From: Rubrivivax sp.
Lineage (GTDB): Bacteria > Pseudomonadota > Gammaproteobacteria > Burkholderiales > Burkholderiaceae_C
Direction of reading: 5' to 3'
Assembly: GCA_027484825.1 (NCBI GenBank)
Contig: JAIXSE010000016.1
Location: 310,001-374,000, forward strand
DNA: 64,000 nucleotides
How positions within the stretch are numbered: the first letter of the stretch is position 1; each line of letters begins with the position of its first letter. Positions 1 through 64,000 of the stretch are shown piece after piece. The position numbers were made by a program, and so were the translations under genes. A model generated the notes under the pieces. The model made no database searches, had not been told where the DNA came from, and saw only the letters and a list, made by a program, of their open reading frames with translations.

Positions 1-2
1 CG

Positions 3-338
3 AGCGATGCTCAGAGCGATGCACTCTCGTATTTGCAGCGCCACGGCCCAACCAGTGTGGCCATGCTGGCAGGAAGCCGCAACGTCACACACCAGACCAT
101 GCGGGTTGTCGTCGCACGTCTCGAAGCCGCTGGACTGGTCGAGCGCCGCCCGGATCCTACAGACCGTCGAGGCCAGCTCGTCGAACTGACTGATCTGGGC
201 AGAGACCTTGCCGCAGAGGGGCAGCGAGCAAGGGCCACCTGGTTAAAAGATGCCATCGAGGCCAGCCTTTCTCAAAAGGAGCAGGCTGTGCTGGAGGAAG
301 CCGTCGCACTGCTCCGACGGATTGGCACTTTTTCTTGA
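3..338 (+). CDS. MarR-family transcriptional regulator, C-terminal part (5' end outside window)
   Basis: The frame is open from base 3 with no credible start, so the gene begins before the window. The visible part is a winged helix: a recognition-helix stretch (SRNVTHQTMRVVVARLEAAG) followed by the wing ERRPDPTDRRGQ, with the Asp/Arg-rich wing tip typical of MarR proteins. It ends in a dimerisation helix of the kind that closes MarR domains. MarR proteins are dimeric, usually ligand-sensitive repressors. The target is unknown because the upstream neighbour is not visible. The family call is secure; function beyond DNA binding is not assigned. Confidence 0.8.
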   Translation, partial: SDAQSDALSYLQRHGPTSVAMLAGSRNVTHQTMRVVVARLEAAGLVERRPDPTDRRGQLVELTDLGRDLAAEGQRARATWLKDAIEASLSQKEQAVLEEAVALLRRIGTFS

Positions 339-550
339 AAGCGCACGATGGTGCCAGGATGGGAGTCATGGCGATGAGCTACATGCTCAAGTGCATTGAC
401 CCAGTGATGAGGGGGCTGTCTCGCAGCGGTGCGTACAGAAATGATGCGTTGCGAGACTGCGTGGGTACTGACCTGTCGCGCGAGTCGGTACCGATGCCAC
501 AGCACTGCTGAAACCCGTTCGCAGCATGCCGCTGCGGGTCCAGCGACTGG

Positions 551-1009
551 TTAGGTGCCGGACCCACGACCTGCATGAATCGCGGCGCGCTCCGCCGCTG
601 GCAACTCGCTGATCAAGGCAACGGCGAGACCTGCAAACAGAAAGGCGCGCCCGATAACAGGGATGATTCCGAAGATCCCGATAGCTGAGCTGCCGCCATA
701 GGGAATTGAATTCAGGATGAAGCCAACAAATACGAGTGCTAAATACATCGCGTAGATTCCAAGGCCAATCTTCGCCAGCAGGATGCCGCGAGAGAGCTGC
801 GCCGCAAAGGTAGCGATCTTGAGCCTTCGGAGTACGTACCAAGCAATGGCCAGCAATGGGCCGTAGACGACCAAACAATAGACGATTGGCCCCCACCATG
901 CGGGTGCAATGCCCTTGTGAATCACGACGCCTGAGACCATATAGATGATCAAGTCCAGTGAAAAGAGACTTGAGAGCAAGATCGTCAGAGCAATAGTGAG
1001 CGGGATCAT
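551..1009 (-). CDS. Small multi-pass membrane protein, unknown function
   Basis: This 152-residue protein has about four hydrophobic segments: residues 1-27, 40-61, 78-100 and 108-133. It ends in a short polar tail (ELPAAERAAIHAGRGSGT). I recognise no family motif. The start at 1009 opens directly into a transmembrane helix (MIPLTIALTILLSSLF), as expected for a real start, but no strong Shine-Dalgarno is visible. Its base composition is less GC-rich than the core genes further on, as in the next gene, which suggests accessory DNA. Coding is likely from the length and the coherent hydrophobicity pattern. The role is unknown. Confidence 0.6.
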   Translation of the reverse strand: MIPLTIALTILLSSLFSLDLIIYMVSGVVIHKGIAPAWWGPIVYCLVVYGPLLAIAWYVLRRLKIATFAAQLSRGILLAKIGLGIYAMYLALVFVGFILNSIPYGGSSAIGIFGIIPVIGRAFLFAGLAVALISELPAAERAAIHAGRGSGT

Positions 1010-1177
1010 TTGTGGAAGCTAACGTGCAAGGTCAATGAGTTGCGGTTCTGCACTTCGGCGAAGAAGTGTGCGTAGTCACGGATGCCATGCGCCCAAACCC
1101 CATTCAAGCGCCATTTCTGGGCTGCACACCAGGTTCATTGGCGACGGGTGATCGGGGGGCATCAATCCCGAGAGGTC

Positions 1178-1597
1178 TCAGCGCTGCGCTTTAGCCTCAA
1201 GGTCTTCTTTCTGTGCGTGTTCCACACTCCGCTTGCCGTAGGCAAGGGTGCCCAAGACGATGGCCGTGAGTGCCGCCCATCCCCACCAGTAGGTCGGAAG
1301 GTCCAGAGTATCGCGCCCTGCGACGGAGATAAGCTTCGCGTTGCTCATGGACAACCCCACGTTCAACGCGCCCAGCAGCGGCGCAAGGCTCATCAGCCAC
1401 AAGGCCGACAATGAAAATCCGCGCTCGACCGAGAGGGCTGCCAGTGGCATGCAGAAGACGACGACGGGCATCATGAATACAAGCGTGTCCGAGGCATTCG
1501 CACGCCCCACTGGTCCCACTCCGCCACTCAGCGCCATCGTCAAGCCCCAGGTCACAAAGCCCACCAGTAGCCCAAGAATCCATCCCACAATGCGCAT
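1178..1597 (-). CDS. Small multi-pass membrane protein, unknown function
   Basis: This 139-residue protein has four predicted transmembrane helices: an N-terminal helix (MRIVGWILGLLVGFVTWGLT), one near residues 40-55, one near 65-85 and one near 100-120. A charged C-terminus (KRSVEHAQKEDLEAKAQR) follows. The reading frame extends upstream to 1657, but I prefer the start at 1597. A GGGAG sits about six bases before it, and the protein then opens at the first membrane helix. The gene lies in the same orientation as the preceding membrane-protein gene with a gap of about 170 bases. No family is recognised. Confidence 0.6.
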   Translation of the reverse strand: MRIVGWILGLLVGFVTWGLTMALSGGVGPVGRANASDTLVFMMPVVVFCMPLAALSVERGFSLSALWLMSLAPLLGALNVGLSMSNAKLISVAGRDTLDLPTYWWGWAALTAIVLGTLAYGKRSVEHAQKEDLEAKAQR

Positions 1598-1710
1598 CGT
1601 CATCTCCCTCATAGTCGAACAGTTGGTGGTGCCTCTGCGGGCATCCTGGCGCTTCATCCAGACGCTAAATTCGCAGATCTGGAGAGACGGCTTTAAGGCG
1701 GCGCTGGATT

Positions 1711-2037
1711 CTAGACACCCAGCACCGCAAAATCGCCAATGATGCGATCACTCCCCCATCGAGGGGAGAGGCTTCGCCGGGCGGCGTCGAATCGAGCCAA
1801 GGAATGGGACGGCTTCCCGGGAACATGCAATCTCGGCCGGTCGAGATTCAGCCCGGCGTTGCGCGGGTGAGTGAGGCACCCCAGCGCACCAGAGCGGCTG
1901 GAGACTTTGTTGGCCCATCGGCCGGTCTTGCCGAGGGCCCCAGCACAGTGATGCTCCAATAGCCCAAGAGTCACGCCCAGCCAGACTCCCGCGAGCGCCC
2001 ACAGCGTATGCCCAACCAAGACCCCGTATATGAACAT
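1711..2037 (-). CDS. Doubtful small ORF with one membrane helix, possibly a decayed gene
   Basis: From an ATG at 2037 the frame encodes a plausible hydrophobic N-terminus (MFIYGVLVGHTLWALAGVWL). After about 35 residues it becomes low-quality, Arg/Ser-rich sequence without recognisable structure. Its start overlaps the start region of the divergent exonuclease gene by a few bases. The beginning may be a real small membrane protein whose 3' part has shifted frame. Equally it could be chance. It is reported because nothing else occupies 1711-2029. Confidence 0.25.
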   Translation of the reverse strand: MFIYGVLVGHTLWALAGVWLGVTLGLLEHHCAGALGKTGRWANKVSSRSGALGCLTHPRNAGLNLDRPRLHVPGKPSHSLARFDAARRSLSPRWGSDRIIGDFAVLGV

Positions 2038-2713
2038 CACGCCACCGAAGCCCCCACGACAGCGGGAGTCACAGCCCCGCCACGCGCGCCTGGAGCCTCC
2101 GGCCAAGGACGTCATTGCGGCGCTTCCTCCTTATCGCCAATTGCCTCTGGAGAGGATCCGCATGGTGCAAAGCCCGGCGGACGAGGCCTTTGCGCTGGAG
2201 CGGATGTCGCAGGCCGGCATCGTTGGATTCGATACCGAGACCAAGCCCGTGTTCCAGGCTGGCGAGGCGTCCGACGGACCGCACATCATCCAACTGGCCA
2301 CGATGAATGACGCCTTCATCTTCCAGGTTGGGGGAAGCACTCTGCCGGAGGTGCTGCTCGATTGCCTGGAGTCGCCTCACCTGCTTAAGGTTGGATTTGG
2401 TCTGCAGTCGGACCGCGGCTCCTTGCACCGCAAGTTCGGCGTGGAGATGGTCAACGTGGTGGATGTGGCCACGGCGTTTCGCTCGCTGGGCTACAAGCAG
2501 ATGGTGGGGGCCAAGGCGGCTGTTGCCATTGTGCTGGGCGAGCGACTCAGGAAGTCCAAGCGGATGACGACATCGAATTGGAAGCATCGACAGCTGACGT
2601 CCGACCAACTCCAATACGCCGCGGACGATGCCCAAGCCGCTTTGGCCGTTTACTTGGCGATGGGGTGCCCGACGCCGGAAGGGGCCAGGCCAATGCAGCA
2701 GAGGGGTGTCTGA
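2030..2713 (+). CDS. 3'-5' exonuclease, DEDDy (RNase D / WRN exonuclease-like) family
   Basis: This 227-residue protein is a single exonuclease domain from about residue 50 to 210. The three DEDD motifs are visible. Exo I is GFDTETKP, giving the first Asp and Glu. Exo II lies in GFGLQSDRGSL. Exo III is YAADDAQAAL, with the Tyr-x3-Asp pattern of the DEDDy subclass. No HRDC domain follows, so it is not full-length RNase D; stand-alone domains of this kind occur in many proteobacteria and act on RNA or DNA 3' ends. The first 45 residues are basic and Pro-rich. A start at the Met encoded at 2162 would remove them and cannot be excluded. Confidence 0.85.
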   Translation: MNITPPKPPRQRESQPRHARLEPPAKDVIAALPPYRQLPLERIRMVQSPADEAFALERMSQAGIVGFDTETKPVFQAGEASDGPHIIQLATMNDAFIFQVGGSTLPEVLLDCLESPHLLKVGFGLQSDRGSLHRKFGVEMVNVVDVATAFRSLGYKQMVGAKAAVAIVLGERLRKSKRMTTSNWKHRQLTSDQLQYAADDAQAALAVYLAMGCPTPEGARPMQQRGV

Positions 2714-2870
2714 CGACATTGGGCGCGATGGTGGCCACTGCGGCCCTTGATGGGTTCATACTGCCATTGCAGACGCCCATCCTTGCGCCTGTGCAGTCTG
2801 TCGCAATGCGCCAGTGGCCTGTGCCGCGGCCCCGGATACTGCGCGCCGTTCAAACCCACTCCTTTGACAC

Positions 2871-4538
2871 ATGCGCCAACTCCACATTCCCGTCGCAGCG
2901 CTCCTCTCCCTGCTGGCGAGCGCCGTCCACGCGGGCCAGCCCGCCACCCCTGCCGCCATGACGGCCTATGCCAACAAGCTGCTCGACGCGCAGAAGATCG
3001 GCCCCGATTCGCCCGGATTCACCGTCCTGGTCGCCCGGGGCGACCAATTGCTCTACAAGGGCGCCCGGGGCATGGCCAGTGTCGAGCTCGGCGTGCCGAT
3101 GCAGCCCGACCAATTGCTGCGCATCGGCTCGGTCACCAAGCAGTTTGCTGCCGCAGCGCTGCTCAAGCAGATCGACGAAGGCAAGGCCAAGCTGGACGAC
3201 CCTGTGTCCCGCTTCCTGCCGGACTATCCCAACGCCAGCAAGATCACCCTGCGGCAGTTGCTCAATCACACCTCCGGCGTGAAGAGCTACACCGCCATCC
3301 CGGGCTACATGGGCAATCCCGTCCGTCGTGACCTCAGCACCGAGGAGCTGATCAACGAGTTCAAGGACCTTCCCGTCGATTTCGCGCCCGGCGAGCGCTG
3401 GGCCTACAACAACTCTGGCTACGTGCTGGTTGGCGCGGTGGTGGAGAAGATCTCCGGCCAGCCCTGGTACCAGGCCGTGGACAAGCTGCTCATCAAACCC
3501 GCGGGCATCTCCAACCTCCACTATGAGGCGGGAGACAAGCTGTTCAAGGGCCTTGCGCGCGGCTACACCGTCAACGCCTCGGGCGAGGTGGTGCCCGCCG
3601 GGCTGCTGAGCATGACGCAACCGCATGCCGCAGGCGCGCTGATCGCCAACACGGAAGCCTTGTGGCGTTGGAACCAGGCCCTGCATGGCGGCAAGCTGCT
3701 CAGCAAGTCTGGCTACGCCAGCATGACCACGCCTGAAGGCGCCGCCAAGTCATTCAAGTACGGCTTCGGCCTCTCCACTGTCACCCTGCGCGACCAAGTC
3801 GTGCTGATGCATACGGGCGGCATTCACGGCTTCGCTTCGGTGTTGGATTACCTGCCGGCCAGCCAGACCACGGTGGTGATCCTTCGCAATAGCGACAATG
3901 GAGGCGGAGCGGACATCACCGTGGCGCAGAAGCTGGCAGCGTTTGCCATTGGCGAGCCGTTTGCGGATGTTGTGTCAGTGGCCGTGCCGGAGAAAGAGCT
4001 TCGTGCCGCCGAAGGCGTCTACGGCAATGCTGATTCGCAAACGCGCACCCTTCGCGTGGTGGCGGGTGTGCTGCACAGTCAGCGTACCGGCGGTGGCGTC
4101 CTCCCGCTGGTGCCTGTGGGCGACGACCGCTTCGCCTTCCGCGACTCGGTCAGCGAGCTGATGCTGGAAAGAAATCCGGAGGGCAAGGTCGTGGCCGTGC
4201 AGGTCTTCAACAATGGCGACAGGCAGGGTGAGCGTTGGGAGCGCCGCGCAGACTTGCCGCCTGAAGAGGCCTCCCTGTCCTTGACGGCGGCGCAGATGGA
4301 CGAATTGGTCGGTGATTACAGCGCCGCGCAGTTCTCGATCAGGATCTTTGTCAGCGACAAGGGCCGCCTGATGGGGCAGGCACCGCGTCAACCGGCGTTT
4401 GAACTCCAGGCTCGGACCCCGCGACGGGTAGAGATTCCGCAGGTCGGCGCCCAATTGGAGTTCAGCGGTGACGCGGGCAAGGCACCGTCCGTCACGCTGA
4501 TCCAGGCCGGGCAGAAGCTGGTGATGCAACGCAATTAA
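2871..4538 (+). CDS. Secreted serine hydrolase, class C beta-lactamase fold
   Basis: A cleavable signal peptide (MRQLHIPVAALLSLLASAVHA) directs this 555-residue protein to the periplasm or outside. The beta-lactamase/D-Ala-D-Ala peptidase catalytic set is present. S87-V-T-K90 is the nucleophile motif, Y179-N-N181 is the Tyr-x-Asn motif, and H314-T-G-G matches the third (KTG-like) motif. His in place of Lys is usual for EstB or peptidase relatives rather than true AmpC enzymes. Residues from about 370 onward form an extra C-terminal region resembling the lipocalin-like tail of such hydrolases. Substrate is unknown: ester, D-amino-acid peptide and beta-lactam are all possible. The gene stands alone, convergent with cydB. 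Confidence 0.88.
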   Translation: MRQLHIPVAALLSLLASAVHAGQPATPAAMTAYANKLLDAQKIGPDSPGFTVLVARGDQLLYKGARGMASVELGVPMQPDQLLRIGSVTKQFAAAALLKQIDEGKAKLDDPVSRFLPDYPNASKITLRQLLNHTSGVKSYTAIPGYMGNPVRRDLSTEELINEFKDLPVDFAPGERWAYNNSGYVLVGAVVEKISGQPWYQAVDKLLIKPAGISNLHYEAGDKLFKGLARGYTVNASGEVVPAGLLSMTQPHAAGALIANTEALWRWNQALHGGKLLSKSGYASMTTPEGAAKSFKYGFGLSTVTLRDQVVLMHTGGIHGFASVLDYLPASQTTVVILRNSDNGGGADITVAQKLAAFAIGEPFADVVSVAVPEKELRAAEGVYGNADSQTRTLRVVAGVLHSQRTGGGVLPLVPVGDDRFAFRDSVSELMLERNPEGKVVAVQVFNNGDRQGERWERRADLPPEEASLSLTAAQMDELVGDYSAAQFSIRIFVSDKGRLMGQAPRQPAFELQARTPRRVEIPQVGAQLEFSGDAGKAPSVTLIQAGQKLVMQRN

Positions 4539-4615
4539 GCGCTTCCCTGCAATGCGAGGGGCTGGGCACTGTTCGGCCAGTCCCTCGCCCGCGTTGGGAT
4601 GGGCCTTGCTCTCGA

Positions 4616-5632
4616 TCAGTAGCCAAGCGTCTGCGCCTTCCCCCAGAAGACCCGATAGGAAAACCACGAGTAGGCCGCAATCACCGGCAACTGCACCATG
4701 GCGCCCACCAGCAGCAGGGTGAGCGATTCAGGCGCCGCTGCGGCGTCCCAAAGGGTCATCCGGTCCGGCACCACATAGGGGAAGAGGCTGTACGACAGGC
4801 CAAAGAAGCTCAGCGTCAGCACCACACCCATCAGCGCCAGCGGCGCCCAGCAGAGTTTTCCGAGCACGCGGTGTGAATTGAGCAGTCCGCGCAGGGCCGC
4901 CAGGGCCAGCAGCGCCATCAAGGGCAAAGGCACCAGAATGATGGCGCCGGGCAATGCCAACCAGCGTTCGCGAATGCTCGGGCTGAGCCACGGCGAAGCG
5001 ACCGACAGCGCCACCAAGCCTGCCACCACCAGCGGCCATGCGCGTTTGGCCCAGTGCACCGCGCGCCGCTGCAGGTCGCCTTCGGTCTTGATCAGCAGCC
5101 AGGCCGCGCCCAGCAAGGCGTAGCAGGCCGGCAGCGAGACGGCCACGAGCGCGGAAAACAGCAGCGCTGCCGCACTGTCCCCAAAGCCGCTCACGTATCG
5201 ACCCAGCATCCAGCCCTGGGCCAGCGATGCCATGGCCGAGCCGCTGCAAAAGGCAATGTCCCATGCGCGCTTGTGCGAAGGCGCAGACTTCGCCCGGAAA
5301 TCAAATGCCGCTCCGCGCAGGATCAACCCCAGCAGCATCAGCACGACCGGTCCGTACAGGGCGGTGAGGACCACCCCTTGCGCCTTCGGAAACGCCACCA
5401 GAAGCAAGCCCACCGCCAGCACCAGCCACGTCTCGTTGGCGTCCCAGAACGGGCCGATCGAGGCGATCATCCGGTCGCGCTCCCGCTCCGTGGCCAGACC
5501 GGACAACAGGCCCACGCCCAGGTCATAACCGTCCAGCACCACATAGACCAGCAGCGAGATCCCCAGTAGTGCCATGAAGATCAGGGGCAGCCATCCGCCT
5601 TCGGCAGGCATCGCGCTCATCATCGTGTTCAT
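4616..5632 (-). CDS. cydB: Cytochrome bd-type quinol oxidase subunit II (cyanide-insensitive oxidase type)
   Basis: This 338-residue, eight- to nine-helix inner membrane protein carries the CydB signatures YVVLDGYDLGVG near the N-terminus and GPFWDANETWLV. These residues line the quinol oxidase subunit interface and haem pocket. It partners with subunit I encoded immediately upstream; the start codon overlaps the subunit I stop (ATGA), implying translational coupling. The complex oxidises quinol and reduces oxygen to water without pumping protons, and supports respiration at low oxygen or in the presence of cyanide. I see no small cydX-like ORF between the stop codon and the convergent hydrolase gene. 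Confidence 0.93.
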   Translation of the reverse strand: MNTMMSAMPAEGGWLPLIFMALLGISLLVYVVLDGYDLGVGLLSGLATERERDRMIASIGPFWDANETWLVLAVGLLLVAFPKAQGVVLTALYGPVVLMLLGLILRGAAFDFRAKSAPSHKRAWDIAFCSGSAMASLAQGWMLGRYVSGFGDSAAALLFSALVAVSLPACYALLGAAWLLIKTEGDLQRRAVHWAKRAWPLVVAGLVALSVASPWLSPSIRERWLALPGAIILVPLPLMALLALAALRGLLNSHRVLGKLCWAPLALMGVVLTLSFFGLSYSLFPYVVPDRMTLWDAAAAPESLTLLLVGAMVQLPVIAAYSWFSYRVFWGKAQTLGY

Positions 5633-7020
5633 GTGAAGGTCCTGGAAAAGTTCAGGGAGACCGAAGGCGAGGGCAGGGCGCCTGGCCGGATGAAGTCGGG
5701 CTTATCCGCCGCCTCAGGCGTTTCGGACTTCTCGGCCATCCGCTTGATGGCCACCACATAGGCCACCAGCAGCGCCAGATACACCGCCGCATAACCCGCC
5801 AGCGACGCGGCAATCCAACTGCTGGGGGTGCTGGACGCCAAGCTGTCGGTGCGCAGCACCCCATACACCACATAGGGCTGCCGACCGATCTCCGTCACAT
5901 ACCAACCCGCCACGGTCGCCACCCAGCCGGAGAAGCTCATGAGGGACAGGCCCCACAGCCAGGGCCGAGGCAAACTCTGCCACCGCGACCGGCGCAGGCA
6001 CCAGAGCCCCGCCCAGGCGGTCACCAGCATCAGCACGCCCACTCCGACCATCACCCTGAAGCCATAGAACAGCGGCTTCACCGGCGGGTGGGCGCCCTGG
6101 AACTCATTCAGGCCGCGGATTTCTCCATTGATGTCGTGGGTGAGGATCAGGCTGGCCAGTCGCGGAATGCCGATCTCAAGCCGGTTCTCCCGCGCTTGCG
6201 CATCAGGCACGGCAAACAGCAGCAGCGGTGCTCCGCGTTCGGTGTTCCACACGCCCTCCATCGCCGCGATCTTGGCGGGCTGGTGCTGGAGCGTGTTGAG
6301 GCCATGCATGTCACCGGCCAGGATCTGCAAAGGAATCAGCACCGATGCGAGCGTCAGACCCAGGCGCAGTACGCCGCGGGTTTCCGGCCGCTGCACGCCT
6401 TTGAGCAACTGCCAGGCGCTCACGCCGCTGAGTAGGAAGGCCACCGTCAGACCGGATGCGAGCAGCTTGTGCACCAGGCGATAGGGGAAGGACGGATTGA
6501 AGACAATGGCGGCCCAGTCAGTGGCGTGCATCACGCCGTCTCGCATTTCATAGCCGGCCGGCGTCTGCATCCAGGAATTGAGGCTCAGGATCCAGAACGC
6601 ACTCAGTGTGGTGCCAAAGGCCACGATGGCCGTGGCGGCGAAGTGCACACGCGCGCTGACCCGATTGCGGCCAAAGAGCATGATGCCGAGGAAGCCCGCT
6701 TCCAGAAAAAAGGCCGTCAGCACCTCATAGCCCAGCAGCGGCCCGGCGATGTTGCCGGCCTTCTCCATGAACCCTGGCCAGTTGGTGCCGAACTGGAAGC
6801 TCATGGTCACGCCGCTCACCACACCGAGCGCGAAGCTCAGCGCAAAGACTTTGGTCCAGAACTGATAGGCCGCCATCCAACGCGGCTCTGCGGTTCGCCT
6901 CCAGCGCCACAGCATGAAGAGCAGCACCCAGCCGAGTGCAATCGTGATGGTGGGGAAGAGAATGTGAAAGGTGATGTTGAGCGCGAACTGCATCCGCGCA
7001 AGGATCAGTGGGTCCATCAT
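5629..7020 (-). CDS. cydA: Cytochrome bd-type quinol oxidase subunit I (cyanide-insensitive oxidase type)
   Basis: The protein begins MMDPLILARMQFALNITFHILFP, including the N-terminal His that ligates haem. It also carries VHKLLASG with a second haem His, and TEIGRQPYVVYGVLRT, the subunit I GRQP signature. The Q-loop between helices is short, as in the CIO (CioA) subgroup rather than the E. coli CydA long-loop form. I chose 7020 over the longer frame to 7062 because the conserved N-terminus starts there and a purine-rich GGGAAAG lies just upstream. It is the first gene of the two-gene operon. A 15-bp tandem array with CCTAGG cores lies about 125 bases upstream. Confidence 0.93.
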   Translation of the reverse strand: MMDPLILARMQFALNITFHILFPTITIALGWVLLFMLWRWRRTAEPRWMAAYQFWTKVFALSFALGVVSGVTMSFQFGTNWPGFMEKAGNIAGPLLGYEVLTAFFLEAGFLGIMLFGRNRVSARVHFAATAIVAFGTTLSAFWILSLNSWMQTPAGYEMRDGVMHATDWAAIVFNPSFPYRLVHKLLASGLTVAFLLSGVSAWQLLKGVQRPETRGVLRLGLTLASVLIPLQILAGDMHGLNTLQHQPAKIAAMEGVWNTERGAPLLLFAVPDAQARENRLEIGIPRLASLILTHDINGEIRGLNEFQGAHPPVKPLFYGFRVMVGVGVLMLVTAWAGLWCLRRSRWQSLPRPWLWGLSLMSFSGWVATVAGWYVTEIGRQPYVVYGVLRTDSLASSTPSSWIAASLAGYAAVYLALLVAYVVAIKRMAEKSETPEAADKPDFIRPGALPSPSVSLNFSRTFT

Positions 7021-7144
7021 GACTTTCCCGTCATTCGGCCTGAAGGCCTCAACGCCATACAACTGCCTGATCGCTACTGAGGATTCAGTGCATCACTCAG
7101 GCGAATGAATTGTTGGCGCTTTGATTTGTTCGGGAAAGGGACAC

Positions 7145-7219
7145 ATTGCCCTAGGACAGATTGCCCTAGGACGAACTGTCCTAGGACAAACTGCCACAGG
7201 GCCCCAGGGCCCCAGGGCC
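7145..7219. repeat. 15-bp tandem array with CCTAGG cores upstream of cydAB
   Basis: Four consecutive 15-base units start at 7145, 7160, 7175 and 7190. The first three contain CCTAGG at exact 15-base spacing (7150, 7165, 7180), and the third holds the 12-bp palindrome TGTCCTAGGACA. The fourth decays into an 8-base GGGCCCCA repeat up to about 7219. The array sits between cydA and the next minus-strand gene. Confidence 0.8.
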
Positions 7220-7242
7220 ATTCGCATCCGCGCGAAGTGCGT

Positions 7243-8058
7243 TCAGCAGCCGACGCCTGTTAGATAGGTCGTGGGAGCATTGCGCCCCGGCTTGGCCTGG
7301 CTCGACAGCACCAGGGCCTGGTGGGAAGAGTTCGAGCCATTGAGCGAGAAGAGAAAGTCGGGCTTGCCGTCGCCATCGAAGTCACCCAGGGCGATCAGTC
7401 GGACATCCCATCCGTACCCGCCCAGGTCGTACTCGTAGCGGGCACCGCCCATTTCCAGCGTGAACTGGGTGCCTTCCCCATACGGGCGGCCATCGGGCGT
7501 GCGGAAGCCGTTCTGGAGTGTGAAGGCGTAGGGGAAGTCGCCGAGCTTGAGCTGAAAGCGGTAGTCCAGTTCCGGCACCAGCGTGGTCGTGCCATTCTTG
7601 AATCGGTGCAGCGGCACGACACGGGGTTTGAGTTGCAGGCCCGGTACACGGATGAAGGACGTGTAGAGGGAAGTGCCCACATCAGGAGCGGCCTCCGGCG
7701 AGGCAGTGTCCGTATCCGCCTCGCCGCGCTCGGCCTGCGCCACCTGATCGAGGATGGGCTTGAACAGCACTTTGGCGTCGGCAGTCGGGATGGGCTTGAG
7801 CGTCAGGGTGCCCGCCTGGTCGTCCAGCGTCATCGAGACCCAGCCATCCATCGGCCAGCGGGCGACGGGCAGGCCCTCAAACGGCGCCGGGATCAGACGC
7901 GTGCCGACCCCGCCTCGCCACTCGCCGAATTCCAGCATCGCGCCGGGCGGTTTGAGCGGTGTGACGTCTGCTGCGTGTGTCGGCGCCGTCAAGGCGAGCA
8001 TCAGCACGCTGGTGGCCATCAGGAGGGAACGGGGGGAGGGGTGACGAAGGTGGCGCAT
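7243..8058 (-). CDS. Secreted protein with C-terminal FG-GAP/VCBS-like repeat, unknown function
   Basis: The start at 8058 opens a signal peptide (MRHLRHPSPRSLLMATSVLM, then an Ala-rich cleavage region ending THAAD); the frame continues further upstream only through repetitive DNA. The mature protein of about 240 residues is mostly beta-strand-like. Near the C-terminus it carries GDFDGDGKPDFLFSLN, a Ca-binding DxDxDG loop of the kind found in FG-GAP and VCBS repeats. It ends in Cys. No enzymatic motif is visible. A periplasmic or surface beta-sandwich protein is likely. The role is unknown. Confidence 0.75.
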   Translation of the reverse strand: MRHLRHPSPRSLLMATSVLMLALTAPTHAADVTPLKPPGAMLEFGEWRGGVGTRLIPAPFEGLPVARWPMDGWVSMTLDDQAGTLTLKPIPTADAKVLFKPILDQVAQAERGEADTDTASPEAAPDVGTSLYTSFIRVPGLQLKPRVVPLHRFKNGTTTLVPELDYRFQLKLGDFPYAFTLQNGFRTPDGRPYGEGTQFTLEMGGARYEYDLGGYGWDVRLIALGDFDGDGKPDFLFSLNGSNSSHQALVLSSQAKPGRNAPTTYLTGVGC

Positions 8059-8149
8059 GGGTGGGGATCTCAAGCGAACCGCCGCGGTTTTGCAGCGGGC
8101 ATTGTGGCGCTTGTCCGGCTCGATGAGTATCCACCGAACATCGTCGTTC

Positions 8150-8201
8150 ATGGACCATGGACCATGGACCATGGACGATGGACGATGGACGATGGACGAT
8201 G
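8150..8201. repeat. 7-bp tandem array (ATGGACC/ATGGACG)
   Basis: Seven perfect 7-base units run from 8150 to 8198, three ATGGACC then four ATGGACG, plus a partial unit. Degenerate GTAGATCG-like copies follow to about 8260. The array lies in the intergenic region before the start of the secreted FG-GAP-like protein gene, whose frame reads through it without a plausible start. Confidence 0.9.
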
Positions 8202-8302
8202 CTCCATTGGTCGTAGATTGTGGATCGTAGATCGTAGAGCATCGATCAAGGACTATGGACCTAGGGCTTGACGGCTCGGACCGTCAGTCCCGCACCGCCA
8301 GA

Positions 8303-8710
8303 TCACGCCCTTCCGAACCCTGCGCGGAAAGGTGCCGCGGCATCCTCCCGCGTATTGAGCTCCACCAGCACCCCGCCAGGGATGCGGCAGAAGAAGCGCG
8401 AGCCGCGCTCATGGCTGATGAGGCCCGTTGCGAATTCCACACCGGCGGCTTTGAAGCGGTGATACAGCGCTTGCAATGCGTCCAATGAGGGCAGCTCAAA
8501 GCCGATGTGGAAGTTGCCCGGCCACTCCACCGGACGATCGGCAGCGTCCTCGATCACGACATCAAAGCCGTGGCCTTTGAGGACGCAGCTGCGCCCCATC
8601 GGCGTCGCTTGCCAGTCGAGATGACGCTCGAAGAATCCGGCGGTCGCAGTGACATCGCGGGAGGGAAAACTGAGGTGGTTGAACTTCAGGGTGTTGGATG
8701 CGTTTTGCAT
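8303..8710 (-). CDS. VOC family (glyoxalase/bleomycin-resistance-like) protein
   Basis: This protein of about 135 residues starts at 8710 (MQNASNTLKFNHLSFPSRDV). It forms the two beta-alpha-beta-beta-beta units of a vicinal oxygen chelate domain. Candidate metal ligands are the His in FNHLSF, the His or Glu around GNFHIGFELP, and the Glu in GGVLVELNTRE near the C-terminus. These positions are conserved in metal-dependent members. VOC proteins include lyases, dioxygenases and drug-binding proteins, so the substrate cannot be assigned. The gene is in the same orientation as its neighbours but has no obvious operon partner. Confidence 0.85.
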   Translation of the reverse strand: MQNASNTLKFNHLSFPSRDVTATAGFFERHLDWQATPMGRSCVLKGHGFDVVIEDAADRPVEWPGNFHIGFELPSLDALQALYHRFKAAGVEFATGLISHERGSRFFCRIPGGVLVELNTREDAAAPFRAGFGRA

Positions 8711-8931
8711 GGTGATTCCATGGGAGTCGTGGAACCGCGCCACTGCAGCAACGGGAAGTTCAAGTGCGGAGATTGCCATGGCGCACCCGGACCTCTCGCC
8801 GCATTGCAGGGCGTGGTCTGAAGGTGCGTTGGCTGACGTAAACGCTTACGGCTGCCGGGGAGGCAGCGGCGCCAGTATAGGGGAGCTGGGCAGGATGCCG
8901 TCAATGGCTGCCGTGTTTGAGCAGCGACGAA

Positions 8932-9261
8932 TCAGGACCGGGAGCCGCCCATGATGACCGCCATGCCGGCCAGGCACAGCACGATGCCGATCCAGTCGGT
9001 GGCCGAGGGCTTGACCTTGTCCACGAGCATCAACCACACGATGGCCACGCCGATGTAAATGCCGCCATAGGCCGCATAGACGCGCCCCGAGGCTGTCGGA
9101 TGCAGGGTCAGCAGCCACGCGAAAGCGGCCAGACTGAAAGCCGCTGGCAGGAGCAGCCATGCCGACTGACCTTGCCGCAGCCAGAGATAGGGCAGGTAGC
9201 AACCCACGATTTCCGCGAGTGCGGTGAGCACAAACAATGCAAAGGTTTTGAGGAGCGCCAT
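8932..9261 (-). CDS. YnfA-like small membrane protein (UPF0060)
   Basis: The product of 109 residues has four transmembrane helices, matching the 105-110-residue UPF0060/YnfA family. Family hallmarks are visible: an N-terminal helix ending [16 protein letters not shown], then [25 protein letters not shown], then [12 protein letters not shown] before the last helix. YnfA proteins resemble small multidrug resistance transporters and probably work as dimers. The substrate here is unknown. I chose the Met at 9261 because upstream residues are not hydrophobic and the length then fits the family. Confidence 0.9.
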
Positions 9262-9384
9262 GCGCGGATTGTCATGTGCTGCGAAAACCGGCGAGTGGCG
9301 GGCCGACGACATTGCAAGACAGCCGGACGTTCGGTCCCCGCAGATGTCGTTGCTGAGGTGGTCGCTCAGTCGCTCAGTCGCTGG

Positions 9385-10191
9385 TCAGGTGGTCGCGGAG
9401 TCGGGCGCCAGAGCGCCCAGCCGCTGATACGCCGCCAGCACCGCCTCCGACCCATAAATCCGCTCCAGACGCCGCACGGTGAAGTGGCCGCGGCTCATGT
9501 CCTGGAAGTGGCTCACAAAGAGGAAGTTGATGGTGCCGCCGGCCACCGCCCCGATCACCGGCACCGCCTGGGCGGCGAGCTTTTCCGTGACCTGCACCTG
9601 GAATCGCGTGGCAATGGCCGCAATCAGGCGCACCAGCACCGGCGCCCCCTCGCCAGCGGCGGCGTTGGCCACCAGATAGTCCGCGGCTTCGCTCAACAGT
9701 TTGGCCATGCTGGACCGCAGTGCCAGATAGCCGGATTCGCCAGCGTCGTCCTTGTCCGTCGGCCCGCCCATGCCGAACACCTTCAGGCATTCGAGCTTGA
9801 CCTCCGGGCTGTGGAGGTCTTCCCCATTGGCGCGGGCGATGTCGGCAATGGAGCGGAAGATCACGCCGGTGGAGACCGGCAGTTCCACCGGCAGTGCCGC
9901 GAGTCCGAAGAACCCGCCCGCCGCCCCGCTGACCGTGGCCAGCATCTTGTGCAGGCGAGGTGAATCCAGGGCGGGGGTCTTGTCCATGGTGCCCAGCGCG
10001 CCGGCAAGCGTCACCTTCAGCGCTTTCTCCGTGGCGGTTGCCACGACCGCCTTGGCGGACTTTGGAAGTCCTGCCAGCGCGTATTCAATCGGTCGCCCCA
10101 GCAGATGGGACGTGCGCGCCATGAAGCCGGGGTTCTCCAGCAGTTGATGGGCCTGCTGCAGTTCTTGAAGATGCTGTGGGGAGAGGGGCAT
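9385..10191 (-). CDS. EcsC family protein
   Basis: This 268-residue protein begins [36 protein letters not shown] and carries features of the EcsC domain: an Ala/Gly-rich helical core with [25 protein letters not shown], and a C-terminal [34 protein letters not shown]. EcsC was named from Bacillus subtilis, where it sits beside the EcsAB transporter. Its molecular role is undefined, and family members probably associate with the membrane. A start at 10191 gives the usual N-terminus. The gene lies immediately downstream of the decayed transposase. Confidence 0.88.
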
Positions 10192-10239
10192 GGGAGGAGT
10201 CCTGCTTCCGGAGCGCGGTCGCCGGGTTGAGGCAATCGG

Positions 10240-10730
10240 CACGCCTGATCACAGTAACAGAGGGCCAGCGGCTCCAGGCAGCCTTGACGATCTGGCTGGT
10301 GTTCTTGAACAGCCCGCGGTGGCGAACTTTGGTGAAGCCGAACTGCCGCTGCAACACGCGGAACGGATGCTCGCCCTTGGCGCGGAGGCTGGCCTTCATC
10401 CTCTCCGCGCGCTCGGCGATGAAGTCGGGCTCGATGAACGGTTGAGCAGGCGCCGCTCGCCGGGGCGCATCGTCACGTGCCACGTCGGTCCTGCGGCCTC
10501 GGGACGCTTGCGAACCCCCTGGTAGCCGGCGTCGCCAAACGCGACCTCTTCATCGCAGTGGAGCAGCGCTCCTCAGCGTGGCGTCCACGGAAGTCCCCGA
10601 GCGCAGCATAAGGCCCTTGTATCCCAGCAAATCGCTGACCACGCGGAGCATGTCCGAGGTCGGGTGGTGCTCCTCCAAGAGCTGGCGGAAACGAGGAATC
10701 GTCGTCGCGTCTGGCAGCCTTAGTCTCGCT
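10240..10730 (-). pseudogene. Decayed IS5-family transposase remnant
   Basis: Pieces of one IS5-type transposase follow one another on the minus strand in different frames. The first (about 10730-10550) reads LRLPDATTIPRFRQLLEEHH and ends at GTSVDATL. A second frame gives [19 protein letters not shown], then [12 protein letters not shown] third gives [20 protein letters not shown], then [11 protein letters not shown]. The order matches the family, but the central segment between VDATL and FGDAGYQG is missing and at least two frameshifts separate the pieces. It cannot encode an active enzyme. I did not identify terminal inverted repeats or a target duplication. Confidence 0.85.
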
Positions 10731-12258
10731 GAACCCAGTCCGGCAGCTCCGACGGATCCACCTCCTGCATAAGGGCCGATCCGGTGTTCACCGGCTGCTG
10801 TATCACCGGCTGTTCTATCACCGGCTCCTCTATCACCGGCTGCGGAGGGCGGGCCAGGTTGAAGTCGTTGTGCTCGACCTTGTCGAGCTGCTGCGCCATG
10901 CGCCCCATGTTTTGTCGCTGTTTCCCAATCTCCTGCATGGCCAGGGATCGATCCTCGGAGGAGGTCTGAAGGTTGAGGCCCTTGTCGATTGCCTCCCACT
11001 TCGCGACCTTCGCCTCCTGGATATTCCTCTGGAAGTGAATGCGGTTGATCTGCTTCTTGAATGTCTGGTCGGGGAGCCGAGTGCCGTACAACGAAAACCA
11101 CCAGGTGTCCTTGGCTGAAGCTGCCATTGAAAGCCCTGCGGCCGTCTCCAGCGTCAGGTTGTCCGTGCCATCCTTCATGACGACCCCTGCCCAATGAAAA
11201 TTCCAGCCGAAGCTCCCATGCTCTGGCCCTTCGAGCCCGGCGTAATAGTTGGACCCGATCTTCGGGGAATGGAACAGTCCATCCTCGCGAGAACGTTCCC
11301 GCTCGCCACCGACGATTTCACTGACGCACTGCGCGCAGTCATTGGGCAGGATGATGGCGGTTTCGTTCGCGATCTCCCTGGCGATGAAGGTCTGGATGGC
11401 CTCCCTGAGCTTTTCCAGATCCGCCATCAGTCGCTGGTGATCCTTGTGCTCCTTGTAGCCAAAGAAAGCGACCGCAATCTCTGTTCTGATCAAGTCGCCA
11501 TTGGGTGTGCCAGTCACCCAGCGGTTGGCGTCGATCACCGTCGTCTCGGTTGGTGGAAACGACTTGCTGTCCTCACCCACCGTCTTCATGAACTTCCGAT
11601 AGGTGTCGAGGAAATCCCTCAGTGTCCCGATATAGACGTTGTGCTTCGGGGCGATGGTCGTGGGGTCATCTCCGAAGGAAGGGCCCAGGGCCAGACGCGG
11701 ATCCTTGGATGGCATCCGGGCCGGGTTGTAGGTCGGCATGACGGCAAAGTGGTCCCCAAGGACGATTTCTGACATCTGCTGCTCATCCTCTGGCAGGCTC
11801 AGCTTGAAGTCTCGTCCGTTGACGGGCTGCAGCAGGATCTGGGACTTCGACTGCAGCGCGTCGTTGGCCTGGTCGAACATCCGACGTGTTGCAAACACCT
11901 GCTTCTGGGCCATCCAGATGATGTTGCCCCCTTCCGAAATGCGCGCCTCCGGTGCCATGTCCTGGCGCCCCAGTTGGGTCGGGCTGAAATAGCGCTGCAC
12001 CGGAGCCTTCCTGTTCGACCCGGGAGGTGGCGTGGCGCCCTGGCTGGCCAGTGCGGGCTCCAGGGCTCGCCGCTGGGCAAGCATGCGGGGAGATTGATTG
12101 ACGAAGGCCTGCAGCGTTTGCTGCTGCTGAGTTTTCGCTAGTGGTAGCGCCTGCGGCACGGGTGCCAGCAGCCAGTTACGCTGGACCGGATCCTGTTCCC
12201 GCGGGGCCGAGGCGGCCTCATGCCCATCGTCCCCGGTGCTCCTTTCTCGATTTCTCAT
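10720..12258 (-). CDS. Accessory protein with VQR-type N-terminal leader and predicted Cys/His domain
   Basis: This 512-residue protein has no signal peptide. Residues 20-91 contain two PVQR motifs (24-27 and 86-89) around LQAFVNQSPRMLAQRRALE, a pattern I associate with leaders of toxin-like proteins carrying DUF4157 and proteins near contractile injection systems. The central part has NDCAQC (C308, C311). A downstream block reads NFHWAGVVMKDGTDNLTLET (H355, E371) and then WWFSLYG (386-391). The Cys, His-hydrophobic and Leu-Glu arrangement resembles a papain-like or transglutaminase-like catalytic core; this is inference. The C-terminus has a PVIEE/PVIEQ/PVIQQ pentapeptide repeat. The stop codon lies where the IS5 remnant begins, so the original 3' end may be lost. 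No injection-system genes are in the window. Confidence 0.7.
   Translation of the reverse strand: MRNRERSTGDDGHEAASAPREQDPVQRNWLLAPVPQALPLAKTQQQQTLQAFVNQSPRMLAQRRALEPALASQGATPPPGSNRKAPVQRYFSPTQLGRQDMAPEARISEGGNIIWMAQKQVFATRRMFDQANDALQSKSQILLQPVNGRDFKLSLPEDEQQMSEIVLGDHFAVMPTYNPARMPSKDPRLALGPSFGDDPTTIAPKHNVYIGTLRDFLDTYRKFMKTVGEDSKSFPPTETTVIDANRWVTGTPNGDLIRTEIAVAFFGYKEHKDHQRLMADLEKLREAIQTFIAREIANETAIILPNDCAQCVSEIVGGERERSREDGLFHSPKIGSNYYAGLEGPEHGSFGWNFHWAGVVMKDGTDNLTLETAAGLSMAASAKDTWWFSLYGTRLPDQTFKKQINRIHFQRNIQEAKVAKWEAIDKGLNLQTSSEDRSLAMQEIGKQRQNMGRMAQQLDKVEHNDFNLARPPQPVIEEPVIEQPVIQQPVNTGSALMQEVDPSELPDWVQRD
10784..10848. repeat. 15-bp repeat encoding PVI(E/Q)(E/Q) pentapeptides
   Basis: Four near-identical 15-base units (core TATCACCGGCT on the plus strand) encode the PVIEE-PVIEQ-PVIQQ-PVNTG tract near the C-terminus of the minus-strand VQR-type protein. 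The unit is in frame, so copy-number change would only lengthen or shorten the tract. Confidence 0.75.
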
Positions 12259-12486
12259 GCGACCTCTCCTGGCATGTTGCGGCCCTCTTGACCGAGGCTA
12301 GCCAAGCTTGATGCTGGGGGCTATCAGCAGAACGCTGAGATTGCGGGTTAGCGGATCCTCAGCCGCCTCTGAGTTGCGCCACGATGTCAACGACGGGCAA
12401 GCTGTGGTGGTGCATTGCTTGTGCGTCGCCTCTGCGTTTCAGGCCAGCGGTACATGACGGCTCTGCAACTTCAAATTTTCACTTGC

Positions 12487-12509
12487 AATTAACTTCGTAG
12501 TTAATTAAC
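12487..12509. promoter_or_regulatory. Candidate ArsR-type operator
   Basis: A perfect inverted repeat, AATTAAC (12487-12493), a 6-base spacer and GTTAATT (12500-12506), overlaps a second palindrome GTTAATTAAC (12500-12509). It is AT-rich in a GC-rich region and lies 14 bases before the ArsR-family start codon, where an autoregulating repressor would be expected to bind. Confidence 0.65.
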
Positions 12510-12522
12510 CTTTTGGCCAACT

Positions 12523-12930
12523 ATGAAAGACACCCTCAGCCAGACCTTCTCGGCGCTCTCCGATCCGACGCGGCGCGCGATGCTTGCGCGGCTGTCGCAA
12601 GGCGAGGCCCACGTGTCGGAGCTGGCGCAGCCCTTCCTCGAGACCATGAGCTTGCCAGCCATCACGAAGCATCTGAAGGTGCTGGAGCGTGCAGGCCTCG
12701 TCACCAAGTCACGCGATGCGCAATGGCGCCCCTGCCGTCTGAACGGCGCGCCGTTGAAGGACGCCACCGACTGGATGGCGCAGTACCGCCAATTCTGGGA
12801 AGCCAGCTTCGATCGGCTGGAGGCCTATCTGAAGACCGTCACTGACAGCCCGAACGGTGCGGACAGCGAAGAAGCCAGCACCATCACCAACAAGGAGAAG
12901 GCCCGTGGCCATCGCAAGCCGACCCGATGA
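12523..12930 (+). CDS. ArsR-family transcriptional regulator
   Basis: This 135-residue winged-helix protein begins MKDTLSQTFSALSDPTRRAML, the usual ArsR opening. It continues with EGMSLPAITKHLKVLERAGL-type helix-turn-helix sequence (here ETMSLPAITKHLKVLERAGL) and a wing at TKSRDAQWRPCRL. It lacks the ELCVCDL metal-binding Cys motif, so it is not a metal sensor of the classical type. It belongs to the group usually paired with AHSA1/SRPBCC proteins. Its 3' end overlaps the downstream SRPBCC gene by 26 bases. A palindromic operator just upstream suggests autorepression. Confidence 0.9.
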   Translation: MKDTLSQTFSALSDPTRRAMLARLSQGEAHVSELAQPFLETMSLPAITKHLKVLERAGLVTKSRDAQWRPCRLNGAPLKDATDWMAQYRQFWEASFDRLEAYLKTVTDSPNGADSEEASTITNKEKARGHRKPTR

Positions 12931-13864
12931 AATCGTCATCATCCGCCTCTACGACGCCCCCGTGAAAGCGGTGTGGGACGCCTGGACCGACCCGGAACAA
13001 ACCGCCCAATGGTGGGGCCCGCGGGGCTTCACCATCACGACGCATGCCAAAGACCTGCGCCCCGGCGGGCACTGGACCTACACGATGCATGGCCCGGACG
13101 GCACCGACTGGCCCAACAAGACGCTCTACCACGAGGTCGTCGAGCTGCAGCGCCTGGTCTATGACCACGGCAGCGACGGCACCAGCCCGCCGCTGTTCCG
13201 CGTGACAGTGACGTTCTCGGAAACGAATGGACGCACCCGCATGGAGATGACCATGCGCTGCCCCTCGCCCGAAGCCGCCGAGGCCACGCGCGGCATCATC
13301 AAGCACCACAGCGGCAATTCCACCTGGGACCGCCTGGCCGAGTACCTGGAAGAAGAGTCCGGCAAGGACGTGTTCGTCATCAACCGCTCCTTCGACGCCG
13401 ACATCCGAACGGTCTTCGAAATGTGGGTGGACTTGAATCACTTCGCCCAGTGGATGGGTCCGGCTGGCTCCGCCATGAGGGTATTGGCAGGTGGCGTCAA
13501 CGAAGGTGGCAGCCTGCACTACGAGATGACGAACGCAGAAGGCATGGTCATGTACGGGCAGGTGCACTATCAAACCATCCGCCCGCCGCACCTGCTGACC
13601 TATGTGCAGAACTTCAGCGATCGCGACGGCCGCCTCGTCAAGCCGCCGTTCGCGCCGTCATGGCCTGATGCGATCCTGACCACGGTGACCTTCGCGGAGG
13701 AAGGCCCGGGCTGCACGCGTGTGACCGTGCGCTGGGAAGTGCACGGCGCTGCCACCGACACCGAGCGCGCAACCTTCCACGACGCGAAGGCGGGCATGAC
13801 CGGAGGCTGGACAGGATCGTTTGACAAGCTGGAGGCGGAACTGGCGCGGCGCGCATCTGCCTGA
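12905..13864 (+). CDS. Tandem AHSA1/SRPBCC-domain protein
   Basis: I chose the GTG at 12905 because AAGGAG lies seven bases before it; it gives 319 residues. Two SRPBCC (START-like) domains of the AHSA1 type lie in series. The first, about residues 5-150, begins IVIIRLYDAPVKAVWDAWTDPEQTAQWWGP. The second, about 160-315, begins VFVINRSFDADIRTVFEMWVDLNHFAQWMGP. Each has the WxxWTDP...QWWGP-like signature. The domain binds hydrophobic ligands or acts as a co-chaperone-like module. The usual partner is a single-domain protein, so this is a fused duplication. The gene is translationally coupled to the ArsR-family gene. Confidence 0.9.
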   Translation: MAIASRPDEIVIIRLYDAPVKAVWDAWTDPEQTAQWWGPRGFTITTHAKDLRPGGHWTYTMHGPDGTDWPNKTLYHEVVELQRLVYDHGSDGTSPPLFRVTVTFSETNGRTRMEMTMRCPSPEAAEATRGIIKHHSGNSTWDRLAEYLEEESGKDVFVINRSFDADIRTVFEMWVDLNHFAQWMGPAGSAMRVLAGGVNEGGSLHYEMTNAEGMVMYGQVHYQTIRPPHLLTYVQNFSDRDGRLVKPPFAPSWPDAILTTVTFAEEGPGCTRVTVRWEVHGAATDTERATFHDAKAGMTGGWTGSFDKLEAELARRASA

Positions 13865-14000
13865 TCCTGTTGGAATCCATGTGAGGCATCACCAAGCCTG
13901 GAAGCGCAGACCTCGCGGACGACGAGTGGGATGGGCGGCACTCATGGAACCGCTCACCAACGAGCAGAGCAAAGTTGCACCACCACGACTTCCCCGCAGA

Positions 14001-14025
14001 AACTCAACGGCTCAACGGCTCAACG
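14001..14025. repeat. 8-bp tandem repeat (CTCAACGG x3)
   Basis: Three perfect CTCAACGG units lie in the 270-base gap between the AHSA1 gene and the convergent J-domain gene. I see no gene in the rest of this gap. Confidence 0.75.
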
Positions 14026-14136
14026 GCATCGGGGTGACGCTGGGGCGGTGGTGAACCTGCGCAACGACAGGACGGCGCAGCATGCTGCCTCAACCCGTCC
14101 GGCTCGACCTTTGGGACCACGGCCCGCGCACTGCCT

Positions 14137-15975
14137 TCACCGGGTCTCCTCCGTGCGCACCAGCGCCATCCCCATCCGCCAGCCCAGACGCTGAGCCATC
14201 AATCCCGCGCCCAAAAGCCCACACACCAGCGGCACAAACGCCGCCAGGGCCCAAGCCGACTCCGGCCCATACACGTGCAGCAGCGCGGCCGCGATCATCA
14301 TGGACCCGGCCGCCAGCCCCATGCCCGAGCGAACCGTCAGCCACCCCGCCAGCACCGGCAACGCCGCTGTCCCCAGCAGCAAGGCCGCGCGCCATCCGCC
14401 GGCCGGTGCGCCGGGGTGCAGGTTCCGCGCCTCTTCCGCGTCCGACTCCGGTCGATAGAGGCCTTGCTGCAGGATGATCGGTCCCGCCAGCACCCATCCC
14501 GCGATCAGGGACGAGACCCAGTAAGGCGGCCGACTCGGCATCAGCGCCATCACACAGCCCCACATCACGAACGACGTCACAAACAGGTCGCGCCGCGGCA
14601 TGGCCAGCAGCAGTCCCACGGCCAGTACAGCGATCCAGGCCAGACCCGCGTTCGGCCCCAGCCTCTGCCCGACATGCGCCACCAGCCCGGCACTGCTGAT
14701 GCAAACCAAGCCGATCCACGGCATCCACCGTCGCCAGCTCGTGCGAACGAGGTTGGACAACGCCGTTTCCGACAGCAGCATGGTCGGCAGGGACACTGCC
14801 GTATGCAGAATCATGGCCAGGAAGGGGACGACGGAGGCCATGACCGCGAATGCGGCGAACTGCTCCGAATCAAATCGATGCTGATATTGGATACCCCCCA
14901 CCGCCGCCATCACCAGAGCCATCGGAATGCACTGACTGGCGGGGATCTTCAAGAGGCTGCGCATCGGTGACTCCGGTGCGCCCAGCCGCGCCCAGGTGGT
15001 CCAGTCCAGACGGGAGACGTGGGTGATCAAGGCATGACCCATCAAGGCCGTCGCCAGCCAGGCGCGCAGGGCAAGCAACACCAGGCCGCTGTTGACCCAG
15101 CGCAGCAGGGTCGCAATGGGGCCGAACTGCCGAACGATCCCTTCGTCCACCACGGGCAGCAGCGTGTCCGCCCGCAGCGTCTTGAGCTTGGCCACGCGTT
15201 GATAGCCCAGCAGACGCTCTGAACGGAAATCGGTGATCCAGCCGAAGTGCTCGAGAAGCAGGTGCATCAAGGGGCGGGATCCGGCGCCGTTGAGCTTGAT
15301 CAGCAGATCGGCCAGCCGCACCGAGGCCTCTTCCGAGGCCAGCAGCGGCAGGCGCAGCAGTTCCTCGCGCAGGTCCGGGAGCGCTTGGTTGAGCCGGTCC
15401 GGGCCCTCAAAGGCCAGCGCTTCCAGCCAGAGGCACAAGTCCTGGGGGGAGCGGGCAGGGCGTAGGTCCTGTGCTTCTTGCTGGACGTGCTGCGGTGGTG
15501 CTTCGGGCAGCTTCAGCGGGGGACGGGGGCGCGGGGACGGCTGCTCGATGGGCGTCGACGGCTGCTCGGGCCTCGCAGGAGCCGCCACGGGTTCGGCGAT
15601 AGCCGCAGGAGCGGACGCATGCTCCAACTCTGGCTCAGCCAAAGGGCTGCGCACCGGCACAGGTTTCACAGGCGGCCCTGATGGCCTGGATGGCCCGGAT
15701 GACTCAGGCTGCCCGGACGGCCCTGCGCCATCCCCCAATTCGACCTCTCCGGCCGCCTCCCGCCGCATCTGCTCCGCCCGCGCAAACCGCACCACCCGGT
15801 CGTAGGCTTCCCGCAGCGTCTGGTAGGCCGCGGCGTCATCATCCGGCCGCGTCACCCGCAGCGTGTCGGCATACGCTCGCTTGATGACCTTGAGGTCCAC
15901 ACTCGGGCCAGGCAAGCCCATCAGGGCACAGTCGCGCCGCCAGAACTCGTACTGTTCAGGACTCATCGTCTGCAT
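14137..15975 (-). CDS. Membrane protein with N-terminal J-like domain
   Basis: Residues 1-66 resemble a DnaJ J-domain: VDLKVIKRAYADTLRVTRPDDDAAAYQTLREAYDRVVRFA. The loop reads TRPDDD, so the canonical HPD has its His replaced by Arg. A long Pro/Ser/Glu-rich linker follows, about residues 75-160. The second half holds around ten hydrophobic segments. Similar J-like membrane proteins occur in proteobacteria as putative Hsp70 partners. The missing His, needed to stimulate DnaK ATPase in known J-proteins, argues against simple co-chaperone activity. The start at 15975 opens MQTMSPEQYEFW; the Met three codons later is equally possible. There is no operon partner. Confidence 0.75.
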   Translation of the reverse strand: MQTMSPEQYEFWRRDCALMGLPGPSVDLKVIKRAYADTLRVTRPDDDAAAYQTLREAYDRVVRFARAEQMRREAAGEVELGDGAGPSGQPESSGPSRPSGPPVKPVPVRSPLAEPELEHASAPAAIAEPVAAPARPEQPSTPIEQPSPRPRPPLKLPEAPPQHVQQEAQDLRPARSPQDLCLWLEALAFEGPDRLNQALPDLREELLRLPLLASEEASVRLADLLIKLNGAGSRPLMHLLLEHFGWITDFRSERLLGYQRVAKLKTLRADTLLPVVDEGIVRQFGPIATLLRWVNSGLVLLALRAWLATALMGHALITHVSRLDWTTWARLGAPESPMRSLLKIPASQCIPMALVMAAVGGIQYQHRFDSEQFAAFAVMASVVPFLAMILHTAVSLPTMLLSETALSNLVRTSWRRWMPWIGLVCISSAGLVAHVGQRLGPNAGLAWIAVLAVGLLLAMPRRDLFVTSFVMWGCVMALMPSRPPYWVSSLIAGWVLAGPIILQQGLYRPESDAEEARNLHPGAPAGGWRAALLLGTAALPVLAGWLTVRSGMGLAAGSMMIAAALLHVYGPESAWALAAFVPLVCGLLGAGLMAQRLGWRMGMALVRTEETR

Positions 15976-16231
15976 GGTCAGCCCTCAACACCCTTGCCGG
16001 CGGATCGAGCCAAAGGACGCCCGCCCGCAGGCCGCATGGCGGCGGGCAATGAATGGTGACGGCATGAACAATCCTCCCGAGCCCGGCGTCCCTGTGACGC
16101 GCGGCTTCTAGCGCGGCGGCTCTGCGGCCCCCGCATGTTGTGGTCGGGAGGAAATATACGTGAGCGTGGCCGTGGACCTGCGGGTGTCAGGCCTGCAGTT
16201 TGGGTAATCCACTACGTCATTGACGACCCAT

Positions 16232-16699
16232 TCACAGGCCCAAGCGCGGCCCCATGCCCTGTCGCAGCCGCAGCGCCAGCGGCACCAGCATCGCCCCCAC
16301 CGCATAGGCCGCCACATCGCCCCAGTCCGCGACGCTCCCCACGATGATGCGCAGCACCGGCTGCTGAATCTGCCAGTCCATCACGCCGCAGACGTATTGC
16401 GACAGTTCCACCATGCACGCCACGCAGAACGACAGGGTGGCAATGCGCCACACCGGCGCCGCCACCAGCATTGCCACCAGCGCATGCACCCACGCCACCA
16501 CGATGACGTCGCCGGCCCACCACCGCAGCCACGGCACATCGCGGCCGACGGTGGCAATGGCCACCTCCGCCAGGAAGATCAGCAGGGCCCAACCGGCATA
16601 GGCGCCACTGAATCTCCATCGCCACACCGCTGCGCGGGCAGTGGGTTGCGAGCATGCGGGGGAGTCGGCTGCGGCGCCGCGGACGTTGGCGAGTTTCAT
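16232..16699 (-). CDS. DUF2809 family membrane protein
   Basis: This 155-residue inner membrane protein has four to five helices. The arrangement GDVIVVAWVHALVAML, then VELSQYVCGVMDWQIQ, then GSVADWGDVAAYAVGAML matches DUF2809, a small VanZ-like family in which the acidic residues of GD, EL/SQ and DWxDxxAY are conserved. Function is unknown. The start codon lies only 30 bases after the stop of the patatin gene on the same strand, so it may be the last gene of the RND efflux operon. I see no gene between its end and the J-domain gene. Confidence 0.72.
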   Translation of the reverse strand: MKLANVRGAAADSPACSQPTARAAVWRWRFSGAYAGWALLIFLAEVAIATVGRDVPWLRWWAGDVIVVAWVHALVAMLVAAPVWRIATLSFCVACMVELSQYVCGVMDWQIQQPVLRIIVGSVADWGDVAAYAVGAMLVPLALRLRQGMGPRLGL

Positions 16700-16728
16700 G
16701 CCGGTGAGCGTAAGCCGGCTCGGTGTGC

Positions 16729-18111
16729 TCAGTGTGAAGTCCCCATGCTGCGCAGCGACTGCATCAGTGCCCGGAACTCCGGTGCCTCCTGAAGCGCCCG
16801 GGCCCCTGCCTTCTGCAGGTCTCGCACGTCCTGGGCCTCGACGCTGAAGGCCGTGGGCACCCGCAGCAAGCGGTCGCGCAGACGGTCATCCCGCTCATCA
16901 TGCAGGCTCAGGTTGATCACATGCAGCTCGGCATCGGCGGCGAACGGACTGCCCGGTTGCCCGCGCGTGCTCACCAGTTCCGCCCGCCAGCGCTTGAGGT
17001 CGTCCGACAGGATGCCCAGCGTCACCTGAGATTCCCTCGAGCCCGCACCAAAGATCAGCGATTCCAACACCTGCGCCGTGCCCGGCACCCGGTCGCTGCT
17101 GTCGATGCGTTCGGCCAGACCCCGCTCCGCATTCACCGTCACCAGCACCAACTGATGCAAGGTGCCCGGTGCGGCTTCGGCAAAACTCGCCGTCATGGAG
17201 CCGCCAGCCATCATCCGGTCCAGCGTCAGGCGCACGCCCAGGTTGTCGGTGACACCGCCGTCCACCAGGTGAATGAAGGGGCGCTCGGTTGCATTGCGGT
17301 AGCTGTCGATGGACTGCCGCAGCAGTTGCGTCCGGTAGCTGGTGTCCGCCGCCACGGGCAATGGCGACGCTCGGCCGGGGCAGTGGCCCGCATGGTTCTG
17401 AAGCGTCAACGGGGAGAGCAGCAGCGGGACGGCCGAGGACGCCGCCACGGCAAACGACAGGGGCGTGGCGTTCACGTCCGAGCAGATCAGCTCGAACTTC
17501 TCGTCGGTGAAATCGAACGGCGCCCCGGTGGTGAGGTCAGTGGCAGTGATGATCAGCTCCGGCGCCCCGGGGCGACGACGCACATCCGCAAAGGTCATGC
17601 CACGGTAAAGCGTATCCAGGCGCTCGGCCAGGAGATGGCTGCGCCCATACCACGGGGAACTGAGCTGGTAGAGGCGCTGCGGCCAGAGCAGTTCCTGCAG
17701 CAGCCGGGCTTCGAAGGGGTAGAGCAGGAAATCGGGCTCGAATCGCTCCAGTGTGGCGTCGCCAAAGGCGGCATAGTGGGCCGCCAGAATGCTGCCGCCG
17801 GACACGCCGCTGATCTGCACCACTTCATCCAGCAAGGTCGTCGGCCGCCCATCCACGGTGAAGTCCGCCGCCTTCATGCCCTTGAGCACACCCAGGCCGA
17901 ATGCGGCCGCCCGCGCGCCGCCGCCCGACAAGGCCACGGCAACCACCACCGGCTTGGCCTCCCGGGGCTGCGAGACCGCTTCAATGGGCAAGGGGGACGG
18001 GCGGGGCGCATTCACCCACGGCCGTGCGCTGGAGCACGCCGTCAGCAGCAGGGCGACGGCCAGTGTCAACGCACGGCCGCTGGTGGCGATGAAAAAGGTC
18101 CAGTGCTTCAT
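16729..18111 (-). CDS. Patatin-like phospholipase lipoprotein
   Basis: The start at 18111 overlaps the preceding stop (ATGA). It gives 460 residues beginning with a lipoprotein signal (lipobox LLTA-C26). The patatin core is complete: oxyanion loop SGGGARAAAFGLG (62-74), nucleophile elbow GVSGGS with S104, and the second dyad member D284 in VDGGVTDN. Such enzymes hydrolyse acyl chains from phospholipids. Lipidation would hold it at the inner or outer membrane facing the periplasm. Coupling to a TolC-type channel gene is unusual and suggests a link between pump and membrane lipid. The frame upstream of 18111 only shadows the channel gene. Confidence 0.9.
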   Translation of the reverse strand: MKHWTFFIATSGRALTLAVALLLTACSSARPWVNAPRPSPLPIEAVSQPREAKPVVVAVALSGGGARAAAFGLGVLKGMKAADFTVDGRPTTLLDEVVQISGVSGGSILAAHYAAFGDATLERFEPDFLLYPFEARLLQELLWPQRLYQLSSPWYGRSHLLAERLDTLYRGMTFADVRRRPGAPELIITATDLTTGAPFDFTDEKFELICSDVNATPLSFAVAASSAVPLLLSPLTLQNHAGHCPGRASPLPVAADTSYRTQLLRQSIDSYRNATERPFIHLVDGGVTDNLGVRLTLDRMMAGGSMTASFAEAAPGTLHQLVLVTVNAERGLAERIDSSDRVPGTAQVLESLIFGAGSRESQVTLGILSDDLKRWRAELVSTRGQPGSPFAADAELHVINLSLHDERDDRLRDRLLRVPTAFSVEAQDVRDLQKAGARALQEAPEFRALMQSLRSMGTSH

Positions 18112-19589
18112 TGCGGTTGCCACGCGCCAAGCGCCAGTTGGACCTGGACATAGGCCTGCAGCGCTCGAGCCTGCTGGGCCCTCAGGCGCTGCTCCGCCTC
18201 CAGCGACTGGGACTGCGTCGCCAGGGACAGCAGCGCTGGCTCCAGGCCCACCCGTGCACGCTGCTCGCCATACCGGGCGGCCGCCGCAGCCACGGTCTGT
18301 GCCGCCTGTGCCTGGTCCCAGCCCACCAGCTCCGCCTGCCAGCCCCTCAGCGCCGATTCCCCTTCTGCCAGGGCGGTCAGCATCACGTTCTCGAACTGCG
18401 CCCAGGCCCGGTCGCTGCCAGCGCGGGCCGCGGCCTGCCGGGCTTCCCGTCGTCCAGCATCCAGCCAGTCCCATTGCAAGGCGGGGCCCGCGGCATAACG
18501 CAGGGCGCCGGCCTGTTGGAGCCGTGACGCCTGCTCCTGCAGCCCCAGCGTGGCCGACAGGCTCAAGCGCGGCAGGTGGGCCCGTTCCGCCAGCACCTGC
18601 TGGCCCAGGCTGGCCCGCAGCGCGGCGTCAGCACGGGCCACCTGCGGCAGTCGGGTGAGCAGGCCGTCACTGACCTGCAGCGTGTCCTGCAGCGGCAAGG
18701 CGGGCAGGGCGGCGGGCTGCGTCAAGCCCGGCCAGTTCTCCGCCATGGCGGCCGGCGTCCCACCCGTCAGCACGGCCAGCGCGGCCAGGCTTTGTTGCGC
18801 CTGGGCCCTTAGGGTGGCGACATCCGCCTGCCGCTGCGCCAACTCCGCCTGGGCCGCGTCCCGGTCCCGCGCGTCCGCGAGACCGGCCTTCTCACGCACC
18901 GTGAGCTGATGCAGCCGCGCCATCGCCAGCGCTTGCTGTCGCTCCGCCGTCTGGCCCATCTGCTGCGCGGCTCGCAGCTGCACATAGCGATTCACGACTT
19001 CCGCCTGCACCAAGGCTTGAGCGGCCTGCAGGTCTGCGCGGGCCATGTCGAGCTCACGCTCGGCAACAGCCTGGGCCGTGCCGATCCGTCCGAACAGATC
19101 CAGCTCCCAGCTCAGGGTCTGGCCGATCGAGACGAGTCGCTGCTCGGGCGGCCGCGGCAGCCCCTGGCGATACGGGTCCACCTCCGGCCGTGAGGCGCGC
19201 GAGACCTGTGCCGACACGCCCAGGCTGCCCTGCGGCCCGCCTTCGCGCTGGGCAAGGCCGGCGAGTGCGCGCGCTTCCTGCAGGCTGGCCATGGCGCTGC
19301 GCAGATCAAGGTTGCGTGTCAGCGCCTCCTGGACGAGGTCGTTGAGGAGCGGGTCGTTCAACGCCTGCCACCACAAGGTCTGAGCCTGGGCCTGGAGTTG
19401 CGGCCCAGGCGCCGCGCGCTTTGGTACCTCCGCGGCCGCAGGCAGTCGCACATCGTGGCGGGCTTGCAGGGCCTCCAGCTGGCTGGGCGGCGCCACGCTG
19501 GCGCAGCCGGTCAGGGCCAGTACGGTCAGCAGCGGGACCAGCGCCACGAGGGGGCGGCAGTGAGACGTCATTCTGTAGAGGGTGGACAT
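18108..19589 (-). CDS. Outer membrane efflux lipoprotein (NodT/OprM-type, TolC superfamily)
   Basis: The N-terminus has a lipoprotein signal with lipobox LTGC (VLALTGCASV). About 450 residues of two OEP repeats follow, rich in Ala, Gln, Leu and Glu as in the helical barrel of OprM. Conserved segments include WWQALNDPLLNDLVQEAL near the start and WELDLFGRIG, the NodT-family hallmark. It would form the trimeric exit duct for the RND pump encoded just upstream; the start at 19589 follows that gene's stop by four bases. A start at 19571 (MTSHCRPLVAL) is an alternative. Confidence 0.92.
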   Translation of the reverse strand: MSTLYRMTSHCRPLVALVPLLTVLALTGCASVAPPSQLEALQARHDVRLPAAAEVPKRAAPGPQLQAQAQTLWWQALNDPLLNDLVQEALTRNLDLRSAMASLQEARALAGLAQREGGPQGSLGVSAQVSRASRPEVDPYRQGLPRPPEQRLVSIGQTLSWELDLFGRIGTAQAVAERELDMARADLQAAQALVQAEVVNRYVQLRAAQQMGQTAERQQALAMARLHQLTVREKAGLADARDRDAAQAELAQRQADVATLRAQAQQSLAALAVLTGGTPAAMAENWPGLTQPAALPALPLQDTLQVSDGLLTRLPQVARADAALRASLGQQVLAERAHLPRLSLSATLGLQEQASRLQQAGALRYAAGPALQWDWLDAGRREARQAAARAGSDRAWAQFENVMLTALAEGESALRGWQAELVGWDQAQAAQTVAAAAARYGEQRARVGLEPALLSLATQSQSLEAEQRLRAQQARALQAYVQVQLALGAWQPQ

Positions 19590-19593
19590 GGTG

Positions 19594-22500
19594 TTAGCGA
19601 TCAAGACCATCGAAGGAGGCGGGCGGCGTTGCGGTGGCGGGCCCCGACGGCGGTGCGGGCACCCGGTAGAAGGCTGCGTACAACGCGGGAATCAAACCAA
19701 GCGTGATCAAGGTGCCCAAGGCCAGTCCGCCCATCATCACCACGGCCAGGCTCGTCCAGACGGCGCCGCCGAAGAGGTAGAGCGGCACCAGCCCCAGAAT
19801 GCACACGGCCTTGGTCATCACGATGGGACGCAGGCGCTTGGCCGCGGCGTCCTCGATGGCGGCGGCTGGCGCGAGGCCAGCCGCACGCGCTTCGTCGATG
19901 GCATCCAGCAGCAGCACGGCGTTGTTGACGATGATGCCGGCCAGCGCCAGCAGCCCCAGCGTGCCCACGAAGGTGAGGGTGGTGCCGCTGAGCTTGAGGG
20001 CCAGCGCCGCGCCGATGCTGACGAAGGGAATGCTGGCCAGCACGATCAGGCTTTTGCGGATGCTCTCGAACTGCCACACAAACAGCAGGAACATGGCCAC
20101 CACACAGGCTGGCAGCAACGCGGTGATGGTGGCGTTGGCCGTGGCGCCTTCCTCGATTTCACCGCCGAGCGTGATCCGCACGCGGCCGTCCTTCTGCAGC
20201 GCATCCAGCTCGGACTGCACCGCATCGGCCACGCCCTGCGCGGTCCATTGGCTGTGCCGGGCCGAGACGGTGATCACCGGCTCCTGGTTGTAGCGGTGCA
20301 GCACCGAGGGCTGGCTGGTCAGCCGCAGCGTGGCCACCTGACCTAGCAGCACCCGGCCCTGACCATCGGCGCGCTCAATGGGCGCGGCCTGCCACTGCTG
20401 CATTCGCTCGCGCAGATCCAGCGGTCCGCGCACGAGGATGGGCAGCAGGGTGTCGCCGTCGCGAAACACGCTGATGGCGTCGCCGGACATCAGTCGCTCC
20501 AGGCTGCGTGCGATCTCGGCGCTGGTGACGCCGGCGGCCGCGGCCTTGACCGGGTCCACCGTCACCGCCACCTGCAGCACCTGCCGCTCGGCATCGCTGC
20601 GCACGTCGCCCATGCCCGGCTGCGCCTTGAGCGCTTTCATCAAGGCGTCCGCCGCCTGTTTCAGCGCCGCCCCATCGTCACTGGCGATGCGGAATTCGGC
20701 GGTTCCCGATTCGGTCGAGCCCATCGAGAAGCGCTTGGCTTCGAATCGGACGTCCGGGAACATCAGCGGCAGTTCGCTGCGCAAGCGCTGGAGTGCCTGC
20801 TCATGGGTGAAGCCCGGGGCCAGCGTCAGCACCGCATAGGCACGATGTGCAGCAGGGGTCGGCGGATTGAGCGCCAGGATGAAGCGCGGACCGCCGTCGC
20901 CCACATACACGGCCTGGCTTTGCAGCTCGGGGAACCGTTGCCGGTCGTTCAAGGCGCGGCTGATCTGCCCGGCGGTGGTCAGGGTGAGGGTGCCGCTGCT
21001 GTCGGGCGCCAGCTCGATCGACATCTGCAGCTGACGACGTTCCGATGCCGGCATCAGCTCGGACGGCACGTGGCCGAAGATCCAGGTCGCGGCTGCCAGC
21101 AGGGCCAGCATGGCGGTGATGTAGGCCGTCTTGTGGCCCAGCACCCATCGCACCTTGCCCCGGTACCAGCCGGTCAAGGCCTCCACCGCGCGTGCGGTGC
21201 GGCTCAGTTCGGCATGGTGGACCGCAAAGCGTCGGCACAGCAGCGGTGTCACGGTCACCGCCAGCAGCAGGGACAGCAGCAGGGCGATGGCCATCACCAG
21301 GCCCAGGCTGCGCAGGTACTCGCCGGTTTCTGTCTGGCTGAGCACCAGCGGCATGAAGGTGAGGATGATCGCGAGGGAGGACACCAGCAGCGGGATGAAC
21401 ATGGTGCGCCCCGCCGCCGCAGCAGCGGCCGAGCGGTCCTCCCCCAGCGCCAGCCGGCGCTCCATGTCTTCCGCCACCACGATGGCGTTGTCCACGAACA
21501 GCCCCAGGGCGATGATGATGGCGCCGATGGAGATGGTGTGCAGCTCGATGTCCAGCAGCTTCATGATCACCAGGCTGCCCAGCACGGTCGTGGGCACGAT
21601 GGCGCCGACGATCAGCCCGGTGCGCAGACCCAGGAACAGCACCACCACGCCCATGACGATGACGGTGGTCTCCAGAAATACCTGGCTGACCTGGCCCAGC
21701 TGACGCGACACGATCTGCGCCTGATCGGTGATCGGCACCAGCGCCATGCCGGCCGGCAGGGCCCGCTGCAACTGCTGGACTTCCTGCCGCAGGGTCTGCG
21801 CAAAGCTGATCACGTTCAGGCCAGCGTCCATGGACACGGCGATCACCGCGGCCGGTTCCCCGTCCACAAACGCGCCAGTGGAGGCGGGGTCCTGCGGCAC
21901 CCGTTCCACCCGCGCCAGCTCGCTCAGCGGCAGCATGCCGCCCTGGGGCAGGGCGATCGGGGTACGGCCGAGATCCGCGAGGTCGCGGGCATCGCCGCTG
22001 ACCGTCAGGGGAAGCTCGGTGCCGCCCACCTGCGCACGGCCGGCCGGCGCCACGATGTTCTGCTCCGCCAAGGCGCGCGACAGCGCGGCCACCGACAGGC
22101 CCTTGGCCTGAAGGGCGGCCAGGTCGGCCACCACCTGCACCTGCTCGTCCCGCAGGCCGTGCAGGGTGACCCGTTCCACGCCGGGGAGGCGATAGAGACG
22201 ATCCCGCATCTGGCGGGCCTGGTCGCGCAACTCGCCGGCGCTGTAGTCGGGGCCGGTGAGGCCCAGCGTCAGCACGGCCACGCGGCCGAACTCGTCATCG
22301 ACCAGCGGACCGGTGGCGCCTTGTGGAAGCCGTGGTCGCACCTCGTCCATGCGGTTGCGCAGGCGCTGCCAGACGGCTGGCAAGGCCTGGGCCGAGACGG
22401 TGGGCTCCAGGTCCACATAGGTGAACACCATGCCGGGGCGCACGGTGGTCTTGAGGCGCTTGACCTCCGGCAGGGTGCGCAGGGCCTCTTCGGTGGGCTT

Positions 22501-22695
22501 GGCCACCAGGTCTTCCATGCGCTGGGTGTTGGCGCCGGGCACCAAGGTGAGCACGGTGGCCGTGCGGATGGTGATCTGCGGTTCTTCGGTGGACGGAAAG
22601 TCCAGCGCCAGCCACAGGCCGGACAGGACCAGCAGCAGCGCCGCCAGAAAGGCAAAACGCGGACGCTTCAGGGCGTAGTCGGACAGACTGCTCAT
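19594..22695 (-). CDS. RND efflux pump, inner membrane permease
   Basis: At 1033 residues this is a full-length hydrophobe/amphiphile-type RND transporter. It opens with a cytoplasmic stub and TM1 (ALKRPRFAFLAALLLVLSGLWLA). A periplasmic porter domain and the TM2-6 block follow, with GLFVDNAIVVAEDMERR, the TM4 proton-relay motif, here with one Asp. A second porter/docking half and TM8-12 (LLALAGIIVNNAVLLLDAIDEA) complete it. It resembles TriC/MexK-like pumps more than AcrB because the relay motif reads VDNAIV rather than VDDAIV. Substrates are unknown. It is the second gene of the operon, ten bases after the adaptor. Confidence 0.93.
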   Translation of the reverse strand: MSSLSDYALKRPRFAFLAALLLVLSGLWLALDFPSTEEPQITIRTATVLTLVPGANTQRMEDLVAKPTEEALRTLPEVKRLKTTVRPGMVFTYVDLEPTVSAQALPAVWQRLRNRMDEVRPRLPQGATGPLVDDEFGRVAVLTLGLTGPDYSAGELRDQARQMRDRLYRLPGVERVTLHGLRDEQVQVVADLAALQAKGLSVAALSRALAEQNIVAPAGRAQVGGTELPLTVSGDARDLADLGRTPIALPQGGMLPLSELARVERVPQDPASTGAFVDGEPAAVIAVSMDAGLNVISFAQTLRQEVQQLQRALPAGMALVPITDQAQIVSRQLGQVSQVFLETTVIVMGVVVLFLGLRTGLIVGAIVPTTVLGSLVIMKLLDIELHTISIGAIIIALGLFVDNAIVVAEDMERRLALGEDRSAAAAAAGRTMFIPLLVSSLAIILTFMPLVLSQTETGEYLRSLGLVMAIALLLSLLLAVTVTPLLCRRFAVHHAELSRTARAVEALTGWYRGKVRWVLGHKTAYITAMLALLAAATWIFGHVPSELMPASERRQLQMSIELAPDSSGTLTLTTAGQISRALNDRQRFPELQSQAVYVGDGGPRFILALNPPTPAAHRAYAVLTLAPGFTHEQALQRLRSELPLMFPDVRFEAKRFSMGSTESGTAEFRIASDDGAALKQAADALMKALKAQPGMGDVRSDAERQVLQVAVTVDPVKAAAAGVTSAEIARSLERLMSGDAISVFRDGDTLLPILVRGPLDLRERMQQWQAAPIERADGQGRVLLGQVATLRLTSQPSVLHRYNQEPVITVSARHSQWTAQGVADAVQSELDALQKDGRVRITLGGEIEEGATANATITALLPACVVAMFLLFVWQFESIRKSLIVLASIPFVSIGAALALKLSGTTLTFVGTLGLLALAGIIVNNAVLLLDAIDEARAAGLAPAAAIEDAAAKRLRPIVMTKAVCILGLVPLYLFGGAVWTSLAVVMMGGLALGTLITLGLIPALYAAFYRVPAPPSGPATATPPASFDGLDR

Positions 22696-22705
22696 ACCGA
22701 CCTCT

Positions 22706-23833
22706 TCAGCGGAGTTGGGTGACCGGCTTGACGCGGACGTCTGCGGCCAAGCTGTGGCCGCCGGCGATCACCACCCGGTCGCCGGGGTTCAGCCCTGCCA
22801 GGACTTCCACCCGCTGGTCCTGAGCCTGACCCAGTTGCACACGCACGCGGGACACGGTGGTGCCGTCCGCGTTCACGCGCAGCACTTCGCCGCTCGCGGC
22901 GGGACGCGACTCCGGCGCGCCTTGCAACGCGCGCAGGGGGACCCAGGTGCGGGAGGCCGTCGTGGAGGCCGCCAGGAGACGCAGGGACAGGGTTTGCCCC
23001 ACCGGCAGGCTGCCTGGCAGCGCAAAGACGGCACGCCGGGCGTCGCCAACGTCGTGGCGACCGGACAGACGCAGCAACTGGCTGTCCCACTCGACGCTGG
23101 CGTCGTTCTGAGTGGATGCGATTCGAACGGCCTGGCCAACGCGCAGGTCCTTCAGCTCGGCAGGCAGCACGGCCCAGAGCTCCCGTCCGGCCCCGTCCAG
23201 GCTCAGGGCCGCAAGGCCTGCGCCGACCGATTGGCCCACCTCCAGATGTCGAGCGGCGACCTGCCCGTCAAACGGCGCGCGCAGTTCCGCCTGTGCGCGG
23301 TTCCAGGTGCTGCCCTCGCGCTGGGCCTTTGTCGCGGCCAGGGCGGATTCGGCCACGCTCAACTCGGTCTGGGCGGCGGTCCACTCCGCATCGCCGGCGG
23401 CCTGCTGATCCCGGGCCTGCTTCAGACGCTGCACCTTGCGCCGGGCTTCTTCGACGGCGGCTTCCTGACGCCGCAGGTCGGCCTGGATCATGTCGAGCTG
23501 TGCCTGACTGGGCGTGGGGTCCAGGGTGGCCAGCAGTTGCCCGCGGCGCACCACATCTCCTGCCTCGACCAGGACCTGTCGCACGACCCCGGGGACGGCA
23601 AAGGCCAGTTCGGCGCGTTGGCGGGCGCGCACCTCTCCGATGAATTCCGGGGTGGCTTCCGTGTCCGGCACCACCGCTGCCACCAGGACCGGGACGGGAT
23701 CAGCCGGGCGGTCGGCGGCGTCGGGCGACGCGGGGCTGCAGCCCCACAGCGCCAGCAGGCATGCGGCCAGCAGCGGGACTTGGATCAGCGGGAGCGGCGT
23801 GGCGGGTGGAGAGCGATGCAGAGGTCGAGACAT
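22706..23833 (-). CDS. RND efflux periplasmic adaptor (membrane fusion lipoprotein)
   Basis: This 375-residue protein has a lipoprotein signal (LLALWGC lipobox near residue 32). The order of a membrane fusion protein follows: a beta-barrel/lipoyl half (TPEFIGEVRARQRAELAFAVPG), a helical hairpin (residues about 105-165, QAQLDMIQADLRRQEAAVEEARRK region), the second lipoyl half (ELRAPFDGQVAARHLEVGQ), then a beta-barrel and membrane-proximal domain. It bridges the RND pump and the outer membrane channel. It is the first gene of a four-gene (possibly five-gene) operon and is transcribed divergently from the AraC-family regulator. Confidence 0.92.
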   Translation of the reverse strand: MSRPLHRSPPATPLPLIQVPLLAACLLALWGCSPASPDAADRPADPVPVLVAAVVPDTEATPEFIGEVRARQRAELAFAVPGVVRQVLVEAGDVVRRGQLLATLDPTPSQAQLDMIQADLRRQEAAVEEARRKVQRLKQARDQQAAGDAEWTAAQTELSVAESALAATKAQREGSTWNRAQAELRAPFDGQVAARHLEVGQSVGAGLAALSLDGAGRELWAVLPAELKDLRVGQAVRIASTQNDASVEWDSQLLRLSGRHDVGDARRAVFALPGSLPVGQTLSLRLLAASTTASRTWVPLRALQGAPESRPAASGEVLRVNADGTTVSRVRVQLGQAQDQRVEVLAGLNPGDRVVIAGGHSLAADVRVKPVTQLR

Positions 23834-23904
23834 GGCGGAATCAGCAAGGAGCGATTGAAAACCGGCCGAACTTTAGGGAGTGGAGGTGTCCGACGTGGGG
23901 ACAA

Positions 23905-23937
23905 TTTCGGCCAGAATGGGGGCCGTTTCGGACAGAA
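23905..23937. promoter_or_regulatory. Candidate AraC-type operator: two direct repeats 21 bp apart
   Basis: TTTCGGCCAGAA (23905-23916) and TTTCGGACAGAA (23926-23937) differ at one base and are offset by exactly 21 bases, two helical turns. AraC-family proteins typically bind direct repeats spaced this way. The second copy ends three bases before the AraC-family start codon, and the pair lies in the 107-base divergent region shared with the efflux operon. Confidence 0.6.
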
Positions 23938-23940
23938 GCC

Positions 23941-24996
23941 ATGCGTGCGTCTCCTTCCATCGCCGTCTCTCCGTCGGATCCCCGAACCCAGGCTCACTTG
24001 GTCCCATCCGTCGCACGGGCCGTGCTGGCCTTGGCCGAGGACCGGGGTCTGTCGATGTCCCGGTTGTGCCGGGGCCTGGGCATCACGCCCGAGACGCTGT
24101 GCGAAGAAGGCGTGCTGGTGTCGCATCAGCAGACGCGGGCGCTGATCCTGCGGACCCAGCGGGAACTGAACGAGCCGGCGCTGGGCCTGGCGGTCGGAGG
24201 GCGGGAGACACCGATCTCCTGGGGCCTGGCCGGTCTGGCCATGCTGAGCTGCGAGACCCTGGGGGAGGCGGTGAGCTATGGGCTGGAGCGGCAGACGGCC
24301 AGCGGCACCATGACCCAGCACTTTCTGAACCCGGATGGGGATCGGCTGCATCTGAGCAGCACGCCGCTGATCTTTGACTCGGAGATCGAAAGCTTTCTGA
24401 TCGAGGAGTCCTTCGCGGGCGCGGTGGCGGTGGTCCGCGCCATGGTGGGCCCCACCTTCCGGCCGCTGCAGGTCGACTTCGCCTACGTAGCGCCGGCGCA
24501 CCCGCGTCTGTATGAACGGTTCTTCCGCTGTCCCGTGCGCTTCGAGGCGGACGAGCATCGGCTGACCGTGGCCAGCCAGTGGATGCAGGCACGCCTGCCC
24601 GGTTACGACCGCTTGACCAGCGAGCTGGTGCGCAAGCAGCTCAACCGCCTGCTGCCCACGCCGATTGGCAGCGACGACCTGCTGGCCTCGGTGGTGAGCC
24701 GCCTCCGGCATGGCCTTCAGGACAAACCCTCCCAGCGCGGACTGGCCGCCCAGGTCAATCTGAGCGAACGGACGCTGCGTCGGCGTCTGGTCGCGCAGGC
24801 GGCCAGTTTTCGTGGCCTGCGCGACGATGCCCGTTACGAACGGGCCGCCGACCTGCTCCTGCACACCGAGATGACGGTGGCCGACATTGCCCAGGCCCTG
24901 GGCTATGCGGATGCGCGATCGTTCCGGCGGGCCTTCCAGCGCTGGTCGAGTGTGGGGCCCGCGCAGTTTCGCGCGGGTGACGCTGCGGATCGCTGA
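23941..24996 (+). CDS. AraC-family transcriptional regulator with arabinose-binding-like N-terminal domain
   Basis: The ATG at 23941 yields 351 residues. Residues about 15-200 form the N-terminal effector domain common to OruR/ArgR-type AraC regulators (SMSRLCRGLGITPETL, GLAVGGRETPISWGLAGLAMLSC). The last 100 residues carry two helix-turn-helix units: QRGLAAQVNLSERTLRRRLVAQ, and VADIAQALGYADARSFRRAFQRW followed by GPAQFR, which contains the AraC signature. It is divergent from the RND operon, its likely target. A pair of 12-base direct repeats 21 bases apart in the shared promoter region is the probable binding site and implies autoregulation. Confidence 0.9.
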   Translation: MRASPSIAVSPSDPRTQAHLVPSVARAVLALAEDRGLSMSRLCRGLGITPETLCEEGVLVSHQQTRALILRTQRELNEPALGLAVGGRETPISWGLAGLAMLSCETLGEAVSYGLERQTASGTMTQHFLNPDGDRLHLSSTPLIFDSEIESFLIEESFAGAVAVVRAMVGPTFRPLQVDFAYVAPAHPRLYERFFRCPVRFEADEHRLTVASQWMQARLPGYDRLTSELVRKQLNRLLPTPIGSDDLLASVVSRLRHGLQDKPSQRGLAAQVNLSERTLRRRLVAQAASFRGLRDDARYERAADLLLHTEMTVADIAQALGYADARSFRRAFQRWSSVGPAQFRAGDAADR

Positions 24997-25097
24997 ACGA
25001 GCCGCCGGGCTGGGGGAAACCCGCCCTCCCACCCGCCACCCGGATACGCCCGATTCACCCGGTTGCAAAGCCTCACGCGTCCGAAACCCCTGAAGTA

Positions 25098-25135
25098 TGA
25101 AAGCGGTTTCAAAATTCTCCATTCTTGTCTAGGAT
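25098..25135 (+). promoter_or_regulatory. LacI-type operator and candidate promoter of the GH16 gene
   Basis: TGAAAGCGGTTTCA (25098-25111) is a 14-base palindrome with a degenerate centre, of the form recognised by LacI-family sugar repressors. Its right half overlaps TTTCAA (25107-25112), which could serve as a -35 element 17 bases before TAGGAT (25130-25135). The site is about 130 bases before the glucanase start codon. No LacI gene is in the window. Confidence 0.6.
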
Positions 25136-25238
25136 GACCAGCGCTGGAGAAGCCGCCCGAGGCTCGCCGTCGCAGAACGTCAGCCTCTGGCGCCGATCGG
25201 TGCCCTCCCGCACCCACCGACTTTTCTTGGAGACAACC

Positions 25239-27008
25239 ATGGAACTTCAGAAACACCGCCGCCCCTCGCCGGCGCTGCTGCGCTCGGCCACACTGGGGCT
25301 GCTCGTGGCGGCCAGTGCGCAGGCCGGCGCCAGTGTGACCAACCCGACCATCGGCCGACTGCTGTGGTCGGACGAGTTCAACGGCAGCGCACTGAACACC
25401 AGCGTCTGGCGCACCTATGACGGCAATGGCTGCCAGATCAACCTGTGCGGCTACGGCAATGCGGAGCTGGAGTACTACAGCCCCAACAACCTCTCCATCG
25501 CGGACGTGCCCTTCGAGCCCGGCACCCGCGCCCTGGCCATTCGCGCCCAGCGCCAGACCGTGGGCAGCAATCAGTTCACCTCCGGGAAGCTGGACACCTA
25601 CGGCAAGGTGCAGATCCAGTACGGGATGATCGAGGTCCGCATGGCGTCCCCGTCGGTCACCACGGGCCTGTGGCCGGCCGCCTGGCTGCTGGGCACCAGC
25701 CCGCAGACCTGGCCGCGCAATGGCGAGATCGACATCATGGAGCAGGGGCACCGCGCCTCGGCCTGGTCTGCGGCGGGCGCGCCGTCGCCCGACTACTACG
25801 TCGGCGCCAACGTCATCACCTGGGCCCAGGCGGCTTGCGTGCCGGGCAATGAATCCTGCGCGGCCTCCACCGCATGGCAGACCAAGAACTGGTATAAGCC
25901 GCAGGCCTCGCTGGCCAACCGGTTCGTGAAGTACCGCCTGTACTGGACCGAGAGCCAGATGCGTTTCACCGTGGTGGACAACGACGGCGAGCACGACATG
26001 TACAACGCTCCGCTGCCGGTGACCTCCACGTCCCTGCAGGCGCCGTTCTACATGCTGCTGAACCTGGCGGTGGGCGGCAACTTCACGGATGCTGCCACGC
26101 CCTCGCAGGTCACGGCCCAGTTGCCGGCCACGATGTATGTGGACTATGTGCGGGTGTATCAGCTGGACGGCAAGGGCGAAGTGAAGCTGGGCAGCCAGAT
26201 CACGCCTGAAACCGGCAAGTTCGGTGTGTTCACCGACAACACCACCGTGAACAACAAGCTGGTGGCCGGCACCTCGTCCGACATCTTCCTGTGGAACACC
26301 GCCTCGTCCGGCGCGGGCAACATCGCCCCGTTTGAAGGCAGCAACGTGATTGCCTGGAGCTACAACGCGCCGGGGCAATGGTTCGGCGGCGGCATCCAGT
26401 CCCGTCAGATCCGCGACCTGAGCAACTTCCGCAATGGCACGGTCAAGTTCCGCATCAAGATCCCGGCGGATGTGTCCTTCAACATCGGCATTGGCGACAC
26501 CTACACCAACCAATCGTGGGTGAACTTCCCGGCCGGCGTCACCACCTACGGCCTGGTGCGCAATGGGGACTGGGGCACCGCCACGATTCCGGTGACGACG
26601 CTGATCGGCCCGAAGATCGCGCTGCAATCGGTCGCGGACATCTTCATGATTTCCAGCGATGCGAACCGTCTGCCCACCTCCCAGTTCCAGTTCGCCATCG
26701 ACGATGTGGTGTGGGACTCCGGCACCAGCACCCAGGAGCCGCCCACGCAGCCAGCGCCGGCCGGCATCAGCCAGCCGACGGCCACTTCGGTGAAGTTCAG
26801 TGAACCGACCGGCACCTGGGCGGATGTGCACTACACCGTCAACGGTGGCGGCCAGCTGAATGTCCGCATGTCCAAGGAAGGCAGCGGCAATGCCTACACG
26901 GTCAGCGGCCTGAAGAAGGGCGACGTGGTGCGCTACAACTTCACCTACTGGGACCCGAGCCGCAATGCCGCCTACGACACGGCTCAGCAGACCTACACGC
27001 TGAAGTGA
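25239..27008 (+). CDS. Secreted GH16 beta-glucanase with C-terminal carbohydrate-binding modules
   Basis: The ATG at 25239 has GGAGA about five bases before it and opens a signal peptide ending near SAQAGAS. Residues 40-310 form a GH16 domain. The catalytic motif GEIDIMEQGH is intact, with E163 as expected nucleophile, D165 and E168 as acid/base. The form with Met between Asp and Glu fits laminarinase-type (beta-1,3-glucan) enzymes. Residues about 320-500 resemble a galactose-binding-like beta-sandwich. The last 85 residues (VHYTVNGGGQLNVRMSKEGS region) resemble CBM56, a beta-1,3-glucan binder. Predicted role: extracellular breakdown of fungal or algal glucan. It stands alone under a LacI-type operator. 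Confidence 0.92.
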   Translation: MELQKHRRPSPALLRSATLGLLVAASAQAGASVTNPTIGRLLWSDEFNGSALNTSVWRTYDGNGCQINLCGYGNAELEYYSPNNLSIADVPFEPGTRALAIRAQRQTVGSNQFTSGKLDTYGKVQIQYGMIEVRMASPSVTTGLWPAAWLLGTSPQTWPRNGEIDIMEQGHRASAWSAAGAPSPDYYVGANVITWAQAACVPGNESCAASTAWQTKNWYKPQASLANRFVKYRLYWTESQMRFTVVDNDGEHDMYNAPLPVTSTSLQAPFYMLLNLAVGGNFTDAATPSQVTAQLPATMYVDYVRVYQLDGKGEVKLGSQITPETGKFGVFTDNTTVNNKLVAGTSSDIFLWNTASSGAGNIAPFEGSNVIAWSYNAPGQWFGGGIQSRQIRDLSNFRNGTVKFRIKIPADVSFNIGIGDTYTNQSWVNFPAGVTTYGLVRNGDWGTATIPVTTLIGPKIALQSVADIFMISSDANRLPTSQFQFAIDDVVWDSGTSTQEPPTQPAPAGISQPTATSVKFSEPTGTWADVHYTVNGGGQLNVRMSKEGSGNAYTVSGLKKGDVVRYNFTYWDPSRNAAYDTAQQTYTLK

Positions 27009-27014
27009 GCGGTG

Positions 27015-27083
27015 GCGGTCAGGCCGGGAGGCCTTGACCGCTAGCGTCTCCCCCCGAAGCGCCCGCCTTGCCGGGCGCTTTTT
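27015..27083 (+). terminator. Rho-independent terminator of the GH16 gene, preceded by a second hairpin
   Basis: AGCGCCCG (27058-27065) pairs with CGGGCGCT (27072-27079), followed by TTTTT up to 27083. Upstream, GCGGTC-A-GGCC pairs with GGCC-TT-GACCGC (27015-27041), an imperfect hairpin without a T tract. Confidence 0.85.
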
Positions 27084-27094
27084 CATGCCTGGGC

Positions 27095-27406
27095 CTAGAC
27101 GCGTTCCCCGTTCTCGTAATGGAAGTGCTCCTGCGCGGCCGTGCTGAAGCCGCCGATGAAATCGGGATCCTGCCGCTTGAGGGCGAGCTTGTCCCGGGAC
27201 AGGCCGGTGCAACCCGCGGCATCCGCCCAGTCGAAGCAGCCCTGGTCCAGCGGATAGGCGGTGAGCGTGCCGCTGAGGCGATGCTGGCGAATCCACGGCT
27301 CGGCCAGATCCAGCGAGCGGAAGACGCCGCCCGGAAAGGCGCCGCGGCGCCCGGTGAAGACCCAGACGGTGGGCACTGAAGTCGTGTTGGAAGTAGAGGG
27401 GGTCAT
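27095..27406 (-). CDS. DUF7710-like small protein
   Basis: This 103-residue soluble protein reads VWVFTGRRGAFPGGVFRSLDLAEPWIRQHRLSGTLTAYPLD, then GCFDWA, and ends FSTAAQEHFHYENGERV. This combination matches a small family I know as DUF7710, found scattered in bacteria and often annotated as hypothetical. The conserved Trp, GG and HYENG suggest a compact fold, possibly an immunity-like or binding protein, but no function is established. It converges on the GH16 gene and faces away from the KaiC-like gene. About 200 bases without a gene separate it from the latter. Confidence 0.65.
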   Translation of the reverse strand: MTPSTSNTTSVPTVWVFTGRRGAFPGGVFRSLDLAEPWIRQHRLSGTLTAYPLDQGCFDWADAAGCTGLSRDKLALKRQDPDFIGGFSTAAQEHFHYENGERV

Positions 27407-27604
27407 GGCGGAAGGGGCCAGGGTTTTGCCAAGGTTCAGGCGGATTCAAGCGCATTGTCCTCGCGGCGCCGGCCGGATGGCCGCATGTCGGACAGGGCCG
27501 CCTTGTGCTGACGGACAGCGGCTTGTTGGCGGCGTTGGATGGCGCACATCCGGCAGGCGGGCCCGAAGCTTGCCAACTGAGGGCAGTTCCTTCACGAGGC
27601 CCCC

Positions 27605-29119
27605 ATGAATCAGCTGTCCGTCGCCCCACCCACACGCCAGGTCAGCACCGGCGTTTCCGGCCTTGACGACGTCCTGCGCGGCGGCCTTCCCGCGGCCCAT
27701 CTGTATCTGCTGGAAGGCGCCTCCGGTGCCGGCAAAACGACGCTCGGCCTGCAATTCCTGCTGGAAGGACGGCGGCAAGGGGAGCGCGTGCTCTGGTGCA
27801 CCCTGGCGGAGACCGAGTCCCAGTTGCTGGCCACCGCCCATTCCCACCAATGGGACCTGTCCGGCATCGACGTGATCAATCTCGCCGATTCAGACGGTCC
27901 GCAGGACGGCGACTATTCCTTTTTCTCGCCCAGCGACGTGGAACTCACCGATGTCGTCGGCCGCATCCTGTCGGTCACCCAGTCCCTGCGCCCCACCCGG
28001 GTGGTGTTCGACCCCTTTTCCGATGTGAAACTGCTGGCCCGCGACCCGCTGCGCTTTCGTCGCCAATTGCTCAAGCTCCGCGAACATTTCTCGGAGCTGG
28101 GCGCCACGGTGCTGCTGATCCAGGAAGCCGGCATCGACGCCACCTCGGACACGGCCGGGGAGGGTGTCGTGCACGGCATCATCACGCTCTATCAGCATGC
28201 GCCGGACTACGGCAAGCAGCGGCGTCGGCTGCAGGTGCACAAGATGCGCGGCGTGCCGGTGCGCGAGGGCTTTCACGACATGTCCATCGAAACCGGCGGT
28301 GTGGTGGTCTATCCGCGGCTGGTGGCCAACGAGCACGACACGCCGGTGACCGAAGGGCTGGCCAGCAGCGGCTGTGAGGACCTGGACGAGATGCTGGGCG
28401 GCGGCCTGCACCTGGGCTCCAGCCTGCTGGTGACCGGTCCTTCCGGCATCGGCAAGAGCACGCTGTGCATGCAGTTCATGAACGAGGCGGCCCGTGCGGG
28501 CGGGCATGTAGCGGCCTTCCTGTTCGACGAAACCCGCCGGGCCTTCCTCGCCCGCGCCGATGCGCTGGGCATGGCCACCCGCGCACGGATCGACGAGGGC
28601 CGGGTGTCGCTGCGCCAGATCGACCCGGCCGAGTTTTCCCCCGGGGAATTCGCCCACCTGATCCGTCGCAAGGTGGAGGAAGAGGGCGCCCAGATGGTCG
28701 TGATCGACTCGCTGAACGGCTACCTCACCGCCATGCCGGACGAGAAACATCTGGCCATGCACATGCATGAGCTGCTGAGCTATCTGTCCAACCGCGGCGT
28801 GGCCACGCTGCTGACGCTGAACCAGCAGGGCATCGTCGGTGAATCCGCCTCGCCGCTGGACGTCACCTACTTGGCCGATGCCGCCATCCTGATGCGCTAT
28901 TTCGAGAGCGACGCGAAGATCCGCCGGGCCCTCTCCGTGGTCAAGCGCCGGATGGGCCCCCATGAGGCCACCATCCGCGAGATGCATATCGCCTCGCCGG
29001 GCGTGCGACTGGGCCAGCAGCTCATCGGTTACCGCGGCGTGCTCTCCGGCCTGCCGGAGGCCCGCGGGACCGGGCCGGGGCCGGACCACCAGCCCGACAG
29101 CGTGACGGGGCCTGCATGA
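27605..29119 (+). CDS. KaiC/RAD55-like double ATPase
   Basis: This 504-residue protein has two RecA-like ATPase domains in tandem. Walker A motifs are GASGAGKT (38-45) and GPSGIGKS (278-285), with Walker B strands RVVFDP and MVVIDS. Domain starts TGVSGLDDVLRGGLP and SGCEDLDEMLGGGL are the KaiC/RAD55 entry motifs. Relative to cyanobacterial KaiC, the C-terminal phosphorylation stretch reads LDVTYLADAAILMRYFE. The Ser/Thr pair is replaced by Thr-Tyr, as is common in non-cyanobacterial homologs, and no kaiA or kaiB is present. The downstream hybrid kinase starts within its last codons, which indicates a two-gene signalling module rather than a clock. Confidence 0.9.
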   Translation: MNQLSVAPPTRQVSTGVSGLDDVLRGGLPAAHLYLLEGASGAGKTTLGLQFLLEGRRQGERVLWCTLAETESQLLATAHSHQWDLSGIDVINLADSDGPQDGDYSFFSPSDVELTDVVGRILSVTQSLRPTRVVFDPFSDVKLLARDPLRFRRQLLKLREHFSELGATVLLIQEAGIDATSDTAGEGVVHGIITLYQHAPDYGKQRRRLQVHKMRGVPVREGFHDMSIETGGVVVYPRLVANEHDTPVTEGLASSGCEDLDEMLGGGLHLGSSLLVTGPSGIGKSTLCMQFMNEAARAGGHVAAFLFDETRRAFLARADALGMATRARIDEGRVSLRQIDPAEFSPGEFAHLIRRKVEEEGAQMVVIDSLNGYLTAMPDEKHLAMHMHELLSYLSNRGVATLLTLNQQGIVGESASPLDVTYLADAAILMRYFESDAKIRRALSVVKRRMGPHEATIREMHIASPGVRLGQQLIGYRGVLSGLPEARGTGPGPDHQPDSVTGPA

Positions 29120-30729
29120 CCCAGGACCGATTGCATCCCTTGTCCGTCCCCTCGCGCGATCCCACGCGGGACGATGCCGACGTGCTGATCCTGGCTGCGC
29201 CGCGCGATGCGGAGCTGACGGTGCGTGCCCTGGCCTCTGCCGGTTACCGCTGCCGGGCCTGCGCCTCGGAGGACGCGCTGCTGGAGGCCTTGTCGCCGGT
29301 GTCCGGCTCGCTGCTGATCGCCGAGGAACGCCTGACGCGCGGCCTGCTGGGCCGATTGGCCGCACGCATTCATGAGCAGCCGGCCTGGTCCGACCTGCCG
29401 GTGCTGATCGTGGCCCATCACGGCACCGACCGCCTGCCGCTCAAGGCGGTGGCGGCGCTGGGCAATGTGTCGATGATCCAGCGGCCGATGACCCGCGACG
29501 GGCTGCTCTCCACCGTGGCCTCGGCCCTGCGTGCGCGCTGGCGGCAACTGGAAGTGCGGGACCTGCTGGAACAGCAGCGTGAACAGAGCGAGCGCAAGGA
29601 CCAGTTCCTGGCCATGCTCGCCCATGAGCTGCGCAACCCGCTCACGCCCATCCGCTATGCCGCCCATCTACTGCAGCGACCCGGGCTGGCGAGCGACCGG
29701 CAGAGCCATCTGGCCGAACTGGTGGACCGTCAGGTGGGGCACATGGGCCGCATCATCGACCAGTTGCTGGATGTCTCCCGCCTGACGCGCGGCCTGATCC
29801 AGCTGGAGAAGACGCGGGTGGACCTGTGTGCGCTGACGCAGGACACGCTGGCCGCCCATGCCATCTCGGCGCAGGCCAAGGAAATCCTGATCAGCTGCGA
29901 TTGCAACTGCTCCGTCTGGGTGGAGGGGGACGAGACCCGGCTGCGGCAGGTGCTGGACAACCTGATCGACAACGCCATCAAGTTCTCGCCGCCCGGGCAG
30001 GGCATCCAGGTGCGGATCCACACCCACGCGAGCCGGGTGCTCTGGCAGGTGCAGGACCATGGCGATGGCATCGAGCCCAAGCTGCTGCCGCAACTGTTCG
30101 ACGCCTTTGTCCAGGCCGACCGGTCGCTGGAGCGGTCTCGCGGCGGCTTGGGCCTGGGCCTGGCGCTGGTCAAGGGGCTGGTAACCATGCATGGGGGGCG
30201 GGTGTGGGTGCACTCCGAGGGGCCGGGCCGCGGCAGTGAATTCACGGTGGAGCTGCCGGTCGAACAATCGCTGGAAGGGGCGCGGGACTTGAGCCCCCGC
30301 ACGGGCGAGGCGGACGTGGTGCAGGGCGAGATCCTGATCGCCGAGGACAACGTGGATGCCGCAGAGGCGCTGCGCATGATCCTGGAAGGCCACGGCTACC
30401 GCGTCACCGTGGTGCACAGCGGCCCGGAGGCCATCAACGCCCTGCGCGAATCCCGTCCCCAGGTGCTGATCTGCGACATCGGGCTGCCCGGCATCAGCGG
30501 CTACGACGTGGCGCGGGCGGCTTCATCGGTCCATCGCCCGGACGTGATGATCGCCGTGACCGGGTACGGATCGGCCGAAGACCGGGCGCATGCGCTGGCG
30601 GCCGGCTTTGATGCCCATCTGGCCAAGCCGGTGGCCGTGCCGCAGCTGCTCAAGGAGGTGGCCGGTGCGCTGCAAGGCAGCGAGGAGGGGCCAGGCAAGG
30701 ACCTGCCCGGGGAGGGCCATTCCTGCTGA
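29116..30729 (+). CDS. Hybrid histidine kinase/response regulator partnered with KaiC-like ATPase
   Basis: Overlapping the previous stop (ATGA), this 537-residue soluble protein has three parts. Residues 22-138 form a receiver-like domain in which the phospho-acceptor region reads LLIAEERL, so it is probably a pseudo-receiver. Residues 160-390 form HisKA (H170 in LAHELRNPLTPI) and HATPase (DNLIDNAIKF; GGLGLGLALVKGLV). Residues about 405-520 form a true receiver with D454 in ICDIGLPG. There is no transmembrane segment, so the signal is cytoplasmic and may come from the KaiC-like ATPase through the pseudo-receiver. No DNA-binding output is encoded; the C-terminal receiver may relay to another protein. 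A 14-bp array starts at its stop codon. Confidence 0.9.
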   Translation: MTQDRLHPLSVPSRDPTRDDADVLILAAPRDAELTVRALASAGYRCRACASEDALLEALSPVSGSLLIAEERLTRGLLGRLAARIHEQPAWSDLPVLIVAHHGTDRLPLKAVAALGNVSMIQRPMTRDGLLSTVASALRARWRQLEVRDLLEQQREQSERKDQFLAMLAHELRNPLTPIRYAAHLLQRPGLASDRQSHLAELVDRQVGHMGRIIDQLLDVSRLTRGLIQLEKTRVDLCALTQDTLAAHAISAQAKEILISCDCNCSVWVEGDETRLRQVLDNLIDNAIKFSPPGQGIQVRIHTHASRVLWQVQDHGDGIEPKLLPQLFDAFVQADRSLERSRGGLGLGLALVKGLVTMHGGRVWVHSEGPGRGSEFTVELPVEQSLEGARDLSPRTGEADVVQGEILIAEDNVDAAEALRMILEGHGYRVTVVHSGPEAINALRESRPQVLICDIGLPGISGYDVARAASSVHRPDVMIAVTGYGSAEDRAHALAAGFDAHLAKPVAVPQLLKEVAGALQGSEEGPGKDLPGEGHSC

Positions 30730-30820
30730 GGACCCGGTGCTGAGGACCCCCTGCTGAAGATCCGCTGCTGAAACCCCGCAGCTGAAACCCCGCTGCTGAT
30801 ACCCCGCTGCTGATACCCCG
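30723..30820. repeat. 14-bp tandem array, seven copies
   Basis: GCTGA recurs at 30725, 30739, 30753, 30767, 30781, 30795 and 30809, an exact 14-base period. The unit evolves from CTGCTGAGGACCC-like to GCTGCTGATACCCC. The first copy contains the stop codon of the hybrid kinase gene. It lies between that gene and the convergent cold-shock gene. Confidence 0.9.
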
Positions 30821-30830
30821 CTGACAATGC

Positions 30831-30853
30831 AAAAAGCCCGCCATCGGCGGGCC
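30831..30853 (-). terminator. Rho-independent terminator of the cold-shock gene
   Basis: Read on the minus strand, GCCCGCC (30852-30846) pairs with GGCGGGC (30842-30836) around a 3-base loop, followed by TTTTT (30835-30831). It lies about 80 bases downstream of the cold-shock stop codon. Confidence 0.85.
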
Positions 30854-30935
30854 GGGACACTCGCACAGCTGGGCAGATGCCGTCTGTGCGAACAGCGGAT
30901 GTTCCGAGAGGCGGACGTTCCGACGGGTGTCGCGC

Positions 30936-31220
30936 TCAGGCAGCTGCCGCGGGCTGCTGCTGCTGTTGCTGCGACAGCGACGCGTCCGCCAGCAGGCTCA
31001 CGTCCACCAGGTCCGCCTCCAGCAGGCGAATGTTCTGAGCCATCAGCCCCTTGGGGCCGTTGACCAGCTCGTAGCTCACCCGGCTGCCTTGCTTCAGCGT
31101 GCGGAACCCCTCCATCTGGATTGCCGAGAAGTGCGCAAACACATCCCCCCCGCCTTGATCCGGCTCAATGAAGCCAAACCCTTTGGCATCGCTGAACCAC
31201 TTTACCGTGCCTGTAGCCAT
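30936..31220 (-). CDS. Cold-shock domain protein with poly-Gln tail
   Basis: The ATG at 31220, preceded by GGAGAG, gives 94 residues. Residues 1-68 are a cold-shock domain: [20 protein letters not shown] carries RNP1 (KGFGFI), and DVFAHFSAI carries RNP2. This fold binds single-stranded RNA and DNA as an RNA chaperone. The domain is followed by an extension of about 25 residues, [18 protein letters not shown], then six Gln and a run of Ala. Standard CspA proteins stop at about 70 residues, so this tail is a lineage-specific addition, perhaps for partner binding. The frame upstream of 31220 is not family-like. It is divergent from clpS. Confidence 0.92.
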
Positions 31221-31454
31221 CTTTTTTCTCTCCATCCCGGTGTCTTGTCGCACCCGAGCGGATTCTCAAATCCGCGTCAAGTCAGTGTCAATTCAGGAAC
31301 TCCCCGGGGTCGCCATCGCTGGAGATGCCAAACTAGGGCTATTCCGGAGCGCTTGATCATCGGGCGGGTCACCTGAAAACTGGCCCCAAGCTGATCAATT
31401 TCTCGCTTGCTTGAAACCCGGGAACCCGTCCGCATGTAGGGAAGTCCCGCTGTT

Positions 31455-31462
31455 TATAGAAT
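31455..31462 (+). promoter_or_regulatory. Candidate -10 element of the clpS-clpA operon
   Basis: TATAGAAT (31455-31462) lies 6 bases before the clpS start codon, with only a weak -35 candidate upstream. If it is used, transcription would begin at or within about two bases of the ATG, giving a nearly leaderless message. The same TATAGAATCG string occurs before lysC (46574). Confidence 0.4.
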
Positions 31463-31468
31463 CGGTTC

Positions 31469-31834
31469 ATGCTTTTGTTCGTCCACAACTCCACACCAGC
31501 GGGACCGCCAGGCACGCCACCGGGCCATGAAGAGGACGGCGGTGCGTCTACGACGCTGGAGCGTGTTGCTCAGAAGACGGAGCCTCCGCGCCTGTACCAG
31601 GTGCTGATGCTCAACGATGACTTCACGCCGATGGAATTCGTAGTGATGGTCTTGCAGGAGTATTTCCGCCACGATCTGGATACGGCCACCCAGATCATGT
31701 TGAAGATCCATCATGAAGGTCGCGGTGTCTGCGGTGTCTTCACCAAGGATGTCGCGGCCACCAAGGTCGAAATGGTCCTGGCCGCCGCCCGGCGAGCCGG
31801 TCATCCTTTGCAGTGCATTATGGAGGCCGCATGA
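31469..31834 (+). CDS. clpS: ATP-dependent Clp protease adaptor ClpS
   Basis: This 121-residue protein has the usual flexible N-terminus (residues 1-40, Pro/Gly rich). The folded domain contains [21 protein letters not shown], with the Asn-Asp-Asp cluster and Met gate that bind N-terminal degrons. [16 protein letters not shown] supplies the His that contacts the substrate alpha-amino group. ClpS delivers N-end-rule substrates to ClpAP. Its stop overlaps the clpA start (ATGA), the standard arrangement. The start at 31469 is the only Met before the conserved domain; no Shine-Dalgarno is visible in front of it. Confidence 0.95.
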
Positions 31835-34149
31835 TTGCGCAAGAGCTTGAAGTCAGCCTGCACATGGCGTTTGTGGAAGCGCGTCAGCAGCGCCACGAGT
31901 TCATCACCGTGGAACACCTGTTGATGGCGTTGCTCGACAACCCATCCGCGGCTGAGGTGTTGCGCGCCTGCGCAGCCAATATCGAGGACCTGCGCAAGTC
32001 GCTGGCCCAGTTCATCAAGGAAAACACGCCCACCGTGGGCGGCACCGATGAGGTGGACACCCAGCCGACGCTGGGCTTCCAGCGCGTGATCCAGCGCGCC
32101 ATCATGCATGTGCAGTCCACCGGCAACGGCAAGAAGGAAGTCACCGGCGCCAATGTGCTGGTGGCGATCTTCGGCGAGAAGGACTCGCACGCGGTCTACT
32201 ACCTGCACCAGCAGGGCGTGACCCGTCTGGACGTGGTGAACTACATCGCGCACGGCATCAAGAAGAGCGAGCCGCCCGAGCCTCCCAAGGGCCCGGAAGG
32301 GTCGGGCAGCGAGTCCGAGCGTGAGGAAGGCGACGCCCAGGGCGGCGGCAGCAAGGGCTCGCCGCTGGAGCAGTTCACCCAGAACCTGAACCAGCAGGCC
32401 CGGGACGGCAAGATCGACCCGCTGATCGGCCGCGAGCTGGAAGTCGAGCGCGTGGTGCAGGTGCTGTGCCGTCGCCGCAAGAACAATCCGCTGCTGGTGG
32501 GTGAGGCCGGCGTGGGCAAGACCGCCATTGCGGAAGGCCTGGCCTGGCGCATCACCGAAGGCCAGGTGCCGGACGTGCTGGCCGAGGCCGTGGTCTATTC
32601 GCTGGACATGGGCGCGCTGCTGGCGGGCACCAAGTACCGCGGCGACTTCGAACAGCGCCTCAAGGCGGTGATCAAGCAGCTCAAGGACCAGCCGGGCGCC
32701 ATCCTGTTCATCGACGAGATCCACACCCTGATCGGTGCGGGCGCGGCCTCGGGCGGCACGCTGGACGCCAGCAACCTGCTCAAGCCGGCGCTGTCTTCCG
32801 GCCAGCTCAAGTGCATCGGCGCCACCACCTTCAGCGAATACCGCGGTATCTTCGAGAAGGACGCAGCCCTGTCGCGTCGTTTCCAGAAGATCGACGTGGT
32901 GGAGCCGTCGGTGGAGCAGACGGTGGAGATCCTCAAGGGTCTGAAGTCGCGCTTTGAAGAGCACCACAGCGTGAAGTACGCGCTGGGCGCGCTGCAGGCT
33001 GCGGCGGAACTGTCGGCCAAGTACATCAATGACCGTCATCTGCCGGACAAGGCCATCGACGTCATCGACGAAGCCGGTGCCGCGCAGCGTGTGCTGCCCA
33101 AGAGCAAGCAGAAAAAGACCATCACCCGGGCCGAGGTGGAAGACATCGTGGCCAAGATCGCCCGGATTCCGCCGGCGTCGGTCTCCTCGGACGATCGCGG
33201 CAAGCTCAAGAGCCTGGACCGCGATCTCAAGAGCGTGGTGTTCGGTCAGGATCCGTCCATCGATGCCCTGGCGGCCGCCATCAAGATGGCGCGCTCGGGC
33301 CTGGGCAAGCCGGACAAGCCGATCGGCTCCTTCCTCTTCACCGGCCCGACCGGTGTGGGCAAGACCGAAGTGGCCAAGCAGCTGGCCTACATCCTGGGCA
33401 TTGAGCTGATCCGCTTCGACATGTCCGAGTACATGGAGCGCCATGCGGTGAGCCGTCTGATCGGCGCGCCTCCGGGCTACGTGGGCTTTGACCAGGGCGG
33501 TCTGCTGACCGAGGCCGTCACGAAGAAGCCGCATGCGGTGCTGCTGCTCGACGAAATCGAGAAGGCGCATCCGGATGTCTTCAATGTGCTGCTGCAGGTC
33601 ATGGACCACGGCACGCTGACCGACAACAACGGCCGCAAGGCTGACTTCCGCAACGTGATCATCATCATGACCACCAATGCGGGGGCGGAAGCGCTGCAGA
33701 AGGCCACCATCGGCTTCACGACCAAGCGGGAGCAGGGCGACGAAATGGGCGACATCAAGCGCCTGTTCACGCCGGAGTTCCGCAACCGTCTGGATGCCAT
33801 CGTGCACTTCCGCTCGCTGGACGAAGACATCATCTTGCGGGTGGTGGACAAGTTCCTGCTGCAACTGGAGAGCCAGCTGCAGGAGAAGAAGGTGGAAGTC
33901 ACCTTCAGCGATGCGCTGCGCAAGCATCTTGCGGCCAAGGGCTTCGATCCGCAGATGGGCGCCCGTCCGATGCAGCGGCTCATCCAGGACACGATCCGTC
34001 GTGCACTGGCCGACGAACTGCTCTTTGGCAAGCTGGTTGACGGCGGCCGCTTGAGTGTGGACGTGGACGACAAGGGCGAGGTCCTGCTGGACATCACCCC
34101 GACCAAGAAGGACAACAAGCCCAAGGCGGAGCCGGCCACGGCCGATTGA
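31831..34149 (+). CDS. clpA: ATP-dependent Clp protease ATP-binding subunit ClpA
   Basis: I chose the ATG at 31831 ([20 protein letters not shown]), preceded by TGGAGG, giving 772 residues. Order: Clp N-domain repeats (1-145), an acidic Gly/Glu-rich linker (about 150-180), AAA+ D1 with Walker A GEAGVGKT and Walker [14 protein letters not shown]+ D2 with Walker A GPTGVGKT and [15 protein letters not shown], and a C-terminal D2-small domain ([24 protein letters not shown]). There is no ClpB middle domain, and the VDIDVDDKG-like tail is ClpA-type. It unfolds substrates and feeds them to ClpP; ClpS, encoded just before, modulates it. Confidence 0.96.
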
Positions 34150-34202
34150 TGCCCAGGACGGGGACGGGCTCAGAGTCCGTTCCCGGTTGAAGGTCCTGCC
34201 CG

Positions 34203-34240
34203 AAAAAAGGGCCCGCTTCATCAGCGGGCCCTTTGCTTTT
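34203..34240. terminator. Bidirectional terminator between clpA and the AhpD-like gene
   Basis: AAAGGGCCCGC (34206-34216) pairs with GCGGGCCCTTT (34224-34234). A T-rich tract follows on the plus strand (to 34241). A run of A upstream (34203-34208) becomes a T run on the minus strand, so both convergent genes are served. Confidence 0.88.
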
Positions 34241-34275
34241 TGGGGCTCAGACCGTGGACGGGTGAGCCGTGGTTC

Positions 34276-34812
34276 TCACTGGACCTTCGGGAAGTCGATG
34301 TCGGTGTCATTCACCCGGTTCACCAGGTTGGTGAAGGTGATCATGGAGACGGTGAGCAGGGCTTCGATGACCTGCTGGGCGTTGTAGCCGGCATCGGTCA
34401 CGGCCTGCAGGACCTCGGCCGGCACCGTGCCACGCGTGGTCTGCACGATGCGCACGAACTTGAGCAGCGCATCGAGCTTGGCCTGGCCGGTGACATCGCC
34501 GGCGCGAATCTGCTGCAGTGCTTCTGGCGCCAGCCCGACCATGCGGCCCACCATCGAGTGGGCGGCCACGCAATAGTCACAGCCGTTGATCTCACTCACC
34601 GCCAGGCGGATGGCTTCCACCTCCGAGCGGCTCAGTCCGCCTTGCGACAGTGCGGCATCGGCGCCGAGCAGGGTGGACAGCGACTGGGGGCTGTAGCCGC
34701 CAATGGTGGCGTAGGCGTTGGGCACCTTGCCCACGGCCTTCTTGACCTGGGCAAAGAGCGTCGAGGCGTCGATCGAGAGTTGTTCCTGGGGGATGAGAGG
34801 GATGCGGGACAT
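34276..34812 (-). CDS. Carboxymuconolactone decarboxylase / AhpD-like protein
   Basis: This 178-residue all-helical protein carries the alkylhydroperoxidase core EINGCDYCVAAHS, with C78, C81 and H85, and E74 just before. This is the redox-active Glu-Cys-x2-Cys-x3-His arrangement of AhpD-like peroxidases. The surrounding LSRSEVEAIRLAVSEINGC and the C-terminal IEALLTVSMITFTNLVNRVNDTDIDFP are typical of the small carboxymuconolactone decarboxylase family with peroxidase activity. It is divergent from an AraC-type regulator, a common pairing that suggests induction by that regulator, perhaps by electrophiles or peroxides (inference). Confidence 0.9.
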   Translation of the reverse strand: MSRIPLIPQEQLSIDASTLFAQVKKAVGKVPNAYATIGGYSPQSLSTLLGADAALSQGGLSRSEVEAIRLAVSEINGCDYCVAAHSMVGRMVGLAPEALQQIRAGDVTGQAKLDALLKFVRIVQTTRGTVPAEVLQAVTDAGYNAQQVIEALLTVSMITFTNLVNRVNDTDIDFPKVQ

Positions 34813-34910
34813 GATGAGACTCCGGTTGTTTTGGCCGCTGCACCCAATGCGCTGCGGATGGAAGCACTGTAGGCCGATGGGGTGAAATCATCTGCATCCT
34901 AGAATCGCAA

Positions 34911-34934
34911 TATCATGCTCATAAGTATCATGCT
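34911..34934. promoter_or_regulatory. Direct repeat in the AraC/AhpD-like divergent promoter region
   Basis: TATCATGCT occurs at 34911-34919 and 34926-34934, offset 15 bases. The pair lies in an AT-rich patch between the two divergent genes. It could be an operator for the AraC-family protein, but 15 bases is not the most usual spacing. Confidence 0.4.
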
Positions 34935-34988
34935 GGGAATGCAGGGCATGGCGAACAGTCGGCTTGAGGGTTTGGGAGGAGGCTGCGG

Positions 34989-35942
34989 ATGGATGTGCTG
35001 AGCCAGTGGCTGGCCTTGATGCCGGTAAGCGGGCAGGTGGAGACGCGCTGTCATTTCGGTGCGCCCTGGCGCATTGCCCCCGGGCCGGCTGCGCAGCTCG
35101 AGATTCCCTTCCACGTCCTGCTGGACGGGCATGCGGTGCTGGAGGCGCCGGGCGCCGCGCCCGTGACGCTTCAGCCCGGCGATGTGGTGCTGCTGCCGCA
35201 TGGGGACGCTCATCTGCTCCATGACGGCAGCGGTCAGCCGCCGCTCGGGGCCACGGAGCGAGCCTCTGCTGTGCTCACCGTGGCGGAGAACGGGGGCGAC
35301 GGGCCGGTGGCCGATCTGCTGTGCGGACGCTTCCTGCTCGGTGCGCAGTCCGCTCCCATGGTCCGTCAGTTTCTTCCTGCGAGCCTGGTGGTGAGCAGCG
35401 ACGAAGCCAGCGGCCGCGCAGGCCAGGGCGCTGATGACGGCTCAACCCGCCAGCGGCTGGCGCAACTCATTGGCTTGATGCGCCTGGAAGCGCAGGAGGA
35501 AGGGCCGGGCAGCGGGGCGGTGATCGGTCACCTGTGCGGAGCGCTGTTTTCCCTGGCGCTTCGCCGCGCCAGCCAGCAAGCGCAGGGTGGTGCGCAGACC
35601 CTGCTGGCGCTGGCGCACCGCACCAGCCTCCAACCGGCGCTCATGGCCCTGTTCAACGAGCCGCACAAGCCGTGGACCTTGCCCGAGCTGGCCGCGTTGT
35701 GCCACATGTCCCGCGCGACGCTGATCCGGCACTTCGAGACCGCCACTGGCCGCTCCCCGGCCGAGCTGCTGCTGCAGATCCGCATGGCCCGGGCCATGCA
35801 GCGCCTGCTGCAATCCGGGCTGTCTGCGGCGGCGATTGCGGATGAGGTGGGCTACCAGTCTGAAGCGGCGTTTCAGCGGGCTTTCAAGCGGCATCTGGGC
35901 ATCACGCCCGCGAAGTTCCGCATGGCCCGCGGCCATTCGTGA
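34989..35942 (+). CDS. AraC-family regulator with N-terminal cupin domain
   Basis: This 317-residue protein starts at 34989 behind a strong GGGAGGAGG. Residues 1-190 are a cupin_6-type sensor domain: LEIPFHVLLDGHAVLE, and LQPGDVVLLPHGDAHLL with the cupin His and acidic residues. The C-terminal 100 residues have two helix-turn-helix units (WTLPELAALCHMSRATLIRHFE; AAIADEVGYQSEAAFQRAFKRHLGITPAKFR). Regulators of this architecture generally activate a divergent oxidoreductase or peroxidase gene. Here the divergent neighbour is the AhpD-like gene. The small-molecule signal is unknown. Confidence 0.9.
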   Translation: MDVLSQWLALMPVSGQVETRCHFGAPWRIAPGPAAQLEIPFHVLLDGHAVLEAPGAAPVTLQPGDVVLLPHGDAHLLHDGSGQPPLGATERASAVLTVAENGGDGPVADLLCGRFLLGAQSAPMVRQFLPASLVVSSDEASGRAGQGADDGSTRQRLAQLIGLMRLEAQEEGPGSGAVIGHLCGALFSLALRRASQQAQGGAQTLLALAHRTSLQPALMALFNEPHKPWTLPELAALCHMSRATLIRHFETATGRSPAELLLQIRMARAMQRLLQSGLSAAAIADEVGYQSEAAFQRAFKRHLGITPAKFRMARGHS

Positions 35943-36011
35943 GGACCAGCCCGCCCGCACTCCGCAGCCTGGTGCACGCAGTCAGGCGGACAGCGTTCTT
36001 CGCGATGGGAC

Positions 36012-38090
36012 CTAGAGATAAAGCGCCCGTATCGTGTCGCCATCCAGCGGTGTGACGGTGGAATCGGGTGCGATCCCAAAGCGCGTCTCGGCCTCTGACG
36101 GATTGTCGACCAGACACCCTCGCGCCCGCGCATGGAGCGACATCAGCGTATGCAGGTCGGGCTTGACCATCTCCCGCAAGGCTCGCAGCATCAACGACAC
36201 CCCGGCCTGGTTGCCGGCCACGCTGTTGGCAAAGCGAGGGTGCTCCTTCAAAGCGATATCGGCCCACAGGACTTCCCGGTGCTGCAGATCCAGCACCAGG
36301 GGTAGGCTGATCCTCGCATCGGAGCTCAGGTCGACACGGTCCACGACCGTGCGTGCCTCGAAGGGCTCACCGGACCGTACATCCGTGCGAGACATCCAGC
36401 CCGCGAAACATTCGGGCAGATCGCAGTAGGCTTGGCCGGAGTAGCTGTTGATGCACATCACCACGAACCGAACGCCGCGGGCGCGCAGCAGGCTCAGGTC
36501 CAGGTCGATGAATTCGCAAGCGCCTTTGGGCGCGTCAACGATGTCGCCGCTGTGGTGCGCGCCCCACGCCCGCAGGTTGTAGAACGCGAGGGTGTCGAGG
36601 TGGCCATAGTCGTCGCCGTACAGCACCGCGGAAAGGTCGATATCGACCCTGGAGCGGCCGTTCATCCACCACAGGAACAGCCTCACGAATCCGCCCGCAG
36701 GCATTGGAATCCGGCTGCCGCGCGCAAAGGTGCGTAGTGACTTTGACGCGGCTCGCTGAGCCAGTGGCACTGCATAGCGGGCCAGGGCTGGATCCACGAA
36801 GCAGCGACCCAGCGGCGGCAGAAGCGCGAATCGCGCCAACAGCACTTCTTCGCAGCCCTGCACGACCTGTTGAGCGACTGCCGCGTCAATCGCGTCGCGC
36901 CGATCCGCTCGCGCGAACACTTTGGCGACCTCGCCCTTGGGGAAGAAAACCCGCAAGCGCCGCTGGTCGCCGCGCGCCTTGAAGTGCGTCAGAACCTGCA
37001 GCAGCACGGGCGTGGAGACGCGAGGCGCCAAGTCCGCAAAGCGCATGAGCAGCGCCTGCGGCGCTTCACTCTTGCGCAGCAGCAGGTCCAGCCGACGGGC
37101 GTACTCTCCGGGGCGGGCCTCCAGGGCCTGCGCGGCACCAGCCACGTCACCGATGGCGAGCGCTTGTTCCACACGATGGTTGAAGCTCACGAAGGGCAGA
37201 CCGTCGCGAATGACCGCAAACGCTGCGGCAGTCTTCGGAAAGCGATCGCGGTGTTCACCCGGATGCAGGCGCTCACCCAAGCGCTTGAAGGGTTCGATCC
37301 GGCGGCGCATGTCCTCGGTCAGGTCGCTGCACCCCTCCAGAAGCGCCAGCAGCAGGCGCCGTTGGCGGCGCGTGAACCGTGCAAAGCGCGTTGAAGAAGC
37401 CAGTGACAGGTCTCCGCCGGACAGACCTACCGCAAGCCGCAGGACGTCTGTGGCGGTGCGCAAATGGGTGTGGACGAACTGCTGCGTCCGCTCGTCGTGG
37501 TCCAAGTGGAGCACCAGTTGAGCCCCGATCAAAGCGAGGTTCTCTTTGAACGGGAACTTCGCCGGCAGCAGGCGGAACACATCGGCCTCATAGTGCCGGA
37601 TCCACCAACCCAGGTCCGCACGGTCTTGTTCCGACAGCGACGCCGCCGAACCTGCCAGCCGCGTGAAGAGTGCTTCGAAGTCTTCCAGCGAGCCCAGCTC
37701 CACAATCCGCGGGAAGCGCTGGTTCAGCAGCAGCGGCGGCCGATCCTCTTCTGTGGCCGCCACGCGGCGCAGACTGACATAGTGCTTCAGGGCGTTGAGG
37801 TAGAGCTCTGCTTCGGTCAGCGCCATCACCTGAGCCGGAAAGCCGGGGTACAGCGGGGTGTACTCGCGATGCGCGCCAAGCAGCTTGCGCATCTCTTGAG
37901 TCAGTTGGCGCAGCAATGGCGCGGCCTGTTCGACCGACAGGGTGGACAGGCGCGCGACCAGATCATCCGCGAGCACGAATCCCAGCGCCTCGATCTCCTT
38001 GAGCATCGTGGCCATCTGCTGCGGCGTGAGGCCGCCCTGGCCGGGCGGCACATGCAACCGCGAACGGCGCCGCAGGTAGATCTCGTTCAT
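36012..38090 (-). CDS. Large orphan protein with C-terminal TerD-like domain
   Basis: This 692-residue soluble protein has two regions. Residues 1-450 are helical and match no family I know. Residues about 470-615 look like a TerD beta-sandwich: VDIDLSAVLYGDDYGHLDTLAFYNLR (482 on), HHSGDIVDAPKG (512 on) and EFIDLDLSLLRARGVRFVVMCINSYSGQ (526 on). These echo the TerD pattern of DLDLS, FYNN, HSGD and IDLDLS. TerD proteins bind calcium and belong to tellurite- and phage-stress modules, which also contain larger fused members. No other ter gene is nearby. The gene follows mtfA on the same strand with a stem-loop between. Function is inferred only at the domain level. Confidence 0.75.
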   Translation of the reverse strand: MNEIYLRRRSRLHVPPGQGGLTPQQMATMLKEIEALGFVLADDLVARLSTLSVEQAAPLLRQLTQEMRKLLGAHREYTPLYPGFPAQVMALTEAELYLNALKHYVSLRRVAATEEDRPPLLLNQRFPRIVELGSLEDFEALFTRLAGSAASLSEQDRADLGWWIRHYEADVFRLLPAKFPFKENLALIGAQLVLHLDHDERTQQFVHTHLRTATDVLRLAVGLSGGDLSLASSTRFARFTRRQRRLLLALLEGCSDLTEDMRRRIEPFKRLGERLHPGEHRDRFPKTAAAFAVIRDGLPFVSFNHRVEQALAIGDVAGAAQALEARPGEYARRLDLLLRKSEAPQALLMRFADLAPRVSTPVLLQVLTHFKARGDQRRLRVFFPKGEVAKVFARADRRDAIDAAVAQQVVQGCEEVLLARFALLPPLGRCFVDPALARYAVPLAQRAASKSLRTFARGSRIPMPAGGFVRLFLWWMNGRSRVDIDLSAVLYGDDYGHLDTLAFYNLRAWGAHHSGDIVDAPKGACEFIDLDLSLLRARGVRFVVMCINSYSGQAYCDLPECFAGWMSRTDVRSGEPFEARTVVDRVDLSSDARISLPLVLDLQHREVLWADIALKEHPRFANSVAGNQAGVSLMLRALREMVKPDLHTLMSLHARARGCLVDNPSEAETRFGIAPDSTVTPLDGDTIRALYL

Positions 38091-38110
38091 CGTCCGGTCC
38101 CTGGAAACAA

Positions 38111-38136
38111 CATCGCCTGTGGCAAGACAGGCGATG
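38111..38136 (-). terminator. Stem-loop between mtfA and the TerD-like gene
   Basis: CATCGCCTG (38111-38119) and CAGGCGATG (38128-38136) form a perfect 9-bp stem with an 8-base loop. On the minus strand it is followed by TTGTTT, a weak T tract. It may terminate mtfA transcription or lie in the leader of the TerD-like gene. Confidence 0.5.
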
Positions 38137-38201
38137 AGCGGAAAGCGGGGGCCCTAGGTTTGCAGGGTTGAGAAGGAAGGACCCCCATAGCCGCGAATTC
38201 A

Positions 38202-38996
38202 CTATAACCCAGCCGGATCCTGCCGGAAGAAGTCGCGGAGGATGCGATAGAGCTGCGGCTGTTCCTGCTTCAGTCCGCGAGGCGCGACAAAAAACGCTTC
38301 CACCGCCACCGCGAAGAACTCGTCCAGCGCATCAGCCCCGTAGGGATCGATCACGGTGGCATACCCCGCATCCACTTGCTGGTAGAACCACTCCCATTCG
38401 GCCTGCAGCGTCGCCTGCCAGTCCGCTTGGGCGTCCCGCGTGGACAGGGCCGGTGCGGCGTTGAGTGTTCCGTCCCGCATGTCGATCACATGCGCGAATT
38501 CGTGGATGACCACGCTGTAGACCGGATCAAAACCTTCCAGCCGCTCCTCATGAGCCTCCGGCGACACCTCGCTCCAGGCCAGAACCAGCGGTCCGCCCGG
38601 CATGGCTTCGCCGGAGAAGCTGTCCTCGTAGGCATGGACCACGCCGTCCTCGTCCATCTCCTCGCGCGGCACCACCACCTGACCTTCATGCATGACAATG
38701 CCCACAAAGCCGTCATACCACTGCAGCCCCAGCTTCAGGATGGGCAAGCAGGCCTGCGCCGCCACGTAGACGGCAATTTCGTCGGTCACCTCGAAGCCGC
38801 CCGCGCCGTGGAATTCCTTGGATGCGAGGAACAGGGAACACAGGCGGCGCAGCTCGGCCAGGTCGTCCGCGGAGCGTTGGCCGATGAAGGGATAGCGCAG
38901 CAGCGTCAGCTGCCAGAGCGTGTCCGGAATAGCGTGGCGTGCCAGCAGGCGTTGCTCGCGATACTGGCGCCAGCGTTGGAAGAGCGGTCTGAGCAT
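38202..38996 (-). CDS. mtfA: Zinc-dependent peptidase MtfA
   Basis: This 264-residue protein matches MtfA (DgsA anti-repressor) in length and motif. The zinc site is H165-E-F-A-H169 (VVIHEFAHVIDM), with a downstream Glu in ADALDEFFAVAVEAFF as third ligand, as in gluzincin-like metallopeptidases. In E. coli MtfA binds the Mlc repressor and releases ptsG control; it also has weak aminopeptidase activity. Whether an Mlc partner exists here is unknown. The gene begins 33 bases after the lpxH stop on the same strand and could be the last gene of the ppiA-ppiB-lpxH transcript. Confidence 0.92.
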   Translation of the reverse strand: MLRPLFQRWRQYREQRLLARHAIPDTLWQLTLLRYPFIGQRSADDLAELRRLCSLFLASKEFHGAGGFEVTDEIAVYVAAQACLPILKLGLQWYDGFVGIVMHEGQVVVPREEMDEDGVVHAYEDSFSGEAMPGGPLVLAWSEVSPEAHEERLEGFDPVYSVVIHEFAHVIDMRDGTLNAAPALSTRDAQADWQATLQAEWEWFYQQVDAGYATVIDPYGADALDEFFAVAVEAFFVAPRGLKQEQPQLYRILRDFFRQDPAGL

Positions 38997-39029
38997 GACA
39001 GCGGACCAGAACGTGCGGGCCGACCCCGC

Positions 39030-39845
39030 TCAGTGGCGCAGGCGGTCCCGAACGGCTTCGGTGCGCATCGGTGCGTCACGGCGCAGGCCGGTCGCATCCA
39101 GGATCAGCACGTCCCCCCGCTGCGCATGGTCGAAGTCCCAGTCGGACAGCACGATGCGGCGCAGGCCGTTGCCCAGGTCATGATCCGCCGGTCGATGGGT
39201 GTGGCCGTGAATCAGCACATCGCAGCCGGACGCCTTGAGCCAGTCCCGGCAGCCCTGCGGGTCCACATCGGCCCACTGCATCGGATCTTGCTGATGCGCC
39301 TTGCTGCGTCCCCGCAGATAACGGGCCAAGGCGCGGCGGGCCGACAGCGGCAGTGCCAGCAGCAGGGCCTTCACCCACGGGCGGCGCACGACGGCGCGGG
39401 CGCGCTGATAGCCGACGTCATCCACACAGAGCAGGTCGCCATGGCTGAGCAGCCAGCGTCGGCCGAAGGCCTCCAGCCGGGTGGGGTCGTCCAGCAGCGT
39501 CAGCCCGGCGTCATAAGCCATGGCCGGGCCCAGCATGAAGTCCCGGTTGCCGTGCATGAAAAACAATCGGGTGCGGCGGGCCGCATCCCGCAGCAGGCTC
39601 ATGCACTGCTGCTCGAAACTCTCCGGCACCCAGCGGACATCGTCGCCAATCCAGGCTTCGAAGATGTCGCCCAGCAGGAACACCGCGTCGGCCGGTGTGG
39701 CCGCCAGGTGCTCACGCAAGCGCTCCACCGTGCGGGGGAGGGCGGGCGACAGGTGCAGGTCGGACAGTACATCCACCCGCCGCCAGAGCGGCTCGGCGCG
39801 CAGGGTCGCCAGCGGACCCGGCAGCGGGAAGGATGCTGCGTTCAC
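39030..39845 (-). CDS. lpxH: UDP-2,3-diacylglucosamine diphosphatase LpxH
   Basis: This 271-residue calcineurin-like phosphoesterase carries all the metal-binding motifs: VLSDLHLS (D-x-H), [13 protein letters not shown] (GD), FMHGNRDF (GN[H/R]D), LLSHGD and IHGHTHRP (GHxH). LpxH cleaves UDP-2,3-diacylglucosamine to lipid X in lipid A synthesis, at the cytoplasmic face of the inner membrane. The start overlaps the ppiB stop by four bases (ATGA). The ppiA-ppiB-lpxH order is common in Burkholderiales. Confidence 0.94.
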
Positions 39846-40345
39846 TCGAGGACGACTGCCTTTTCGATGATCACAGCGTCCACCGGGACGTCGTCATGGA
39901 AACCGGAGCGGCTGGTCTTGACCTTCTCGATCTTGTCCACCACCTCGGTGCCGCCGATGACCTTGCCGAACACGGCATAGCCCCAGCCGGACGGGCTTTC
40001 GCTCTTGAAGTTCAGGAACTCGTTGTCGACGGTGTTGATGAAGAACTGGGCGCTGGCCGAGTGCGGCGCATTGGTGCGGGCCATCGCCAGGGTGTACTTG
40101 TGGTTCTTCAGGCCGTTGTTGGCTTCGTTCTGGATCGGCGCGTCGGTGGGCTTTTGCTTCATGCCTTCTTCAAAGCCGCCGCCCTGGACCATGAAGCCCT
40201 TGATGACGCGGTGGAAGATGGTGCCGTCGTAGTGGCCCTTGCTGGCGTAGGCGATGAAGTTGGCGACGGTGACCGGGGCCTTTTCATCGTCCAGTTCCAC
40301 GGTGATCAGTCCGTGGTTGGTATGCAGTTCGACTTTCTTGCTCAT
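39842..40345 (-). CDS. ppiB: Peptidyl-prolyl cis-trans isomerase, cyclophilin type (cytoplasmic)
   Basis: This 167-residue cyclophilin has no signal peptide. The active-site segments are present: [19 protein letters not shown] (catalytic Arg in FHRVI), [21 protein letters not shown] (FF core), and [20 protein letters not shown]. It catalyses proline isomerisation in the cytoplasm. It lies between ppiA and lpxH, overlapping both by four bases, so the three form one translationally coupled operon. Confidence 0.95.
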
Positions 40346-40917
40346 GGTTTGTTCTCCACGGTGGCTTTGTTGATGAGGATGGGGGTGGTGGGCAGATTCT
40401 GGAACATCATGTTCTTCGCAGCGGTGGGGGTGGCGCGGATCTTGTCCACCACCTCCATCCCTTCGATGACGTAGCCAAACACGGCGTAGCCGCGGCCGTC
40501 CGGCGCGTAGCCGGGGTCCAGGCCGGGGTTGTCCACCACATTGATGAAGAACTGGGACGTGGCCGAGTTCGGATCGTTGGTGCGGGCCATGGCCACGCTG
40601 CCGCGGATGTTGAGCAGGCCGTTGCCGGCTTCCAGCGGAATCGGCGGCTTGGTGGGCTTTTGCGACAGCTGCGGCGTGTAGCCGCCGGTCTGCACCATGA
40701 AGCCGTCGATCACCCGGTGGAAGATGACGCCGTTGTAGTGGCCCGACTTCACATAGGCCAGGAAGTTGGCGACGCTTTTGGGCGCCTTCTCCGGCTCCAG
40801 CTGGATGCGGATGTCGCCCAGCGTGGTGCTCAGCTTCACGACCTGGGCCTGTGCCAGCGAGGCGGCCAGGCTCAGCGCGGTGGCGGCCAGCGCCATCAGC
40901 AGTTTGGTGGTCCTCAT
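40342..40917 (-). CDS. ppiA: Peptidyl-prolyl cis-trans isomerase, cyclophilin type (periplasmic)
   Basis: The N-terminus [20 protein letters not shown] ends in the cleavage site LAQAQ, so the 191-residue cyclophilin is exported. The catalytic core is intact ([54 protein letters not shown]). It folds periplasmic proteins and pairs with the cytoplasmic paralog encoded next; the two genes look like a tandem duplication with divergent targeting. It is the first gene of the ppiA-ppiB-lpxH operon. Confidence 0.95.
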
Positions 40918-41058
40918 GGGGATGCTTGTGAGTACGGGTGGGTGGAAGGATGCCGGGCAGGCCCGTCGGCTGGGCCGGGAGCCTGCAGCGGCGCGGACAT
41001 CAGTGGGACTGTGGCTTGGGCATGCGGTGGGCCCGGGGGGGGGGCTCCCGACGCCGGG

Positions 41059-41589
41059 TCAGGGCGCCGGACGCTTGCCGTTGTTCAGGTCGGACACGCG
41101 CTGCAGCTTGAGCTTCAGCGCCGAATCATCCCCCAGGGCCTGCTTCAGCGCACGCTCATACGCTTGCTGGGCCAGGCGCATCAGCACATCGCCAAGGTTC
41201 TCCTGGGCCTGTGCATGGTCGGGTTGCAGCTCCAGCGCGCGCATCAGCTGCTGGCGGGCAGCTTCATATTCGCCGCGGGCCGCATGGATCACGGCCAGGT
41301 TGTTGTAGGGGTCCGCCAGGTCGGGGTATTCCTCGGTCAGGGCGGTGAAGACGCTGCGGGCGCGTTCGAGCTGGCGCTGCTCCAGCAGCATCGTGCCCAG
41401 CGCAAAGCGCAGTCGCGGGTCGTCCGGGGTGGCCTTGAGCGCGTCCTCGACGGCCTTGACGGCCAGGTCGCGTTTGCCGGCGGCCCACAGGGCCTGAGCG
41501 TCGTCCAGGGCAGCAGCATGTACGGCCGTCGAGGTGAGCAGGGCCAGTGCGATGCAGCAGCTGTGGAACAGGGCGGGGAACTTGGGCAT
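41059..41589 (-). CDS. Exported TPR-repeat protein
   Basis: The Met at 41589 opens a signal peptide (MPKFPALFHSCCIALALLTS, then TAVHAAALD), and the mature protein is about 155 residues. Three to four tetratricopeptide repeats are visible, for example ADPYNNLAVIHAARGEYEAARQQLMRALELQPDHAQAQENLGDVL. Such proteins act as periplasmic scaffolds. A gene of this kind next to cysS is commonly seen in Burkholderiales. It is divergent from cysS. Ten consecutive G residues (41035-41044) lie just beyond its stop, outside the coding region. No specific partner can be named. Confidence 0.85.
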   Translation of the reverse strand: MPKFPALFHSCCIALALLTSTAVHAAALDDAQALWAAGKRDLAVKAVEDALKATPDDPRLRFALGTMLLEQRQLERARSVFTALTEEYPDLADPYNNLAVIHAARGEYEAARQQLMRALELQPDHAQAQENLGDVLMRLAQQAYERALKQALGDDSALKLKLQRVSDLNNGKRPAP

Positions 41590-41904
41590 GGGCGGATGGC
41601 GATGGTCAAGGCCGTGGTGTCGGGGGGAAGAGGGCTGCGCGCGAACCCGCAAAGGGTCTGCCCGGAGCTCCCGAACCAGCGGGCCGCTATACTGACGGTC
41701 ATTCTAGAGCGAGCTGTCGTCTCTCGCCCGACCAATGCCCTTGTTGTGCCCTATCGCCGCACCGGCCCGTCCCGCTGACGGTGCTTGCGGCTCCAGCATC
41801 ACGCCTTTCCCTCCGGCCCCAGCGCCGGTCTGACCCGGCCGACGCCGGGATGGGGAGTCGTCCGGGCCGGCGGTTGGCGCGCCGGACACACCAGTGGCCC
41901 ATCC

Positions 41905-43305
41905 ATGTCCTCCTTGCGCATTTTCAATACGCTGACTCGTCAGCCTGAACCGTTCCAGCCGATTGATCCGGGCCACGTCCGCATGTATGTCTGCGGCATC
42001 ACCGTCTACGACCTGTGCCACATGGGTCATGCGCGGATGAACATCGCCTTCGACGTCGTCTACCGCTGGCTCCAGGCCAGTGGCTACAACCCGACCTACG
42101 TCCGCAACATCACCGACATCGACGACAAGATCATCCGCCGTGCGCTCGAGCGCGGCCTGACCATCCGTCAGCTGACCGACGAGATGATCACCGCCATGCA
42201 CCGGGACTTCGACGCCCTGGGCATCGCCAAACCGACCCACGAACCGCGCGCCACCGACTATGTCCCCCAGATGCTGGACATCATTGGCCGCCTGGAAGCC
42301 AAGGGCCTGGCCTACCAGGCCGAGGGCGGCGATGTGAACTATGCGGTGCGCAAGTTCGAGGGCTACGGCAAGCTCAGCGGCAAGTCGGTGGACCAACTGC
42401 GCGCCGGCGAGCGCGTGGCGGTGGACACCGGCAAGCAGGATCCGCTGGACTTCGTGCTGTGGAAGTCCGCCAAGGCGGAAGAGCCGGCCGAGGCGAAGTG
42501 GGCCAGCCCTTGGGGCGAAGGCCGTCCCGGCTGGCACATCGAGTGCTCGGCCATGAGCTGCGCCCTGCTGGGCGAGCGCTTCGACATCCATGGCGGCGGC
42601 ATGGACCTGCAGTTCCCGCACCATGAGAACGAAATTGCGCAGAGCGAAGGCGCCTTCGGCCATCCGTTCGTCAACCTCTGGATGCACAACGGCTTCCTGA
42701 ACGTCGACAACGAGAAGATGTCCAAGAGCCTGGGCAACTTCTTCACCATTGCGGACGTGCTCAAGAAGTTCGATGGCGAGGCCATCCGTTTCTTCATGCT
42801 GCGCACCCACTACCGCAGCCCCTTCAATTTCAGCGACGCCAGCCTGGACGACGCCCGCACGGCAGTGCGCCGTCTCTACACCGCGCTGGACGCCGTGCCG
42901 GCCGACGAGGTGAGCATCGACTGGACCACCGGTCCGGCCGCTGACTTCAAGCGGGCGATGGACGACGACTTCAACACCCCGGGCGCCCTGGCCGTGCTTT
43001 TCGAGCTGGCCAATCAGGTCAACCGCAGCCGCTCCGGGGCGGATGCCGGTCTGCTCAAGGCGCTGGGCGCTGTGCTGGGCGTGCTGCAACAGGCTCCCAA
43101 GGCCTATCTGCAAGCCGGGGAGGGCCTGGACGAGGCCTTCATCGAGTCGCAGATCGCCGCCCGTGCCGCCGCCAAGGCCGCCCGGAACTTTGCCGAGGCC
43201 GACCGCATCCGTCTGTCCCTGACCGAGCAGGGCATTGAGCTGAAGGATTCTGCCGCTGGCACCACATGGGTCCGTACGGGCGCCAAGGCTGGGGTGAAGG
43301 CCTGA
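41905..43305 (+). CDS. cysS: Cysteinyl-tRNA synthetase
   Basis: This 466-residue class I synthetase starts at 41905 ([17 protein letters not shown]). The active site is complete: C30 (zinc), H39-M-G-H42 (HIGH motif), further zinc ligands in HIECSAMS and [10 protein letters not shown], and KMSKS at 271-275. It charges tRNA-Cys in the cytoplasm. An earlier Met in the frame at 41785 would add 40 non-conserved residues and is rejected. The next gene starts on its stop codon (TGATG). Confidence 0.97.
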
Positions 43306-43958
43306 TGGGGCGTGTGGCGACCGCCGGGGTGACCCCGGACTATTGGGACGAAGCCTGCCGTCATCTGGTCAAGCGCGACCGGGTGATGAAGAAGCTCATT
43401 CCCCAATTCGGCGAGGCCCGGCTGCAGAGCCGGGGTGACGCTTTCACGACCCTGGCCCGCTCCATCGTGGGCCAGCAGATCTCGGTCAAGGCCGCGCAGT
43501 CGGTCTGGGACAAGTTCGCCGGTCTGACCACCGGCCCTTCCAACCGGATCAAACCGGCCGAGGTGCTGGCGCTGGAAAAAGACCAGCTCAAGGCGGTGGG
43601 CCTGTCGGCGCGCAAGGTGGAATACCTCAGCGACCTGGCCCAGCATTTCGAGTCGGGACAGGTTCATCCGCGCCAATGGGCGCAGATGGACGACGAAGCC
43701 ATCATTGATGAGCTGGTGGCCATCCGCGGCATCGCCCGCTGGACGGCCGAAATGTTCCTCATCTTCCATCTGATGCGGCCGAATGTGCTGCCCCTGGACG
43801 ACCTGGGGTTGCTCAAGGGCATCAGCCAGCACTACTTCAGCGACGAGCCGGTCTCCCGGGCCGAAGCGCGGGAGCTGGGCGAGGGCTGGGCCCCCTATCG
43901 GTCTGTGGCCACATGGTACATTTGGCGTAGCCTGGATCCGCTACCAGTGGATTACTGA
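43305..43958 (+). CDS. DNA-3-methyladenine glycosylase (HhH-GPD superfamily)
   Basis: This 217-residue protein has the endonuclease III-like fold: [19 protein letters not shown], a helix-hairpin-helix ([19 protein letters not shown]) and the catalytic Asp in [12 protein letters not shown]. There are no iron-sulfur Cys residues. This is the short AlkA-type group that removes alkylated purines. It starts on the last base of cysS (TGATG) and is followed one base later by accA, so it belongs to the cysS-accA cluster. The pairing with accA is frequent in Burkholderiales. An alkA symbol would be reasonable, but the exact substrate is unproven. Confidence 0.92.
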
Positions 43959-43959
43959 T

Positions 43960-44931
43960 ATGAGCAAACGACACTTTCTCGAGTTCGAGCAACCCATTGC
44001 CGAGCTGGAAACCAAGATTGACGAACTCCGCTACGTGCAGAGCGAGTCCGCGGTGGATATCTCGGAAGAGATCGACCGTCTCAGCAAAAAGAGCCACCAA
44101 CTCACCAAGGACATCTACGCCAACGTGCTGCCGTGGCAGGTGTATCAGGTGGCGCGGCATCCGCAGCGCCCCCAGACGCTGGACTACTGCCGCGACGTGT
44201 TCACCGAGTTCCAGGAACTGCACGGCGACCGTCATTTTGCGGATGATGCCGCCATCGTCGGCGGTCTGGCACGCTTCAACGGCCAACCCTGCATGATCAT
44301 CGGTCATCAGCGCGGCGCGGACGCCAAGGAGCGCACCCTGCGCAACTTCGGCATGCCCCGTCCGGAAGGCTATCGCAAGGCCCTGCGCCTGCTCAAGCTG
44401 GCCGAGAAGTTCGGCCTGCCGGTCTTCACCTTCATCGACACGATGGGCGCTTATCCCGGCATCGGCGCGGAAGAGCGCGGCCAGTCGGAAGCCATCGGCC
44501 GCAACATCTTCGAGATGGCGCAGTTGGAAGTGCCGATCGTCGCCACCGTCATCGGTGAAGGCGGCTCCGGCGGCGCCCTGGCCATCGGCGTGGCCGACCA
44601 GGTGCTGATGCTGCAGTTCTCGGCTTATTCGGTCATCTCTCCGGAAGGCTGCGCGTCCATCCTCTGGAAGACCGCCGCCCGCGCCCCCGAAGCCGCGGAA
44701 GCGCTGGGCATCACCGCCCACCGCCTCAAGGCCATGGGCCTGGTCGACAAGATCGTCAGCGAGCCGGTCGGCGGTGCTCACCGCGACCCCAAGGCCATGG
44801 CCTCGGGCCTGAAGCGCGCCCTCGGCGACGCGCTGCGCCAGGTGTCCGATCTCAAGACCAAGGACCTGCTGGAACGCCGTTATGAGCGTCTGCAGGCCTA
44901 CGGCCGCTTCAGCGACACCAAGAATCACTGA
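43960..44931 (+). CDS. accA: Acetyl-CoA carboxylase carboxyltransferase subunit alpha
   Basis: The ATG at 43960 gives 323 residues, the usual AccA length. It begins [19 protein letters not shown] with an N-terminal coiled coil. The carboxyltransferase core follows: [49 protein letters not shown] and [20 protein letters not shown]. With AccD it transfers carboxyl from biotin to acetyl-CoA, the first step of fatty acid synthesis. The gene sits one base after the glycosylase stop and 31 bases before the likely tilS start. Confidence 0.97.
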
Positions 44932-44962
44932 GTCCCTGGCCGGCGACGCCGCCAGCCGCTCC

Positions 44963-46564
44963 ATGCCTCCCGACACACCGACCCACGCAGCGGCCTCCCA
45001 GCCGCGCGTCGTGGCGGTGGCTTGCAGCGGGGGGCGTGATTCCACCGCCTTGCTTCACGCCACCGCCGCTGCGGCCCATGACCTGGGCTTGCAGGTGGTG
45101 GCGCTGCACGTCCATCACGGGCTGAACCCCCAGGCCGACGACTGGCTGCGCCATCTGCAGGCGCAGGTGGCAGCGTGGGCCTCGCAGGGCTGGCCGGTGC
45201 GGCTGTGCTGGGAACGGCTGGAAGGGGCGCCGGCGGCGGGTGACAGCATCGAAGCCTGGGCCCGGGCTGGACGTCATCAGGCCCTGCAGCGCATGGCGCG
45301 GGATGCGCAGGCCGACCTGCTGCTGCTGGCCCATCACCGGCGCGATCAGGCCGAGACCTTTTTGCTGCAGGCCCTGCGCGGCGCGGGCATGGCGGGGCTG
45401 GCGGCCATGCCAGAGCAGCAGTGGCGGGACGGCATCTGCTGGGCGCGGCCCTGGCTGCAGCAGCCGGCCGAGGCGGTGCAGCGCTATGTGCAGCAGCACT
45501 CGCTCACCCATATCGAAGACGACAGCAACGCCAGCCTGCGTTTTGCGCGGAATCGTCTGCGCCATGAGGTCTGGCCGTTGTTGACCGCTGCCGCGCCCGG
45601 TGCGGAACAGGCCTTGGCGCAGTCGGCCACCTGGGCGCAAGAGGCGCTGGCCTTGCAACTGGAGATGGCGGAGCAGGATCTGGCGGTGTGGACGCGAGGG
45701 CTTGATCGTTCGGTCTCCGCTGGCGCTGCGGAAGCCGAAGACACAGCCGCCACGGCTGCAACGACTGCCACGGCTGCCAAAGCTGCCACTGCGGTTCCAT
45801 CGGAACCTGGGGGCCCGTTGACAGCGTTGGCCCCAAGCGGCCCAGGGCAAGGTCCGGCACTGCTGACCGAGGCATGGCAGCGCCTCTCGCAAGCCCGACT
45901 CTCCAATCTTCTACGCGCATGGCTGCGTCAGGAGTCCGGCCGCAGCGCACCGGCCTCACTGGTGGAGCGGCTTTTGCGGGAGGTGAGGGCGGCCGAAGTG
46001 GGCCGCTGGCCGTTCGGCGATCACGAGGTGCAGCTGTATCGCGGTCGGTTGAACGTGGTGCGCGCGCAGGAGCGGACCACTGCGCACGGACTGGGACATC
46101 CTAAGCCGCAGGTGTCGATGGACCGCGCGAGCGAGCCGGTGGATCGGTCGGGCGGCACCACCGATGCCGTGGCTCCGGCCCTGGTGATGGACCTCTCCCG
46201 CCCCGGCCGATACCCCGTGCCCGCCTGGCGTGGGGAGATCGAGGTCTTCGAGGTTTTCCCCACGGCCGAGGTCCCGGCGCGCGGCTTGTCGGCTTCCCGC
46301 CTCATCAAGGTCGAGTTGCGTCCGCGCGAAGGCAGTGCCCGGTTTCAGGCCCATGCCAACGGTGTTCCGCGAAGCCTCAAGAAATGCTGGCAGACCGCCG
46401 GAATCCCGGCGCCACAGAGGGAAGGACCGCTGCTCTACCTGGCGCAGACCCTGGTGTTTGTGCCGTCCCTGGGCCTGGATGCGCGCTGCGTGGAGCAGCG
46501 TGCCGAGCCGCTGCTGGCCCTGCGTTGGCACCCGGCCGCATGCGGATGCTGCATGGCTTGCTGA
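44963..46564 (+). CDS. tilS: tRNA(Ile)-lysidine synthase TilS
   Basis: I chose the Met at 44963; the frame extends upstream only into accA. The N-terminal PP-loop ATPase motif S22-G-G-R-D-S27 and LHVHHGLN, LLLAHHRRDQAETFLLQALRGAG are the lysidine synthase signatures. HIEDDSNASLRFARNRLRHEV lies in the core. TilS modifies C34 of tRNA-Ile(CAU). Residues about 255-290 hold an Ala/Thr-rich insertion (EDTAATAATTATAAKAATAV) followed by a Pro/Gly linker that separates the PP-loop domain from the C-terminal domain (LIKVELRPREGSARFQ). That makes it longer than most orthologs (533 versus about 430-450 residues). Confidence 0.93.
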   Translation: MPPDTPTHAAASQPRVVAVACSGGRDSTALLHATAAAAHDLGLQVVALHVHHGLNPQADDWLRHLQAQVAAWASQGWPVRLCWERLEGAPAAGDSIEAWARAGRHQALQRMARDAQADLLLLAHHRRDQAETFLLQALRGAGMAGLAAMPEQQWRDGICWARPWLQQPAEAVQRYVQQHSLTHIEDDSNASLRFARNRLRHEVWPLLTAAAPGAEQALAQSATWAQEALALQLEMAEQDLAVWTRGLDRSVSAGAAEAEDTAATAATTATAAKAATAVPSEPGGPLTALAPSGPGQGPALLTEAWQRLSQARLSNLLRAWLRQESGRSAPASLVERLLREVRAAEVGRWPFGDHEVQLYRGRLNVVRAQERTTAHGLGHPKPQVSMDRASEPVDRSGGTTDAVAPALVMDLSRPGRYPVPAWRGEIEVFEVFPTAEVPARGLSASRLIKVELRPREGSARFQAHANGVPRSLKKCWQTAGIPAPQREGPLLYLAQTLVFVPSLGLDARCVEQRAEPLLALRWHPAACGCCMAC

Positions 46565-46573
46565 ACTTGGACC

Positions 46574-46579
46574 TATAGA
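46574..46579 (+). promoter_or_regulatory. Candidate -10 element of lysC
   Basis: TATAGA (46574-46579), continuing as TATAGAATCG, starts 10 bases after the tilS stop and 77 bases before the lysC start. A convincing -35 at the right spacing is not visible. Confidence 0.4.
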
Positions 46580-46650
46580 ATCGACGGCTCCGGCCGCGGT
46601 GCCTGCTTGGGTGTAAGTCGCGGCCTCCCCCTGCGTCTGAAGACACTCCC

Positions 46651-47922
46651 ATGGCATTGATCGTTCACAAGTACGGCGGCACCTCGATGGGGACCCCCGA
46701 CCGTATCCGCAATGTGGCCAAGCGCGTCGCCAAGTGGGCCCGCGCCGGTCACCAGATGGTGGTGGTGCCCTCGGCCATGAGCGGCGAGACCAACCGCCTG
46801 CTGGGCCTGGCCAAGGAACTCTCCCCCACCAGCAGCACCCCGGCGCTGATGCGCGAGCTCGACATGATCGCCGCCACCGGCGAGCAGGTGTCGGTGGGTC
46901 TGCTGGCCATTGCGCTGCAGGCCGAAGGCATGGATGCGGTCAGCTACACCGGCTGGCAGGTGCCCGTGGCCACCGACAGCTCCTACACCAAGGCCCGCAT
47001 CGAGAGCATCGACGACACCAAGGTGCGCGCCGACCTGAATGCCGGCCGTGTGGTCGTCATCACTGGCTTCCAGGGGGTGGACGAGGCCAACAACATCACC
47101 ACGCTGGGCCGCGGCGGGTCGGACACTTCGGCTGTGGCCATCGCCGCGGCGATGAAGGCCGACGAATGCATGATCTACACCGACGTGGACGGCGTCTACA
47201 CCACCGACCCGCGTGTGGTGCCCGAAGCCCGTCGCCTGCACACCATCAGCTTTGAAGAAATGCTGGAGATGGCGTCGCTGGGCTCCAAGGTGCTGCAGAT
47301 CCGCTCGGTGGAATTCGCCGGCAAGTACCGCGTGCCGCTGCGCGTGCTGTCCAGCTTCACCGCCTGGGACATCGACATCAACGAGGAAGCCAAGTCCGGC
47401 ACCTTGATCACCTTTGAAGAGGACGAAAAAATGGAACAAGCTGTCGTCTCGGGCATTGCCTTCAACCGCGACGAAGCCAAGGTCACCCTGCTGGGCGTGC
47501 CTGACAAGCCGGGCATTGCGTTCCAGATCCTGGGCCCGGTGGCCGACGCCAATATCGATGTGGACGTGATCATTCAGAACGTCTCGCAGGACGGCAAGAC
47601 CGACTTTTCCTTCACCGTGCACCGCAACGACTACCAGCGCGCCATCGAGCTGCTGGAGACGACGGTGGGCCCCGCGGTGCAGGCCGCCAAGGTCAGCGGC
47701 GACACCCGCATCTGCAAGGTGTCCATCGTGGGCATCGGCATGCGCTCGCATGTGGGCATTGCCTCGAAGATGTTCCGCTCGCTGTCGGAAGAGGGCATCA
47801 AGATCCAGATGATCACCACGAGTGAGATCAAGACCTCGGTGGTGATTGACGAGAAGTACATGGAACTGGCGGTGCGTGCGCTGCATCGCGCCTTCGACCT
47901 GGACCAGGATAAGACGGCCTGA
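46651..47922 (+). CDS. lysC: Aspartate kinase
   Basis: This 423-residue monofunctional aspartokinase starts [19 protein letters not shown], with the K7-Y-G-G-T-S signature. The kinase domain reaches about residue 260 ([36 protein letters not shown]). Two ACT domains follow ([50 protein letters not shown]), the site of feedback control by lysine and threonine. It phosphorylates aspartate in the path to lysine, methionine and threonine. An internal beta-subunit start is possible around 47431 ([11 protein letters not shown]) but not proven. Confidence 0.96.
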
Positions 47923-47961
47923 CCGGCCTGAGAGTGCAGCTGACAGGGCGGCTGACAGGGC

Positions 47962-48043
47962 GCGCGATGTTGCCCGTGACATGGCGCGTGACGTTGCGCG
48001 TGACGTTGCGCGTGACATGGCGCGTGACATGGCGCGTGAGGTC
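47962..48043. repeat. 12-bp tandem array between lysC and tRNA-Ser
   Basis: Consecutive 12-base units start at 47972, 47984, 47996, 48008, 48020 and 48032, with consensus GCGCGTGAC followed by ATG or GTT. A partial unit precedes them at 47962. The units alternate between two end types. All are downstream of the lysC stop. Confidence 0.9.
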
Positions 48044-48084
48044 GGGCTTGCTCAAGCGCGCAAGCGCTGGGCGCATTGCGATTT

Positions 48085-48115
48085 CTCAGAGAGATTCTTG
48101 GGAATCTTCTCTGAG
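48085..48115. promoter_or_regulatory. Long inverted repeat upstream of tRNA-Ser
   Basis: CTCAGAGAGATTC (48085-48097) and GAATCTTCTCTGAG (48102-48115) form a 13-bp stem with a single bulged T and a 4-base loop. No T run follows, so it is not a standard terminator for lysC. A TATAGT -10-like element (48133-48138) lies 22 bases before the tRNA. Confidence 0.5.
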
Positions 48116-48154
48116 GCTTCAAAAACCCGTGCTATAGTTTCAGCTTCTTCGGAT

Positions 48155-48247
48155 GGAGACGTGACCGAGTGGCCGAAGGTGCTCCCCTGCTAAGGGAGTA
48201 TGTGGGCAAAACCTGCATCGAGGGTTCGAATCCCTCCGTCTCCGCCA
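48155..48247 (+). tRNA. tRNA-Ser, anticodon GCT
   Basis: This 93-base class II tRNA has acceptor GGAGACG paired with CGTCTCC, discriminator G and encoded CCA. The anticodon stem CTCCC/GGGAG carries loop CTGCTAA, giving anticodon GCT (codons AGC/AGU). A long variable arm and GGTTCGAATCC in the T arm complete it. Confidence 0.97.
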
Positions 48248-48259
48248 ACTGAATGTGAG

Positions 48260-48290
48260 GCCCCCGCAGCGCAAGTTGCGGGGGCTTTCT
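48260..48290 (+). terminator. Rho-independent terminator of tRNA-Ser
   Basis: GCCCCCGCA (48260-48268) pairs with TGCGGGGGC (48277-48285), followed by TTTCT. It starts 13 bases after the tRNA. From here to 48558 I see no further gene. Confidence 0.85.
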
Positions 48291-48558
48291 CACGTCTGGA
48301 GCCCAAGCACTTGGACGAACGAGGGGACCTGGGTACTGGCTCATGTTGTGGCGCCAAGGTTGTGGCGTTCACGTCGATCGCATCCGAATCCCGCTTGCAC
48401 AGGATCCCTTGTGCGCATGATCCCGCTCATGCTCGCTCGTGCTGTTTGTCACAGCGCGTTTTGCACTCTGAATTCGGGCCTCGCGCTGTTGCTGCTGGAT
48501 ACGGTCCGATGCCTGCAATCCCCCTATTCAAGGGAGAAGTGCTCTACATTCACAGCGC

Positions 48559-49191
48559 ATGCACACTCCGAATTCGTCTGAACAGCCCGATCTGTCCATG
48601 GCCCGTTTGCTGATCCAGCAACACCCGTTGGCCACACTGATGCTGCAGGACCCGACGCACGGCCTCAGCGCCGTGCCGGTGCCCATGATCTGGGGTGCGG
48701 ACAAGAACAAGCCAGACCAATGGTGGGTGGAAGGGCACATGGCCCGGTCCAGCCAGAACACGGATGCGCTGGTCAGCGGCAAGGCGGGCCAAGTGCTGGT
48801 GCAGTTCAGCGGCCCCGGGGCTTATGTGTCCCCACGGCATTACGACGTCTCCAAGTCGGTGCCCACCTGGAACTACGTGACGGTGCAGATCCACGGACGT
48901 GTGCAGATCATCGACAGTCCGCTGGAGAAAGACACGCTGCTCAAGCGCCTGATCGCCACCCAGGAACCCGCCTACGCGCGCGACTGGAGCGGTCTGCCCG
49001 CAGACCGTGACGGCAAGCTGCTGGGCAGCATCATCGGGTTCCGCATTCCGGTGGAGCGCTGCGTGCTGAAGGTCAAGCTCAGCCAGAACCGCAGCGAAGG
49101 GGAACGCAGCCGCATCCTGGCGCACCAGCGCAAGGGCAGCTATGAAGAGCAGGTGCTGGCGCGCTGGATGACGCTGCTGGCGCAGCGCTGA
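48559..49191 (+). CDS. PaiB-like FMN-binding protein
   Basis: This 210-residue protein matches the PaiB/FMN-binding split-barrel family: ARLLIQQHPLATLML, HMARSSQNTDAL, VLVQFSGPGAYVSPRHY, and VPTWNYVTVQIHGRVQII, the strongest family signature. The C-terminus KVKLSQNRSEGERSRI completes the fold. Bacillus PaiB was described as a negative regulator of sporulation and degradative enzymes, but most homologs are flavin-binding proteins of unknown role. The gene stands alone after tRNA-Ser. Confidence 0.9.
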   Translation: MHTPNSSEQPDLSMARLLIQQHPLATLMLQDPTHGLSAVPVPMIWGADKNKPDQWWVEGHMARSSQNTDALVSGKAGQVLVQFSGPGAYVSPRHYDVSKSVPTWNYVTVQIHGRVQIIDSPLEKDTLLKRLIATQEPAYARDWSGLPADRDGKLLGSIIGFRIPVERCVLKVKLSQNRSEGERSRILAHQRKGSYEEQVLARWMTLLAQR

Positions 49192-49216
49192 GGCGAGCGC
49201 GCCGCGGGCCTGTCAA

Positions 49217-50089
49217 TTAACGCGTGTTGAGTGAGAGAGGCGGGTAGACCCAGTTGGGGTCGGACGCCTTCATGAGCCGAACCCTTTCCTCATACAGCGA
49301 TTCCTCCATGGACCGGTACGCCGCCCATTGCCCTTTCTGCACCGATTCCAAGACCCGATTCCATTGCTCTTTAAAGGCCGGATGGTCGTCGATGGAGAAC
49401 GGCGGGCTGCCCTCAAACCCCGTGCGCGTCGCGATGAGTGAGTTCAGGGCATGCCGGAGTTGATAGAGCTCCGAGGCATTCGCAAAGAGGACCGATTCTT
49501 CTTTGCCAATGAGGCATCGATCCAGATCGGACCCCTTGCGCTGACTCATCTGCCGCAGGAGTTGCTCCGCTCGTTCGAATGCGGGAAATCGGTCGGCAAC
49601 GCCCAGGCGGGTTGCTAACGCCCGCGTGCCTTGGATCGTGTCCTGAAGTTCCCCGCAGCGCTGGCTGAGCCGAGCCTCAGCGTTTTCTCGAATCTCCCGG
49701 ATCATCGCATTGACTTGTGCGGACCTTTGCTTGACCGTGGAGGCGTGCTGGGCCGTGAACGGCGGGGGCGGCATGTTGGCAGGGAGCCCCAGCCGGCCAG
49801 TGACCAAGTCCGGAGCTACGTCCGCCAGAAAGGAGCGATCGGCCAGCGCGCGGCAATGCTGCAGCCTGTTCGATGCCTGCTCCCGCGGAAGATTGACACT
49901 TGGATCGTCGGACTGAACCAAGCGCATCAGCTGTTGTGCCTTCGTGAAGGTGTCCTGAATGTCCCTCATCAGGGCCTGGCGTTCCCTGGGGGGCAGGGGT
50001 TGCTGTTGGGCGTGCTGGGCGCCGCTGGCGGCAGAAGTGGCGCCGATTGAACTGGCGCGGTTCATGGGGTGCATGGAAGGAGGCGGCAA
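49217..50089 (-). CDS. Unknown protein, paralog of the next upstream gene; candidate effector
   Basis: This 290-residue protein is soluble and helical, with no signal peptide. The first 35 residues are Ser/Gln/Pro/Ala-rich (MNRASSIGATSAASGAQHAQ), resembling the disordered secretion signals of type III effectors. The body aligns by eye with the neighbour at 50162: DDPSVNLPREQASNRL with NDPASRLDPATQASMV, NMPPPPFTAQHAS with DTPPPAFSSHHRD, and FKEQWNRVLESVQKGQWAAY with YHERWTGMIALLEKDQLASF. I know no family for it. Composition is less GC-rich than the flanks. Function is unknown. Confidence 0.65.
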   Translation of the reverse strand: MPPPSMHPMNRASSIGATSAASGAQHAQQQPLPPRERQALMRDIQDTFTKAQQLMRLVQSDDPSVNLPREQASNRLQHCRALADRSFLADVAPDLVTGRLGLPANMPPPPFTAQHASTVKQRSAQVNAMIREIRENAEARLSQRCGELQDTIQGTRALATRLGVADRFPAFERAEQLLRQMSQRKGSDLDRCLIGKEESVLFANASELYQLRHALNSLIATRTGFEGSPPFSIDDHPAFKEQWNRVLESVQKGQWAAYRSMEESLYEERVRLMKASDPNWVYPPLSLNTR

Positions 50090-50161
50090 GTTGAAACCAC
50101 TATGTGCCTCAGCGCCTGCGCGTGGGTTCCATCCGCAGGAGCGATGGCCCGCGGCGCAAGG

Positions 50162-51082
50162 TCATTCGGACTCGGGCTTCCACCCAGGGTCTTGCTTTTC
50201 AAAGTGGGCATCCCCGCCGGGCATCGGGCTGTATGACGCCAGCGAGGCCTGATGCAGCAGATCGGCCTGCCACTGCCGCATGGCGCTGAGCTCACGCCGG
50301 AATGACGCCAGCTGATCCTTCTCCAGCAGGGCGATCATGCCGGTCCAGCGCTCGTGGTAACGCGGTTGATTCTGCTGCGACAAATCGGTCAGGTTGCCGC
50401 TGCGTCCTCGGCGCAGGCTCATGAGCGCCTCCACTGCCTCGCGGGTGTCCTTCAGGCTGACCGGTTTTCGGGGCGTGTTGAGCCAGGCGTCGTACTTGGC
50501 AATTCGGCAGCCCTCCCCATCGTGGGCGGTGGGCCGTTGCCGCACGTTTCGAAGCAGCTCTCTCGCGTGGACGCAGGCGGGAGGGTTGCAGGTCGCCGGC
50601 AGGCGGGCCAGCAGCGAGTTGATCTCGATCAGCTCATTCTCAACAGGCTGCATGAGGATCCGGAGCTTGGCGTCCGCCATGGCGGAACACTCCTTGGCCA
50701 CGGCCGAGACCGCTGCGGCGCGGTCAAGCGCTTCATCCCTGTGATGACTGCTGAACGCGGGAGGCGGCGTATCGGCGGGGGGAGGCTTCAGGCCATCGCC
50801 CACGGCGGGCCACACGTCCCGCAGGTAGTCGGTGTCGGCAGCCTGCCAGCAGCGTGACACCATCGATGCCTGGGTCGCGGGATCCAGCCGGGATGCCGGG
50901 TCGTTGGACCGGAGGAACGCGATCAGGGTGTGGATGCGCCGCACCGTGGTGCCGACCAGGTCGATCAGGGGCCTGGCTTCTGTGGCGGGTAGCAACTGCG
51001 CTGGAGCGGCTGGACCGGTGGTGTTCGACACCGAGCAAGCGCTGGAAAACTGGCCGGGGAGGCGATGCATGACGAAATCCAA
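50162..51082 (-). CDS. Unknown protein, paralog of the next downstream gene; candidate effector
   Basis: This 306-residue soluble, mostly helical protein is the tandem paralog of the gene ending at 49217; both share the DPxxxL...PPPxF...W(N/T)xx(L/I) pattern in the same order. It contains extra Cys residues (CNPPACVHARELL) not seen in the paralog. A Met four codons in (51070) is an alternative start. The two genes are in the same orientation, 72 bases apart. I saw no plant-inducible-type box in the upstream DNA, and no secretion-system gene is in the window. Function is unknown. Confidence 0.65.
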   Translation of the reverse strand: MDFVMHRLPGQFSSACSVSNTTGPAAPAQLLPATEARPLIDLVGTTVRRIHTLIAFLRSNDPASRLDPATQASMVSRCWQAADTDYLRDVWPAVGDGLKPPPADTPPPAFSSHHRDEALDRAAAVSAVAKECSAMADAKLRILMQPVENELIEINSLLARLPATCNPPACVHARELLRNVRQRPTAHDGEGCRIAKYDAWLNTPRKPVSLKDTREAVEALMSLRRGRSGNLTDLSQQNQPRYHERWTGMIALLEKDQLASFRRELSAMRQWQADLLHQASLASYSPMPGGDAHFEKQDPGWKPESE

Positions 51083-51150
51083 TCACGCCTGAAGCGCAAG
51101 AGCTAAAACATCGCTGTGTGGGGCGGAGGGGTCCGCGCAGTTCGGGCGGC

Positions 51151-51230
51151 GCTGTCCGGTCCTGTCCGGCCTGGTCCGGCGTTGTCCGGCGTTGTCCGCC
51201 ACTGTCCATCCCAGTGTCCGCGGACACTGG
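51151..51230. promoter_or_regulatory. Candidate enhancer: six 10-bp phased repeats plus a 20-bp palindrome
   Basis: Six consecutive 10-base units from 51151 to 51210 each have (T/G)GTCC at the same position; five read TGTCC. They are followed at once by CCAGTGTCCGCGGACACTGG (51211-51230), a perfect palindrome containing TGTCC and GGACA. The block ends 62 bases before a sigma-54 promoter, where an NtrC-type activator would bind. An inverted GGACA-N8-TGTCC pair follows at 51317-51334. Confidence 0.8.
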
Positions 51231-51292
51231 CCAGAGCTCTCCGCTCATCGCCAAGTCCTTGAATTCAAACAGATTCTGATCCGTTTGCGACA

Positions 51293-51307
51293 TGGCACGG
51301 CCTTTGC
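51293..51307 (+). promoter_or_regulatory. Sigma-54 (RpoN) promoter of the export operon
   Basis: TGGCAC (51293-51298), five bases, then TTGC (51304-51307) match the -24/-12 consensus exactly, including the GG and GC dinucleotides at the correct spacing. Transcription would start near 51319, about 30 bases before the adaptor ATG. The operon encodes an NtrC-family activator. Confidence 0.85.
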
Positions 51308-51349
51308 GATCGTCTTGGACAGTCTCACTTGTCCTCCCTCCAAGACGCC

Positions 51350-52633
51350 ATGATCCGCGACACCTCCGGCCAAGACCGTCCCCTCACGCCTGCTTCCACC
51401 GTCTGGTCCCGCCACCGCCGCCTGCTGCTGGCCGGCGGTGTGATCGGCGTGGGCGCCCTGGTCAGTGCGACCGCCTTGCCCGCCGTGAAGCGGATGGTGA
51501 CGGGCGGGGCCTCGGTCAGTGAGCAGCGCCTGGGCCTGGCGACGGTCGAGGTCGGGCCGCTGGTGCGGGACATTGCCGGTGAAGGCAAGGTCGTGGCCGC
51601 CATGAGCCCGACGGTCTATGCGCTGCACGGCGGCAACCTCGTGCTGCGCGTCAAGGCGGGCGACAAGGTCACCCAGGGCCAGCTCCTCGGCGAGATCGAC
51701 AGCCCCGACCTGCGCGCCCGTCTGGCCCAGGAGCAGAGCAATGCCGACGCGCTGCGCACGGAGCTGCTGCGCGCCGAAGTGGACGGTCGTGAACAACGCG
51801 CTGCCTTGGGGAGCACGCTGGAAAGCGCCACCATCGACCTGCAGACGGCCCGCAACGACCTGGAGCGGCAGACCAAGGCTTTTGAGGCAGGTGCCGTGGC
51901 CGGCATGCAGGTCGAGAAGGCCCGGGACGCGATGGAGAAGGCCCGCATCACCCAGGCCCATGCCCAGGCGGGGATCGGCCTGAAGGACGACAGCCTGAAG
52001 TTCGAGCGCCAGGCCCGGCAGCAGGCCTTGCAGCGTCAGTTGCTGCTGGTGCAGGACCTGCGCCGCCAGATCGAGGAGCTGCAACTGCGCTCGCCGGTCA
52101 ATGGACAGGTCGGGCAACTGCTGGTGGCGGAGCGGGCCAATGTGGCGGCCGGTGCCGGTCTGCTCACGGTGGTGGACCTGACCTCCCTGGAAGTGCAGAT
52201 GCAGGTGGCCGAGAGTTTTGCGCGAGACCTGGCCATCGGCATGCCCGGCGAGATCTCCGGCAATGGCCGACAGTTCCGCGCGCTGGTCAGCTCGGTCTCA
52301 CCCGAGGTGGTCAATGGCGAGGTTGCCGCGCGGCTGCGTTTTGAGGGCGACATGCCTGCGCAGTTGCGGCAGAACCAGCGCCTGTCGGTGCGGGTGCTGC
52401 TGGACCGCCGCGACAAGGTCGTCACCGTCAGCCGCGGCAGCTTTGTGGAGGAGGGCGGCGGGCGCTTCGCCTATGTCGTTCAGGACGGTCAGGCCGTGCG
52501 TCGCGCCGTGAAGCTGGGCGCGCAGAGCCTGTCCAAGGTTGAAGTCCTGGAAGGTCTCAAGCCCGGCGACCAGGTGGTGATCTCCGGCGCGCAGGCCTTC
52601 AATGGCGCCGAGCAGGTCACGCTGTCGCGTTGA
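51350..52633 (+). CDS. Periplasmic adaptor (HlyD/MacA-type) of the export operon
   Basis: The ATG at 51350 is preferred over a TTG at 51329, which would lie only about ten bases from the predicted transcript start. The 427-residue protein has one N-terminal membrane helix (LLLAGGVIGVGALVSATALP), then a lipoyl half (VYALHGGNLVLRVKAGDKVTQGQLLGEID) and a long coiled-coil hairpin (residues about 115-225). The second lipoyl half (LRSPVNGQVGQLLVAERANV) and a beta-barrel/membrane-proximal end (GLKPGDQVVISGAQAFNGAEQV) complete it. It would link the ABC permeases to the outer membrane channel encoded in the same operon. It is the first gene after the sigma-54 promoter. Confidence 0.92.
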   Translation: MIRDTSGQDRPLTPASTVWSRHRRLLLAGGVIGVGALVSATALPAVKRMVTGGASVSEQRLGLATVEVGPLVRDIAGEGKVVAAMSPTVYALHGGNLVLRVKAGDKVTQGQLLGEIDSPDLRARLAQEQSNADALRTELLRAEVDGREQRAALGSTLESATIDLQTARNDLERQTKAFEAGAVAGMQVEKARDAMEKARITQAHAQAGIGLKDDSLKFERQARQQALQRQLLLVQDLRRQIEELQLRSPVNGQVGQLLVAERANVAAGAGLLTVVDLTSLEVQMQVAESFARDLAIGMPGEISGNGRQFRALVSSVSPEVVNGEVAARLRFEGDMPAQLRQNQRLSVRVLLDRRDKVVTVSRGSFVEEGGGRFAYVVQDGQAVRRAVKLGAQSLSKVEVLEGLKPGDQVVISGAQAFNGAEQVTLSR

Positions 52634-52726
52634 AGCGCCGGCCGATTCGAACGCTGACGGCCCCCGCCCGCACCTCCCCATATTCCCCAACCCAGTCACC
52701 CACCCAGTCACCCACCCGAGAAGCCC

Positions 52727-53443
52727 ATGCTCAAGATGCAATCGCTCTCCAAGGTCTACCGGACCGAAATGATCGAGACCTACGCCCTGCGCGACTTCAA
52801 CCTTGAAGTCCGCGCCGGTGAATTCGTGGCGGTGACCGGCCCGTCCGGCTCCGGCAAGACCACCTTCCTCACCATCGCCGGCCTGCTGGAGTCGTTCAGC
52901 GGCGGCCGCTACGAGCTCGACGGCGTGGACGTCAGCCACATGAATGACGACCAGCGCTCCCGCATGCGCAATGAAAAGATCGGCTTCATCTTCCAGGCCT
53001 TCAACCTCATCCCCGATCTCAACCTGCTGGACAACATCGAGGTGCCGCTGCGGTATCGCGGCATGAAGGCGGCCGAGCGACAGCGACGGGCGCGAGAGGC
53101 GCTGGCGCGGGTGGGCCTGTCGGCGCGAGAGCGGCACTATCCGGCGGAACTCTCCGGCGGGCAGCAGCAGCGGGTGGCCATTGCACGGGCCCTGGCCGGC
53201 GAGCCGCGCCTGCTGCTGGCGGACGAGCCCACCGGCAACCTGGACAGCAGCATGGCCCGCAGCGTGATGGAGCTGCTGGAGGAGCTGCATCGCGACGGCG
53301 CCACCATCGTGATGGTCACCCACGACCCTCAACTGGCCGCGCGAGCGCAGCGCAACGTGCATGTGATTGACGGACAGGTGATGGACATCGCGGCCCAGCT
53401 GCATCTGGACGCTTCCCCGGTGCGCAGCACCACGCCGGCGTGA
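52727..53443 (+). CDS. ABC transporter ATP-binding protein (MacB/LolD type)
   Basis: This 238-residue ATPase has Walker A GPSGSGKT (38-45), signature LSGGQ (142-146) and Walker B LLLADEP, followed by TGNLD and the switch His in MVTHD. The sequence [23 protein letters not shown] is characteristic of the MacB/LolD/FtsE-like mechanotransmission family. It powers the two FtsX-type permeases encoded downstream. In MacB itself ATPase and permease are fused; here they are separate. A short direct repeat (CCCAGTCACCCA twice) lies in the gap before it. Confidence 0.94.
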
Positions 53444-53451
53444 GGGCCGTG

Positions 53452-54849
53452 ATGAGGACGCTTGTTCCCCACGTACTGCGAGGCCGACTGGTCGGAGGAT
53501 CGAGGCGGACGTCGTCGCCGGCTTCCTTGTTGTCTTCGCGCTTGGCATCGGTCAAGGCATCGTTCTCGGCCCTGGCCGTGCTGACCCTGTGCGCCGGCTG
53601 CTGTCTGCCCGCCGCGGCCCACGCCGAAGATCTGCTGGACATCTACGACCTGGCCCGTCGCCATGACCCCACCCTGGCCATGGCCCGGTCGGTGCAGGGT
53701 GAGCAGACCGAGGTCGCCCGTCAGGCGCGGGCGGCACTGCTGCCGCAATGGTCCGCCCAGTATGCGGAGCTGCGCTACCAGGCCGATGGCAGCCGCGAGC
53801 ACCAGCTCACCCACAGCCTGAGTCAGGTCCTGCTGGACCTGGGCAAGCTGCACACCCTGGACGCCGCCACCACCGGCGCTCATGCGGAAGACGCCCGGCT
53901 GCAGGCCGCGCAGGCCGATCTGTGCGCGCGGGTGGCCACGGCCTATTTCGGGGTGCTGTCCGCACAGGCCAGCCTGGGCACCACGCTGGCCGTGGAAGAT
54001 GCCTACCGCCAGCAGGTGGAGCAGGCCCAGGCCCGCTTCGACGCCAAGCTCGTCGCCGCACAGGACGTGGAGCAGGCGCGCGCCTACTACGAGCTGGCCC
54101 GCGTCAACACCGCCCAGGCGCAGGAGTCGCTGGCCGATGCCCGACAGGCGCTGGCCCAGATCACCGGCCAGCCCCCCGGCGAGCTGCGTCCGCTCGCACC
54201 GGAGCTGCCCATGACCGCGCCCGAGCCGTCCGACCCGCAGGCCTGGGTCGATCAGGCCCTGCGCGACAACCCCAGCCTGCGCGCAGGTGCCCTGGACCTG
54301 ACCGCCAGCGAGCAGCGCGTGGCCGCCGCTGGCGCCGCGCACCTGCCCACTCTCAGCGTGGGCCTGGACGGTGAGCGACGCGCCGGTTCGGGCGTGTCCG
54401 CGCCGGACGCGCGCTACACCACCACCGTGGGCTTGCGCCTGAACATTCCGCTCTTCGCCGGCGGCGCGGTCGAGTCGCAAAAGCGGCAAGCCGTCTACCA
54501 GCGCGAGCATCAGAAGGACGACCTGGAAGCGGCGCGCCGATCGGTGATCCGCAACACGCAGGGCTACTACCAGGCGGTGGTGTCGTCGCTGAGCCAGATG
54601 CGCACCACCCAGGCGGCCATGACCGCCGCTGAAAAATCCCTGGCCTCCACCCGCAGCGGCCTGGACCTGGGCGCCCGCAGCATGACCGATCTGCTGCTGG
54701 CCATCCAGACGCACAGCAATGCGCGCAGTGCCTGGGATCAGGCCCGCCACCGCCATGTACTGGCCAAGCTGCTGCTACAGCAGGCCGCCGGCCATCTGGG
54801 CGAGCCGCAACTGGCCGCCGTCAACCTCCTGCTCATCCCGGGACCGTGA
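53452..54849 (+). CDS. TolC-family outer membrane channel of the export operon
   Basis: I favour the ATG at 53452, preceded by GAGGG; a GTG at 53440 overlapping the ATPase stop is the alternative. The signal peptide is long, with the hydrophobic core SALAVLTLCAGCCLPAAAHA. The mature protein has the two TolC repeats (DLLDIYDLARRHDPTLAMAR; LYDLARR-type start; RLNIPLFAGGAVESQKRQA, the usual second-repeat strand). No lipobox is used. It forms the exit duct for the ABC exporter. The gene lies in the middle of the operon, between ATPase and permeases, an order not typical of macAB-tolC. Confidence 0.9.
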   Translation: MRTLVPHVLRGRLVGGSRRTSSPASLLSSRLASVKASFSALAVLTLCAGCCLPAAAHAEDLLDIYDLARRHDPTLAMARSVQGEQTEVARQARAALLPQWSAQYAELRYQADGSREHQLTHSLSQVLLDLGKLHTLDAATTGAHAEDARLQAAQADLCARVATAYFGVLSAQASLGTTLAVEDAYRQQVEQAQARFDAKLVAAQDVEQARAYYELARVNTAQAQESLADARQALAQITGQPPGELRPLAPELPMTAPEPSDPQAWVDQALRDNPSLRAGALDLTASEQRVAAAGAAHLPTLSVGLDGERRAGSGVSAPDARYTTTVGLRLNIPLFAGGAVESQKRQAVYQREHQKDDLEAARRSVIRNTQGYYQAVVSSLSQMRTTQAAMTAAEKSLASTRSGLDLGARSMTDLLLAIQTHSNARSAWDQARHRHVLAKLLLQQAAGHLGEPQLAAVNLLLIPGP

Positions 54850-56162
54850 ACATGCTGACCTACTATCTTGAACTCGGCCTGCGCAGCTTGCGGGCTCATC
54901 GTGGCCTGACCGCCCTGATGCTGCTGTCACTGGCCATGGGCGTGGCCGCGTGCATGACCACGCTGACGGTGTTTCATGTGCTGTCCGGCGATCCAATTCC
55001 CGAAAAGAGCGCACGGCTGTTCAATGTGCAGCTGGATGCCGAATCGAGGCAGGGCTATCAGCCCGGCGGTGAGCCTACGCAGCAGCTGACACGCCTGGAT
55101 GCCGAGGCCCTGCTGCGCGACAAGCGCGCCGTGCGACAGGTGATGATGACCGGCGCCAACATCGTGGTCGACCCGGAGGGATCCGGGCAGCCGGGGCAGT
55201 CGCCGTTCTTCGCACCGGCGCGATATGCCAGCGCTGATTTCTTCGACATGTTCGACGTGCCCTTCCAGTACGGGCGGGGTTGGACGCCGGCTGACGATGG
55301 GTCCGAAGCGCGTGTGGTGGTGATCTCCCGGCAGCTCAATGAACAGCTGTTCGGCGGCGCCGACAGCCGGGGCCGCACCCTGCGCCTGCGGGACCAGGAC
55401 TTCACCGTCATCGGCGTGCTCCAGCACTGGCGGCCGGCCCCACACTTCTTCGACCTCAGCCAGGGCGCGTATGCCGAAGCTGCAGACGTTTATCTGCCCC
55501 TGGCCACGTCCTATGCGTTGAAGCTGGGCAGTTCCGGCAGCATGAACTGCTGGGGCAGCAACAACGCCGATCCTCGCGCCCTGGGGGCCAGCTGTGCCTG
55601 GCTGCAGTACTGGGTGCAACTGGACACGGACGCTCAGCGCCGCGCCTATCTCGACTACCTCGCGCAGTATTCGGACCTCCAGCGCCAGGCCGGGCGATTC
55701 GAGCGACCGGCCAACCCGCGGCTGCGTCCGGTGATGGAGTGGCTGTCGGTGCGCAAGGTTGTGCCCAGCGACTTCCGCTTGCAGGTCTGGCTGGCCTTTG
55801 GCTTCCTGGTGGTGTGCCTGACCAACACCGTCGGTCTGCTGCTCGCCAAATGCCTGCGCCGCAGCGGTGAAATCGCCGTGCGCCGCGCCCTGGGCGCACC
55901 GCGTCGCCAGATCTTCCTGCAGTTCCTGGTGGAAGCCGGCAGCTTGGGGCTCACCGGCGGCCTGCTCGGGCTGGGGCTGACCTGGGTCGCCTTGTGGATC
56001 GTTCGGATGAATCCCGCGCCCTACGCCGCCCTGGCGAAGATGGACTGGCAGATGCTGGCGCTGACGCTGGTGCTGTCGCTCGTCGCCAGCCTGCTGGCGG
56101 GGCTGCTGCCGGCCTGGCGAGCCTGCCAGATCACGCCCGCCCTGCAACTGAAAACACAATGA
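54846..56162 (+). CDS. ABC transporter permease 1 (MacB/FtsX type)
   Basis: This 438-residue protein begins with a GTG overlapping the channel gene stop (GTGA); an ATG at 54852 is also possible. One N-terminal helix (LTALMLLSLAMGVAACMTTL) is followed by a large periplasmic MacB-type core domain (residues about 45-300). Three C-terminal helices carry the FtsX motif EIAVRRALGAPRRQIFLQFLVEAG. The extended Cys- and Trp-containing periplasmic part (GSMNCWGSNNADPRALGASC) may recognise a substrate. It would pair with permease 2 and the ATPase in a mechanotransmission exporter. Confidence 0.9.
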   Translation: MNMLTYYLELGLRSLRAHRGLTALMLLSLAMGVAACMTTLTVFHVLSGDPIPEKSARLFNVQLDAESRQGYQPGGEPTQQLTRLDAEALLRDKRAVRQVMMTGANIVVDPEGSGQPGQSPFFAPARYASADFFDMFDVPFQYGRGWTPADDGSEARVVVISRQLNEQLFGGADSRGRTLRLRDQDFTVIGVLQHWRPAPHFFDLSQGAYAEAADVYLPLATSYALKLGSSGSMNCWGSNNADPRALGASCAWLQYWVQLDTDAQRRAYLDYLAQYSDLQRQAGRFERPANPRLRPVMEWLSVRKVVPSDFRLQVWLAFGFLVVCLTNTVGLLLAKCLRRSGEIAVRRALGAPRRQIFLQFLVEAGSLGLTGGLLGLGLTWVALWIVRMNPAPYAALAKMDWQMLALTLVLSLVASLLAGLLPAWRACQITPALQLKTQ

Positions 56163-56171
56163 GGTGACCCG

Positions 56172-57392
56172 ATGGACATTCTTCCCATCCTCGTAACGCT
56201 CAAGCGGCACAAGACCGCCGCCAGCCTCATCGTGCTGCAGATGGCGCTGACCTGCGCCATTGTCTGCAACGCGCTCTTCCTCATCAGCCAGCGCATCGAC
56301 CGCATCGGTCAGCCCTCCGGGTTGGACGAGGACCGGCTGGTGATGCTGCAGATCGCCAGCGTGGCCCGCACCGGCAATGAAGAAGCGCAGACCCAGACGG
56401 ATCTGCAGACCCTGCGCGAGGTGCCCGGCGTGCAGTCGGCCACCATCGTCAACCAGGTGGTCTACGCCCCGGCCTCCACCTACACCAGCGTCCGCACCCA
56501 GCCGGGGGAGGGAGAGCCCAATCTGGTGGCCTCCAACTATTACGCGGCCGAGAACGCGATTGCCACGATGGGGCTGCGTCTGATCGCAGGCCGGGATTTC
56601 GCGCCCGGTGAATTCGTCGGCACTGCGGCAGCCAATGAAGAGAACCCGGTCATTCCCGCCATCCTCATCAACAAGGAGATGGCCCAGCAGCTCTTTCCGG
56701 GCGAATCGCCGCTGGGCAAGTCGCTGTATGTCTATGGCAATGTGCCGCATCAGGTGGTGGGTGTGGTGGAGCGGCTGACCTCAACGACCCCGGGCGCCAA
56801 TCTGGACCTGGGCCAGAGTTCACTGATCCTGCCGATTCGGCCCAGCTATCGGGGCGGCGTGTTTCTGCTGCGCACCGAGCCCGGTCAGCGGGAGGCCGTG
56901 CTCAAGGCTGCGGCTGAGAAGCTGCTGCACAACAGCCCGGGCGCCAAGCGGCTGGTCCGGCAGCAGCAACTGCTGACCGACCTGCGCAGCGCCTACTACC
57001 GCCAGGACCGATCCATGATCCAGCTGCTGGCCGCAGTCTGCGTGGCGCTGCTGGTGGTGACGGCCTTCGGCATCATCGGGCTGGGCAGCTTCTGGGTGCA
57101 GCAGCGCACCCGCATGATTGGCACGCGCCGCGCTCTGGGGGCCACGCGGGGGCAGATCCTGCGCTACTTCCAGACGGAGAACCTGCTGCTGTCCACGATC
57201 GGCATCGCGCTGGGCATGGCAGGGGCGTATGGCATCAGCCTGTTGCTGATGCGGCAGTATGAGCTGCCGCCGCTGCCGGCGGTGTATCTGCCAGTGGGCG
57301 CGGTGGTGCTGTGGGGGCTGGGGCAACTGGCCGTGCTGGCACCTGCGCGCCGGGCCGCTGCGCTGCCGCCGGTGGTAGCGCTGCGGGGCTGA
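56172..57392 (+). CDS. ABC transporter permease 2 (MacB/FtsX type)
   Basis: This 406-residue protein has the same plan as permease 1: an N-terminal helix (TAASLIVLQMALTCAIVCNALFLI region), a periplasmic domain, and three C-terminal helices with RMIGTRRALGATRGQILRYFQTENLLL. The two permeases differ clearly in their periplasmic domains, so the transporter is a heterodimer. It starts nine bases after the preceding stop. It ends before a 10-bp repeat and the response-regulator gene. Confidence 0.9.
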   Translation: MDILPILVTLKRHKTAASLIVLQMALTCAIVCNALFLISQRIDRIGQPSGLDEDRLVMLQIASVARTGNEEAQTQTDLQTLREVPGVQSATIVNQVVYAPASTYTSVRTQPGEGEPNLVASNYYAAENAIATMGLRLIAGRDFAPGEFVGTAAANEENPVIPAILINKEMAQQLFPGESPLGKSLYVYGNVPHQVVGVVERLTSTTPGANLDLGQSSLILPIRPSYRGGVFLLRTEPGQREAVLKAAAEKLLHNSPGAKRLVRQQQLLTDLRSAYYRQDRSMIQLLAAVCVALLVVTAFGIIGLGSFWVQQRTRMIGTRRALGATRGQILRYFQTENLLLSTIGIALGMAGAYGISLLLMRQYELPPLPAVYLPVGAVVLWGLGQLAVLAPARRAAALPPVVALRG

Positions 57393-57410
57393 GTCGTTGC
57401 CCCGCACCCT

Positions 57411-57447
57411 CGGACCTTGCACGACCTTGCACGACCCTGCACGACCC
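57411..57447. repeat. 10-bp tandem repeat between permease 2 and the response regulator
   Basis: Blocks reading CGGACCTTGC, ACGACCTTGC, ACGACCCTGC and ACGACCC follow one another at a 10-base period. They lie between the permease stop and the regulator start, 35 bases before the latter. Confidence 0.75.
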
Positions 57448-57481
57448 GGTGTCGGACCCTCGCTCGATTATTCTCACGCCG

Positions 57482-58828
57482 ATGCGCACTGTCCTGATCA
57501 TTGATGACCACCCTGCGGTCGGGGAAGCCCTGACCCTGCTGCTGTCCTTGCACGAGATGGAGCCGCTGCATGCGCTGACGCCGGCCCAGGGGCTGGCGCT
57601 GCTGGCGCAGCGACGCATCGACCTGGTGATCCAGGACATGAACTTCAGTGCGGACACCACCTCGGGCGAAGAGGGCCGCACGCTGTTTCACCAGATCCGG
57701 CAGGCGCATCCGGACCTGCCGGTCATCCTGCTGACGGCCTGGACGCAGCTGGAGCAGGCCGTGGCGCTGGTGAAGGCCGGTGCGGCCGACTATCTGGCCA
57801 AACCCTGGGACGATGCCAAGCTGCTGGCGACGGTGGAGAACCTGCTGGAGCTGGGGGAGAGCCACCAGGCGCTGCGACAGGCCCGGCAGGACCATCAGCA
57901 GCGGCTGGCGGCGCTGACGCAGCGCTATCGGCTCGATGGCATGGTGGTGGCCTCGCCCGCGTTGCTGCGCTGCCTGGAGCTGGCCTGTCAGGTGGCGCGG
58001 TCGCCGGCGCCGGTGCTCATCACCGGGCCCAACGGCAGCGGCAAGGAGCGGGTGGCGGCCATCGTGCATGCCAATTCCGCAGTGGCCAGCGGGCCGTTCG
58101 TGGCCATCAACTGCGGCGCCTTGCCTGGGGATCTGATCGAAGCAGAGCTCTTTGGCTCGGAAAGCGGCGCCTACACCGGCGCGGCCCGTGCACGGGAAGG
58201 GCGCTTCGAGACGGCCGATGGTGGCACGCTGTTCCTGGACGAGATCGGCAACCTGCCGCTGGCCGGGCAGGTCAAGCTGCTGCGGGTGCTGGAGACCGGC
58301 CGGTTCGAGCGGCTGGGGTCCAGTCGGACACGGCAGACGCAGGTGCGGGTGCTCTCGGCCACCAATGCGGACCTTCGCGCCATGGTGGCGGCCGGTACAT
58401 TCCGTGAAGACCTGTACTACCGGCTCAATGTCATCGAGATCTCGCTGCCCGGGCTGGCGGACCGGCCGCAGGACATTCTGCCGCTGGCGGAGCATTTCCT
58501 GGCCGGCCGTGCGCGGCTGGGCGAGGGCGCCCGCGACGCGCTGCTGGCGCATGCCTGGCCGGGCAATGTGCGGGAGCTGAAGAACGTGATGGAGCGTGCT
58601 GCGCTGCTGGCTCCGGGGCAGGGCAGGGATCGCAGCATCACCGAGCAGGACCTTGGGCTGCCCGCGGCAGTGGCGCCGGCGAGCCGTTCGCTGGATGAGC
58701 CCAGCCGCGAAGCCGTGATGGCCGCGCTGGAAGCGGCTTCGGGCGTGGTGAGCCGGGCGGCGCAGGCCTTGGGCTTGTCCCGACAGGCCCTGTACCGGCG
58801 CATGGAGCGCTACGGGCTGGACGTCTGA
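57482..58828 (+). CDS. Sigma-54-dependent response regulator (NtrC family)
   Basis: The ATG at 57482 gives 448 residues in the standard order. The receiver (1-125) has acidic D8-D9, phospho-acceptor D52 and the K in LAKPWD. The AAA+ domain has Walker A GPNGSGKE (182-189), the sigma-54 contact loop GAYTGA (229-234, a common variant of GAFTGA) and Walker B LFLDEIG. A C-terminal Fis-type helix-turn-helix follows ([20 protein letters not shown]). It should activate a sigma-54 promoter when phosphorylated by the kinase encoded next. A perfect sigma-54 promoter heads its own operon, implying positive feedback. Confidence 0.94.
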
Positions 58829-60207
58829 TGCGCACGGGGCGCCGCCTGACCGGGCGATATTCCCTCAAGCTGCGCCTGATGCTGTTCCTGCTGGGCGCGT
58901 CGCTGCTGTCGATCGGCACACATGCGAGCTGGACCTTGTGGCCCTGGCCGCTGCTGGCGCCGTGGATGGGCCTGCGTGCACCGGCCCCCTGGAGCGCCAC
59001 GGCTTTGGTACTGACGGCGCTGGTGGTGTTGCCCGGCATCTGGGGGCTGGCGCATGTGCTGCTGGCGCCGCTCACGCGGCTGATCCGTGCCCTGGAGGGC
59101 ACGGTGCTGAGCTACCGCGACGGGGACTTCAGCAGCGTCATCACCGCACAGGCGCCCACCGGCTTGTCGGAGCTGGAGGAACTGCTGCGGCTGCATCATG
59201 AGCTGGGCCATGCCTTGCGGGAGCAGCGGCGGCAACTGGCGCAGCGGGAGCTGCTGCTGGATACGGTGGTGCAGAACACGCCGGTGGCGCTGGTGCTCAC
59301 CGATCTGCAGGACCGGATTGCCTATGCGAATCTGGCGGCGCGGCAACTGCTGGATGAAGGGCGGAGCCTGTCCGGGCGCTCACTGGCGGACGTATTGGCC
59401 CGAGCGCCCGACGACTTGCGGGCGGCCGTGGCCCAGCCTCGTGACGGGCTGTTCAGCGTGATGCTGGACCAGCAGGAGGAACGGTTTCACCTGTCGGTGC
59501 GGGACTTCCAGTTGCAGGGGCAGCCGCACCGTCTGCGCTTGATGCGGCGCATGACGCGGGAGCTGTCGCGCCAAGAGGTGGCGAGCTGGAAGCGGGTGAT
59601 CCGGGTGATGAGCCATGAGCTGAACAACTCGCTGGCACCGATCTCGTCATTGGCGCACAGCGGCGCGGAGCTGGCGCGTCGCGGGCAGATGGAGCGCATT
59701 CCCGGCGTGTTTGCCAGCATCGGGGAGCGGGCCGCGCATCTGCATGCCTTCCTCGCCGGATATGCGAGTGTGGCCAAGCTGCCAGCACCGGTGCTGACGG
59801 TAGTGGACTGGGCGCATGTGCTGGAAGGGCTGGCGGTGCACTACCGGTTTGCGCTGGAGGGCCCGGTGCCGACGCAACCGGCACGCATGGATGCGGCGCA
59901 GATGGAGCAGGCCCTGATCAACCTGCTGAAGAATGCGCATGAATCCGGCAGCGCGCCGGAGGCGGTGAGCCTGAAAGTGGAAGCGCTGCGGGACGAGTGG
60001 CGGGTGGAAGTGGCGGACCGCGGACCGGGCATGAACGAGGCGCAGCTGTCGCAGGCACTGCTGCCGTTTTATTCGACCAAACGCAGCGGGACGGGCCTGG
60101 GTCTGGCGCTGGCGCGGGAGATTGCGGAGGCGCATGGCGGGCGCATCGTCATCGGGAATCGGGATGGCGGGGGGCTGTGGGTGGCGTTGATGATTCCGCG
60201 GGGGTAG
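58828..60207 (+). CDS. Membrane sensor histidine kinase of the export operon
   Basis: It starts on the last base of the regulator stop (TGATG). The 459-residue protein has two membrane helices (residues about 14-33 and 56-80) with only a short loop of about 25 residues between them, so it probably senses within or close to the membrane. A HAMP-like segment and a PAS domain (about 145-245) follow. The transmitter has H263 in VMSHELNNSLAPI and an ATPase with NLLKNAHESG and GTGLGLALAREI. The ELNNSLAPI H-box is the NtrY-like subtype usually paired with NtrC regulators. The intramembrane-type sensor fits detection of a membrane-active compound (inference). Confidence 0.93.
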   Translation: MRTGRRLTGRYSLKLRLMLFLLGASLLSIGTHASWTLWPWPLLAPWMGLRAPAPWSATALVLTALVVLPGIWGLAHVLLAPLTRLIRALEGTVLSYRDGDFSSVITAQAPTGLSELEELLRLHHELGHALREQRRQLAQRELLLDTVVQNTPVALVLTDLQDRIAYANLAARQLLDEGRSLSGRSLADVLARAPDDLRAAVAQPRDGLFSVMLDQQEERFHLSVRDFQLQGQPHRLRLMRRMTRELSRQEVASWKRVIRVMSHELNNSLAPISSLAHSGAELARRGQMERIPGVFASIGERAAHLHAFLAGYASVAKLPAPVLTVVDWAHVLEGLAVHYRFALEGPVPTQPARMDAAQMEQALINLLKNAHESGSAPEAVSLKVEALRDEWRVEVADRGPGMNEAQLSQALLPFYSTKRSGTGLGLALAREIAEAHGGRIVIGNRDGGGLWVALMIPRG

Positions 60208-60294
60208 GGCCACGCTCAGACTGGCCGCCGTGAAAGACCCGGATGCGGTGCTGACCGCATCGCGGGCTTCCCTGTTTCCAGCGGGTGCGGCCGA

Positions 60295-61980
60295 TCACAT
60301 CCCCGCGTAGTTCGGGCCACCACCGCCTTCCGGTGTCACCCACACGATGTTCTGGGTCGGGTCCTTGATGTCGCAGGTCTTGCAATGCACGCAGTTCTGC
60401 GCATTGATCTGCAGCCGCTCGGAGTTGTCCTCGTTCTTCACGAATTCATACACCCCCGCCGGGCAATATCGGCTCTCCGGCCCCGCGTACTTGGTCAGGT
60501 TGACCTGCACCGGCACCGCGTTGTCCTTCAGCGTCAGGTGGGCCGGTTGATTCTCTTCATGGTTGGTATTGGACACGAACACCGAAGACAAACGGTCAAA
60601 CGTCAGCTTGCCATCCGGCTTGGGATAGCTGATCTTGGGCATCTCCGCCGCCGGGCGCAGGAAGGTGTGGTCCGGCTGGTCGCGGTGCAGGGTCCAGGGC
60701 GGGCTCTTGATGCCCAGCTTGGGCAGCAGCCACTGCTCAATGCCGGTCATCAGCGTACCCACCGTGTTGCCCTTCTTGAACCAGGTCTTGAAGTTGCGGC
60801 TCTGGTTCAGTTCCTCATGCAGCCAGCTCTTCTCGAACGCGGCCGGATAGGCATGGAGTTCGTCGAGCTGACGGCCTGCGGCCAGCGCGTCTGCAATCGC
60901 TTCCGCGCACATCATGCCGCTCTTGATGGCGGCATGGCTGCCCTTGATCCGCGCCGCATTCAGATAACCCGCGTCACAGCCCACCAGCGCGCCGCCCGGG
61001 AACACTTGCTTGGGCAGGCTCAGCAGGCCGCCGGCCGTGATGGCCCGCGCCCCGTAGCCCAAGCGCTTGCCGCCTTCAATGTGCTTGCGGATGGAGGGGT
61101 GGGTCTTCCAGCGCTGCATTTCCTCAAACGGCGACAGCCACGGATTCTTGTAGTCCAGCCCCACCACGAAGCCCAGGGTGACCTTGTTGCCTTCCAGGTG
61201 GTAGAGGAAACCGCCGCCGTAGGTCTCGCTGTCCATCGGCCAGCCGGCGGTGTGCACCACCAGGCCCGGCTGGGCCTTGTCAGCCGGCACTTCCCAGAGT
61301 TCCTTGATGCCGATGCCGTAGGTTTGCGGATCCTTGCCGGCGTCCAGCTGGTACTTGCTGATCAGCTGCTTGCCCAGGTGGCCACGGGCGCCCTCGGCGA
61401 AGATGGTGTACTTGCCGTGCAGCTCCATGCCCAGTTGGAAGCCTTCGTGCGGCTCGCCGTCCTTACCCAGGCCGACATTGCCGGTGGCGACGCCCTTGAC
61501 GCGACCTTGCTCGTCATACACCACTTCCGCAGCGGCGAAGCCAGCGAAGATTTCCACGCCCAAGGCTTCGGCCTGCTGGGCCAGCCACTTGGTGACGTTG
61601 CCCAGCGAAATCACATAGTTGCCGTGATTGTGGAAGCAGGCCGGAATCAGCCACTGCGGCGTGTCCTTGGCGCCGGTTTCGCTCAGGAAGAGCACCTGGT
61701 CGCCGGTCACCGGCTGCGCCAGCGGCGCGCCCAGTTCCTTCCAGTTGGGGAACAGCTCGGTCAGCGCGCGCGGGTCCATGACCGCGCCGGAGAGAATATG
61801 CGCGCCCGGCTCCGAACCCTTCTCCAGCACCACCACCGATATCTCCTGGCCCTTCTCAGCGGCCAGCTGCTTCAGGCGGATGGCAGTGGACAGGCCGGCG
61901 GGGCCACCGCCCACCACCACCACGTCGTATTCCATGCTGTCGCGCGGGCCGTACTGGGCAACAAGTTCTTCGGAGGTCAT
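60295..61980 (-). CDS. Electron transfer flavoprotein-ubiquinone oxidoreductase
   Basis: This 561-residue protein has an N-terminal FAD-binding GGGPAGLSTAIRLKQLA, the central ubiquinone/membrane-binding region (KQVFPGGALVGCDAGYLNAARIKGSHAA), and a C-terminal [4Fe-4S] site formed by the Cys of CPAGVYEF and those of NCVHCKTCDIKDP. This is the full ETF-QO arrangement. It passes electrons from acyl-CoA and amino acid dehydrogenases, via electron transfer flavoprotein, to ubiquinone at the inner membrane. The etfAB genes are not in the window. It is convergent with the kinase gene. Confidence 0.96.
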   Translation of the reverse strand: MTSEELVAQYGPRDSMEYDVVVVGGGPAGLSTAIRLKQLAAEKGQEISVVVLEKGSEPGAHILSGAVMDPRALTELFPNWKELGAPLAQPVTGDQVLFLSETGAKDTPQWLIPACFHNHGNYVISLGNVTKWLAQQAEALGVEIFAGFAAAEVVYDEQGRVKGVATGNVGLGKDGEPHEGFQLGMELHGKYTIFAEGARGHLGKQLISKYQLDAGKDPQTYGIGIKELWEVPADKAQPGLVVHTAGWPMDSETYGGGFLYHLEGNKVTLGFVVGLDYKNPWLSPFEEMQRWKTHPSIRKHIEGGKRLGYGARAITAGGLLSLPKQVFPGGALVGCDAGYLNAARIKGSHAAIKSGMMCAEAIADALAAGRQLDELHAYPAAFEKSWLHEELNQSRNFKTWFKKGNTVGTLMTGIEQWLLPKLGIKSPPWTLHRDQPDHTFLRPAAEMPKISYPKPDGKLTFDRLSSVFVSNTNHEENQPAHLTLKDNAVPVQVNLTKYAGPESRYCPAGVYEFVKNEDNSERLQINAQNCVHCKTCDIKDPTQNIVWVTPEGGGGPNYAGM

Positions 61981-62203
61981 GGTCTTCCTAGGTTGTTCTC
62001 GTTTGGGGGCCGGGCAGCTGCACCGGCAGGTTGCGGCGCATTCTAGCCGCGTGGCGCTAAAAAAGAACGGTCGTGCTTTTCCGTGGGATGAGGAATAGAG
62101 AGCTGCGCCGAATTCCCCGGCAGGTGGCTCTCCCGCCCGGTAGATGCCCGAGGGGGCAGGGCACCGTAGGATCGAGACTGACCCAGAGACTTATGGAGTT
62201 CCC

Positions 62204-62605
62204 ATGACCATCCACATCCAGCGTGACAAGACCGGCCCGATGCGCCAGACCGTGCGCATTCGCCAGCATCAGTTGACGGCCGACCAGCCTGTGGCCGGCG
62301 GGGGAGAAGACGCCGGCCCGGACGCGCACGACCTCTATGACGCGGCGCTGGGCACCTGCAAGGCCTTGACGGTGCTCTGGTATGCCAACCGCAAGGGGTT
62401 GCCGCTGGAAGATGTGCTGGTGCAGGTGGACCGGGACGGGTCTCGGGAGCGGGAGGGCGTTTACAAGCTCAAGGCCACCTTGACCCTGGTGGGGCCGCTC
62501 ACCCCGGAGGACCGCGAACGCCTGCTGCAGGTGGCGGGCAAGTGCCCGGTCCACAAGCTCATGACGGAAGTGACCACCGAGATCGAAACGGTTCTGGCGG
62601 ACTGA
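62204..62605 (+). CDS. OsmC-family protein
   Basis: The ATG at 62204, preceded by GGAG six bases upstream, gives 133 residues. The OsmC core is present: DAHDLYDAALGTCKALTVLWYANRKG with the first catalytic Cys, and VAGKCPVHKLM with the second. These two Cys reduce organic hydroperoxides in characterised members. The longer frame from 62144 adds non-conserved residues. It stands alone, divergent from the ETF-QO gene. Confidence 0.92.
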   Translation: MTIHIQRDKTGPMRQTVRIRQHQLTADQPVAGGGEDAGPDAHDLYDAALGTCKALTVLWYANRKGLPLEDVLVQVDRDGSREREGVYKLKATLTLVGPLTPEDRERLLQVAGKCPVHKLMTEVTTEIETVLAD

Positions 62606-62737
62606 CGGTCACAGGGCCCGGGGCTGACGCCGGGCAAGGTCCGACGCATCCGTGACGTGAGGCGCCCCGGTGGCGTGCTATCGTGAACCCCAACACTTTC
62701 CTGGGTCACCGAGCAGCCTCTACGAGAGACCTTTGCC

Positions 62738-63520
62738 ATGAGCTACAGCATTGATCTGGAGGGCCGTGTGGCCCTCGTCACCGGCGCGTCCAGCGGGTTG
62801 GGCGCGCAATTCGCGAAGACCTTGTCCAAGGCGGGTGCCTGTGTGGTGCTGGCGGCCCGGCGGGTGGAACGGCTGAAGGCCCTGCGGGCCGAAATCGAGG
62901 CCGGTGGCGGAGACGCCCATGTGGTGAGCATGGACGTGACCGACATCGACAGCATCGCCGCCGCCGTGGCGCGGGCGGAAACCGAAGTCGGCACGCTGGA
63001 CATCCTGATCAACAACTCCGGCGTCAGCACCACCCAGCGCTTGACCGAGGTCACGCCGGACGACTACGACTACGTCATGGACACCAACGTCCGCGGCGCG
63101 TTCTTCGTGGCGCAGGAAGTTGGCAAGCGCATGCTGGCCCGGGCCCGCGGCGCGGCGCCGGGCACGTACACCGGCGGGCGTATCGTCAACATCGCGTCCA
63201 TGGCGGGCCTGCGGGTGCTGTCGCAGATCGGCGTGTACGCCATGAGCAAGGCGGCGGTCATCCACATGACCCGCGCCATGGCGCTGGAATGGGGCAAGTA
63301 CGACATCAATGTCAACGCCATCTGCCCCGGCTACATCGACACCGAAATCAACCATCACCACTGGCAGACCGATCAGGGCCGCAAGCTGGTGGAGCTGCTG
63401 CCCCGCAAGCGGGTCGGGCAGCCGCAGGACCTGGACACCACGCTGCTGATGCTCTGCGCCAAGGAGAGCCGTTTCATCAATGGGGCGGTCATCCAGGCGG
63501 ACGACGGATTTGGTGTCTGA
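62738..63520 (+). CDS. Short-chain dehydrogenase/reductase
   Basis: This 260-residue classical SDR has the cofactor motif TGASSGLG near residue 14, NNSG for the structural Asn region, a catalytic Ser in IASMAG, and YAMSK for the Tyr-x3-Lys pair. The Arg pair after the second strand (AARRVERL) suggests NADP(H). The C-terminus has [10 protein letters not shown]. Substrate is unknown. The YceH-like gene begins two bases after its stop, so the two are probably co-transcribed. Confidence 0.93.
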
Positions 63521-63522
63521 GC

Positions 63523-64000
63523 ATGGCCTTGCGTGAATTGAGCGCGCTGGAAGCGCGAGTGCTGGCGGTGCTGGTGGAGAAGGCCTTCACCGTTCCGGAC
63601 AGTTATCCGATGTCGCTGAACAGCCTGACCCTGGGCGTGAATCAGAAGACGGCGCGGGACCCGGTGATGAATGCGTCCGAAGCCGATGTGGCTGCGGCGC
63701 TGGATGAACTCAAGGCGATGAGCCTGGTCAACACCGTCAGCGGCAGCCGCGTGCTGCGGTTTGAACACAACATGAAGCGGGTGCTGGGCATTCCAGGGCA
63801 GGCCGAGGCCTTGCTGACGGTGCTGATGCTGCGCGGCCCGCAGACGGCTGCTGAGCTGCGGCTTAATGCCGAGCGCATTCACAAGTTTGCGGATGTGTCT
63901 TCCGTGGAAGGCTTCCTGGATGAGCTGGCGGCGCGGGAGCCCCCCATGGCGCGCAAGCTGCCGCGCGCGCCCGGGGCGCGGGAGCAACGCTGGGCGCATC
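63523..64000 (+). CDS. YceH-like protein (UPF0502/DUF480), 3' end outside window
   Basis: The frame is open from the ATG at 63523 to the window end, about 159 codons. The start [49 protein letters not shown] is the hallmark of the YceH family, which folds as two winged helices. The next part ([34 protein letters not shown]) is the second winged helix. Family function is unknown; a DNA-binding or regulatory role has been suggested from the fold. It is the partner of the SDR gene just upstream. Confidence 0.9.

Follow-up and report, generated by a model that had tools for sequence, protein, structure and literature searches.

The window, by which we mean the whole stretch of 64,000 nucleotides that was analysed, comes from a Roseateles-like genome of 5.66 Mb. 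Seven open reading frames of its ORF list, all on the + strand between 51350 and 60207, encode an adaptor, an ABC ATPase, an outer-membrane channel, two permeases, a response regulator and a sensor kinase (Table 1). Family searches returned the same assignments as the first-pass annotation. Its description of a seven-gene, same-strand exporter with a regulator and kinase of its own stands, as does its claim that the permeases are separate and non-identical (two ORFs, 54846-57392). A consensus scan of the operon interior found no sigma-70-like site or terminator on the + strand. No Pfam family reached its cut-off for the two upstream genes, on the minus strand at 49217-51082.

Table 1. Features of the exporter locus, in window coordinates
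Feature	Position	Strand	Description
TGTCC half-site array	51153..51210	+	starts at 51153, 51163, 51183, 51193 and 51203; 10-bp spacing
Perfect 20-bp palindrome	51211..51230	.	CCAGTGTCCGCGGACACTGG, core TGTCCGCGGACA
IHF-like site	51252..51264	-	ATTCAAGGACTTG, one mismatch to WATCAANNNNTTR; between enhancer and promoter
-24/-12 (sigma-54) promoter	51293..51308	+	TGGCACGGCCTTTGCG, TGGCACG-N4-TTGCG
Periplasmic adaptor (membrane fusion protein)	51350..52633	+	HlyD/RND-type; one membrane helix
ABC ATPase, stand-alone, MacB/LolD type	52727..53443	+	ABC_tran
TolC-family outer-membrane channel	53440..54849	+	OEP/TolC; TIGR01844 above cut-off
Permease A	54846..56162	+	MacB_PCD and FtsX; four membrane helices, MacB-like periplasmic domain
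Permease B	56172..57392	+	FtsX; four membrane helices, MacB-like fold
NtrC-type response regulator	57482..58828	+	Response_reg, Sigma54_activat and HTH_8
Sensor histidine kinase	58828..60207	+	PAS_8 and HATPase_c; two membrane helices

The adaptor start, ATG at 51350, is conserved (MIRDTS.QDR), and a conserved tail, MIRDTSGQDR, lies ahead of the sole membrane helix of this protein. The start codon of the channel is uncertain, a signal-peptide-like stretch beginning about 35 residues into the ORF. The regulator contains a receiver (signature MNFxxDTTSGxEG), an AAA+ domain with a GAYTGA loop and a Fis-type HTH. The kinase has a short loop between its helices, followed by PAS, the H-box SHELNNSLAP and the ATPase domain.

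In profile searches both permeases have MacB as their closest relative of solved structure (E 7e-26 for A, 5.5e-30 for B), and their predicted models (pLDDT 91.8 and 91.0, respectively) matched the MacB fold (5gko) with a query TM of 0.67 each. Permease B had no match to Pfam MacB_PCD; MacB was found by profile and fold instead. As FtsX-type permeases of four helices with a MacB-like periplasmic domain, they are of the MacB (mechanotransmission) type. The matches of permease A to the Lol permeases were weaker (LolF 5e-7, LolC 1.2e-5, LolE 3.9e-4), and equivalog scores for LolC, LolE and LolD were all under cut-off; LolCDE was rejected on the stronger MacB matches. The locus shares with MacAB-TolC an adaptor, a MacB-fold permease with a periplasmic domain and a TolC-type channel. 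Unlike MacAB-TolC, it has a separate ATPase (52727-53443) and two distinct permeases instead of a fused ATPase-permease homodimer, as well as a sigma-54 promoter and an in-operon regulator and kinase. The MacB equivalog cut-off was not reached, and a classical macAB-tolC was rejected on the separation of ATPase and permeases. Permease A resembles the N-terminal half, and permease B the C-terminal half, of the ADOP family (TIGR03434), but here they are two ORFs and not one polypeptide, they score 181.9 and 175.9 bits against a cut-off of 622.3, and an ATPase accompanies them. The top NCBIfam match of the ATPase is DarD, and the adaptor matches DarC, but all scores were below the curated cut-offs and the locus has its own regulator and kinase; the darobactin exporter proper was rejected because the DarB, DarC and DarD cut-offs were not reached.

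Ahead of the adaptor gene the order is TGTCC array, palindrome, IHF-like site and -24/-12 element. The promoter had been called consensus-perfect. The site is present, with its 3' end 41 bases ahead of the adaptor ATG, but it matches 11 of the 12 scored consensus positions, the last base being G and not A/T. The -24/-12 pattern by itself proves nothing, because the window contains 32 matches at no more than two mismatches versus 43.8 expected. This promoter is set apart by its position and conservation, which go beyond those of random stretches, and a chance match was rejected on that basis. The genome carries two rpoN genes.

The half-site array, the palindrome and the IHF-like site (51153-51264) were absent from the earlier description. 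GGTCC at 51173 is in register with the TGTCC units. Six TGTCC starts, the palindrome's own included, fall within 65 bp, and at most three did so in 50 dinucleotide shuffles of the window. The array is a putative binding array for the NtrC-type regulator of the operon. The palindrome has its centre 72 bp ahead of -24; it is the longest perfect one in the window and the putative main enhancer site. Its 13-mer, GTGTCCGCGGACA, occurs exactly in one place in the 5.66-Mb genome, and sites with one mismatch to the palindrome are about as numerous as in a backward control. A wide regulon on the exact palindrome was rejected on this single occurrence. For the IHF-like site we scored against WATCAANNNNTTR, which we take to be the IHF consensus. 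At the sequence level, the locus thus has the -24/-12 element, the upstream enhancer and the AAA+ activator with a GAxTGA loop of a sigma-54/enhancer-binding-protein system.

The switch is conserved in relatives, which are not independent samples. A promoter matching at least 10 of 12 positions within 150 bp of the adaptor start was found in 55 of 58 sequences, versus 1.9% of 2,900 random stretches from the same loci. The IHF-like site at no more than one mismatch was found in 45 of the 56 scored sequences, versus 1.6% of these stretches. With one mismatch allowed, 32 of 58 sequences had the palindrome (0.5% of controls), and 49 of the 58 had inverted half-sites under a looser definition (5.1% of controls); 24 of the 56 scored sequences, many from Lysobacteraceae, had more than one palindrome mismatch. 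In two loci, L077 and L078, the 150 bp next to the start contained no promoter, and L077 has a 12/12 site 297 bp away. Distances between palindrome and promoter cluster at 71-72, 58-60 and 50-51 bp; these are not clean multiples of a helical turn, and exact phasing of the enhancer is not claimed.

The switch and the operon occur together. Among 60 related genomes, the palindrome and -24 pattern were found in all 18 that bear the permease and in none of the other 42, and they lay 3-4 kb upstream of the permease in 17 of the 18. Across 369 genomes of the class, ten have the permease and only four of these show the exact pattern; in three genomes the pattern occurs without the permease. Regulator and kinase lie downstream in 48 of the 50 relative loci with enough downstream sequence. 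The first-pass annotation had named homologous operons lacking both the regulator and the -24/-12 site as evidence that would count against it; we found the opposite. Its use of the in-operon channel gene as a distinguishing trait did not hold for the family: of the 57 loci with 5 kb or more of upstream sequence, only 19 have a channel gene matching that of the window. In Roseateles depolymerans (locus L031), permease A is 92% identical to the window's. Pseudoalteromonas xiamenensis has the same palindrome and gene order minus the channel, with permease A at 37-38% identity; two other, near-identical Pseudoalteromonas loci gave no regulator or kinase matches and no palindrome.

The most unusual result came from four Rhodanobacteraceae genomes, in which one promoter, adaptor and ATPase are kept and 6 to 9 permease pairs stand in tandem. 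These arrays may represent a modular machine, in which a single switch brings out a set of exporters that differ in cargo specificity and share motor and exit duct. The array pairs would then be old, diverged classes and the single-pair operon of the window the simple form. We hold this reading tentatively, at somewhat less than an even chance, and no higher because the periplasmic parts diverge more than the membrane parts in all aligned permeases, whether in arrays or not.

We propose that the operon is probably a private sigma-54 circuit under positive autoregulation, which produces a tripartite MacB-type exporter when it is needed; the cargo is probably peptides located outside the inner membrane. 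The membrane kinase, little of which lies outside the membrane, would be switched on by a compound acting on the envelope, with an extracytoplasmic peptide as the likeliest candidate, either directly in the membrane or via the working transporter. The kinase would phosphorylate the NtrC-type regulator, which may assemble on the TGTCC array and the palindrome, and DNA bending at the IHF-like site would bring it to RNA polymerase-sigma-54 at the sole promoter. All seven genes, regulator and kinase included, would be transcribed as one string. The ATPase would power permeases A and B, presumably as a pair, via mechanotransmission, and cargo picked up in the periplasm would be pushed out through the adaptor and the TolC-type channel.

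The kinase had been described as two helices with almost no periplasmic loop. Two helices are present, one clear and one weaker, but the stretch between them is about 29 residues in the window's protein by a crude estimate between hydrophobic cores, and the description fits a set of mostly Lysobacteraceae relatives better. By the same crude estimate, the stretch is 8-33 residues in 20 mostly Roseateles-type kinases, the window's included, and 5-13 residues in 33 others, mostly from Lysobacteraceae. The PAS domain leaves a cytoplasmic signal possible. For the peptide inducer suggested earlier, the evidence is circumstantial and weak; part of it is that the ATPase comes closest to DarD, below cut-off. 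At L070, an ATPase-permease copy adjoins a RiPP-type cluster (radical-SAM maturase, peptide hydroxylase and C39 exporter), and S33-type and CPBP-type genes, hydrolase or protease-like, lie inside three arrays of relatives. The commonest gene between permeases and regulator in the relatives' loci is DUF885, which by itself is no pointer to peptides because Pfam gives it no function and the HExxH motif is absent. Six copies have HE[GA][VI]PGHH in its place, and a metallopeptidase assignment was dropped.

Within the proposed circuit, and not opposed to it, the kinase may lack a sensor of its own and read flux through the permease pair, as in BceAB-BceRS, the module by which Bacillus detoxifies peptide antibiotics. 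The 5-13 residues between the helices of the 33 mostly Lysobacteraceae kinases and the kinase in the same locus (48/50) are consistent with such sensing, but the PAS domain, the 29-residue estimate for the window's kinase and the weak, distant match to BceB are not what it would lead us to expect, and we consider it possible while leaning against it. BceR is not known to act as a sigma-54 activator, nor is an adaptor or channel known for the Bce system. What the two would have in common is a transporter of the FtsX type that signals to a kinase and regulator of its own; the Bce mechanism is described in PMC6978683.

Alternatively, the operon could be dedicated to secretion of the cell's own peptide, the kinase sensing build-up of an endogenous product and not an attacker. 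DarBCD exports darobactin, and the sub-cut-off matches to DarD and DarC, together with the RiPP-type cluster next to the L070 copy, would fit such a role. It is made unlikely by the Roseateles-group loci L031-L041: in 10 of these 11, no additional gene reaching 90 aa was found within the operon, the exception being L040 with one of 188 aa (L034 is incomplete at its start); the window's ORF list begins at 100 aa, and smaller precursor genes fall below it. The exporter might also handle envelope lipids or lipoproteins, in a LolCDE-like or other maintenance role induced by membrane damage, with antimicrobial resistance as a side effect. That the adaptor and TolC-type channel share the operon and that MacB is the best match in both sequence and fold make this improbable. 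In its favour, the relatives of solved structure include the Lol permeases, though as weaker matches, the evidence for peptides is thin, and the permease pair is conserved in 15 of 15 same-genus relatives examined, which is also compatible with a housekeeping role in the envelope.

Sigma-54 promoters were reported in a 2025 survey (PMC12316311) to be enriched before COG0577/FtsX-type permeases in gamma-Proteobacteria, Opitutia and Bacteroidia. Sigma-54 control of a MacAB-type pump, which had been termed unusual, is therefore no longer unprecedented; a statistical link to such permeases is already in print and the operon anatomy here is a variant. The available part of the survey contains none of the terms "tandem", "upstream activating", "Lysobacter" and "Rhodanobacter", and operon anatomy, enhancer, autoregulation and tandem permeases are absent from it. 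A literature search of limited range found nothing on the operon or on tandem arrays. Sigma-54 promoters are silent without an activator, which makes it plausible, and easy to test, that an envelope pump is governed by a switch that is tightly off and amplifies itself. For a MacB-type exporter under sigma-54 control, the locus provides a complete, testable circuit of sensor, activator, enhancer, promoter and pump; the only printed trace of this link that we found is the statistical enrichment in PMC12316311. The tandem arrays of its relatives offer a way to ask which part of a MacB-type pump picks the cargo.

The locus is a real, conserved and probably self-regulated sigma-54 exporter operon. 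All seven open reading frames of the exporter, regulator and kinase proposed in the first-pass annotation are present, and family searches agreed with the assignments (see table). According to the ORF coordinates, genes overlap by 1-4 bases at the ATPase/channel, channel/permease A and regulator/kinase junctions. The larger intergenic gaps are adaptor-ATPase and permease B-regulator, and a consensus scan found no plus-strand sigma-70-like site or terminator in them. The genome (5.66 Mb; window at G000:C32:310001-374000) carries two rpoN genes. The nearest named relatives found were Roseateles (permease A identity 92% in R. depolymerans and 86% in R. terrae), in a search whose matches may lack very near records.

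Features of the exporter operon and its upstream region (window positions)
Feature	Position	Strand	Description
Neighbour gene pair	49217-50089, 50162-51082	minus	Divergent from operon; alike to the eye; no Pfam family above its cut-off
TGTCC half-sites	51153, 51163, 51183, 51193, 51203		Upstream of promoter; in-register GGTCC at 51173
Perfect palindrome	51211-51230		CCAGTGTCCGCGGACACTGG; longest perfect palindrome in window
IHF-like site	51252-51264		Between putative enhancer (half-sites and palindrome) and promoter
-24/-12 (sigma-54) promoter	51293-51308	plus	TGGCACG-N4-TTGCG; 11/12 positions fit
Seven operon genes	51350-60207	plus	ORF calling
Adaptor tail	51350-51379		MIRDTS.QDR, conserved; precedes membrane helix
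Adaptor (gene 1)		plus	HlyD/RND-type family match
ATPase		plus	ABC ATPase family match
Channel		plus	TolC-type; TIGR01844 above cut-off
Permease A		plus	MacB_PCD + FtsX
Permease B		plus	FtsX
Regulator		plus	NtrC-type: Response_reg, Sigma54_activat, Fis HTH
Kinase		plus	PAS/HATPase

The promoter had been called consensus-perfect; it departs from the consensus at one position. Upstream of it, 65 bp hold six TGTCC starts, compared with a maximum of three in 50 shuffles. The 20-bp palindrome alone is weak evidence, since nine such palindromes arose in 50 shuffled windows. GlrR sites likewise use TGTC/GACA half-sites. The genome has exact GTGTCCGCGGACA at a single site, read on both strands. Allowing one mismatch added 14 genome matches, and the total of 16 compares with 13 for the backward control.

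Scanning genome contigs with permease A yielded 70 loci in Roseateles and its kin, Lysobacteraceae, Rhodanobacteraceae, a Massilia, a Sinimarinibacterium and others. Where a locus has permease B and its downstream sequence extends for 4.5 kb or more, regulator and kinase accompany the permeases in 48 of 50 cases. Adaptor and ATPase are there in 55 of the 57 loci whose sequence ahead of the first permease A reaches 5 kb or more. Both counts lack the same two loci, L070 and L094. Promoters were compared in 58 sequences, the window and the 57 loci with a usable adaptor start, against 2,900 random stretches from the same loci; the loci share kinship, so that the conservation counts are non-independent. 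A -24/-12 site fitting at least 10 of 12 positions lies within 150 bp of the adaptor start in 55/58 (1.9% of random stretches), and one fitting at least 11 in 44/58 (0.7%). L077 and L078 have no site within this distance, and the best site of L088 scores 9/12, below threshold. On regulator and promoter, the relatives bore out the first-pass annotation. With up to one mismatch allowed, the palindrome was found in 32/58 (control 0.5%) and an IHF-like site in 45 of 56 sequences scored for it (1.6%); looser inverted half-sites occur in 49/58 (5.1%). Palindrome-to-promoter distances form three groups, 71-72 bp (19/32), 58-60 bp (9) and 50-51 bp (4). L041 departs from the 10-bp spacing: in the 250 bp ahead of its adaptor start, the half-sites form a long run of a 7-bp repeat (TGTCCGG). 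Seven Pseudoxanthomonas loci (L062, L064, L067, L069, L071, L076, L097) carry an extra, diverged permease-B-like match (26-30% identity) between permease B and the regulator.

The link between putative enhancer and permease was also tested across genomes. Permease A (E below 1e-170) was found in 18 of 60 related genomes, namely the window's own, all 15 same-genus relatives, G022 and G028; the next-best match was 1.3e-16. The pattern palindrome-N45-74-TGGCAY is present in these 18 and absent from the remaining 42; the backward control gave a single match, in G012. Seventeen of the 18 have the pattern on the strand of permease A, 3-4 kb upstream of the gene; pattern and permease are on separate contigs in G010, and G008 has a second match elsewhere. 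Among 369 genomes of the class, where at most four permease candidates per genome were scored, permease A (E <=1e-60) was found in 10, the pattern in seven and both in four, 2-4 kb apart. G154, G241 and G247 have the pattern without a permease at this threshold, six permease A genomes lack the exact pattern, and G435 has one extra site.

In Pseudoalteromonas xiamenensis, permease A is 38% identical and the upstream region is A+T-rich. The gene order is adaptor, ATPase, two permeases, regulator and kinase, and TGTCCGCGGACA and TTGGCAC precede the adaptor. The -12 element is a poor one (TTGGTA), and the promoter escaped a scan that allowed one mismatch. Immediately ahead of the adaptor is a second sigma-54 regulator gene (L137:5333-6646). 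The palindrome is missing from two further Pseudoalteromonas loci, which are almost identical and whose 9-kb flanks gave no regulator or kinase match.

Sigma-54 control of such a pump had been considered unusual. The survey PMC12316311 reports that sigma-54 promoters are enriched before COG0577 permeases, which it terms the first such evidence; control of this family is therefore already on record as a statistic. The permeases are indeed separate, as claimed, but the split form is not new, because the MacB review PMC5985334 allows fused or separate ATPase and permease and homo- or heterodimeric permeases. The channel gene, also held to be distinguishing, has a match in only 19 of the 57 loci with 5 kb or more of sequence ahead of the first permease A. 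Our literature search found no paper on the operon's enhancer or on tandem arrays.

Profile search and fold comparison both gave MacB as the best match of permeases A and B (model pLDDT 91.8 and 91.0). Twelve aligned regulators all keep the phospho-acceptor Asp, the GA(Y/F)TGA loop and the receiver signature MNF-x2-DTTSG-x-EG, and all 53 kinases extracted have the H-box SHELNN[SA]LAP. By crude estimates, the kinase helix cores are 29 residues apart in the window; the range is 8-33 in 20 mostly Roseateles-type kinases and 5-13 in the 33 others. The adaptor N-terminal tail RDT..QD is found in 57/58 adaptors and is possibly a docking motif.

Clues to the cargo come from few loci and point only indirectly to peptides. 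In Stenotrophomonas sp. Ste86 (L070:7269-16149), an ATPase-permease copy that lacks regulator and kinase adjoins a RiPP-type cluster with a XyeB-like radical-SAM maturase (below cut-off), a C39 peptidase exporter and a peptide beta-hydroxylase domain (above cut-off). Between permeases and regulator, a DUF885 protein is encoded in six distinct loci (L074, L081, L087, L090, which is the same locus as L120, L098, and L116 of the A1T4 array) and a DUF4440/SnoaL-like protein in four (L044, L048, L063, L080). Pfam assigns DUF885 no function; the copies conserve HE[GA][VI]PGHH and contain no HExxH motif. Between permease pairs of arrays lie an S33-type alpha/beta hydrolase (L083 and L089, the latter the same locus as L121) and, in L085 and L116, which are one locus, a CPBP/Rce1-like gene.

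At least two permease pairs were found in 11 of the 70 loci, after exclusion of a twelfth (L092), in which one gene is split between frames. Extended stretches from four Rhodanobacteraceae genomes (L115+L116, L117+L118, L119+L120, L121+L122) each show one exact palindrome, one plus-strand promoter-pattern match, one adaptor and one ATPase, followed by permease pairs on one strand: nine in Rhodanobacter sp. A1T4, nine in Oleiagrimonas sp. C23AA, seven in Rhodanobacter sp. C03 and six in R. spathiphylli. The regulator comes next in 4/4 and the kinase in 3/4; the A1T4 regulator is at the stretch edge, and any kinase would lie beyond it. In the permease A tree (n=68; two long branches of unsure placement) array members group across different genomes, so the permease classes look old; the window's permease A groups (100/97) with single-pair operons, both L043 copies, two of L055 and one of G062. 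Aligned rows of paralogs within arrays are less identical in the periplasmic than in the membrane part (permease A, five arrays, 41-47% vs. 58-67%; permease B, four arrays, 30-32% vs. 58-62%). All aligned permeases, in arrays or not, show this contrast (mean column identity 58% vs. 75% for A and 49% vs. 75% for B), which speaks against its having a special meaning in arrays. The arrays may combine one common motor with diversified specificity.
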